Origin: Planctomycetota bacterium
GTDB lineage: Bacteria > Planctomycetota > MHYJ01 > JACPRB01
Length of the DNA stretch: 35,667 nt
Assembly (NCBI GenBank): GCA_016190155.1
Contig: JACPRB010000010.1
Coordinates: 1 to 35,667 of the forward strand
Direction: 5' to 3'
Positions 1 through 35,667 of this stretch are shown here, one piece after another. The position numbers and the translations under genes are program-made. The notes under the pieces are model-generated. The model made no database searches, had not been told where the DNA came from, and saw nothing but the letters and a program-made list of their open reading frames with translations. How positions within the stretch are numbered: the first letter of the stretch is position 1; each line of letters opens with the position of its first letter.

Positions 1-2
1 CG

Positions 3-2342
3 TTACATGTGCGCATCATTTGTCATGACAATGAGATCGATGTGTCCTCCGATGAACTGGTTGGCTCGAAGATGCACGCGCTGCGGTGTCGTGCTCATCG
101 TTTTCAGCAGGAGGGTCTTGTTCTTCACGTCCTTGACTTCGATCTCCGCGACGAACGCGAAATCGAGCGTCGCGGAGTTGCTTTCGAGTCGCCATTCGAC
201 GCCCGCCGGCTGGCCCTTCCCGACCCGCGCCTCCGGGGCCCCCAAGACCGCGATCAGCGGCGCCTTCTGGAGGCGCTTGCGCAGCCACTCGAACCACAGA
301 TTGTGGTTCTCGCCGAAATCCTGGCCGGTCTTCTTGCGAAGGTACTCCAGAGCCGAATTCCTCACCGTAGGCTCCGGATCCACCGCCAAGCGGGTGATCA
401 GCGTCTCCAAGGCCTGGTCCGATCCGTTTTGTCCGACGGCGATCACGGCGGCCCGTCGCACATGGGCGGAGTCGTGAGACGCCAGCCGCTGCACCGCCTC
501 CAGCGCCAGCGGATGCGTCATCTGCGCGAGCTGCTCCAGCGCGTGGGAGGAGTCCTCCCGCGCCAGCCGCGCCGCCTCCTCGATGAACCGATTGCCCAGG
601 TCGCCCGCCCGTTGACGCAGCTTGACGAGCGCTTCCTCGGCCCTGTCGCTCATTTCGGCCCGACGCACGAGCCCCCGCACTTCCTGCGCCGCCGAAAGCG
701 CCTCCAGCAGCCTCGCGTCCTCGATCTGCTCCGGAACCGGAAGCGCTTGCTCGACGAACAGGACCTCCAGCTTGTCTCGCTCGCGCTGAGCTTCCGGCAC
801 CGCCAGACTCCACCCATACGTGTCCAGAAACTCGTTGTATCGGCGCAAGCGCGTCCGGAGGTCCTTCTGATTCATGATCGCGTCTTCGCGCACCTCGGAC
901 AACAGCCGGCGGGCACGCACCTCGTACGTCAGCGCGGCCCCTAGAGCCAAGGCACCGACCGTCAAGAAGATGCCGACCTTCAGCCGGCGGCGCAGCTTCT
1001 GGCGCCGGCGGAAAACCCCGGTTTCGACCTCCATCCGCCGCCTGGCGATGTCCTCGGCCGTCGGATCCAGCCGGAGGATCGTGCGCGCATGCTGGATGAT
1101 CGCGTCGTTCTCCCCGCGGGCCAAGGCGCGGTCGAAAAGGCGGCGGTAGAAGACGATCGCCTCCTTCTTGTCGCCCAGCCGCCGCGCGATCTCCGCGGCC
1201 GATTCGAGCAGATCGTCGTCGTCTCCGAAGGCCTGGATGAGGCGGGTATACGCCTCTTTGGCCTTGTCCGGCAAACCCGCGCGCTTGTACGCGGAAGCCA
1301 AGGCCTCCCCCTGTTGCACGGCATCGACCCGCTTGCCGAGCTCGATGAGCAGCGCGAAGAGGCTTTCCTGCGCGAAGGTGTCCCGCGGCGCCAAGGCGAG
1401 GACCTTGCGGTAGGTGCCGATGGCCTGCTCCTTGCGTCCCGCTTCGATCTGCGCTGCCGCCAGCTGGCGGTACTCGGAAGCGGCTTCGTCGGTCCGCTGC
1501 AGGGCCTCGAACGACTCCGCCGTCAGCTGCCGCAACTCCGGATTGTTCGGCTCCCGAGCCAGTCCGAATCGAGCCATGGCCAACGCCTGAGGGTATTGCT
1601 TCCGGCCGGTCGCCGCGCGCGCCCGCTCGATCGCTTCCTTGACGGTCAGGGCGCGCACCGCCCCCGAGCGCAGCAGCGCCGCCGCCGCGCGGAAGACCGC
1701 GAACTGCCCCAAATGGGTTTGATCGATGATGTCCCGCAGCCGGCGTTCGCCGTCGAAGAAAGCCGCGACGCGCTCGATGATCGGATCGCCGTCCGCTTCC
1801 GCCCGCTCGCGCAGGACGACGAAGATCTCTTCCGCGGAGATGATCGACTTCTTGATCTCGGTCCATTCGTCGATCCGGCGCACGGCCTCCATGATGATGG
1901 AGTCCGGCGCCAGCCGGATCTCGTAGTCCAGCTGCGACGTCTCGAACTCGTCCTCGTCGGGATCGCCCTCGACGAACTCGAAGGTGGCGCCGCTCCAGAC
2001 GAACACGTCGCACACCAGCTCCGTCATCTGCTGCTCCAGGGCCGCGCGGACATCCTCCCGGGCGACCGATCCGCGTTTGATGAGGCTGCGCACGAAGGTG
2101 ACGTTGCCCCCGCGGGGGTTGATCTCGCCGGGCTTGATGCGGCCCAGGGCGACCAGTCCGTTGAGCGCGGACGGCCCCTTGCCGTTGCCCAGGCCGACCA
2201 GGCGCAGCCGCCCCTTCTCGAACCAGAAGAGCCGGTGGTTCTCGCCCGCCCGCAGCGTCAGCGTGCCGCCGAGCTCGTTGGAGGCGATGTCCTGCAGGAC
2301 GTTCGCCAAGTTGATGCTCTTGAGGTCGCCCTTGAGTGCCAC
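3..2342 (-). CDS. DUF4388-TPR-transmembrane-HEAT repeat protein
   Basis: A 779-residue protein with a GTG start and TAA stop; no clear ribosome binding site is visible. Residues 1 to about 160 match the DUF4388 (PATAN-like) pattern: MALKGDLKSINLANVLQDIA, then a beta-rich stretch with FWFEKGRL and a segment on low-copy regulation-type helices. Residues about 245-430 form TPR-like helical pairs (for example QAIGTYRKVLALAPRD). An Arg-rich stretch is followed by one membrane segment near 455-475. The C-terminal part holds a HEAT-like pair near 608-684 and a beta-rich tail. The order suggests a cytoplasmic sensor or scaffold anchored in the membrane with a periplasmic HEAT domain. DUF4388 proteins are associated with signalling and gliding or pili regulation in other phyla; the role here is inferred only. 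It diverges from the WD40-like pair at 2475. Confidence 0.85.
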   Translation of the reverse strand: MALKGDLKSINLANVLQDIASNELGGTLTLRAGENHRLFWFEKGRLRLVGLGNGKGPSALNGLVALGRIKPGEINPRGGNVTFVRSLIKRGSVAREDVRAALEQQMTELVCDVFVWSGATFEFVEGDPDEDEFETSQLDYEIRLAPDSIIMEAVRRIDEWTEIKKSIISAEEIFVVLRERAEADGDPIIERVAAFFDGERRLRDIIDQTHLGQFAVFRAAAALLRSGAVRALTVKEAIERARAATGRKQYPQALAMARFGLAREPNNPELRQLTAESFEALQRTDEAASEYRQLAAAQIEAGRKEQAIGTYRKVLALAPRDTFAQESLFALLIELGKRVDAVQQGEALASAYKRAGLPDKAKEAYTRLIQAFGDDDDLLESAAEIARRLGDKKEAIVFYRRLFDRALARGENDAIIQHARTILRLDPTAEDIARRRMEVETGVFRRRQKLRRRLKVGIFLTVGALALGAALTYEVRARRLLSEVREDAIMNQKDLRTRLRRYNEFLDTYGWSLAVPEAQRERDKLEVLFVEQALPVPEQIEDARLLEALSAAQEVRGLVRRAEMSDRAEEALVKLRQRAGDLGNRFIEEAARLAREDSSHALEQLAQMTHPLALEAVQRLASHDSAHVRRAAVIAVGQNGSDQALETLITRLAVDPEPTVRNSALEYLRKKTGQDFGENHNLWFEWLRKRLQKAPLIAVLGAPEARVGKGQPAGVEWRLESNSATLDFAFVAEIEVKDVKNKTLLLKTMSTTPQRVHLRANQFIGGHIDLIVMTNDAHM

Positions 2343-2388
2343 GGCCAGAAGTCTATCACAGGCTCTCTTGATCGGCCAGCCGGCCGGC

Positions 2389-2417
2389 TTGCGGCGTGAT
2401 TACATTTGATATACAAT
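2389..2417 (+). promoter_or_regulatory. Putative sigma-70-type promoter for the WD40-like pair
   Basis: TTGCGG at 2389-2394 and TACAAT at 2412-2417 are separated by 17 bases, a good match to the -35/-10 layout. The box lies in the short gap between divergent genes, about 57 bases before the ATG at 2475. This placement argues against an ATG at 2406 as the start, since that codon would overlap the promoter. Confidence 0.45.
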
Positions 2418-2474
2418 TCAACCTTGCTCTATGCATCCCCGTGCCGTAGTCTTCCTTGCAGAGGAACGCTGCGG

Positions 2475-3068
2475 ATGAACGAGGGGCGATGGCACGAACT
2501 GCTCGCGGGCGGCCGCGACGGCGTCCCTTCGTCGAAAGGCACCTATCTGATCCGTCCCGCGCCGGGCCAGGGCCGCAACCGGCTCGATCTCCTCTTCGAG
2601 GGCCGCTCGCTCGCCGTCCTGGAAGGGCGGTGGCTGCGCACCGTCGCGATCGCCTTCTCCGACCGTGAACTCCGCGTGGCCGCGGCGGGATTCGCCGGCG
2701 GCGTCACCGTGTGGGACACCGAAACCGGCGACGTCCTGGCGTCCTTCCCGGAGCTGGAGGCCGATCCCGAGGGCGAGGGACGACTGCCTCTCCTCTTTGC
2801 CCGGGCCGACGGATTGCTGATCTGCGGCGGACGAAGGCTCACCTTCATCGACGCGGAAACGTGGAAACCGGTGCGCACGCTCCATCAGCCGTGCTGCGCC
2901 CTGCGCGCCTCGCCCGATCCTCTGCGCATCGCCGCTTATGAATCTTGTGGGAGCGGCGCTACGCGCTGGCTGCTCAACGTGAAGTCCTTCGAGATCGAGG
3001 GAGCGGATCGTTTGAGACAGACCCGGATCTACCGCGGACGCTTCGGTTTGGATCGCGCCGCCTCCTGA
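2475..3068 (+). CDS. WD40-like beta-propeller fragment protein, paralogue A
   Basis: A 197-residue protein beginning MNEGRWHELLAGG. The ATG at 2475 is preferred over one at 2406 because GAGG at 2461-2464 precedes it and the earlier codon falls in a promoter. The core contains one WD40-type blade (VAIAFSDRELRVAAAGFAGG then VTVWDTETGDVL) followed by a related blade ending LTFIDAETWKPV. It is too short to close a seven-blade propeller alone, so it may oligomerise or be a divergent single module. The next gene is a paralogue with the same blade order, 11 bases downstream. No signal peptide is seen, so a cytoplasmic location is likely. Function is unknown. Confidence 0.75.
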   Translation: MNEGRWHELLAGGRDGVPSSKGTYLIRPAPGQGRNRLDLLFEGRSLAVLEGRWLRTVAIAFSDRELRVAAAGFAGGVTVWDTETGDVLASFPELEADPEGEGRLPLLFARADGLLICGGRRLTFIDAETWKPVRTLHQPCCALRASPDPLRIAAYESCGSGATRWLLNVKSFEIEGADRLRQTRIYRGRFGLDRAAS

Positions 3069-3079
3069 GGAAGAGAAAC

Positions 3080-3667
3080 GTGGATTACAGCGCTTTGGAA
3101 GAAGCCGTCGAGGCATGTCGAGCGGGTGTCCGCCATTCCTTAGGCCTCGAAGTGTCGCCGCTTCCGAAGAATGCCGAAGGCCTGGCGCACCTCGAGCTCA
3201 AGCGCGACGGGCAAATCGTCTCGATCCTGGCGACCCGGTGGCCGGAAATCGCGGCCCTGGCGTTCTCCGACGACGGCACGATCGTGGCCGCCGCCGGAAG
3301 CCGTCAAGGCGTCGGCGTGTGGAGGGCCGACACGGGGGAACTCCTGGCGCAGCGGGATGAGCCCGCGTCCTGGATCATGGAGGATGGAAAGCCCTGTCTG
3401 CCGCTGCGCTTCACGGCGAGCCGCCACTTGCTGCTGGCGGGAGGCCGCCAGCTCTTCTTGATCGAGAGCTCTCTTTGGTCGCCCGTCCCCGTCGTGGCCG
3501 CTCCGGTCATCGCCATCTTGCCCGAAGCGGCTCCCGAGAAAGTCCTGATCGTCGGACCCGAAGAGGACGGCGTCTTCCCCATCGAATGCCTGTCGCTGGA
3601 CAGCTTGACGCTGTCCCACCACGGCATGATCTTTCGCGACCAGACCACCACGACGATTGCGCTGTAG
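3080..3667 (+). CDS. WD40-like beta-propeller fragment protein, paralogue B
   Basis: A 195-residue protein. The chosen start is GTG 3080 (VDYSALEEAVEAC), preceded by AGGAAGAG; the longer frame from 2945 would overlap the previous gene heavily. Blade one reads IAALAFSDDGTIVAAAG then VGVWRADTGELLAQ. Blade two reads LPLRFTASRHLLLAGGRQ then LFLIESSLWSPV. Both align with paralogue A, in which AIAFSD, VWDTETGDVLA, LPLLFA and GGRRLTFI occur in the same order. The pair therefore looks like a tandem duplication, co-transcribed from the promoter at 2389. It ends 8 bases before the convergent stop of the NicO-like gene. Confidence 0.75.
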   Translation: MDYSALEEAVEACRAGVRHSLGLEVSPLPKNAEGLAHLELKRDGQIVSILATRWPEIAALAFSDDGTIVAAAGSRQGVGVWRADTGELLAQRDEPASWIMEDGKPCLPLRFTASRHLLLAGGRQLFLIESSLWSPVPVVAAPVIAILPEAAPEKVLIVGPEEDGVFPIECLSLDSLTLSHHGMIFRDQTTTTIAL

Positions 3668-3675
3668 TCCGACGC

Positions 3676-4311
3676 CTACGCGTGGGAATGCCCGCCCCCC
3701 AACAAGAGAACACCCGCGCCCAGACCGGCCAGGAGCAGACCCAGAATGAGCTTCTCGTATCGGTCGAAGTGCCGAAACTGCAGCCGCTCCGCCCCCAAGG
3801 AGGTCAGCCCCACCAGCAGCATCATCATCCCCACGGTCGTCACCAGGAGCACGCCGCTGACGAGCAGGACCCCGACGACGCCATGGCCTGCCGCCGCCAC
3901 CAGGAACGGAATGGCGGCGGTACAGGGCGATATAGTGACGGCCATCACCAATCCCCCGATGGCCCAGCGGTCGGGCACGCGGCGCGCCGCGTCCGACGCA
4001 TGGTGGTGCCCGGCATTCGCGAAGTGGAAGACCAAGTAGGACGCCCCGAGGGCCATGAGAATGAACCCGGCGCCGCGTTCGAACGCCTGTTCGCTGAGGA
4101 TCTGTCGCCCCAGCACGCGCGCCACCACGCCGAAGGTGACCGTCATGACCACGTGCACGACGCCCGCCAACGCCGCGACGGCCAAGACCTGCCGGCGACG
4201 CCACCCCTGCGCCTTGGCCACCGCGACGAAACACAGCCAGTGACTCGGAATCGCGGTGTGCAAGAGCGCCACCGTGAACGTCGACACGACCGCGAACGAG
4301 AGGCTGTCCAC
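3676..4311 (-). CDS. NicO/UreH-like polytopic membrane protein, putative metal transporter
   Basis: A 211-residue protein with a GTG start and about six membrane segments. Near the N-terminus LHTAIPSHWLCFVAVAKAQG resembles the LHxxxPxHW...A...GW signature of NicO/UreH/HupE-like transporters. A second motif, TISPCTAAIPFLVAAAG, matches their SPC...P loop. Loops are His-rich (HFANAGHHHASD; tail GGGHSHA), consistent with Ni, Co or another transition metal, although the substrate cannot be read from sequence. TACAAT on the minus strand (4325-4320) lies only 8 bases before the GTG, so the transcript may be leaderless. It converges with WD40-like paralogue B and has no metalloenzyme gene beside it. 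Confidence 0.7.
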   Translation of the reverse strand: MDSLSFAVVSTFTVALLHTAIPSHWLCFVAVAKAQGWRRRQVLAVAALAGVVHVVMTVTFGVVARVLGRQILSEQAFERGAGFILMALGASYLVFHFANAGHHHASDAARRVPDRWAIGGLVMAVTISPCTAAIPFLVAAAGHGVVGVLLVSGVLLVTTVGMMMLLVGLTSLGAERLQFRHFDRYEKLILGLLLAGLGAGVLLLGGGHSHA

Positions 4312-4319
4312 GGGCGGCG

Positions 4320-4325
4320 ATTGTA
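4320..4325 (-). promoter_or_regulatory. -10-like box of the NicO-like gene
   Basis: On the minus strand this reads TACAAT and ends 8 bases before the GTG at 4311. No Shine-Dalgarno sequence fits in between. No convincing -35 box is seen. Confidence 0.35.
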
Positions 4326-4347
4326 GTCCAAATCGACCTTCGTATCA

Positions 4348-4543
4348 CGTACGGGTAACCGTTCAGCCGTTCATTCGTTCTTCCGTTCACCGGTTCTTGC
4401 GTTTACCCGTTCCTGCGCTCGAAGGCCTTTGCGAAAGGTCGTGTGCGACCGCCGGAGAACGGATGCCCGCGCGGACCAGAAGCCAGGAACGGGCGAATGG
4501 ATGAACGGATGAGCGGGTGAACCGGTGAACGGTTACACGTACG
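4348..4543. repeat. Inverted-arm repeat of 8-bp units, copy 1
   Basis: The outer ends are inverted: CGTACG-GGTAA-CCGTTCA on the left and TGAACGG-TTACA-CGTACG on the right. The left arm (4359-4422) is eight tandem 8-bp units: CCGTTCAG, CCGTTCAT, TCGTTCTT, CCGTTCAC, CGGTTCTT, GCGTTTAC, CCGTTCCT, GCGCTCGA. The right arm (4485-4532) holds six complementary units: AGGAACGG, GCGAATGG, ATGAACGG, ATGAGCGG, GTGAACCG, GTGAACGG. Another such unit lies at 4455-4462. The element fills the gap between two minus-strand genes and could fold into a long imperfect hairpin. Related copies are at 23563 and 32481. Confidence 0.85.
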
Positions 4544-4546
4544 GAA

Positions 4547-4978
4547 CTACGGTTGACCGCCGTGCGGAAACTCCCCTCCGGCGGAGCACTTCATCTCTAA
4601 CGGCTTGCCTCGAGCGCGACAACCCTCACGAGCGCACGTCTCGCCCTCGCGCCCTGGAGCGCCGCACCCCTTGCATCCCCACACTACACGGACCCGCGAC
4701 ACTCTTTCGGCGAAGGGTCTTTCGCAGCACTCGCCCGGTGCCGCATGGCGCGTCTTGCAGCATTCCGCCACGTAGTAGACCTTCACGCACACCTTTGTCT
4801 TCTCGGGCTTGCGCCGGCAACGAGCGCATGTGCCGTCCGCGTCGAGACCTTCCTGCGTCAAGAGAACATCGCAGGTGCCGCAGTAAAGCCCATCCCGAAC
4901 GTCCTTCAGATCACACTCGACCTCGCCGGGATCCTGCCCCCCCCAAACCAGCAGCACCCACACCGCCACCGTGTGCAT
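4547..4978 (-). CDS. Cys-rich protein with two zinc-ribbon-like modules
   Basis: A 143-residue protein from the ATG at 4978 (MHTVAVWVLLVWGGQD); an in-frame ATG at 5002 adds eight residues. The hydrophobic start may be a short signal or anchor. Module one is C33xxC36-x14-C51xxC54 followed by KP at 57-58. Module two is C102xxC105-x9-C115-x4-C120. Between them lie paired cysteines (CC at 73-74 and 84-85). The cysteine spacing is what zinc or disulfide knuckles use. Module one has the same spacing, and the same central LD, as the insert in the RND exporter at 19016-21520. The stop lies 3 bases from repeat copy 1. It diverges from the mannose-1-phosphate guanylyltransferase gene. Function is unknown. 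Confidence 0.65.
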   Translation of the reverse strand: MHTVAVWVLLVWGGQDPGEVECDLKDVRDGLYCGTCDVLLTQEGLDADGTCARCRRKPEKTKVCVKVYYVAECCKTRHAAPGECCERPFAERVSRVRVVWGCKGCGAPGREGETCAREGCRARGKPLEMKCSAGGEFPHGGQP

Positions 4979-5034
4979 CAAGCCCCCTGACAAGCCCGTC
5001 ACACTTTACACGACGCATCCTCCATGGAGGTCAT

Positions 5035-5040
5035 TATAAT
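5035..5040 (+). promoter_or_regulatory. Consensus TATAAT close to the manC start
   Basis: A perfect TATAAT ends 9 bases before ATG 5050. Transcription would start within about 3 bases of the ATG, giving a leaderless or near-leaderless mRNA. The GGAGG at 5026-5030 lies upstream of this box, too far to serve as the ribosome site. No clear -35 is seen at 17 bases. Confidence 0.45.
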
Positions 5041-5049
5041 GCGTCGGCC

Positions 5050-6117
<1,068 letters not shown>

Positions 6118-6528
6118 ATGAGAATCCTCGCCGTCGACCTCGGAGAAAAGCGTACCGGTCTGGCGATCAGCACGCCGGACGAGCGGATGGCCTTGGCGCT
6201 CCCGACGCTCGTCCACGCCGACGCCGCTTCCGTGACGCGCGTCGCCCAGGAGCAGGCCGTCGAGATGATCGTCGTGGGGCTCCCGCTCAACATGGACGGG
6301 ACCGTCGGACCCCGCGCGGCCGCCGCGCAGGAATTCGCCGAGGAGCTTCGCCATCTCGTCACGATGCCCGTGACTTTGTGGGACGAGCGCCTCTCGACGG
6401 CGGAGGGCGAGGCGCGCCTGCGACAGGCGGGCTTGTCGCGACGGGATCGCGCGAAGCGTTCGGATGCGGCGGCCGCGATCGTGATCCTCGAGGCGTTCCT
6501 CGCGTCGCGCCGGAAGCGAGCTCTCTGA
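6118..6528 (+). CDS. ruvX: RuvX/YqgF family pre-16S rRNA nuclease
   Basis: A 136-residue RNase H-fold protein of the usual length for the family. Visible motifs are MRILAVDLGEKRTGLAIS with the first acidic residue at D7, IVVGLPLNMDGTVGPRA, and WDERLSTAEGEARL near the end, followed by SDAAAAIVILEAFL. In Escherichia coli YqgF acts in 5' processing of 16S rRNA; a Holliday-junction role was proposed earlier. The ATG directly abuts the manC stop. The gene ends 13 bases from a convergent stop, and no T-rich hairpin is seen in that gap. Confidence 0.92.
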   Translation: MRILAVDLGEKRTGLAISTPDERMALALPTLVHADAASVTRVAQEQAVEMIVVGLPLNMDGTVGPRAAAAQEFAEELRHLVTMPVTLWDERLSTAEGEARLRQAGLSRRDRAKRSDAAAAIVILEAFLASRRKRAL

Positions 6529-6541
6529 ACGACTCCCAGAT

Positions 6542-8059
6542 TCACGAACGCTGGAATAACGCTTCGAGCTTCTGCGCGGCACCCACACGGTGAACCCAAG
6601 CTTCGAGCTTTTCGCCGAAGTAGAGAGATGCCGTCAGCCTCGCCAGGGTATACAGGACCGTCGCCCCAGGGCGTGGCCCCACCGCGGCCACAGCCTCGAC
6701 CCCGGCTGCGGCGGTCAGATACGCCCCACCGCCGAGAGCTAAATCCGCGAGGGAAAACCGTCTCTCGACGAGCTGAACGGCGAGCATGCCCATCGTCAAC
6801 GGCAGCACGGCTCTTGCGCCCGCGCCCAGCAGGCCCCGGCCAAACCACCGCGCCAGACCGAATTCGGTCACGTTCGCGCTGGCCGTGAACGCGCCGAAAC
6901 CGAGCCAGAATCCCGGCTTCGTCAGGTCCCGTGGAGCTCTCCAATTTCCCTTCAGGATTTCCTTGAGGACATAGGCCGCCGGGAACTTAGCCCCCCTGGC
7001 CGTTTCTCGCACGATTCCGGAGCCCCGGCTCTGCGCTCCCGCGCTCGTCCGGCGCCACACGACCAATTCCTGACCCGGTTCGTTGTACCACAGGCGCAAC
7101 GTATCGGGCGCCCGGTATTTGGAATGCTCCCGTAGAGGCAACTCCGGCAAGATAGGCGCGTTTCTGCGGTCGGAAACCAGAATCCCATGCCGAGGATTGA
7201 GTCCATTCAACGCATCGCGGAACGTCGAATGATAAAGGGGCTCCTTGCCGATATCTAGTTTCACTAATGCCCGGTCATTCGATCGGTAGATGTCCGCCTT
7301 GAGCAGATAAGCGTCGTAACCCTGAGACAGGAATCGCTTCATCAGGCCCGGTCGCTCCCCCACTTCGGATAAATCGTGCTGGACGAAGAGAATCGTCCTC
7401 GGCTTTCCATCGAGCGTGAAATCGACGCGAACACGGTCTCGGTTCAGCTTACGTTCCGCTGCCGTAAGAGAGAGGTCAAAAAAGTCTCGACTCCGCTTTT
7501 CCAGCACTTTCTTGGAGATCTTCGATCCGTCGTCATCGACGTAGGTGACCACCACGTCTTTTCCACCCAACAGCCCTATTTCCCAAAGCATCGCGCTGCC
7601 GACCATGCCGAAACGACCGCGAAGGTGGACTTCCTCGGAGTAATCGCCATAGGAACGGTCGGCGAAATACTCCTGCCGAGCTTTGGCGTCGGAGAAGCGC
7701 TGGGCCACCCAGCCGGGTGGCCCGAACGACAAGACATCCACCATCAGCACCGTCGAGGGGCCTCCGCGCGGTCCTTCGAACACCTGGAACGCCACGCGCG
7801 CGTCGGCGCCGGCAAAGGGGTAGTAGACCCGCTCAACGAGACCTTCGGGATTGGCCTGCGCGCCTACCTCGCGATACACCTGGCGCGCCTCCGGCATCCA
7901 AGAGCCCGTCTCCGGCGACGGCAACGAAGGAAGAGGAATCGATGGAGAATCGATGCGCCCGAAAGCCGCCTGCGGACTCGATTTCTCCGCATCCTGGCCC
8001 CAAGCGCACGGACCGCTCGTGAGAACGAGGAGAACCCAACCCTGGCGTAATGAAAACAC
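6542..8059 (-). CDS. Exported membrane protein of unknown function
   Basis: A 505-residue protein with a GTG start (VFSLRQGWVL) preceded by AGGATAG. Residues 1 to about 23 look like a signal peptide, with possible cleavage after CAWG. The next 300 residues are a soluble region with alternating beta-like segments (VAFQVFEGPRGGPSTVLMVD, VDFTLDGKPRTILFVQHDL) and no family that I recognise. The last 150 residues hold about four hydrophobic segments (for example ALGGGAYLTAAAGVEAVAAVG), so the C-terminus is membrane-embedded. Base use from about 7000 to 8050 is slightly less GC-rich than that of its neighbours. It converges with ruvX; no partner gene suggests a role. Confidence 0.75.
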   Translation of the reverse strand: MFSLRQGWVLLVLTSGPCAWGQDAEKSSPQAAFGRIDSPSIPLPSLPSPETGSWMPEARQVYREVGAQANPEGLVERVYYPFAGADARVAFQVFEGPRGGPSTVLMVDVLSFGPPGWVAQRFSDAKARQEYFADRSYGDYSEEVHLRGRFGMVGSAMLWEIGLLGGKDVVVTYVDDDGSKISKKVLEKRSRDFFDLSLTAAERKLNRDRVRVDFTLDGKPRTILFVQHDLSEVGERPGLMKRFLSQGYDAYLLKADIYRSNDRALVKLDIGKEPLYHSTFRDALNGLNPRHGILVSDRRNAPILPELPLREHSKYRAPDTLRLWYNEPGQELVVWRRTSAGAQSRGSGIVRETARGAKFPAAYVLKEILKGNWRAPRDLTKPGFWLGFGAFTASANVTEFGLARWFGRGLLGAGARAVLPLTMGMLAVQLVERRFSLADLALGGGAYLTAAAGVEAVAAVGPRPGATVLYTLARLTASLYFGEKLEAWVHRVGAAQKLEALFQRS

Positions 8060-8502
8060 CTATCCTGATTCGATGTTTCCCGTGTCTTCTTGGACGATAC
8101 CGTGCCGCAAAGCGCTTTCTCTCTACGACTCACGATCAAGATCTTCTTGTGGCACGAAGATATTTCTGTGCGGTTGCGCAGACACCATCCGAACGAGCCC
8201 GGACCAACCGCAGGCCGCTGAGATGGCGAATGAGAACGCTGAGAGTTTTCCAGAAGGGAATCTCTGCTGCTGCGTCCTCTGGCGTTCGAGAAGCTTGGCG
8301 CGACTGTTACCTAATGTTTGAACAATGCCGCAATCACCAATGAACCATGCGCGGCTCCCCGCCGAAACAACCCCGCTTGGTTGGCCCGCCGCGCTGCGCC
8401 CTCTGGTGTTTGTTTCTCCTTCTCAAGGTCCTCGGTCATCCGAAAAGCCCTTGTGCATGCTTCCTTGTTAGGGTATACCGGGCCGGAAGAAGGAAAAGCA
8501 CT
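8060..8502. other. Intergenic region between divergent genes
   Basis: 443 bases without a convincing gene. Short frames run through it on the plus strand, but their translations are irregular and rich in Arg, Cys and Pro. The only structure I can support is the promoter-like pair at 8451-8479. Some upstream sequence probably drives the minus-strand gene at 8059, but no box stands out. Confidence 0.5.
8451..8479 (+). promoter_or_regulatory. Putative promoter of the acylase-btaA-GNAT-ubiA run
   Basis: TTGTGC at 8451-8456 and TATACC at 8474-8479 are separated by exactly 17 bases. The ATG at 8503 follows 24 bases after the -10 box, leaving room for the AAGGA ribosome site near 8490. It would serve the whole four-gene plus-strand run. 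Confidence 0.4.
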
Positions 8503-10743
8503 ATGAGACCGTTCCTCGCCTGCCTGCTCGCGGCGCTCGGCGCGTGCGCCGTCGCCCCGACCGGTCGATCCTCATGGACCACGCTTCGTACGGGAAGCGA
8601 GGACCTCGAGGTCTACCGCGACGACTGGGGCATCCCGCATGTCTTCGCCAAGAGCCTCCACGGCGCCTTCTGGGCGGAGGGATATATCGAGGCCCAGGAC
8701 CGCCTCGGGCAGCTCGAACGATTCCGCCGCTCCGCCAAAGGCGATCTGGCCGAATTGCTGGGCGAGAGCGAGCTCAAGAGCGACATCGAGCGCCGTCGGA
8801 ACGGCTATTCCGAGGCGGAGTTGCAAGCCATGTTCGACGCCTCCTCGGACCGCATGCGCGCGAGTTTTCGCGCCTATGCGGCCGGCATCAACGCTTTCCT
8901 CAGAGAAGGCGCGATGGTGTACGATCGCAAACCGCGCCCTTGGAGCGAAACCGATTCCGTCGCCATCGGCGTCATGATGTCCCGCACGTTCGGCGAGGCG
9001 GGAGCCGACCACGAGCTCGTCATCCAAAGCGTGTACGCACAGCTCGAGAAGCGTCTGGGAGCCGACAAGGCCTCGCTCCTCCTGCACGACATCCTCCGCG
9101 ATCACGATCCCTTCGCTCCCACGACCCTCAACGATCACGATCATGTGCCGGCCGGCCCGCCGCCCAAGGACGAGAAACACAACTTCGCTCCCGTGGATCG
9201 GGAGTGGCTCGCCGAAGTCCTGCGCGAACGCGAGGAGGTCCTCGCGCATCGCGAGACGATCGGGATCCCTACGTACGGCGGCTCCAACGCCTGGGTGATC
9301 GCGCCGAAGAAATCGGCCACGGGACGGCCGATCCTCTACGGCGGCCCGATGATGGGCTTCAAGACGCCTTCGATCTGCAACGAGATTCACCTCGTCGCGC
9401 CGGGCCTCAACGTCGCCGGAATGAGCTTCCCCGGCGTGCCGGGCGTCATGATCGGCTTCAACCAGAGGATCGCATGGACCACCACGTCGGGAGGAGCGGA
9501 CCTCGTTGATATCTACACGCTCGATCTCAACCCGGAGAATCACGGACAGTATCGATACAAGGACCAATGGCTCCCGTTCGAGGCCTCTGAAGTGGAGTTC
9601 AAGGTGGCGGGGCAAGAACCGCGGCGCGAGACCATCCTCCGCAGCCGCTACGGGCCGATCGTGGGCCCGATCGATCGCAAACACCTCCGCGCGCATGTGA
9701 AGGCGAGCTCCTTCTGGATGAAGGAGCATCGGACCTTCGAGGCCGTCCTCGACTTCAACTTCGCCGGCAGCCTCGAGGAATTTCGCCGCTCGGTGTCCAA
9801 GATCGTGACCAGCCATAACTTCTTCGTCGCCGACAAGGATGGCCATATCGGCTTCTGGTACTGCGGGGCGCACCCCAAGCGTCGGCCCGGCCATGACCCG
9901 CGCTTCCCGCAAAAGGGCGACGGGTCCATGGACTGGGAGGGCGTCCTGCCCTTCGAAGAGTGGCCGCAGGCGGTCGATCCCCCACACGGCTTCTTCGCCA
10001 ACTGGAACAATAAGCCGACCCGCGCGTGGGAGCCGTCGGGCTTCGGGAAGATCTTCTGGGGCAAGAAGATCATCGATACGCTCGAATCGAACGACACGCT
10101 GACGTTCGATCAGGCGGAAGCCCTCGCCCGCGAGACCGCCTACCACGACTACGTCGCCGAGTACACCGTCCCGCATATTCTGTCGGCCGCGCGCGACGCG
10201 AAGGACGCGGAGGTCGCGCGCGCCGTGGAGTTGCTCTCGCGATACGACTTCGTCAAGCGCGAAGGCCGCCCCGAGCCGGTGATCGTCGAGCGATGGACGC
10301 GGGCGATGGTGGCGAAGGTCTTCGGCGACGAGTTCTTTCCCATGCCCATCACGAGCCGCGAGGTACGGCGGTTCTTCGGCGATCCCTTGCTCTACCTCCT
10401 CGAGGGCAACGGCCTGGTCAAGTACGATTTCGTCGGCACGGGCGACCTCAAGGCCATGGCCGTGGAGGCGCTCCAAGAGGCCGTCAAAGGCGGAGTGGAT
10501 GCGCTGGCATGGCAGGACGACCGCGTGGACTTCAAGGGCAAGATCGGCCGGATCAAGAGCGCGAAGGGACGCGGCACGTTCCAGATGACCGTCGAGATCT
10601 CCAAGGACGGGCCGCGTGCCCGCACCCTGGCCGCGCCGGGCGAGTGCGAGTCGGAGGAGTCCGCGCACTACGCCGACCAGCTCCCGCTGTTCGAACGCTG
10701 GGAGTACAAACCTTTCGTGTGGCGCCGCGACGAGATGAAGTAG
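8503..10743 (+). CDS. Penicillin-acylase family N-terminal nucleophile amidase, lipoprotein
   Basis: A 746-residue member of the penicillin amidase (S45) family, which cleaves amides of acyl or aryl-acyl amines. The ATG at 8503 is preceded by AAGGAAAAG. The first 16 residues (MRPFLACLLAALGACA) carry a lipobox-like LGAC, so the protein is probably exported and lipidated. The alpha chain opens with VYRDDWGIPHVFA and AEGYIEAQDR, typical of the family. Autocleavage should occur before Ser261 in YGGSNAW, giving a beta chain of about 485 residues that starts with the catalytic serine. FANWNNKP and FNFAGSLEEFR are further family-like blocks. AHL acylases such as PvdQ belong here, so an N-acyl amide substrate is possible. 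It ends 11 bases before the btaA-like gene. Confidence 0.88.
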   Translation: MRPFLACLLAALGACAVAPTGRSSWTTLRTGSEDLEVYRDDWGIPHVFAKSLHGAFWAEGYIEAQDRLGQLERFRRSAKGDLAELLGESELKSDIERRRNGYSEAELQAMFDASSDRMRASFRAYAAGINAFLREGAMVYDRKPRPWSETDSVAIGVMMSRTFGEAGADHELVIQSVYAQLEKRLGADKASLLLHDILRDHDPFAPTTLNDHDHVPAGPPPKDEKHNFAPVDREWLAEVLREREEVLAHRETIGIPTYGGSNAWVIAPKKSATGRPILYGGPMMGFKTPSICNEIHLVAPGLNVAGMSFPGVPGVMIGFNQRIAWTTTSGGADLVDIYTLDLNPENHGQYRYKDQWLPFEASEVEFKVAGQEPRRETILRSRYGPIVGPIDRKHLRAHVKASSFWMKEHRTFEAVLDFNFAGSLEEFRRSVSKIVTSHNFFVADKDGHIGFWYCGAHPKRRPGHDPRFPQKGDGSMDWEGVLPFEEWPQAVDPPHGFFANWNNKPTRAWEPSGFGKIFWGKKIIDTLESNDTLTFDQAEALARETAYHDYVAEYTVPHILSAARDAKDAEVARAVELLSRYDFVKREGRPEPVIVERWTRAMVAKVFGDEFFPMPITSREVRRFFGDPLLYLLEGNGLVKYDFVGTGDLKAMAVEALQEAVKGGVDALAWQDDRVDFKGKIGRIKSAKGRGTFQMTVEISKDGPRARTLAAPGECESEESAHYADQLPLFERWEYKPFVWRRDEMK

Positions 10744-10754
10744 ACTTCCGGCGC

Positions 10755-11747
10755 ATGGCGAAGGGCTTCTTCTCCTCCTTGAACTACTCCTCCTGCAACG
10801 AGGACTGGCGCACGGAACGCCGCGCGCTGCGGATCGGCCCCGCCGACCGCGTGCTGGCCGTCACGGGCAGCGGCGATCGACCGCTCAATCTCCTCCTCGA
10901 CGATCCCGCCCAGGTCCTGGCGATCGACCTCAACCCGGCGCAAAACGAGCTCCTGCGCCTCAAGGCTGCGGCCATGGCCGCACGACCGTACGATGATTAC
11001 GTCGTGTTCCTGGGATTACGCGGCGGCGCGGGCGTTCTCTATGCGGGCCGATGGGAGCGGTATTATCGCAGGATGGCCCGCATCGGACGCCTCCTTCGCG
11101 GAAAGTCGATTCGCCGGCTCTTCGAATGCGCCGACATCGAAGAACAACGCGACTTCGTGCGACGTGTCTGGGATCGACGCTGGTGGCGACTCGTCTTCCG
11201 CGTGATGTGCGCCCCCATCATCTCGCGCGTCTTTCTGGGTGATCCGGCGTTCTATGCGCACGTCGATCCCGAGCTCTCCGTCGGCCGTTATGTGTACGAG
11301 TCGATGCTCGCCGGCCTCGATCGGCATCTCGCGCGCGAGAACTTCATGCTGTCGCTTGTCTTCCATGGACGCTTGTCCGAGCACGATTTGCCGCCGTATC
11401 TGGCGCCCGAGTCCGTGCCGGCCATTCGCGCCAGGTTGGGGCGACTCGAAATCCACACGGGCGATCTGCTCGCGTTCCTCGAATCGGTCCCGCCCGGACG
11501 CTTCACGCGATTCTCCCTTTCGGACGTGCCGTCGTACCTCGATCAAGCCGGCTTCGAACGCCTTTTGGAAGGGTTGGTCCGCGCGGCCGCTCCGGGAGCG
11601 CGCTTCTGCATCCGGCAGTTCCTGACCCGCCACCGCCTGCCGGAGCGATTCGACAAGGTGCTGCGCCGCGAGCCGGCCCTCGAGGAAGAGCTCCGCGCGG
11701 AGGACCGGGCGTTCGCCTATCGATTCGTCGTGGGAAGCGTCGGATGA
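10755..11747 (+). CDS. BtaA-like (DUF3419) SAM-dependent 3-amino-3-carboxypropyl transferase
   Basis: A 330-residue protein. The SAM-binding region VLAVTGSGDRPLNLLL followed by VLAIDLNPAQNELLRLK (residues 33-70) is the hallmark of DUF3419/BtaA. BtaA transfers the aminocarboxypropyl group of SAM to diacylglycerol to build the betaine-lipid headgroup. This protein is shorter than the bacterial BtaA I know (about 400 residues). No BtaB N-methyltransferase lies nearby, so the acceptor and end product are uncertain. The ATG at 10755 follows the acylase stop by 11 bases. The stop overlaps the next start (ATGA, 11744-11747), so translation is coupled to the GNAT gene. Confidence 0.8.
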   Translation: MAKGFFSSLNYSSCNEDWRTERRALRIGPADRVLAVTGSGDRPLNLLLDDPAQVLAIDLNPAQNELLRLKAAAMAARPYDDYVVFLGLRGGAGVLYAGRWERYYRRMARIGRLLRGKSIRRLFECADIEEQRDFVRRVWDRRWWRLVFRVMCAPIISRVFLGDPAFYAHVDPELSVGRYVYESMLAGLDRHLARENFMLSLVFHGRLSEHDLPPYLAPESVPAIRARLGRLEIHTGDLLAFLESVPPGRFTRFSLSDVPSYLDQAGFERLLEGLVRAAAPGARFCIRQFLTRHRLPERFDKVLRREPALEEELRAEDRAFAYRFVVGSVG

Positions 11748-12727
11748 AGATCGAGCCCTACACGCGCGAGCTGTCCGACGCGTGCGTCGCGCTGGAGCGC
11801 GCCTGCCCGCAGGGGGAGGCATTTCGCCTCTCCTTCCGGCGTCGTCAATTCCATCTGCGCGCGCAGTGCTACGACGAGGCGCGCATCCTCGTCGCGCGCG
11901 AAGGGGAGCGCGTGGTGGGAACGGTCGCGTGGGCCGTGAAGGACCTCATCATCCGAGGCGAGCCCCGGCGCGCGGGTTTCTACTTCGATCTGCGCGTGCA
12001 CCCGGATTTTCGCGGGCGCGGAATCGCCAAACGTCTCGGAGAGGAAGCCGTGGCCGCCGGCCAAGTGACGATGCGCTATGGATACTGCGTGGAGGACAAC
12101 CGCGTCTCGCGACACATCGTCGCGCTCCACGGAGGCGCGCCCGTGGGCGGCTATCGGTATCTGATATGGCCGATCTATCGTCCTCGACCGGTGCGAGGCG
12201 TTCCGTCCGAGGCCTTGCCGCGCGACGTCCACGTCGCGCAGGTCGAGGCGAACGGCCCCTTCGACTTCTATTGCGATCCGACGCGCGGCGGCCGGCTGAC
12301 GGGACATGTCCTCTCGCTGCTGGGCGATGGCGCGGGCTGTTCGGTGTGGTCCAACGCGGAGCTGCTCCAGGAAGTGGTGGAGCGCATCCCCTTCCGATAC
12401 CGGGTCGCGAGGCCGCTCGCGCGCCTCTGGCCTTTCGCGACTCCGCACATTCCCCGCTCAGGGGAGCTCGTGCGCAGTTGGTATGTCTACGACTTCTTCG
12501 CGCGGGACGCGGAGCGGGCGCGCGACCTCATGCGTCACGTGAACAATCTCGCGCTGGATCGGATGATTCAATATTGCAGTGTCGTCGCGCCTGGACGGCC
12601 GGACTGGTTCGAGGCCTTGCGGTCGGATACGCCGTCGTGGTGTTCGCCCGTCATCCCGTACGTCCTGCTGGTGACGGGCGTGGAAGGCCGCCTGGAGAGA
12701 CCCTACGTGGATATTCGGGATCTATGA
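11744..12727 (+). CDS. GNAT family N-acetyltransferase with a long C-terminal extension
   Basis: A 327-residue protein. The N-terminal half is a GNAT fold: ILVAREGERVVGTVAWAV, then DLRVHPDFRGRGIAKRLGEE (residues 82-101), which carries the RGRGIA acyl-CoA pyrophosphate loop. A single GNAT domain needs about 150 residues, so the extra 170 residues form a second region, perhaps a degenerate second GNAT fold or an acceptor-binding domain. It overlaps both neighbours through ATGA junctions (11744-11747 and 12724-12727), tying it to the BtaA-like and UbiA-like enzymes. The acceptor is unknown; an amine made by the BtaA-like step is one inference. Confidence 0.8.
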   Translation: MKIEPYTRELSDACVALERACPQGEAFRLSFRRRQFHLRAQCYDEARILVAREGERVVGTVAWAVKDLIIRGEPRRAGFYFDLRVHPDFRGRGIAKRLGEEAVAAGQVTMRYGYCVEDNRVSRHIVALHGGAPVGGYRYLIWPIYRPRPVRGVPSEALPRDVHVAQVEANGPFDFYCDPTRGGRLTGHVLSLLGDGAGCSVWSNAELLQEVVERIPFRYRVARPLARLWPFATPHIPRSGELVRSWYVYDFFARDAERARDLMRHVNNLALDRMIQYCSVVAPGRPDWFEALRSDTPSWCSPVIPYVLLVTGVEGRLERPYVDIRDL

Positions 12728-13674
12728 CGATGAGTTCGCCTTATTCCATGTCGAGTCCGCGGTGGTGGCACGCGTATTGGGTCACGTTGCGGCCGTATCT
12801 CTTCTTCGTGAGCGGCGCATCGGGATTGGTGGGGCTGGCGCTGACTCCCTCGCCGTCGTGGCTCGCCTTCACGGCTTTCTTCTTCTCCTACGGCTTGGGA
12901 CAGGCGCTGACGGACTGCTTCCAAAGGGACACGGACGCGATTTCTTCGCCCTATCGCCCGCTCACGCGGGGGCTCATCACGCCCCGACAGGTGCTCGCGG
13001 TCAGTCTGATCGGCCTCGGCTTGTGTGGGGCGATCGTGGTGGCGCTCAATCCATGGAATGCCCCGCTCAGTCTCCTGGGCGTCGCGGGGTTGGCCACGTA
13101 CACGCCGTTCAAGCGCCGCTGGTGGGGCGGTCCGCCCTGGAATAGTTGGATCGTGGCGCTCCTGCCCGCCATGGGGTTTCTGTGCGGCGTGTCCGATCCG
13201 CGTGCGGCGCTGGGGAACGCTTCGCTCGGCGCGGCGATGCTCTCGGTCTTCTTCACGTACGCCGTCTTCGTCATCCTGGGCTACCACAAAGACATCAACG
13301 CCGACCGCGCCACCGGCTACGACACGATTCCCGTGCGCTTCGGGTGGGGGAGTTCCGTCCTCGCGAGCTTCCTTTGCGCCCTGGCGGGCTTGGCGGCAAG
13401 TGGATGGGCGTTGTGGCGAGCGCAGCCGCGCGTGTCCGCTTGGGCGCTCGCGCTGATCGGCGCGATCCTGCTGGTGGCGGCTCACGCGGTCATGATGCGC
13501 ACGCGCGACGAGAAGCGCGCGTATCCCGCGATCGAACTCGTGGTGCGCGGCTACGTGCTGGTCCATTTGGGGGAGGCTGTCGCCTTCCGGCCGATCCTGA
13601 TGTGGCCCGCGATGGGCTTCTATGCGCTCTTCGAGATGGCCCTCGCGCTGCGGCCGAGTCGCGCGCAGGTCTAA
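12724..13674 (+). CDS. UbiA-family prenyltransferase, chlorophyll-synthase/DGGGP-synthase-like
   Basis: A 316-residue polytopic membrane enzyme with about eight to nine hydrophobic segments. UbiA enzymes move a prenyl group from a prenyl diphosphate to a lipophilic acceptor. The second Asp motif is intact: K-D190-INA-D194 followed by RATGYDTIPVRFG, close to the chlorophyll-synthase pattern. The first motif, usually NDxxDxxxD, reads T63-D64-CF-Q67-RDT-D71 followed by AISSPYRP, so the leading Asn and the central Asp are changed. Activity may be altered, or the Mg-binding may use D69. Translation is coupled to the GNAT gene. Followed at once by a strong hairpin. Confidence 0.85.
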   Translation: MTMSSPYSMSSPRWWHAYWVTLRPYLFFVSGASGLVGLALTPSPSWLAFTAFFFSYGLGQALTDCFQRDTDAISSPYRPLTRGLITPRQVLAVSLIGLGLCGAIVVALNPWNAPLSLLGVAGLATYTPFKRRWWGGPPWNSWIVALLPAMGFLCGVSDPRAALGNASLGAAMLSVFFTYAVFVILGYHKDINADRATGYDTIPVRFGWGSSVLASFLCALAGLAASGWALWRAQPRVSAWALALIGAILLVAAHAVMMRTRDEKRAYPAIELVVRGYVLVHLGEAVAFRPILMWPAMGFYALFEMALALRPSRAQV

Positions 13675-13680
13675 AACGAA

Positions 13681-13710
13681 ATGCGGGCCGGAGGAGATTC
13701 CGGCCCGCAT
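13681..13710. terminator. Bidirectional hairpin between convergent genes
   Basis: ATGCGGGCCGGA (13681-13692), a six-base loop, and its exact complement (13699-13710) give a 12-bp stem. It lies between the UbiA stop and the stop of the minus-strand exported protein. Read on the minus strand it is followed by a T-rich tract (TTTCGTTTT), so it fits an intrinsic terminator for the gene at 13717; on the plus strand the tract is weaker. Confidence 0.7.
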
Positions 13711-13716
13711 CGATAT

Positions 13717-14334
13717 CTATAGACAGAGGGAGACGCGTGCCGCGCGAATCGGGCGTCCGCAGGGGCCACGCCAGCGGCCCCGCCCGTAGGTGAACGTCTC
13801 GGAGCGCTCGTGCCGCATCACGGTCCTCATCGACCGTGAACTGCACGTGTCCCTCGGAGATTGCCGCTCCACGGCGTAGAGCACGACCTCATAGCGCACC
13901 CCCCAGTGCGCCTCGGCGCACCGGACCGGCATGCGAAGCGTCACGCGATCGCCGCAGCGCACCCTCCGGGCGGAGCGCACCCGCTCGCGATCGAACCATC
14001 CGGCCGGCTGATAGCCGAGGAACAGCTCGCCGCGGCCACGATAAGACACGTCCACCGTCACGATGAGATCGTTCGTGCACGGCAGCAGTTCGTGAATCTC
14101 AGAAACGCACAACTCCCGTCGGCTCAGGCGTCCGATCACCTCCACGCGCTTTCCGGCCAAGCGGCAAACATCCCCGCGCAAGCGATACCGGGCGTTGCAA
14201 TCCTCCACGGCAAGCACGAATTCGTCATGGCACTCCCGAATGACCGTCCCGATCAGCGTTACGTCATCATGACCGGCGAACGCCGCCGCGGGAGCGGCCA
14301 GCGCGATCGCCGCCGCCATCATCAACCTTTTCAT
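13717..14334 (-). CDS. Exported OB-fold-like Cys-containing protein
   Basis: A 205-residue protein. The start at 14334 (MKRLMMAAAIALAAPAAAFA) is preceded by a perfect AAGGAGG, which rules out the longer frame. Residues 1-20 are a clear signal peptide cleaved after AFA. The first mature half (TLIGTVIRE, FVLAVEDCNARYRL, LAGKRVEVIGRLS) has the strand order of bacterial OB-fold or DUF5818-like domains. The second half is Arg- and Cys-rich, with a repeated aromatic/Arg pattern (RYEVVLYAVE; FTYGRGRWRG). No enzyme motif is seen. It is divergent from the TPR gene. Confidence 0.7.
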   Translation of the reverse strand: MKRLMMAAAIALAAPAAAFAGHDDVTLIGTVIRECHDEFVLAVEDCNARYRLRGDVCRLAGKRVEVIGRLSRRELCVSEIHELLPCTNDLIVTVDVSYRGRGELFLGYQPAGWFDRERVRSARRVRCGDRVTLRMPVRCAEAHWGVRYEVVLYAVERQSPRDTCSSRSMRTVMRHERSETFTYGRGRWRGPCGRPIRAARVSLCL

Positions 14335-14401
14335 GACGTCCTCCTTTCCCCTGGGTGGAGCACTCACGACGTTGCATGCCGGAAGTTCCGTGGAATCTTG
14401 C

Positions 14402-14407
14402 TACAAT
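14402..14407 (+). promoter_or_regulatory. -10-like box next to the TPR gene start
   Basis: TACAAT ends 6 bases before the GTG at 14414, with no ribosome site between. The spacing predicts a transcript starting at or beside the start codon. Confidence 0.35.
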
Positions 14408-14413
14408 TCCGCC

Positions 14414-15187
14414 GTGAGTCGTCCGTTCCAAGTCGTTGTTGTCGTCGGGGCCTTCGGGCTGGGGGTCGCCATCGCGCTGTGGATAGGCTGGCCGCGCGGG
14501 ACCCCGCCCGCGCCGGCGCCGCCCCAAGAGGACCCCTGGTCCCGCGCCGCCGACCTCTTGGAGCGCGGCGAGCTTCCGGCGGCCGCCGAAACGGCGCGCG
14601 CGGAGCTTCAGCGACACGACTCCGCCGAAGGCCACGCCCTTCTCGGATTCATCCAGTATCGAATCGGCGATCTCGAGGGCGCGCGCTCGCTCCTGAACCG
14701 GGCCCAAGACATGGACCCCTCCCATCCCATGACCTACCTCTATCGCGGGCAGGTCTACCTGTCGCTGGCCGACTGGCGCGCCGCGCGCGGCGACTTCGAC
14801 GAATTCGTGCGACTGCAGCCGGATCGCCCGGAAGGCTACGCCCTGCGCGCCGATACTCGTTACCATCAATACGAATTCGCAGGAGCGATCGAGGACGCGG
14901 TCCGCGCGATCCGCATCGATCCCGAATGCGCCGAGGCCTACTTCGCGCGGGCGGCGGCGTACGAGGCGCTCGGGCGCGACGAACCGGCGCTGCGCGACTA
15001 CACGCAGTGCCTCGCGCTCAAGCCGCAGCACGTCTACTCCCTCGTCAACCGAGGCAATCTCCTGGCGCGCCAAGGCGCGATGCTCCGCGCGGCGCTCGAT
15101 TGGGAGCGGGCGATCAAGCTGAAGCCGGAGCTCGCCGGCGAGCTGCGACCGCTCATCGAGGCGGCGGGCGTGGACCTCAAGCCGTGA
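14414..15187 (+). CDS. Membrane-anchored TPR protein
   Basis: About 257 residues from GTG 14414 (VSRPFQVVVVVG). A longer frame starts at 14333 but would overlap the divergent gene start, and its leader looks unnatural. One membrane segment (about residues 5-24) anchors the protein, then a Pro-rich linker leads to roughly five to six TPR units with the usual helix pairs: LLERGELPAAAETARAELQR, YRGQVYLSLADWRAARGDFD, AYFARAAAYEALGRDEPALR. TPR arrays bind partners and are not enzymes; the partner here is not visible. The sigma factor begins 46 bases after its stop, so the two may share a transcript. Confidence 0.8.
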   Translation: MSRPFQVVVVVGAFGLGVAIALWIGWPRGTPPAPAPPQEDPWSRAADLLERGELPAAAETARAELQRHDSAEGHALLGFIQYRIGDLEGARSLLNRAQDMDPSHPMTYLYRGQVYLSLADWRAARGDFDEFVRLQPDRPEGYALRADTRYHQYEFAGAIEDAVRAIRIDPECAEAYFARAAAYEALGRDEPALRDYTQCLALKPQHVYSLVNRGNLLARQGAMLRAALDWERAIKLKPELAGELRPLIEAAGVDLKP

Positions 15188-15233
15188 TTTTTCGCGACGG
15201 ATTTCGCCCGCTCGATCGGCTAACGAGGCAGTG

Positions 15234-15779
15234 ATGGAGAAAACCGCAGGCGTGCTCCTCTATTCCGATCCCGCGGCCTTCTTCCGCGAAGTCTATCCCG
15301 CGCTGTTCCGATTCGTCTCTTCCGCCACCGGAGCCGACGACGCGAACGTCGAGGACATCGTCCAGGAGACGCTCCTTCGCGCCTGGAGGGATCGGGACGA
15401 GTTCCGGTACGAGGCCTCTCCCATGACCTGGATCCTGGCGATCGCGAAGAAGCGCACGCTCGATTTCCACCGGCACCTGAGCCGGCCCGAAGCGGCCGAA
15501 GTTGCGGGACGCGTCGCCGCGCGACTGGATGCCGAGCTCGTCCCCGAGGACCTCTTGCATGAAGCCGAGATGAAGAGGCGGGTTCGAACGGCGCTGGACG
15601 AGCTGCCTGCCGAGTACGGCGACATCCTGGTGCGGCGCTACTATCACGGCCATCGCATCCGGCGGATTGCGCGGGAGCTGAGGGAAACCGAGGCCGCCGT
15701 GGAATCGCGCCTGCGGCGCGCCCGGGACGCCTTCCGGATCCGCCTGCAGCAAGGAGTCGGCGACCATGCAGAGCCCTGA
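15234..15779 (+). CDS. ECF-type sigma-70 family RNA polymerase sigma factor
   Basis: A 181-residue protein. ATG 15234 is chosen over the adjacent GTG 15231 because GAGG at 15225-15228 is then 5 bases away. Region 2 spans about residues 13-83 and includes DANVEDIVQETLLRAWRDRD and TWILAIAKKRTLDFHRHL. Region 4 includes ALDELPAEYGDILVRRYYHG and a helix-turn-helix (RRIARELRETEAAVESRLRR). The long alternating tail (FRIRLQQ) is typical. It overlaps by 14 bases the gene for a transmembrane protein with a short cytoplasmic N-terminus, which is the classic arrangement for a cognate anti-sigma factor. Confidence 0.9.
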   Translation: MEKTAGVLLYSDPAAFFREVYPALFRFVSSATGADDANVEDIVQETLLRAWRDRDEFRYEASPMTWILAIAKKRTLDFHRHLSRPEAAEVAGRVAARLDAELVPEDLLHEAEMKRRVRTALDELPAEYGDILVRRYYHGHRIRRIARELRETEAAVESRLRRARDAFRIRLQQGVGDHAEP

Positions 15780-16761
15780 CGAAGACATCCTGGAAAAGAA
15801 CGTCGAGCGCCTCGTGCGGGAGTGCGCATCGCCCGTCTCGAAGGAGCGGGTCGACGCCTCCTGCGGGGCTTTCCTGGAAAAGCTGGATCCGTCGCGGTCC
15901 CACCGAAGACAGCATCTTGGAGGAATCATCACCATGGCTGCATCGCTTGTGATCTGCGGAACGGTTCTATGGGCGATCCTCAGCGTGCAAGACGGAGACA
16001 ACCACGCCCCGTCGGACGGCACCAAGCCGCAAGAGTTCGCTTCGGTCGAGCAACTCGTCGAGCAATTGGCGAAGGACAGCATCCAGGAGCGTACGGCGGC
16101 GGCGAGTCGCCTCGTTGCGTTGGGGGAGTCCGCCCGTCCGGCGCTGGAAAGCGCCGTCAAAGGAGAAAACGCGGGGTTGGCGTCGCGCGCGTCGGCCATC
16201 CTGCGCCTGCTGGACGCGCTGGGCCCAGGCGAGGACGAGCGGACGAGCAAGGCCCGCGCCCTCTTCGAGAAGTTCCCCCCCGAGGCCGGCTGGGGGGAGG
16301 ACAAGCGGCGAGAGCTGCAGGAGAAATCCTTGCGCAAGGAGGCGGTCACCGCAGGGGAACAGGAGTTCCTAGCGGGTTTCCAGGAGTGGCTATGGTACAA
16401 GGAAAACGTCGTTGGTGCCTCGGGCAAGGGGATTGAGCCATACTGTGAGTTTCGCATTAACGGCGTCGAAGGCGTCTTGAAGCGATCGATCCGTGAGACA
16501 GTTAAGGAAACGCTCTCTACGGACGTCGCCCTCGTGATCAATCCGTCGCTGCCCAATGCCAAGGGCACGATGGAACTTCTGCGGCAACGCGAGTCGAAAC
16601 TAAGGCATGTCATGACGCTGCGCATAGCGAGGTCAATGTCCGACGAGTTGCAGCGCATGCCGGAAGACTTTCGACGGGACCTGAATAAAGTGTTGGAGTC
16701 TGTGACGGGCAGCGTCCATACCATCTCCGAGGTCCTCTTCCGGAATGTCCGCATGCGCTGA
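15766..16761 (+). CDS. Transmembrane HEAT-like protein, candidate anti-sigma factor
   Basis: A 331-residue protein translated from an ATG inside the end of the sigma gene. Residues 1-50 are cytoplasmic and carry C20 and C33, but no HxxxCxxC zinc anti-sigma motif. One membrane helix lies near residues 52-73 (LGGIITMAASLVICGTVLWA). The outer part has a HEAT-like stretch (about 93-150, SVEQLVEQLAKDSIQERTAA; ALESAVKGENAGLASRASAI), then a charged helical region without a family I recognise. Gene overlap supports a regulatory partnership; the anti-sigma role is inferred, not read from a motif. Base use softens toward lower GC after about 16400. Confidence 0.7.
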   Translation: MQSPDEDILEKNVERLVRECASPVSKERVDASCGAFLEKLDPSRSHRRQHLGGIITMAASLVICGTVLWAILSVQDGDNHAPSDGTKPQEFASVEQLVEQLAKDSIQERTAAASRLVALGESARPALESAVKGENAGLASRASAILRLLDALGPGEDERTSKARALFEKFPPEAGWGEDKRRELQEKSLRKEAVTAGEQEFLAGFQEWLWYKENVVGASGKGIEPYCEFRINGVEGVLKRSIRETVKETLSTDVALVINPSLPNAKGTMELLRQRESKLRHVMTLRIARSMSDELQRMPEDFRRDLNKVLESVTGSVHTISEVLFRNVRMR

Positions 16762-16799
16762 CCTGTGACGGTGCGACGCATGACGTGGCGAGGCTCTCC

Positions 16800-16961
16800 A
16801 TGGAACGGCCGGTGAGCCGCTCGTTCCGGGATCCTGGCCATGCGGTCGACGGGTGCGACATCATCGTCTGCTGGCGGCGCAACTGGCCCGAGTGTCCGTC
16901 TCAGCTTGAAGTCGTCCCGCTTTCCAGCGTCATCAAGTCGCTTCCAAAGTCGGAAGCCTAA
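16800..16961 (+). pseudogene. Remnant C-terminal tail of a larger protein
   Basis: A 53-codon frame reading VDGCDIIVCWRRNWPECP, then LEVVPLSSVIKSL, ends in TAA. The D-x-IVCW-x2-NWPECP-x-LEV pattern resembles the C-terminus of nuclease-like or mobile-element-associated proteins that I recall as GCDVIVCWEHNWPECPLEVIELKS, but I cannot verify the family here. Upstream of 16800 the frame lacks matching sequence, so the piece looks like a truncated relic rather than a full gene. It precedes the hairpin element and the AAA ATPase. Confidence 0.4.
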
Positions 16962-16999
16962 ATGACCGTGCACGAATACTGAACAAGAGTGCATGGGCA

Positions 17000-17092
17000 T
17001 TTACCCTGGACACAAGCTTCGCCCGCTTCGCGGGCGCTTTCCGCACGGCGGAAAGCACGCCGCTGGCGGCGTGGACTTGTGTCCAGGGTAAA
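17000..17092. repeat. Branched hairpin element with a 17-bp inverted repeat
   Basis: TTTACCCTGGACACAAG at 17000-17016 is exactly complementary to 17076-17092. Inside are three adjacent hairpins: GCCCGC/GCGGGC (17021-17035), GCTTTCCGC/GCGGAAAGC (17036-17056) and ACGCCGC/GCGGCGT (17057-17072). The whole would fold as an outer stem closing three arms, a cloverleaf-like cruciform. No coding sequence overlaps it. It could be a MITE-like or attachment-type element, or a structured RNA. Confidence 0.8.
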
Positions 17093-17093
17093 C

Positions 17094-17128
17094 CGCCGTT
17101 CACGGATGTTTACTGATCGTGAACGGCG
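17094..17128. repeat. Second hairpin, 11-bp perfect stem
   Basis: CGCCGTTCACG (17094-17104) and its complement CGTGAACGGCG (17118-17128) enclose a 13-base loop. It begins one base after the branched element. The stem contains CCGTTCAC/GTGAACGG, the same 8-mer that builds the dispersed repeats at 4348, 23563 and 32481. Confidence 0.75.
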
Positions 17129-17215
17129 ATTTAGCGCCGGACCTCCGGGCTCGACCATAATATCGACTATCGTTAGAACGGACAGATAGTGACTATATTA
17201 ACGTGTTGAGTTAAG
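17129..17215. promoter_or_regulatory. AT-rich leader before the AAA ATPase
   Basis: The leader holds an imperfect inverted repeat around 17172 (ACTATC...GATAGT, with AT-rich flanks TAATATCG and TATATTA) and TATATT at 17194-17199, 16 bases before the ATG at 17216. It may contain the promoter and an operator. The local AT content contrasts sharply with the rest of the window. No convincing -35 is seen. Confidence 0.3.
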
Positions 17216-18445
17216 ATGGTCGTCATGAAAGACCGCTCTCTCGCTTCGGCCATCGAGGAGTTCGCGTTCGCGAACCACAAGATCGCCATGGTCTCGGGGC
17301 CGCGCCAATGCGGCAAGACGACGCTCGCCCGGATGCTGCTCTCCAGACGAAAAGTCGGCGTTTATCGGAACTGGGATGATTTGCCGTTCAGACGTGAGTG
17401 GGCTCTGAATCCGTCCTCCATCGTCCCCCGAGCCGAGGGAAAAGTGGTTCCTCTGGTCGTCCTGGACGAGATCCACAAGGAGCGACGCTGGAAGCGGAAT
17501 CTGAAGGGTGTCTACGACACGCTGGAGTCCCCCTGTGATTTCCTCGTGACCGGCAGCGCGCGGCTGAACATCTATCGAAAGGGCAGCGACAGCCTTCTGG
17601 GGCGTCACTTTCCATTTCGCCTGCATCCCTTCTCATTGCGGGAGTTGGAACGACCTGACGTGTTGCGGCCCGACGACATGATGGAGTCGCTTTTCTCCCG
17701 CTCTGAAAAGACGGGGAAGGCCTCCGAAGAGGGGGTGGCCGCACTCATGGCGTACGGCCCGTTCCCAGAGCCGCTTCTGGCTCGGAATGCCCGTACGATC
17801 AATCTTTGGAGGCATAGCCGCGAGCAATTGGTGATCCGGCTGGACTTGCGCGACCTCAGCCGCCTTCCGGAACTGGAACGCATCGAAATGATGACGGCGC
17901 TCCTGCCCGAACGGGTCGGCTCCCTGTTCAGCCTCTCCTCTCTGGCGCGGGACCTGGAGACCAGCGTTCCGACGATCAAACGGTGGACGACTTACTTAAA
18001 GGATCTGTACTACCTGTTCGAAATCAGGCCCTACACCAGGAAGATCGCGCGGTCGCTCCAACGCGAAGGGAAAATCTATCTCTGGGACTATGGCACAATC
18101 CGGAACGAAGCCGCGCGGTTTGAGAATCTCGTCGCCCTGCATCTGCTTAAGACCTGCCACTTCTGGACGGACACGGGCGAGGGCGTATTCGACTTGTACT
18201 TCCTCCGCAACAAAGAGAAACAGGAGATCGACTTCCTCATCGTCCGCGACGGCGAGCCTTGGCTGCCCGTCGAGGTCAAGATGTCCGACTCCGACGTCTC
18301 GCCCAATTGGAAGAAGTTCGCCCCCATGCTCCCGTGTAGACGCGGGCTTCAGGTCGTCCGCAAGCCGGAATGGAAGCTCCACGACTTCGGAGGCTCGCAG
18401 GTACTCATCGCAGGAGCGGCCGAGGCGCTCACCTATTTCGCCTGA
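17216..18445 (+). CDS. AAA_14 ATPase with DUF4143 nuclease-like C-terminus
   Basis: A 409-residue protein of the common AAA_14/DUF4143 family. The Walker A motif is GPRQCGKTT at 28-36, and Walker B is VVLDEIHK. LVTGSARLNIYRKGSDSLLG holds the sensor and family signature, and FRLHPFSLREL follows. The C-terminal half has a winged-helix stretch (LARDLETSVPTIKRWTTYLK), then the DUF4143 core: WDYGTIRNEAARFENLVALH and EIDFLIVRDGEPWLPVEVK, a PD-(D/E)xK-like pattern. Many genomes carry scattered copies, often acquired, and the function is unsettled. The flanking hairpins, a decayed ORF tail upstream and a tRNA downstream suggest an acquired gene. Confidence 0.9.
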   Translation: MVVMKDRSLASAIEEFAFANHKIAMVSGPRQCGKTTLARMLLSRRKVGVYRNWDDLPFRREWALNPSSIVPRAEGKVVPLVVLDEIHKERRWKRNLKGVYDTLESPCDFLVTGSARLNIYRKGSDSLLGRHFPFRLHPFSLRELERPDVLRPDDMMESLFSRSEKTGKASEEGVAALMAYGPFPEPLLARNARTINLWRHSREQLVIRLDLRDLSRLPELERIEMMTALLPERVGSLFSLSSLARDLETSVPTIKRWTTYLKDLYYLFEIRPYTRKIARSLQREGKIYLWDYGTIRNEAARFENLVALHLLKTCHFWTDTGEGVFDLYFLRNKEKQEIDFLIVRDGEPWLPVEVKMSDSDVSPNWKKFAPMLPCRRGLQVVRKPEWKLHDFGGSQVLIAGAAEALTYFA

Positions 18446-18772
18446 TCTCATTGGCGGATCTTCGGTTCGACCGATCTCAGGTGAGGTGTCGGCCACAATA
18501 TCGCAATCTCGACCGTCTGATGGCCGTCGCGTCCGCCCCGGTCGGCCGCGTCGAAGGTCGCGTAGACGATGCGGAACCAGATCTCCGGCTCCTCAGGGCC
18601 GCGCCGACGGGATCGCAAACTGTTGCAGTCGGGGACCTTGCTGTTACGAGGGGAAACGCCCGACCGCGTCCTCCTTCGATTCTGGGCGGTGAACAGTGCG
18701 GCATGCCTCTTGCTGAACACCGACAGGGTCGCGTAGGCCGATCCCCAGACGACTCAGCCGAGTCGGACACGT
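18446..18772. other. Gap between the ATPase and the tRNA
   Basis: 327 bases with no convincing gene. A minus-strand frame (18448-18720) contains EIWFRIVYATFDAADR-like text, but its upstream part is irregular and I recognise no family. It may hold decayed coding sequence; I see no repeat or terminator. Confidence 0.4.
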
Positions 18773-18858
18773 GGGGCCGTGGCGGAATTGGCAGACGCGC
18801 CGTCTTCTCAAGTCGGTGCTCCGCAAGGAGCGTGGGGGTTCGAATCCCCCCGGCCCCA
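18773..18858 (+). tRNA. Class II tRNA, tRNA-Leu-like body with CUC anticodon
   Basis: An 86-base cloverleaf. The acceptor is GGGGCCG (18773-18779) with CGGCCCC, and the discriminator is A at 18858; CCA is not encoded. The D arm GCGGAATTGGCAGACGC is the standard bacterial Leu type. The variable arm is GCTCC-GCAA-GGAGC, and the T arm is GGGGG-TTCGAAT-CCCCC. The anticodon arm (18800-18816) is CCGTC-TTCTCAA-GTCGG, placing CTC at 18807-18809. CTC is a Glu anticodon, and the stem has one T-T mismatch. TTCTCAA is the reverse complement of TTGAGAA, which would give the Leu anticodon GAG. It may be non-functional, or reassigned. Confidence 0.75.
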
Positions 18859-18906
18859 TGAAAAACCCGCTTGAGAAGCACCCCTCTATCATGCTAAGCT
18901 TAAGTG

Positions 18907-18935
18907 GACTTGAGAAGACGGCGGTTCCGCCACGG
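18907..18935 (-). repeat. Inverted partial copy of the tRNA
   Basis: On the minus strand, CCGTGGCGGAA (18935-18925) and GCCGTCTTCTCAAGTC (18922-18907) occur in the same order as in the tRNA (18777-18787 and 18799-18814). The 11 bases between them in the tRNA are reduced to 2. The copy covers the acceptor end, D arm and anticodon arm only. The plus strand here therefore carries CTTGAGAAG, which also occurs at 18870-18878. Confidence 0.65.
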
Positions 18936-18944
18936 AACCGTGAG

Positions 18945-18971
18945 AAGGCGCGGCCGCAAGCCGCGCCTTTT
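18945..18971 (+). terminator. Intrinsic terminator after the tRNA
   Basis: AAGGCGCGG (18945-18953) pairs with CCGCGCCTT (18961-18969) across a 7-base loop and runs into TTTT (18968-18971). It follows the tRNA by about 87 bases and closes the plus-strand transcript before the minus-strand RND gene. Confidence 0.7.
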
Positions 18972-19015
18972 CCTTTCTCTGCGTCCCCTGGGTCCTCTGG
19001 TGTCGGTTCTTCCTC
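18972..19015. repeat. CTCTGCGTC-type degenerate repeat, copy A
   Basis: The stretch reads TTCTCTGCGTC, CCTGGGTCCTCTGGTGTCGG, then TTCTTCCTCTCAGCG. Near-identical pieces (CTTTCTCTGCGTC and TCCTCTGGTGTCGG) recur at the other end of the RND gene (21521-21594). The copies therefore flank the RND gene on both sides. Confidence 0.55.
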
Positions 19016-21520
19016 TCAGCGTCCTCCGTCCGCTCTCCGGATCCTCGGGTACCTCAGCACCACGAACGCGCTCGGCAGCGCCGTCAGCGACGCCAGCAGC
19101 CCCATCAGCATCGCCAGCCCCGTGAAGAGCCCGAAGTACATCGTCGGCACGAAGCGCGACAGCGCCAGGATGACGAACCCGGTAAACACGATCGACGTCG
19201 CAATCATGATCGCCCGGCCGATCGTCGCGTGCGACCGGCGAATCGCCTGCGCGACGTCGCCCCCCGTCGCCGCCAGCTCGATGCGGTAGCGCACCGTGTA
19301 CTGGATCGCCGCGTCGATCCCCACCCCCATCGCCACCGACGCGATCATCACCGTCACCATGTCGAGCGGGACGCCCGCAAAGCCCATCACGCCCAAGACC
19401 ACGAAAACGGGCAGCACCTGCGGCACCAGCACGATCGCCGCCAGCAGCGGATTGCGGAAGAGCACGCACAGCATCGTGAAGATCGCCCCGACGACCATCA
19501 GGAACGTGTCCTTCTGGCTCTCGATGAGGCTGTTGAGCATGTTCGCGTACAGGAGGAAGATCCCGGTCGGCCGCGCGCGAACGCCTTTGAGCTCCTTCTC
19601 CTGAAGCGACGCCAGATGCACGCGCAATCCTGCCAGGATCCGGTTGCGATTGAGCGTCGGCGCCGTCTCCTTCATCCGCACGAGCACGCGCGAAACCGAG
19701 AAATCCCGGTTGCAGAACTCCGCCGCCTGCTCCTTCGCCATCGACGCGACGGTGCGGATGAGCGGCTCCTCCTTCATCTTCACGGCCTTGCGCACCTCGT
19801 CCACGAGCGTCTTGAACGAGCGCACGTTGCCCGTCTCGGGCACCGTGTCGAAGAAACGTCCGACCGCCTCGATCGCCGCCAACCCCGCGGGCGTCTCGAA
19901 GAACCCCGGCCTCTCCTTGGGTTTCTTGCCGCACGCGCGACACTTTTTCTCGCCGTCGAGGTCCGCCGGCGCCACCACTTTCGCGCACGTCTCGCATTCC
20001 AGCCGCCGCTTCACGTCCGATTCGAGGATCACCTCCAGCGGCGTCGTGCCGCCCATCCGATTGTCGATGTAGTCGAGACCTTGATAGATCTCGCTCGACG
20101 GACGGAAGTAATCGATGAACTTGGTCTCGACCTTGAGGCGCGTCGCGCCCCAGATCGAAACGGCCAAGAGAGCCACGCTGGCGCCCAGCACGACGGCCGG
20201 CCGGCGCAGGCACAGCGCCACGAGCGCCTTGAGCGGCCCGCCCAGCTCGGACGCCGCCCCCGCGCCGGTCACCGTCACGCCCGGGAGCGACAGATGCGCC
20301 GATGGCAGAAACAGCATGATCGTCGCCAGCCCCATCGCCATGCCCACCGTCATCATGAGCCCGAACGTGCGCACCGGGTTGATGCCGCTGGTCATGAGCG
20401 ACGCCGTGCCCGCCATCGTCGTCGTGCAGCTGTACAGGCACGGGATCCAGATCTCCATCGGCGCCCTCGCCGTCGACACCTTCGGATCCTCGTCAGGGTA
20501 GAGCGTCCGGCGCTCGCGATAGCGCTCCACGAAGTAGACGGAGTACGGCAGCATCAGAACGAAGAGCAGCACCGGCAGATTCGACGTGATGACCGTCACC
20601 TTCCGATCGGCCGACACCATCACGGCCAGGATGACCACGACCGGCAACGCGCACGCGACCATCGGCAAGGCCACCCAGCGCGGCCGCCGGTAGATGAGCA
20701 GCAGCGCCAGCGTGAAGAGCGCGAAGGACGCGACGCCGAACGTCGACAAGTCCGATCGAATGTGCTCCAGGAGGTTGATGTTGATGTGCGAAAGCCCCGA
20801 CAGTCGCACGGGCTCGTCGAACTTCGGACTCCACTCGCGCGCGAGCTCCCGGATGACGTTGACGAACATCTCGCGCCGTCGGTTGAGCTCGACCTTGCCC
20901 GCCTTGAACCGGGGCTCCACCACCTCGTGCAGCCGCTTCTGCGCCTCCGCATCCTCCCGACGCGCCATGAGCCGCATGCGTTCCGGCTCAGTGACGACGA
21001 TGTCTTCCGGCAGATCGAGATAAACGAGGATCGAGGTGTCCTGTCCGTTCGCCGAAATCAAGTTCCCGACCGCCTGCGTGTGCCCCAGGAGCTCCTTCTT
21101 GGCCTTCTCCAGATTCACGCGCGCATCGAGTTCGCCCTTAGGATCCACGAGCGTGACCGGAACCGGAAGGAGCGCCCCAGGTACGTTCCGTAGGAGAGGC
21201 ACCTTCGTGATGCCTAGGACGGTCTTCGCGTGGGGAACGCGCTCCAGTCGATCCGTGAAATCGCGCAGCAGCGCCATCGCCTCCGGGCTGAACCACCCCT
21301 CCTTGCGATGGCAGCAGACGATCACGTACTCGTCGTACGCCCAATCCGCGCGCGACTCGTTGTAGTAGGCGAGATCCGGATCGTCCTCGTTGAGAAGAAC
21401 GTCGGTGCCCGCCTCCACCGAGAAATCGGGCAGGAGCGTCCCCGCCCACGCCGCCAGCGCGGCGAACGCCAAGAGGATCGCCCACCAGCCGCGCAGCAGA
21501 CTCCGACCGTAGGAACTCAT
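19016..21520 (-). CDS. MMPL/RND family exporter with an embedded zinc ribbon
   Basis: An 834-residue inner-membrane protein with about twelve membrane segments in two repeats, as in RND/MMPL transporters and hopanoid-type lipid exporters. TM1 is near residues 10-29. TM2-6 (from LSTFGVASFALFTLALLLIY) follow a periplasmic domain. TM7 (VVLGASVALLAVSIWGATRL) precedes a second periplasmic domain, and TM8-12 contain VMIASVAMGVGIDAAIQYTV. The second periplasmic domain carries C509xxC512-x14-C527xxC530-x2-KP, a zinc-ribbon pattern not normally expected in this family and matching the Cys-rich protein at 4547. The sequence is otherwise uninterrupted. Substrate is unknown; a lipid or hydrophobic cargo is the usual guess. 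Confidence 0.85.
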   Translation of the reverse strand: MSSYGRSLLRGWWAILLAFAALAAWAGTLLPDFSVEAGTDVLLNEDDPDLAYYNESRADWAYDEYVIVCCHRKEGWFSPEAMALLRDFTDRLERVPHAKTVLGITKVPLLRNVPGALLPVPVTLVDPKGELDARVNLEKAKKELLGHTQAVGNLISANGQDTSILVYLDLPEDIVVTEPERMRLMARREDAEAQKRLHEVVEPRFKAGKVELNRRREMFVNVIRELAREWSPKFDEPVRLSGLSHININLLEHIRSDLSTFGVASFALFTLALLLIYRRPRWVALPMVACALPVVVILAVMVSADRKVTVITSNLPVLLFVLMLPYSVYFVERYRERRTLYPDEDPKVSTARAPMEIWIPCLYSCTTTMAGTASLMTSGINPVRTFGLMMTVGMAMGLATIMLFLPSAHLSLPGVTVTGAGAASELGGPLKALVALCLRRPAVVLGASVALLAVSIWGATRLKVETKFIDYFRPSSEIYQGLDYIDNRMGGTTPLEVILESDVKRRLECETCAKVVAPADLDGEKKCRACGKKPKERPGFFETPAGLAAIEAVGRFFDTVPETGNVRSFKTLVDEVRKAVKMKEEPLIRTVASMAKEQAAEFCNRDFSVSRVLVRMKETAPTLNRNRILAGLRVHLASLQEKELKGVRARPTGIFLLYANMLNSLIESQKDTFLMVVGAIFTMLCVLFRNPLLAAIVLVPQVLPVFVVLGVMGFAGVPLDMVTVMIASVAMGVGIDAAIQYTVRYRIELAATGGDVAQAIRRSHATIGRAIMIATSIVFTGFVILALSRFVPTMYFGLFTGLAMLMGLLASLTALPSAFVVLRYPRIRRADGGR

Positions 21521-21594
21521 ACTCTGGGTCCTCTGCGTCCTCTGGTGTCGGGTTCTCTTTCTCTGCGTCTCTGGACTCTCTCCGGTATCTCTAC
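21521..21594. repeat. CTCTGCGTC-type degenerate repeat, copy B
   Basis: The stretch CTCTGGGTC-CTCTGCGTC-CTCTGGTGTCGGG, then CTCTTTCTCTGCGTCTCTGG and CTCTACTC, has a period of about 8-9 bases. It lies between the RND start and the acyl-CoA synthetase stop, and matches copy A at 18972. On the minus strand it reads as GACGCAGAGGACCCAGAG-type sequence. Confidence 0.6.
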
Positions 21595-23531
21595 TCCGCG
21601 CGCCCGATCTCCTCCAGGGCGTCCGGATTCTCCACCGAGCTTAAGTCGCCCGGTGTCTCCCCGAGATACTTCCTTCGGATCGCCCCGCGCACGATCTTCG
21701 CCGAGCGCGTCTTCGGCAGCATCTTCACGAACTTCAGCACGTCGGGCTTGAGCGTCTTGCCGAGGTGCTTGACGACCTGCTCCTTGAGCTCCTCGCGCAG
21801 CGCCTCGCTCGGCTCCCGCCCGGGCTTCAACACCACGAAGCACACCACCGTCTCCCCCTTGAGCTCGTGCGGCACGCCGATCGCCGCCGCCTCCGCCACC
21901 GCCGCGTGCTCGAAGAGCGCCCCCTCGACCTCCGCCGGCCCCACCCGCTTGCCGGCCACCTTGATCGTGTCGTCGCTGCGCCCATATAGGAACCAATACC
22001 CGTCCTCGTCCACCTTCGCCCAGTCGCCGTGATACCATACGCCGGGAAACCGCGAGAAATACGTCTCCAGATACCGCTGCGAGTCCTTCAGGAACCCCTT
22101 GGTCATCGACGGCGCCGGCTTCTTGCACACCAGATGGCCGATCGCCCCGCGAATCGGCTTGCCCGTGTCGTCGAAGACGTCCACGTCCATCCCGAGCCCG
22201 GGTCCGCGCAGCGTGCACGCCTTCAAGGGCGTGATCGGTATCGGCGACAGCAGACACCCCACGATCTCCGTCCCGCCCGAGATGTTGATGATCGGGCACT
22301 GCCTACCCCCCACCTTCTCGAAGAACCACAGATAGCTCTCCGGATCCCACGGCTCGCCCGTCGACCCCAGCGTGTAGAGCGTCGACAGATCGTGCTTCGT
22401 GATCCACTCGTCGCCCACCGTCTTCAAAAGCCGTATCGCCGTCGGAGAAACGCCCAGCGTCGTGACCTTGTGTTTCTCGACGATTTCCCACAGCCGATCC
22501 GGCGCGGGCCAGTTCGGCGCGCCCTCATAGATCAGGAAGTGCGCCCCGTGGAACGTCACGCCGATCATCTCCCACGGCCCCATCATCCAGCCGATGTCGG
22601 TCAGCCAGAAAAAGACGTCGTCGCGCTTGACGTCGAAGCAGTAGCCGAGTTCCTTGGCCATCTGCGCCAGGCAGCCGGCGTGGGTGTGCACCGTCCCCTT
22701 GGGCTTGCCGGTCGTGCCGCTGGTGTAGATGACCATGGCCGTGTCTTCCGCCTCGAGCTCCGCCGTCGGCGAATAGTTGGGTTGCCGCCCCACGGCGTCG
22801 TCCCACCACAGATCGCGACCGTGCTTCCACGGTACGTCCGGCAGCCCCAGACGATTGAAGACGACGACCGTGCGGATCGACGGCACTTCCGCGACCGCCG
22901 CATCCGCTTCCGGCTTGAGCGGCGTCTTCTTCCCGCGGCGCATCACGCCGTCCGCCGTGAAGAGCACCTTCGCCTCGGCGTCGCGCAGACGCGTCGCCAG
23001 CGCGGGCGCCCCGAACGCCGAAAAGACGGGCACCGCGACGGCGCCGATCTTGAGGCACCCGAAGAACGCCGCCACGATCTCCGGCACCATCGGCATGAAG
23101 ATGCCCACGGTGTCGCCCTTCTGGATCCCCAGGCGCTTGAGGCACTCCGCGACCTGCGACGCCGAGCGATGCAGGTCGTCGTAGGTCCACGTGGCGGTCG
23201 CCCCGTCGTCCCCGATCCACGTGAGCGCCGGCCGCGTCCCGCGCCCTTCGAGGAGATGTCGGTCCAAGCAGTTCGCGATGATGTTGATCCGCCCTCCGAC
23301 GAACCAGCGCGCCCACTCCATGCCCCGCGACATGTCCAGGACGCGTTCGTAGGGCTTGAACCAGCGCACGTCCAGGTCCTTGAGCGCGGCATCCCAGAAC
23401 CATTCGATGTCGGCCGTAGATCGCCGGATGAGCTCGTCATACGTCTTGATGCCGTGCTTGCGCATGAAACGCGTGATGTTCGCGCGGTCGATGCGTTCAC
23501 GCGTGGGTTTCCAGATCGTGTCGTCTTTCAT
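21591..23531 (-). CDS. AMP-forming acetyl- or short-chain acyl-CoA synthetase
   Basis: A 646-residue ANL-superfamily enzyme that activates a carboxylate with ATP and loads it onto CoA. The start at 23531 (MKDDTIWKP) is chosen because the longer frame from 23594 begins inside the 8-bp repeat. Motifs are VIYTSGTTGKPKGTVHTHAG (P-loop), LGSTGEPWDPE, NISGGTEIVG in place of the WWQTETG of classic Acs, YHGDWAKVDEDGYWFLYGR and GRSDDTIKVAGKRVGPAEVEG. The catalytic Lys is K612 in TRSAKIVRG. The altered acyl-pocket motif means the substrate may not be acetate. It is upstream of the RND gene, separated by repeat copy B. Confidence 0.85.
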   Translation of the reverse strand: MKDDTIWKPTRERIDRANITRFMRKHGIKTYDELIRRSTADIEWFWDAALKDLDVRWFKPYERVLDMSRGMEWARWFVGGRINIIANCLDRHLLEGRGTRPALTWIGDDGATATWTYDDLHRSASQVAECLKRLGIQKGDTVGIFMPMVPEIVAAFFGCLKIGAVAVPVFSAFGAPALATRLRDAEAKVLFTADGVMRRGKKTPLKPEADAAVAEVPSIRTVVVFNRLGLPDVPWKHGRDLWWDDAVGRQPNYSPTAELEAEDTAMVIYTSGTTGKPKGTVHTHAGCLAQMAKELGYCFDVKRDDVFFWLTDIGWMMGPWEMIGVTFHGAHFLIYEGAPNWPAPDRLWEIVEKHKVTTLGVSPTAIRLLKTVGDEWITKHDLSTLYTLGSTGEPWDPESYLWFFEKVGGRQCPIINISGGTEIVGCLLSPIPITPLKACTLRGPGLGMDVDVFDDTGKPIRGAIGHLVCKKPAPSMTKGFLKDSQRYLETYFSRFPGVWYHGDWAKVDEDGYWFLYGRSDDTIKVAGKRVGPAEVEGALFEHAAVAEAAAIGVPHELKGETVVCFVVLKPGREPSEALREELKEQVVKHLGKTLKPDVLKFVKMLPKTRSAKIVRGAIRRKYLGETPGDLSSVENPDALEEIGRAE

Positions 23532-23562
23532 GGCGGTCAGTGTAGCATCCGACTCCACCGAA

Positions 23563-23637
23563 GCGTTCACTTGTTCATCCGTTCGTTGGTTCATCCGTTG
23601 AACGGACGAACGGGCGAGCCGGCGAACCGATGAACGG
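23563..23637. repeat. Inverted-arm repeat of 8-bp units, copy 2
   Basis: Four left units (GCGTTCAC, TTGTTCAT, CCGTTCGT, TGGTTCAT), the palindromic centre CCGTTGAACGG at 23595-23605, and four right units (ACGAACGG, GCGAGCCG, GCGAACCG, ATGAACGG). The centre makes this the most compact copy, a near-complete hairpin. It lies between the acyl-CoA synthetase start and the stop of the 166-residue gene. Confidence 0.85.
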
Positions 23638-23643
23638 GTGCGT

Positions 23644-24144
23644 TCACTCGTCGTACTCGGGAGGCGGTTCGGGAGGAACCTCCGGGGCGGGCGGCGGCGC
23701 GTTCTTCTGCTTGCGCTGGCGCCGGGGCAATTCGAGCGAGATCTCGTTGACGGAGACGTCCTTGAAACAGCCGGATCCCAGTTCCTCGCGCCGTTCCACC
23801 ACGACGCGCTGGGTCTGGTAGAGCTCCGGATCCTCGTACTTCAGCGACTCCGCATACACGAACCGCGCCACATCGCGCATCTGCTCTTCCTGATCGGCCC
23901 GCGGGACGTATTCGCGCGAGAGACAGCGGACGAAGATCTCCTTGCCGTCCGCGGCGTCCCGGAACTCCGCCGTCGCCTCCTCGAACTTGTATTGTCCGGT
24001 CACCGCCATCGCGAGCTTCACGCGCGTCCCGGCGGCCGTACTCTCGAGCGTCCCGACCGACATCATCATCAGGACCATGATGATCGCAAAGCCGGCCATG
24101 CCGAGAAAGACGATCGCATGCAAGGACGACCGCTGTTCGCTCAC
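23644..24144 (-). CDS. Membrane-anchored protein with Pro-rich tail
   Basis: A 166-residue protein, probably starting at GTG 24144 (overlap GTGA with the upstream stop). A short cytoplasmic start is followed by one membrane segment near residues 10-30 (IVFLGMAGFAIIMVLMMMSV), then an extracytoplasmic region with FRDAADGKEIFVRCLSREYV and ERREELGSGCFKDVSVNEIS. The tail is rich in Pro and Glu (PPPAPEVPPEPPPEYDE). No family is recognised. It is the last gene of the five-gene minus operon from the HIT gene; repeat copy 2 begins 7 bases beyond its stop. Confidence 0.7.
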   Translation of the reverse strand: MSEQRSSLHAIVFLGMAGFAIIMVLMMMSVGTLESTAAGTRVKLAMAVTGQYKFEEATAEFRDAADGKEIFVRCLSREYVPRADQEEQMRDVARFVYAESLKYEDPELYQTQRVVVERREELGSGCFKDVSVNEISLELPRRQRKQKNAPPPAPEVPPEPPPEYDE

Positions 24145-24977
24145 TGCGCGAGCTCCACGAACGGATCGATGGATTCCGACAAACGCAAAGCGAGTCCGCC
24201 GCGCTCCAGGTGATGCCGCGCGAACCAGCCTTGGGGGACCTCAAGCACGAACTTCGCCTTGCCCTCCGACCGGGCGCGGTCCCCGTGATCGACGGCGGGA
24301 TCCGGATAGGGGTCCATGGATACGACGTTCAGGAGTTTCCTGTCGGGACCGAAGAACGCGATATCGAGCCCGAAGTGACAATGGCGCATCCAGAACGACT
24401 TCTCGCCCGGCTCGGCATAAATGAAGAGCATGCCCTCGTCCGGCGAGATCGCGCGCCGGTGGCTGAGGCCTCGCCGGCGCTCCCAATCGCGGAAGGCGAG
24501 CTCCACGCGCACGGGGACATCGTCGACGCGCGCCTCGGGCATCGGTTGGGCGCCCTTGATCGAGCGCGAAAGCCCCGCCCGGTCTCCGGGAACGACGGCT
24601 CGACGTGCCGTCCAGCCGGCCGGCAGGAACAGCGCGTATCGCGCCGGCTGCACCGACGTGATGCCCGCGTCGCTCTCGGCCTCCAGCCGGCCGGTCTGTA
24701 GCACGACGCCGTCTTCGGACAGGAAGACGACCTCCGCGGCCGCACGGCTCTCGTTGAAGAAATGAAGGATCCGATCGTGCGGCCATCCGGCCAGGATCCC
24801 GCGGTCGAGCTTCTCGTGCTCCGCCAGCGGGTAGCGCCGCGCCGGATCCGCGGGCAGCCATTGGACGAGGATCTCCTCCGCTTTGAGTTTGACCGCCGGG
24901 TCCTGGGTCGGAATCTCAACGGGGGCCGGCGACGGACAGCCGACCAGGAACATCGCGCCCAGAAGAATCCATCGCAT
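24141..24977 (-). CDS. Twin-domain DUF192 lipoprotein B
   Basis: A 278-residue protein starting MRWILLGAMFLVGCPSP, with lipobox LVGC, so it is exported and lipidated. The C-terminal half is a canonical DUF192 domain: RRRGLSHRRAISPDEGMLFI, KSFWMRHCHFGLDIAFF and a VVSMDPYPDP block. The N-terminal half repeats the same layout in degenerate form (RGILAGWPHDRILHFFNE, AEVVFLSEDGVVLQ, ITSVQPARYALFLPAGW), so two DUF192-like folds are fused. DUF192 proteins are widespread exported proteins of unsettled function. It shares one base with the upstream paralogue (TGATG) and overlaps the downstream start. Confidence 0.85.
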   Translation of the reverse strand: MRWILLGAMFLVGCPSPAPVEIPTQDPAVKLKAEEILVQWLPADPARRYPLAEHEKLDRGILAGWPHDRILHFFNESRAAAEVVFLSEDGVVLQTGRLEAESDAGITSVQPARYALFLPAGWTARRAVVPGDRAGLSRSIKGAQPMPEARVDDVPVRVELAFRDWERRRGLSHRRAISPDEGMLFIYAEPGEKSFWMRHCHFGLDIAFFGPDRKLLNVVSMDPYPDPAVDHGDRARSEGKAKFVLEVPQGWFARHHLERGGLALRLSESIDPFVELAQ

Positions 24978-25840
24978 CACGTTCCCACCTTCTTGGCATA
25001 CGCGTGGACGGCCGGCGGGATCTCCAGTCGTATCTCCCGCAGCGCCTTTCCGCCGGCGTCGACCAGACCCTTGGCCTGGAACCATCCCTTGCGGGTCTCG
25101 ATCACATATCGGGCGGGTTTGGCGGACTTCGCCCGCTTTCCGGTATCCACGGTCGGCTTCGGATACGGGTCCATCGGCACGAGGTTGATGAATGCGCCGG
25201 TGCCGTCGAAGTAGGCGATATCCAACGCGAAATGGCAGTTGAGCATGAAGAAATTCTGATCCTGCTCCGCCGGGAAGACGAAGATCATGCCTTCCTCGGC
25301 GCCGATCGCGCGCCGATGCATGAGGCCTCGATTGCGCTCCTGCGGGGTCGCCGCCACCTCCACAGCCAGGGGCACTCCCGCGATCTGCACGATGGGCATG
25401 GGCGGCGGCTCCAGATCCGTGATCACGCCGGAGAGATCGACCCGATCGTCGTCGCCCACCTCGGCGCGCTTGAGCCAACCTTCCGCGAGGAACAGCGCGT
25501 ATCGCGCCTCGACTTGGGACGTGATGCCGGCCTCGCTGTCGGCGGGCAGAGTCTGTCGTTCGAGGATCCGCCCGTCGGCCGAGAGGAAGAGCACGTCGAA
25601 AGCCCCTTTGCTGCCGGTCGAGAAATAGTGCTGGACGCGGTCTACGGGCCAGCCTGCGAGAATGCCGCGCCCGTCCACCAGGCGCGAATGGCGGAGCGCG
25701 GCTTCCCGTCGCTCGGGCTCGCCGCGCCTCCACTCGACCTGGATGGAGCGGCCCTTGAGCGTGACGGTCGCATACTCGGCGCGTTCCGTGCAGGAGGCGC
25801 CGGCGGCCAAGAGAAGCGCGATCAAGCCTTTCCTAGTCAT
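24977..25840 (-). CDS. Twin-domain DUF192 lipoprotein A
   Basis: A 287-residue protein beginning MTRKGLIALLLAAGASCTE, with a lipobox-like GASC. Residues about 50-140 form a degenerate DUF192-like fold (RGILAGWPVDRVQHYFS, FDVLFLSADGRILERQTLP, YALFLAEGW). The C-terminal half is canonical: ERNRGLMHRRAIGAEEGMIF, then NFFMLNCHFALDIAYFDGTG and PMDPYPKPTVDTG. It aligns end to end with lipoprotein B, so the pair arose by tandem gene duplication after an internal domain duplication. The start overlaps the upstream lipoprotein stop by 8 bases. Confidence 0.85.
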   Translation of the reverse strand: MTRKGLIALLLAAGASCTERAEYATVTLKGRSIQVEWRRGEPERREAALRHSRLVDGRGILAGWPVDRVQHYFSTGSKGAFDVLFLSADGRILERQTLPADSEAGITSQVEARYALFLAEGWLKRAEVGDDDRVDLSGVITDLEPPPMPIVQIAGVPLAVEVAATPQERNRGLMHRRAIGAEEGMIFVFPAEQDQNFFMLNCHFALDIAYFDGTGAFINLVPMDPYPKPTVDTGKRAKSAKPARYVIETRKGWFQAKGLVDAGGKALREIRLEIPPAVHAYAKKVGT

Positions 25841-26282
25841 CCAGTCGCACCCCCTCGATCTTCAGTTTCAGAAGATACGTCATCTCGTGCGCCAGATCGT
25901 CGTCTCCGCCGCCGTCGATCCAATTCGCCTCCGCCAAGGACAGCGGGACGCGGCCGTTGTCGTTGATCTCGCGCACGATTCTCACGCGCACGAAGTGACC
26001 GCGCGGGCGATCCTCTTCCAGGACCATCTCCAGCCGTTCGCGCCGGCCTTGGCGCCACTGGGGCCTGAGCATGACGCGCCATTGGGTCGTGAGCACGCCT
26101 TCGGCGGCATCGGAGGTCTCGACCACGAATCCCTTCCGCTCGGCCACTTGCGTCATGGCGGCCATGATCTTCTCGCGCGGCTGGCCGAACGGCGCGGTCT
26201 CGAACCACTGGGCGGCCGGGGCGTCGGTGCATCCCGCCAGAAGCAGGACACCCCAGAGAACGCAGATGAGACGCTCACCCAT
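25833..26282 (-). CDS. Small lipoprotein of unknown family
   Basis: A 149-residue protein. ATG 26282 (MGERLICVLWGVLLLAGCTD) is chosen because it follows the HIT stop by one base and gives a clean lipobox LAGC. The mature part has alternating strands (GVLTTQWRVMLRPQWR, RLEMVLEEDRPRGHFVRVRI) and resembles the shape of small periplasmic lipoproteins, but I name no family. It sits between the HIT gene and the DUF192 pair in one operon. Confidence 0.75.
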   Translation of the reverse strand: MGERLICVLWGVLLLAGCTDAPAAQWFETAPFGQPREKIMAAMTQVAERKGFVVETSDAAEGVLTTQWRVMLRPQWRQGRRERLEMVLEEDRPRGHFVRVRIVREINDNGRVPLSLAEANWIDGGGDDDLAHEMTYLLKLKIEGVRLDD

Positions 26283-26283
26283 A

Positions 26284-26763
26284 TCAGTAATGACGAACAA
26301 TCGCGCCGTACGCCTCGCGCAGCCCCATCGGCATGACCTTCGTGTCGCCCGTCACCGCCATGAAGTTGTGGTCGCCGTCCCACCGGGGAACGAGGTGCAG
26401 GTGGACGTGTCCGAGGAGGCCCGCGCCCGCCACGCGTCCAAGGTTGATTCCGAGATTATAGCCGCCCGGCTTGAAGGCGCGCTGGAGCGCCTCCTGCGCG
26501 CGGGCCGCCAGCGCGAGCATCTCGGTGCGCTCCTCGTCGGAGAGCTCTTTGAGCGTCCCCTTGTGGGCAACCGGAGCCACCATGAGGTGCCCGACCGCGT
26601 ACGGGTAGCGGTTCATCGCGACGAGGCACGTCCGGCCCCGACCGACGACGAGATTCGCCTTGTCCTTTTTGGGTTGCCTCACGAACGCGCACAGGAAGCA
26701 CGGGGCTTTGTCCGAGTGCTTCTTGATGTAGATCACGCGCCAAGGGGCCCACAGGAGCTGCAC
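26284..26763 (-). CDS. HIT family nucleotide phosphatase or phosphorylase
   Basis: A 159-residue histidine-triad protein. The N-terminal MQLLWAPWRVIYI and the CxxC at 22-25 are typical of the Ap4A-phosphorylase-like HIT group. LGINLGRVAGAG precedes the catalytic triad H119-V-H121-L-H123 in GHVHLHLVPRW. HIT enzymes hydrolyse or phosphorolyse dinucleoside polyphosphates or AMP-linked substrates; the substrate cannot be fixed here. It is the first gene of a five-gene minus-strand operon with one-base gaps and stop/start overlaps, so it is transcribed with three lipoproteins. Confidence 0.9.
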   Translation of the reverse strand: MQLLWAPWRVIYIKKHSDKAPCFLCAFVRQPKKDKANLVVGRGRTCLVAMNRYPYAVGHLMVAPVAHKGTLKELSDEERTEMLALAARAQEALQRAFKPGGYNLGINLGRVAGAGLLGHVHLHLVPRWDGDHNFMAVTGDTKVMPMGLREAYGAIVRHY

Positions 26764-26818
26764 GACGCCATACTACCGGCCCCGATGCCGCCTCATCAAG
26801 GACGGCGCGGCCTCACGA

Positions 26819-27406
26819 TCAATAGAACTTCCCCATCCGCCGGCCCACCACGAAGGGCGCGTCCACCACGCGCCCGTTGCGCGCCTCGTATCGTAACACC
26901 TTGATGAAAAGCCCGTTCACCTCCACCACGTCCTGGCCGATGACCATGACCTCCGGTTTGTCGACCACATGAAAGAGAATCGGCCGGCCGTCCATGAACA
27001 GCACGCCCGAGTACACCGTATGCACGCCCAAGTCGCGGTCGGTCACCCTCAGCGGCTCGAGATGGTTGATCGTGCCGTAAACCCTCCAGAACCGGCCACG
27101 ACAGGCCGCCGGATCCTCCATCGCCGCCGCGACGTCGAGAGCGCCTTTCACCTGCGGAAGAATCTCGCCGGAGGACATCTGCGCCAGCTTGCGCACGACG
27201 TGGTTGTACACGAAATCCGGCACGCGTGCCGTGTAGTCCTGCACGTGCGGCTCGAAGGCCATCGGCCCCTCGTCGATCCACAGCGGCGCGTCGGGCGGGA
27301 CGTCGCGTTCCAGGCGCTCGATCTCCGCCCTCAGCTCGGCCAGATCCGACTCGAAGCCGCTGCGGCAACCCGCCAACAGCAGCATCCCCACCAACGCGCG
27401 TCCCAT
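26819..27406 (-). CDS. Small lipoprotein of unknown function
   Basis: A 195-residue protein from ATG 27406 (MGRALVGMLLLAGCRSG), with lipobox LAGC. A short charged helix (ELRAEIERLERDV) is followed by a mixed alpha/beta domain with the motifs PDFVYNHVVRKLAQMSSGEI and VYGTINHLEPLRVTDRDL, ending VVDAPFVVGRRMGKFY. No family is recognised. It is separated from the propeller gene by about 100 bases with a composite hairpin, so it may be transcribed separately. Confidence 0.7.
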   Translation of the reverse strand: MGRALVGMLLLAGCRSGFESDLAELRAEIERLERDVPPDAPLWIDEGPMAFEPHVQDYTARVPDFVYNHVVRKLAQMSSGEILPQVKGALDVAAAMEDPAACRGRFWRVYGTINHLEPLRVTDRDLGVHTVYSGVLFMDGRPILFHVVDKPEVMVIGQDVVEVNGLFIKVLRYEARNGRVVDAPFVVGRRMGKFY

Positions 27407-27450
27407 GCAATCGCTCGTCAGTACCCAGGCACGAGTATCGAAGTGATGTA

Positions 27451-27487
27451 GATAGTAGAGGACGAAGTCCCTTTCTTGTCTACTATC
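27451..27487. repeat. Composite hairpin after the propeller gene
   Basis: GATAGTAGA (27451-27459) pairs with TCTACTATC (27479-27487), and an inner GGAC-GAA-GTCC stem lies at 27460-27470. It may act as a weak terminator or an RNA-stability element for the upstream minus-strand genes; no long T tract follows. Confidence 0.6.
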
Positions 27488-27507
27488 TGCTCGCCGCTGG
27501 GTCCTCG

Positions 27508-29544
27508 CTACTCCATGCGGAACGACTCCTGATATACCGCCAGGTTGCCCGCCCCGTCGAACGCCCGCACCGTCAGACTGTGCACGCCCGACGCGGACGT
27601 CTTGGGCAGCGTGAACCGGACTTGCTCGGCGCGCTGGTCGTAAAGACCGTCCGCCGGCAGCACGAACTGCCACGCGCCGCCGTCCACGGAGTATTCGACA
27701 CGCGCCACGACGCCGGCCTGATCCGCCGCCGTGCCGCTGAAACTCCGCCCGTCGAACTTCACGTCCTCGAACGCCGGTTTGCGGTTGTCGATCAGGATCG
27801 GCCGGCTCACCTTCACCGCGGTCAGCGTCGTCTCGCCCGGATTGGTCGGCTCGTCGCTGGCGACCACCTTCACGCGATACCAGCCGTCGGCCATCTCCTG
27901 CGTGGCCCACTTGAAATCCTTCTTCGCCAGGGGCTCCTTCGTCAATGGCACCCACTCGTCCCGGCGCTCCCTCTGGTAATAGACGCGGTACACCAGCTCG
28001 TCGCCGTCGGGATCCGCCCCTTTCCAGCGCAAGACGACCTCGCTCGACTCGCGCGCCTTGCCCAGAAACGCCTGGTTTTCGTCGAACGACTCCACCTCGA
28101 ACTCCTTGACGTCGGGCTGCTGATTCTCGGTCTTGTAGTAGAGCGTGATCCATCGAAGCGCCGCCTTCGGATCCTCCTTCCAGGTGAATCGTGATTGGAA
28201 GTACCGACCCACGGGACTGGAGACCTTCGCGCCGCTCTCCGTCATCGCCGCAGACCAATCGGACCACGTGCCGTCGTCCGGTCGCGCCGTCTTTCCGCTT
28301 CGCGTCTGCACCGCGAGCGGCCCCGTCGCGTCCCACGAAAGCGTTCCCCACGCCGCGGGGAACTTCGCGTCGACGATCTCGGTCGTGAAACTCCCCGTGC
28401 GCGGCCCTGTGTTCGTCAATAGGGAAACCGACCCCGGGTTCCCCGTCCCCAACGCGGCCGGCTCCCCGCCGACCATCGGCAACGTCATGACCTGCGCCTC
28501 CTTGAGCTTCGCCAGGAGCGTCGCCGTGCCGTCCTCGTTGATCCGCCACACGATGCCCTCGTCGCCCGTGCCGACGATGACGCCGCCCCGCTGGTCCACC
28601 GCGATGCTCGTCAGATAGCTCTTCGCGAACGAGCGAACCAGCCGCGCCGGCCGCCCCGCGGCCATGCGATAGACCGATCCGTCGAAGAGCTCCTGGAAGG
28701 GCGATTCCTTCTCCTCTCCCTGCTGCGCCTGCGCGGCGGCGGCCTGCAGGCGGCGCACGAACTTCTTGGGATCGAACTTCTTCGACTTGTTGGCGCCGAT
28801 CCACAGCGCGTCCTTCTCCCACGCGAGCGCTCGAATCTCCTGCTCGTCCGTGTTGAAGACGACCTCGCCCTTTCCATCGGGCGCGATGCGCAGGAGCACC
28901 CCGTTGGGGGCCGTCCCCGCATAGACCGTGCCCGCGGGCTCCGTGGCCAGCGAGAGCACGTGCGATTGCTTCGTCTCGAACCAAACGGCGGCCTTGCCCT
29001 GGGCGTCGATGCGATACACCTTGCCGTCGGGTCCCGTTCCCGCGACCAGCGTGTCGCCCGGCACGCCGATCAGGGACCAAACGTATCCGTCCGGAAGGGT
29101 GCAGAACGGCGAGAGCGTCCCCGCTGCGGGATCGAAGGCGAAGACCTTGCCGTTGGGGATCGTCGCCGCGTAGAGCTTGCCGGCCGGCCCGAACGCCAGC
29201 GCCGTGACGACCAGCTCGCCGGTCTTGGCGACCTCCTTGAGCTCCTTGTTCGGCGTGAGCGCGTAGAGCTTGCCCTCCGTGCCGGTCCCGAACATGATTG
29301 CGCCGCTGCGCGCGTCCACCGCGGAGCACCACACCGTCAGCTCGGCCATGTCCAGCCGCGTCAACGCCGGCCCCAGGGACAGCTCGCCCGTCGAAGAGAC
29401 GACGACGTTCTCCAAGGTGCCTCTCTGATAATCCTCCGGCGAGGAAATCGTCCAACGAGTCGTCCGGCTGCCCATGGACGACGAGACGCCCGCCGCCAAG
29501 AGAACGGCCATTCCGGTGAGAATCCAGTGCGTGCGAGAGAACAT
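27508..29544 (-). CDS. Exported beta-propeller protein with FN3/Ig-like C-terminal domains
   Basis: A 678-residue protein with a signal-like N-terminus (MFSRTHWILTGMAVLLAAGV). Residues about 70-350 hold repeated blades of the type TGTEGKLYALTPNKELKE, GPAGKLYAATIPNGKVFAFD, TGPDGKVYRIDAQGK and GTGDEGIVWRINEDG, the pattern of NHL/quinoprotein-like propellers. The C-terminal third is FN3- and Ig-like (VVLRWKGADPDGDELVYRVY; ADGWYRVKVVASDEP; HSLTVRAFDGAGNLAVY). This is an extracytoplasmic architecture. The S55 peptidase gene ends 12 bases upstream, so co-transcription is likely. Confidence 0.85.
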   Translation of the reverse strand: MFSRTHWILTGMAVLLAAGVSSSMGSRTTRWTISSPEDYQRGTLENVVVSSTGELSLGPALTRLDMAELTVWCSAVDARSGAIMFGTGTEGKLYALTPNKELKEVAKTGELVVTALAFGPAGKLYAATIPNGKVFAFDPAAGTLSPFCTLPDGYVWSLIGVPGDTLVAGTGPDGKVYRIDAQGKAAVWFETKQSHVLSLATEPAGTVYAGTAPNGVLLRIAPDGKGEVVFNTDEQEIRALAWEKDALWIGANKSKKFDPKKFVRRLQAAAAQAQQGEEKESPFQELFDGSVYRMAAGRPARLVRSFAKSYLTSIAVDQRGGVIVGTGDEGIVWRINEDGTATLLAKLKEAQVMTLPMVGGEPAALGTGNPGSVSLLTNTGPRTGSFTTEIVDAKFPAAWGTLSWDATGPLAVQTRSGKTARPDDGTWSDWSAAMTESGAKVSSPVGRYFQSRFTWKEDPKAALRWITLYYKTENQQPDVKEFEVESFDENQAFLGKARESSEVVLRWKGADPDGDELVYRVYYQRERRDEWVPLTKEPLAKKDFKWATQEMADGWYRVKVVASDEPTNPGETTLTAVKVSRPILIDNRKPAFEDVKFDGRSFSGTAADQAGVVARVEYSVDGGAWQFVLPADGLYDQRAEQVRFTLPKTSASGVHSLTVRAFDGAGNLAVYQESFRME

Positions 29545-29556
29545 GCTCTCCTCCCC

Positions 29557-31377
29557 TTATTTCTGTGTCTGCTGTTCCGGTTCCACTCGGCCCGGCGTGC
29601 GGACCTCGAACTTGACCGACTTCTGGCCCTCGATGATCCATGCCGTGTCGCGGGTCACCTCGAGCTGGTCCCGTTCGAGCTTCATCCCGGCCGACGGCGT
29701 CGTGACGAGATTGACGAAGACGGACCCCGGCAGGTTCTCGAGTTTCTGGCCCTTGTATCGGACGCCGAGCGCGGGCAGTTCGAGGCGGACCACGATGCGG
29801 CCGGCCGGATGCCGGCGCTTGATCCGCTGCACCAGCTCTTCGAAGCTTTGATCCCCTTGCATGTCGACCCGACCGCCCGAGAGCAGCGCCTGCATGATGT
29901 TGCGCATGTCGAACATGCCGGCGGTCTCCTGTCCTCCCATCACGGCGAGATCGTATTCCCCTTCGGGCAGGGTCCGCGGCAGCGGGATCTCCAGCGACTC
30001 CTGGAACGGATCCTTGTTGTACGGCCGCAAACGCACCGTGAGCCGCAGCGTGTCGCCCGGCTTGACCTGTCGCGCCTGCACCCACACGGCGTCCACCGTC
30101 GCCGAGGCGCGCCGATGCACGACGGAGAGTTTGATGTCCGCCCGCTCCAGCCGCACCTTGCGGAACGGATTGCCCAGGAGCTGGAAGATCGTCTCCATCA
30201 TGCCGCCCCGGCCGAACTGCGTTTGACCCGAGACCTGGGCGTCCTTCAGCTCCACGGGCTCCATGCCTTCGAACTTGAGGCGCAGTTCGTAGCGGATCGT
30301 CTGGTCCTTGCCCTCGCCGGCCTCCGAGAGAAGCAGACACCAGTTGGGAAGCTGCGCAACGAGGTACGGCATGTAAAACGGATGTCGGGCGACCTCGAAG
30401 CGGAAAGTCTTCTTGAAATGCGTCTGCGCGTTTTCCACCTCGACGGTCATCGGCGTCATGGGTGCCTCCTTGCCGAGGACGCCGCTGACGGACGTGATTC
30501 GGTCGCGCAGCAAAGCGCCGACCGGCTTGACTGCCGCGCCCATCTTGAAGGACCCCGCATCCGAGGCGATGACGGTGTGCACGTAGGCGGTGGTCATCGG
30601 CAGTTCGACCTGTCCGCCCATGTCCATCGAGTGGCCGAAGATGAGGACGTCGTTCCCCGAGACATGCGTGACCGTTCCGATGCCCGTGGCGTCGATGTCG
30701 CCGCGCAAGAGCGCGACCCCGACGGCGGCGCCGGGCTCCAGCGCGATGTCTTGCGCGAGATCGACTTGGCCGGCCGAGCCCGCCAGCACCTGAAAGCCGC
30801 GTGCCTCCAGCACCTGCTTGACGTCCCCGAACGCGGCGGGAGGCAGGCCGCTGAAGAACAACGGTGTCCGGCAGACCTGATAGGGGCCGTCCTTGAGTCG
30901 CGGCGGCAGGATCGCGTCTTCGTTCTCCCACGGATGATCCCGATCGGCGATCATGTACTCGATCGGCGTCACGCCCGCCAGCGGATCCTTCTGGAAGGAC
31001 GTGAAGTACATCGACAGCGCCCCGGCCAGGCGGCCGTCGAAGTAGACCGGGCTGCCGCTCATGCCCGCGATGATGTTCGCGTGGTCGGTCACCGGATGGC
31101 CGACGCGCACGAGGATGATGTCCCGATCCCCCATGAACTTCTTGAGGACGCTGACGACCTCGACGTCGAACTTCTCGATCTTCGTGCCCGAGAAGACGGA
31201 CAGGCCGTACCCCTTCATGCCCGGGCGAACGTCGCTCACCGGCAGAAGCTCGCCGTCGGCCCGTTTGATGTCGGCGGCCGGAGTGCCGCCGTTGTTGTCC
31301 TGGCCGGGCCGTGTCGCGAACCCCACGGCGGCCGCGAGCGCTACACCCGCCGTCAACGCGATGACCGGTTTCAACAT
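29557..31377 (-). CDS. SpoIVB-type S55 peptidase domain protein
   Basis: A 606-residue protein from ATG 31377 (MLKPVIALTAGVALAAAVGF), preceded by GGGAGG. A signal segment is followed by LLPVSDVRPGMKGYGLSVFS and, near residues 105-110, GMSGSP with the probable catalytic S109. VLIFGHSMDMGGQVELP lies downstream, as in other S55 proteins. The S55 domain is known from SpoIVB in sporulating Firmicutes, but related exported proteins occur in non-sporulating phyla; no sporulation role is implied. The C-terminal 300 residues are mixed beta segments of unknown type. It is the middle gene of a co-oriented set with gaps of about 11 bases. Confidence 0.85.
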   Translation of the reverse strand: MLKPVIALTAGVALAAAVGFATRPGQDNNGGTPAADIKRADGELLPVSDVRPGMKGYGLSVFSGTKIEKFDVEVVSVLKKFMGDRDIILVRVGHPVTDHANIIAGMSGSPVYFDGRLAGALSMYFTSFQKDPLAGVTPIEYMIADRDHPWENEDAILPPRLKDGPYQVCRTPLFFSGLPPAAFGDVKQVLEARGFQVLAGSAGQVDLAQDIALEPGAAVGVALLRGDIDATGIGTVTHVSGNDVLIFGHSMDMGGQVELPMTTAYVHTVIASDAGSFKMGAAVKPVGALLRDRITSVSGVLGKEAPMTPMTVEVENAQTHFKKTFRFEVARHPFYMPYLVAQLPNWCLLLSEAGEGKDQTIRYELRLKFEGMEPVELKDAQVSGQTQFGRGGMMETIFQLLGNPFRKVRLERADIKLSVVHRRASATVDAVWVQARQVKPGDTLRLTVRLRPYNKDPFQESLEIPLPRTLPEGEYDLAVMGGQETAGMFDMRNIMQALLSGGRVDMQGDQSFEELVQRIKRRHPAGRIVVRLELPALGVRYKGQKLENLPGSVFVNLVTTPSAGMKLERDQLEVTRDTAWIIEGQKSVKFEVRTPGRVEPEQQTQK

Positions 31378-31388
31378 GAGATGCCTCC

Positions 31389-32375
31389 CTAATCCTCTGC
31401 GCGTCCCTCGAGCTTCCACTTGGCCGCAGTCTCTATGGAACCCTTTCCCTTGCCCGTCATTTCCATGTCCCCCATCGCTTGGCTCATCTCCATCTCGAGA
31501 GTCCCTTGCATGTCCAGGGAGACGGACTGACCTGCGTCGACGTCGAAATGCACCTCGCCTTTGCCCTTCTGGATCTTGAGCGTCATCTCCGCCTTCATCT
31601 TGGGCGCAGGCTCGTCTTCATCCTCGTCGTCGCCGCCTCCGCCGCCCATGCCGGTGGCGTCCGCCGTTACTTCCAGATCGAACGTCATCCCGATCGTGGC
31701 GATGCGCTTGCCGTCCACCACGTCGAGGGTCTTGAGCGTGCATTCGACGGAGCCGGCGATGTCCTTGACCTTCATCCCTTGCATCTGCTTCGTCAGCCAC
31801 CTCTTTAGATTCTTCCCCTGGACGCTCCATTGATCGCCCTTGGCGACGGGCTTTTCCGGCAGCAGGATTTCGACGCCCTGATGCAGGGTCAGATTCCGAT
31901 AGACGGACTTCGGCACGTCCTTGGCGCTGCCCTTCGGAACGACCTTGACGCCGTCCTCTTCGCGGGTCAACTCGAAGGTCTCCCCTTCCAGAGGCGAGGT
32001 CTCCTTGTTGGGTTCCGCGTCCTGCTCCTGTTCCCCGAAGCTCACCTGCGTCTTGGTCGTCGCGCTTGCGACGGCGTATTCGCGCAGCTCCTTGTCGACC
32101 TCTCCCTTCTCGGAGACGGCGAGTACCTGGGTCGTGTAGTTCTCGCGCGCCTCCACCTCCACGTTCACGTTGATGGCGTTCGTCTGGCCGCCCATGTCGG
32201 TGTTCATGGAGAGGTCCATCCCGAACTTCGTCGTGACGTCGGCGTTGATCTGGTCGCCCTTGGCATACTTGGCCGCCAGCGTCAGGGCTTCTTGTTTCTG
32301 TTCCTGGGCCCAGCCTGGCACGAGCAAGCCGGGCAGAAGAAGCGAAGAGAGAACGGCGGCGCGGAATGGAAACAT
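31389..32375 (-). CDS. Exported Met/Asp-rich protein of unknown family
   Basis: A 328-residue protein. ATG 32375 (MFPFRAAVLSSLLLPG) has GGAGG 7 bases upstream, ruling out an earlier in-frame start at 32420. A signal peptide ends near WAQ. The mature part is an extended beta-rich domain with TKFGMDLSMNTDMGG and CTLKTLDVVDGKRIATIGMT. A linker of Gly and acidic residues (GMGGGGGDDEDEDEP) is followed by a Met-rich beta stretch (LEMEMSQAMGDMEMTGKGKG). It resembles the DUF6263-type exported proteins that I associate with Planctomycetota, but I cannot confirm the family. First gene of the group leading to the S55 peptidase and the propeller. Confidence 0.75.
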   Translation of the reverse strand: MFPFRAAVLSSLLLPGLLVPGWAQEQKQEALTLAAKYAKGDQINADVTTKFGMDLSMNTDMGGQTNAINVNVEVEARENYTTQVLAVSEKGEVDKELREYAVASATTKTQVSFGEQEQDAEPNKETSPLEGETFELTREEDGVKVVPKGSAKDVPKSVYRNLTLHQGVEILLPEKPVAKGDQWSVQGKNLKRWLTKQMQGMKVKDIAGSVECTLKTLDVVDGKRIATIGMTFDLEVTADATGMGGGGGDDEDEDEPAPKMKAEMTLKIQKGKGEVHFDVDAGQSVSLDMQGTLEMEMSQAMGDMEMTGKGKGSIETAAKWKLEGRAED

Positions 32376-32702
32376 GGCGGGCCTCCGATGGAAGATGGTG
32401 GGCGGGGTGTTCATGAACACGAGGCAAGCACGCTAGTCACACGGTTCCACGAAGTCAAGGGCTTTGCCAGGCCATAGGGAGTGACCGTTCACCGGTTCAT
32501 GGGTTCGTCCGTTCATCCGTTCCGGAAGTTGGATGCCACAACGGGCTTCTTGAACGGCTGAACGATTGAACGAGTGAACTGCTGAACGGTTACCGTAGGG
32601 ATTAGACGAGGCGAGACCGGAAGTGTTTCGGGCAATGCGGAATCATGCCCTCCTCGCGATCGCCACCAACCGAATCACCTCCGTTCCATATCCCCGGCCA
32701 TC
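32376..32702. other. Intergenic region holding repeat copy 3
   Basis: About 330 bases without a gene, containing the third inverted-arm repeat (32481-32592). The minus-strand gene starting at 32375 should have its promoter here, but no clear box is seen. Confidence 0.6.
32481..32592. repeat. Inverted-arm repeat of 8-bp units, copy 3
   Basis: Five left units (32485-32524: CCGTTCAC, CGGTTCAT, GGGTTCGT, CCGTTCAT, CCGTTCCG) and five right units (32550-32589: TTGAACGG, CTGAACGA, TTGAACGA, GTGAACTG, CTGAACGG) flank a unique spacer of 25 bases. The outer ends GTGACCGTTCA and TGAACGGTTAC are inverted, as in copy 1. Confidence 0.85.
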
Positions 32703-34928
32703 CTACTTCTCCACGAAAATCCCCACCGACCGCGCGGCAAGCTCATAGTCCGGCCGCTTGAGCGGCTCCTCGCCCGCGTCCTCCCGAGCCGAATCGCAGA
32801 TGCGATGCCACGCGCGCCCTTCGAGCGCAGCCGGCATCGTCACGCGAGCAGGCTCCGCGGAGCGGTTGTAGGCCACGAGGATCGACGCCGCGGGATCCTC
32901 GAACTCCGTCCCGTCGATCCGCCATCCCAGGAAGTGCTTGTCCGGGTCATTCAGATAGGCCTGATCCGCCTCCATGCCCGTCGCGCGTAACCACGTGATG
33001 TCCTTCATGCCGTTGGTGTTCCGATCGGCGCCGCGGAACCAATCCGCCGGACGCAGCGCAGGGTGCGCGTGACGAAAGGCGATCAGCCGCTTCGCGTACC
33101 TCAGGAATCCCGTGTACTTCTTGGCGTCCTCCCAGTTGAGCCAGTTCTTCTCCGAATCCAGATTCCACGGATTATTGTTGCCGTACTGCGTGCGCAGGAA
33201 CTCGTCCCCGCCGGTGAACATCGGTACCCCGGCCGACGACATGAGAATCGCCAAGCCCGTGCGAGCGGCCTGGCGCTGGAGCACTCGATCGTTGCCGTGA
33301 TCCCAAGACCAATTGTGATCGTCGCCGCCGTCGGAAGGCCCATAAGGCCACGGCTGATCGTTCTGCTTCTTGGTGTAGCTGTACGCGTCGCGCAACGTGA
33401 ACCCGTCGTGGCAGCTGAGGTAGTTGACGGAGTGCCAGGGCTTGCGGCCGTCGTCGCCGAACAGGTCCGACGACCCCGCGACGCGAGTGGCGATCTGTCC
33501 GGGCGTGAGCTTCTCTACCCCGAGCTTGTTCTGCGCCAGCCGGATCTCCTTGCGGTAATCGCCGTTCCACTCCGCGTAGCCCGACGGGAAGTTGCCGAGC
33601 TGGAATCCCCCCTCGCCGCCGGCCCACGGCTCCGCGATGAGATCGACGCCCCGCAGCTCCCTCATCGCGCGGCCGAGCGCGTTCCGGGGATCGTTCTGGA
33701 ACCGAAGCCCGCCGCGCCGCACCGCGTTGCCGAGAATGACGGCGATGTCGAAACGCAACCCATCCACGCCCATCTCGTCCGCCCAGTATTTGAGCGAGTC
33801 GACGATAAGGGTACGCACGATCTCGTCGACGCAGTTGACGTTGGCCCCGCAGATCGTGTTGTCGGTGTAGAACTTCGGGTCGTCGGCGAGCTCGTAGTAC
33901 GTCGCGCTGTCGAGTCCGCGGAAGGACAGCAGTGCCGCGACCTCGCCCGTCTTGTCCCACACGCCGCCCTCGCCCGTGTGGTTGTAGACGACGTCGAGAT
34001 ACACCTTGAGGCCTTGCTCGTGGAACGCCTTCACCATTTCGCGGAATTCCTTCGTGGGGCCGCCGGGCGACTTGTCCGCGGCGTATCGCCGGTCGGGCGA
34101 AAAGTAGTTGAGCGTCATGTAGCCCCAGTAGTTGTCGCCCTCGGTCGAGGCTTTGACGTCGTTGATGTCGTTCTGATACTCGTGGATCGGCAGCAGCTCG
34201 ATCGCCGTGACGCCGAGCTCCTTGAGATAGGACGCCTTGAGCGCCGCGCCGGCGTACGTGCCGCGCAGCTTCTCGGGCACGGACGGATCGTTCATCGTCA
34301 GCCCGCGCAGATGCACCTCGTAGATGACCTCGTCCTTGAACGGGCGCTCGGGCTTCTGGCCGAATTCGTTTCCGGCGTCGGCCCAAACGATACCCTTGGG
34401 CGCGACGAGGCCGGAGTCCTTGAGCCGATGCTGAGGGCCGGTCCCGTACAGCGTGTAGTCCATCTGCTTGGGCGTGACCGGATCGTGACTCATCTCGCGG
34501 GCGTACGGATCCAGGAGCAGCTTGTTGGGGTTGAATCGATTGCCGTTCCGGTCCACGTCGCACACGAAACCCGCGGAGGAACCTGGTTTCCAGGCCGGAT
34601 CGTACGGCCAATTCGGGCCCCACGCGCGCAGCCCGTAGTAGATCGGCGCCCTCAGGTCGAGTTCCGAGACGTCGATGTCCGCCGCCCACACTCCGCCCGC
34701 GGTTCGTTCCAGGACGCGCCGTTCCTTCTCGGGCTCTCGCGCGGGCGCTGCGTAAAGCCAGACCTCCATGCGTGTCGCGTTCACGGAGGCGACGCGCACG
34801 TGCAGCGTCTTTCCTTGCGCGTCGAGATGTGCTCCTAAACGGTCATCGCCGGCGGCCGGCGAGACGGAAGCGCCGGCGGCGCAACCGAACAGCGCAATCA
34901 GGGACAGGCGAGCGATCCACAAACGCAT
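32703..34928 (-). CDS. glgX: Isoamylase/GlgX-type glycogen debranching enzyme with lipoprotein signal
   Basis: A 741-residue GH13 debranching enzyme that hydrolyses alpha-1,6 branches in glycogen or similar glucans. MRLWIARLSLIALFGCA carries a lipobox-like LFGC16, which is odd because GlgX is normally cytoplasmic; export or a surface role is plausible. An N-terminal CBM48-like domain (about 30-160) precedes the catalytic barrel. The nucleophile is D394 in GVDGLRFDIAV, the acid/base is E433 in DLIAEPWAGG, and the transition-state pair is H507-D508 in YLSCHDGF. YEVHLRGLTM is also conserved. The length fits the isoamylase group. The upstream helicase ends 15 bases before its start. Confidence 0.9.
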   Translation of the reverse strand: MRLWIARLSLIALFGCAAGASVSPAAGDDRLGAHLDAQGKTLHVRVASVNATRMEVWLYAAPAREPEKERRVLERTAGGVWAADIDVSELDLRAPIYYGLRAWGPNWPYDPAWKPGSSAGFVCDVDRNGNRFNPNKLLLDPYAREMSHDPVTPKQMDYTLYGTGPQHRLKDSGLVAPKGIVWADAGNEFGQKPERPFKDEVIYEVHLRGLTMNDPSVPEKLRGTYAGAALKASYLKELGVTAIELLPIHEYQNDINDVKASTEGDNYWGYMTLNYFSPDRRYAADKSPGGPTKEFREMVKAFHEQGLKVYLDVVYNHTGEGGVWDKTGEVAALLSFRGLDSATYYELADDPKFYTDNTICGANVNCVDEIVRTLIVDSLKYWADEMGVDGLRFDIAVILGNAVRRGGLRFQNDPRNALGRAMRELRGVDLIAEPWAGGEGGFQLGNFPSGYAEWNGDYRKEIRLAQNKLGVEKLTPGQIATRVAGSSDLFGDDGRKPWHSVNYLSCHDGFTLRDAYSYTKKQNDQPWPYGPSDGGDDHNWSWDHGNDRVLQRQAARTGLAILMSSAGVPMFTGGDEFLRTQYGNNNPWNLDSEKNWLNWEDAKKYTGFLRYAKRLIAFRHAHPALRPADWFRGADRNTNGMKDITWLRATGMEADQAYLNDPDKHFLGWRIDGTEFEDPAASILVAYNRSAEPARVTMPAALEGRAWHRICDSAREDAGEEPLKRPDYELAARSVGIFVEK

Positions 34929-34943
34929 GCGACACCTCCGCGA

Positions 34944-35667
34944 TCATGAAGAAGACACCCCGGCCTGCAGCATCCGGGCCATTCCTTGGAAGAGAGCCGC
35001 GAGCGAGGAAGCGGTCTCCGGGGGCGCCTCGATCACGACCCCGCCGCGCTCGCTGCGTCGAACCTGCAGGGAGGAGAAGAACCTCGTGATCTCCTCGGCG
35101 GATGCGGCGGCCGGCGCCGGATCGGGCTCGTCGCGCGTATCGCGACTTTCGTCGGAGGCCTCGATGACGCGCGCGACCTCGCGTTCCTCCGTGGGATCGG
35201 GCTCCTCGGGGACCTCGGTCGGTTTGGGCAGGTCCGGAATCCTCGCGGGCGTCACGATCCGCTCGATGCGGGAGAGGAACGAGCCCGCCTTCTCGAACAC
35301 GACTTCGTCGCACGTCCCGTCGAAGAGGCCCGTGAAGAAGGCCCGCTTGTTGCCCACCAGTTCGGAGATCCGGGACTCGATGCCGACCTCGGAGACCAGG
35401 TTGTAGACGTCGATCGGCCGTTTCTGACCGATGCGGTAGATCCGTCCGATGCGCTGCTCCAGGACGGCCGGATTCCAGGGGAGCTCGATGTTGATGCAGG
35501 CGCTCGCGGCGCGTTGGAGGTTCAGGCCCACGCCGCCCGCGTCGCTGGCAAAAAGCACCCGCGTCCCCGGGTCGTCGTGAAACTCCACGATGCTCTGCGT
35601 CCGCCGCCGCTGGCTTTCGGCACCCGTGAAGAAAACCGCCCGAGCCCCCGCGTCGCCGAGCAAATCC
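34944..35667 (-). CDS. SNF2-family helicase, C-terminal end (partial)
   Basis: About 241 residues; the N-terminus lies beyond the window edge. The helicase C-terminal domain is clear: VLFASDAGGVGLNLQRA, IELPWNPAVLEQRIGRIYRI and GQKRPIDVYNLV (motifs V and VI). After that comes an acidic, Pro-rich linker (EEPDPTEEREVARV) and a short terminal helix. SNF2-type ATPases remodel or translocate along DNA; the bacterial members vary widely. The stop is at 34944, 15 bases before the glgX start, so both may share a transcript from a promoter outside the window. Confidence 0.85.
   Translation of the reverse strand, partial: DLLGDAGARAVFFTGAESQRRRTQSIVEFHDDPGTRVLFASDAGGVGLNLQRAASACINIELPWNPAVLEQRIGRIYRIGQKRPIDVYNLVSEVGIESRISELVGNKRAFFTGLFDGTCDEVVFEKAGSFLSRIERIVTPARIPDLPKPTEVPEEPDPTEEREVARVIEASDESRDTRDEPDPAPAAASAEEITRFFSSLQVRRSERGGVVIEAPPETASSLAALFQGMARMLQAGVSSS

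Follow-up and report, generated by a model that had tools for sequence, protein, structure and literature searches.

Judged by sequence comparison, the genes for a DUF3419 protein, a GNAT and a UbiA-superfamily membrane transferase in the window, the whole 35,667-nucleotide stretch of DNA analysed here, are a real conserved module. In other genomes this module lies within a larger cassette that encodes UbiA, a DAGK-type lipid kinase, a ThiL-like kinase and often an alpha-oxoamine synthase (AOS). There is about an even chance that the three genes (10755-13674) are part of an amino-lipid pathway with AOS, DAGK and ThiL-like proteins, and that the acylase gene upstream of them is an older neighbour.

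Gene arrangement in the window

The window corresponds to contig C109 in an 88%-complete genome of 4.49 Mb and 360 contigs. The acylase gene (8503-10743, plus strand) begins with ATG at 8503, ends with TAG at 10743 and matches Penicil_amidase (Pfam PF01804) with 463.6 bits. After an 11-base gap it is followed on the same strand by the DUF3419 gene (10755-11747; ATG at 10755, TGA at 11747), which matches PF11899 with 201.8 bits against a cut-off of 28.2. The GNAT gene (11744-12727, plus strand) encodes a predicted tandem-domain acyltransferase with matches of 33-37 bits to Pfam GNAT families in its N-terminal third only. The UbiA gene (12724-13674, plus strand) matches Pfam UbiA with 96.4 bits and belongs to a distinct clade. 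As read off the window sequence, ATGA overlaps join DUF3419 to GNAT at 11744 and GNAT to UbiA at 12724. A first-pass annotation of this DNA described the same four plus-strand genes, gap and two overlaps with coordinates that are exact on the sequence, and all of its family names (penicillin-acylase, DUF3419, GNAT, UbiA) are matched by Pfam.

Upstream of the acylase, the window contains a nucleotidyltransferase gene (5050-6117) and ruvX (6118-6528). Between ruvX and the acylase is a minus-strand ORF of 505 aa without a Pfam match (6542-8059), with a GC3 of 0.71 compared with approximately 0.86 in the adjacent genes. This ORF separates ruvX from the acylase in the window; the two genes adjoin in the genomes G001 and G004.

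The gene run is more than chance for DUF3419, GNAT and UbiA, the acylase excepted. Co-occurrence across genomes holds for these three, which are neighbours elsewhere, but not for the acylase, which is separate in relatives.

The module and the wider cassette

G161, which belongs to a different planctomycete class, has the DUF3419, GNAT and UbiA genes in the same order as the window, with identities of 37%, 36% and 51%, respectively. They are flanked by AOS and by DAGK-ThiL-ACS. Contig C44 of G161 and locus L083 are one 22,811-base contig with identical proteins. G161 is the only other genome in a 392-genome sample of the phylum with a window-type GNAT. No GNAT relatives are found by a single-protein scan of genome contigs, and none are present in 23 genomes of the same class. 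The closest-class DUF3419 neighbours, in G007 and G016, have no GNAT or UbiA partners.

The UbiA scan used an alignment of the window and G161 UbiA proteins and a pattern search seeded on two UbiA peptides. Its frequencies hold only for the sampled loci, the best 80 of 102. These loci span approximately 13 phyla: Bacteroidota, Ignavibacteriota, Calditrichota, Gemmatimonadota, Eisenbacteria, Cloacimonadota, WOR-3, Aminicenantes, Acidobacteriota, Zixibacteria, Planctomycetota, Desulfobacterota and Pseudomonadota. Within the best 80 of 102 loci, the neighbour clusters are UbiA (76), DAGK (70), ThiL-like (64), AOS (43), B12-radical SAM (27), SDR (25), acyl-CoA synthetase (13), GNAT (12) and DUF3419 (10). 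A simple script of our own called the neighbour genes; because it at times picks the opposite strand where loci are GC-rich, the counts are lower bounds.

Every DUF3419 gene in these loci (10 of 10; best 80 of 102) is directly followed by GNAT, with a spacing of -8 to +2 nt. The gene order is AOS-DUF3419-GNAT-UbiA-DAGK-ThiL in WOR-3 (L102), ThiL-DUF3419-GNAT-DAGK-UbiA in Dyadobacter (L129) and UbiA-DAGK-ThiL-AOS-DUF3419-GNAT in Ignavibacteriales (L112). The reshuffling of order among phyla with retention of content favours function over inherited order as the cause of the linkage. In five of six carrier genomes DUF3419 is confined to the cassette, and it is absent from six cassette genomes whose cassette has none. 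The coupling of DUF3419, GNAT and UbiA proposed by the first-pass annotation is thus borne out by conserved neighbours, in G161 and in the ten DUF3419-GNAT loci.

At L065 (7661-14211; G242), AOS and DUF3419 are fused in one 779-aa protein (PF00155 and PF11899). The fusion gene is followed by a PS-decarboxylase-like gene, a gene for a protein without a Pfam match and an MMPL exporter gene. Forced alignment of the Pfam-less protein with the window GNAT gives approximately 26% identity. The PS-decarboxylase-like enzyme could decarboxylate the aminocarboxypropyl head.

Approximately 68 of the 80 cassettes (best 80 of 102) contain neither DUF3419 nor GNAT in the visible stretch, and the two-gene module is therefore optional. 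It is rare in the order of Dyadobacter, where GNAT is present in 2 of 292 genomes. The GNAT loci (12) and the radical-SAM loci (27) do not overlap (Fisher p 0.006; best 80 of 102), in a sample where contigs are incomplete and kin loci are not independent. The B12-binding-type radical SAM protein is found at the cassette edge, at L158 (14157-15596) and 26 other loci, none of which has DUF3419 or GNAT in the sample.

No description of the cassette was found in open-licence PMC papers searched for DUF3419, UbiA with SPT/sphingolipid, AOS with UbiA, and ThiL/DAGK. The cassette is apparently an undescribed, patchily distributed gene set.

The UbiA protein

The first, Asp-rich metal-binding motif of UbiA is TDCFQRDTD in the window and TDxx[QH]xDTD in 71 of 71 clade members, compared with the canonical NDxxDxxxD. 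The second motif is intact (KDINAD in the window), and its DxxxD aspartates, D190 and D194, are invariant. In the UbiA tree, the sister of the window protein is a Thermoanaerobaculaceae protein (100/100 support), within a mixed-phylum clade. This placement would fit horizontal spread. The UbiA assignment made by the first-pass annotation stands, but the departure of motif 1 throughout the clade makes prenyl transfer by this enzyme uncertain.

It is possible, if doubtful, that UbiA is an ordinary DGGGP-synthase-type isoprenyl transferase. It would then alkylate the hydroxyl of a DAGK-phosphorylated long-chain base to give a mixed isoprenoid/amino lipid, and the ThiL-like protein would supply isoprenyl diphosphate or have another function. 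The nearest solved relatives by sequence, MjDGGGPS 6m31 (the best PDB match) and chlorophyll synthase, are consistent with such an enzyme, as are the shared fold family and motif 2 (KDxxAD). The best NCBIfam models are likewise geranylgeranylglycerol-phosphate geranylgeranyltransferases, although with scores far under cut-off, and functional GGGPS/DGGGPS enzymes are known from bacteria of the FCB group (PMC7852524). The altered motif 1 argues against it, as does the neighbourhood, where no GGGPS is recognised among the recurrent genes of the best 80 of 102 loci.

UbiA and DUF3419 also recur together in a separate context. In four loci of the planctomycete phylum (L075, L076, L078 and L079), genes for a UbiA-like, a PPDK-like, a DUF3419 and a membrane-type protein form a row. 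The row is assigned by Pfam in L078 (UbiA, PPDK_N, DUF3419 and HMG-CoA reductase, the membrane-type protein having no Pfam match) and by gene calls and tblastn in the other three. The membrane-type protein may be a dolichol/phytol-kinase-like enzyme.

The GNAT protein

The AlphaFold model of the GNAT has a pLDDT of 87.8. In a Foldseek search with this model, the best 50 PDB matches are all N-myristoyltransferases (NMTs), with E down to 4e-13 and TMq of 0.60-0.66. Identity to NMTs is 10-13% and the likeness is by predicted fold only. The long extra domain noted in the first-pass annotation corresponds in the predicted structure to another GNAT-like domain, giving an NMT-like arrangement; the sequence profile detects the N-terminal GNAT domain only. 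The CoA motif is R90/G93. The C-terminal end, xD[VIA]R[DC]-hydrophobic-COOH, falls in the same alignment column in 13 of 13 members. NMT uses its terminal carboxylate as catalytic base, and by analogy the GNAT C-terminal end suggests the same chemistry.

Because the model matches NMTs, long-chain N-acylation is the likely reaction of the GNAT. The same predicted fold supports the earlier idea that this protein could acylate an amine. Like NMT, the GNAT has a predicted tandem-GNAT fold and a strictly conserved C-terminal end; unlike NMT, it is bacterial and is encoded in a lipid cluster.

The DUF3419 protein and the rest of the genome

The DUF3419 residues of the SAM site (G38, S39, G40, R42, D58 and N60) are conserved, as are S254, S256, D257, S260 and R287. 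The protein is modelled as a SAM Rossmann fold, which weakly resembles NAT (nocardicin aminocarboxypropyl transferase) and nicotianamine synthase; a PDB sequence search finds no solved homologues. Loss of the SAM-site residues, which would have spoken against the first-pass reading, is not seen. The protein is a putative BtaA-related SAM-dependent 3-amino-3-carboxypropyl transferase, BtaA being a known aminocarboxypropyl transferase (PMC10491745). It shares PF11899 and the SAM-site residues with the BtaA/BtaB (DGTS) pathway. As the first-pass annotation stated, the locus is not simply that pathway: the four-gene run has no BtaB, and in the cassette DUF3419 is accompanied by a long-chain-base-type synthase, lipid kinases, UbiA and the NMT-like GNAT. 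At L066 (448-5745), a clade-related DUF3419 gene is beside genes named by sequence reading as ketoacyl-synthase-III-like, MMPL-like transporter and P450-like.

The window DUF3419 differs from BtaA in a further respect, a 32-residue gap. The protein is approximately 32 residues short, in frame, between residues ~92 and 93 (window 11005-11040). All 10 cassette homologues and three relatives aligned contain this segment, and the gap is found in the window copy only. Because residues kept by all compared homologues are missing, the window copy is uncertain and may be altered, inactive or mis-assembled.

AOS is linked to UbiA in 43 of the 80 loci (best 80 of 102) and fused to DUF3419 in L065; there is none in the window. 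The window's genome contains three AOS-type genes. One of them, on its contig C44, is close to serine palmitoyltransferase, with 554.9 bits compared with a cut-off of 640. No ThiL-like orthologue is found in this 88%-complete genome. A cassette-type DAGK gene is present on contig C133 (L174, 1681-8925), its product having 34-44% identity to cassette DAGKs. It is followed by a gene for a thymidylate-kinase-like P-loop protein, and nearby are genes for a PEP-synthase-like (PPDK-like) protein and for a fusion of a class-III aminotransferase with an acyl-ACP-reductase-like domain. This fusion could supply a fatty amine, and the C133 genes may act together with the triad.

Decay or repurposing of the window locus, as a fragment acquired by transfer of part of the cassette and left with a shortened DUF3419, is unlikely. 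The gap in a segment common to all compared homologues, the lack of adjacent AOS and ThiL-like genes and the missing GNAT in same-family genomes point towards decay. Against it, none of the three reading frames is interrupted and their coupling is tight, the catalytic motifs are retained, the shortened DUF3419 still gives a confident AlphaFold model (pLDDT 89.4) and a cassette-type DAGK is kept elsewhere in the genome.

The acylase

The acylase, a putative lipoprotein, has the Ntn-hydrolase serine, S261, which aligns with residue 1 of the autoprocessed beta chain, and LGAC is a plausible lipobox candidate. The 392-genome phylum sample includes four same-family genomes, and three of these (G001, G003 and G004) encode the acylase, with 55-62% identity. 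It directly follows nucleotidyltransferase and ruvX homologues in G001 and G004, and in these genomes nucleotidyltransferase-ruvX-acylase is an old syntenic block. In G003 the acylase is close to a contig end and its downstream side is outside view. The window GNAT has no match in these three genomes, and the triad genes have none in the acylase stretches taken from them.

The acylase is probably a vertically inherited neighbour outside the module. It may be co-transcribed with the triad, though nothing ties it to the module. As a pathway partner, the role given to it by the first-pass annotation, the acylase is not supported: relatives keep it without the triad, and 0 of 80 UbiA loci (best 80 of 102) carry one. 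A single pathway of all four genes, in which an N-acylated, prenylated homoserine-ether lipid is formed and the acylase removes or remodels the N-acyl group, is very improbable: the 11-base gap and ATGA overlaps suggest a single transcript and the acylase is intact, but G161 carries the triad with no acylase, the three same-family genomes show the converse (after ruvX in two) and the UbiA loci have none.

Proposed pathway

The preferred reading remains an amino-lipid pathway in which the triad takes part and the acylase does not. From linkage, the AOS::DUF3419 fusion, predicted fold and conserved residues we infer its substrates, step order and product as follows. In the common form of the cassette, the serine-palmitoyltransferase-like AOS would make a long-chain amino ketone or alcohol, and the DAGK/sphingosine-kinase-type enzyme would phosphorylate a lipid hydroxyl. 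ThiL converts thiamine monophosphate to the diphosphate, and because of this reaction the ThiL-like kinase may, by analogy, turn the lipid phosphate into a diphosphate. The UbiA-fold membrane enzyme would then form an ether- or phosphate-linked conjugate. As an optional tailoring module of two genes, DUF3419 would transfer a 3-amino-3-carboxypropyl group from SAM to the core lipid, at a hydroxyl or an amine, and the NMT-like GNAT would place a long-chain acyl group on a free amine. In the window's genome the pathway would be split, with the triad on C109 and the cassette-type DAGK on C133.

A more specific form is put forward tentatively. The cassette may make a novel amino-lipid class over approximately 13 phyla, in which the kinase pair, DAGK and then the ThiL-like protein, makes a diphosphate donor from a lipid alcohol for the rewritten-motif UbiA, and DUF3419 and GNAT add an N-fatty-acylated homoserine-type head. 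The first-pass annotation is right that the locus is of lipid type, but the larger cassette, which holds AOS, DAGK and ThiL-like genes, favours a long-chain-base or amine lipid over a diacylglycerol homoserine ether.

The Caulobacter sphingolipid pathway consists of Spt, CerR, the N-acyltransferase CerS and the ceramide kinase CC_1160 (PMC11324152). The cassette resembles it in holding AOS, SDR, N-acyltransferase and lipid kinase families. It differs in the addition of UbiA and ThiL-like genes, in some loci also DUF3419 or B12-radical SAM, and in an AOS that falls under the NCBIfam SPT cut-offs.

Implications

A guess about four genes becomes a testable lipid pathway in multiple phyla, and cultured carriers of the cassette in the UbiA scan include Dyadobacter fermentans JDP9 and D. 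jiangsuensis DSM 29057. Bacterial DUF3419 proteins gain a non-betaine context, and the predicted structure of the GNAT suggests a bacterial NMT-like lipid N-acyltransferase. The UbiA clade has a non-canonical metal site, and annotation as ordinary prenyltransferases may be wrong for its members. "Unidentified aminolipids" are reportedly listed in Bacteroidota papers in which Dyadobacter is mentioned, and the proposed pathway might account for them.
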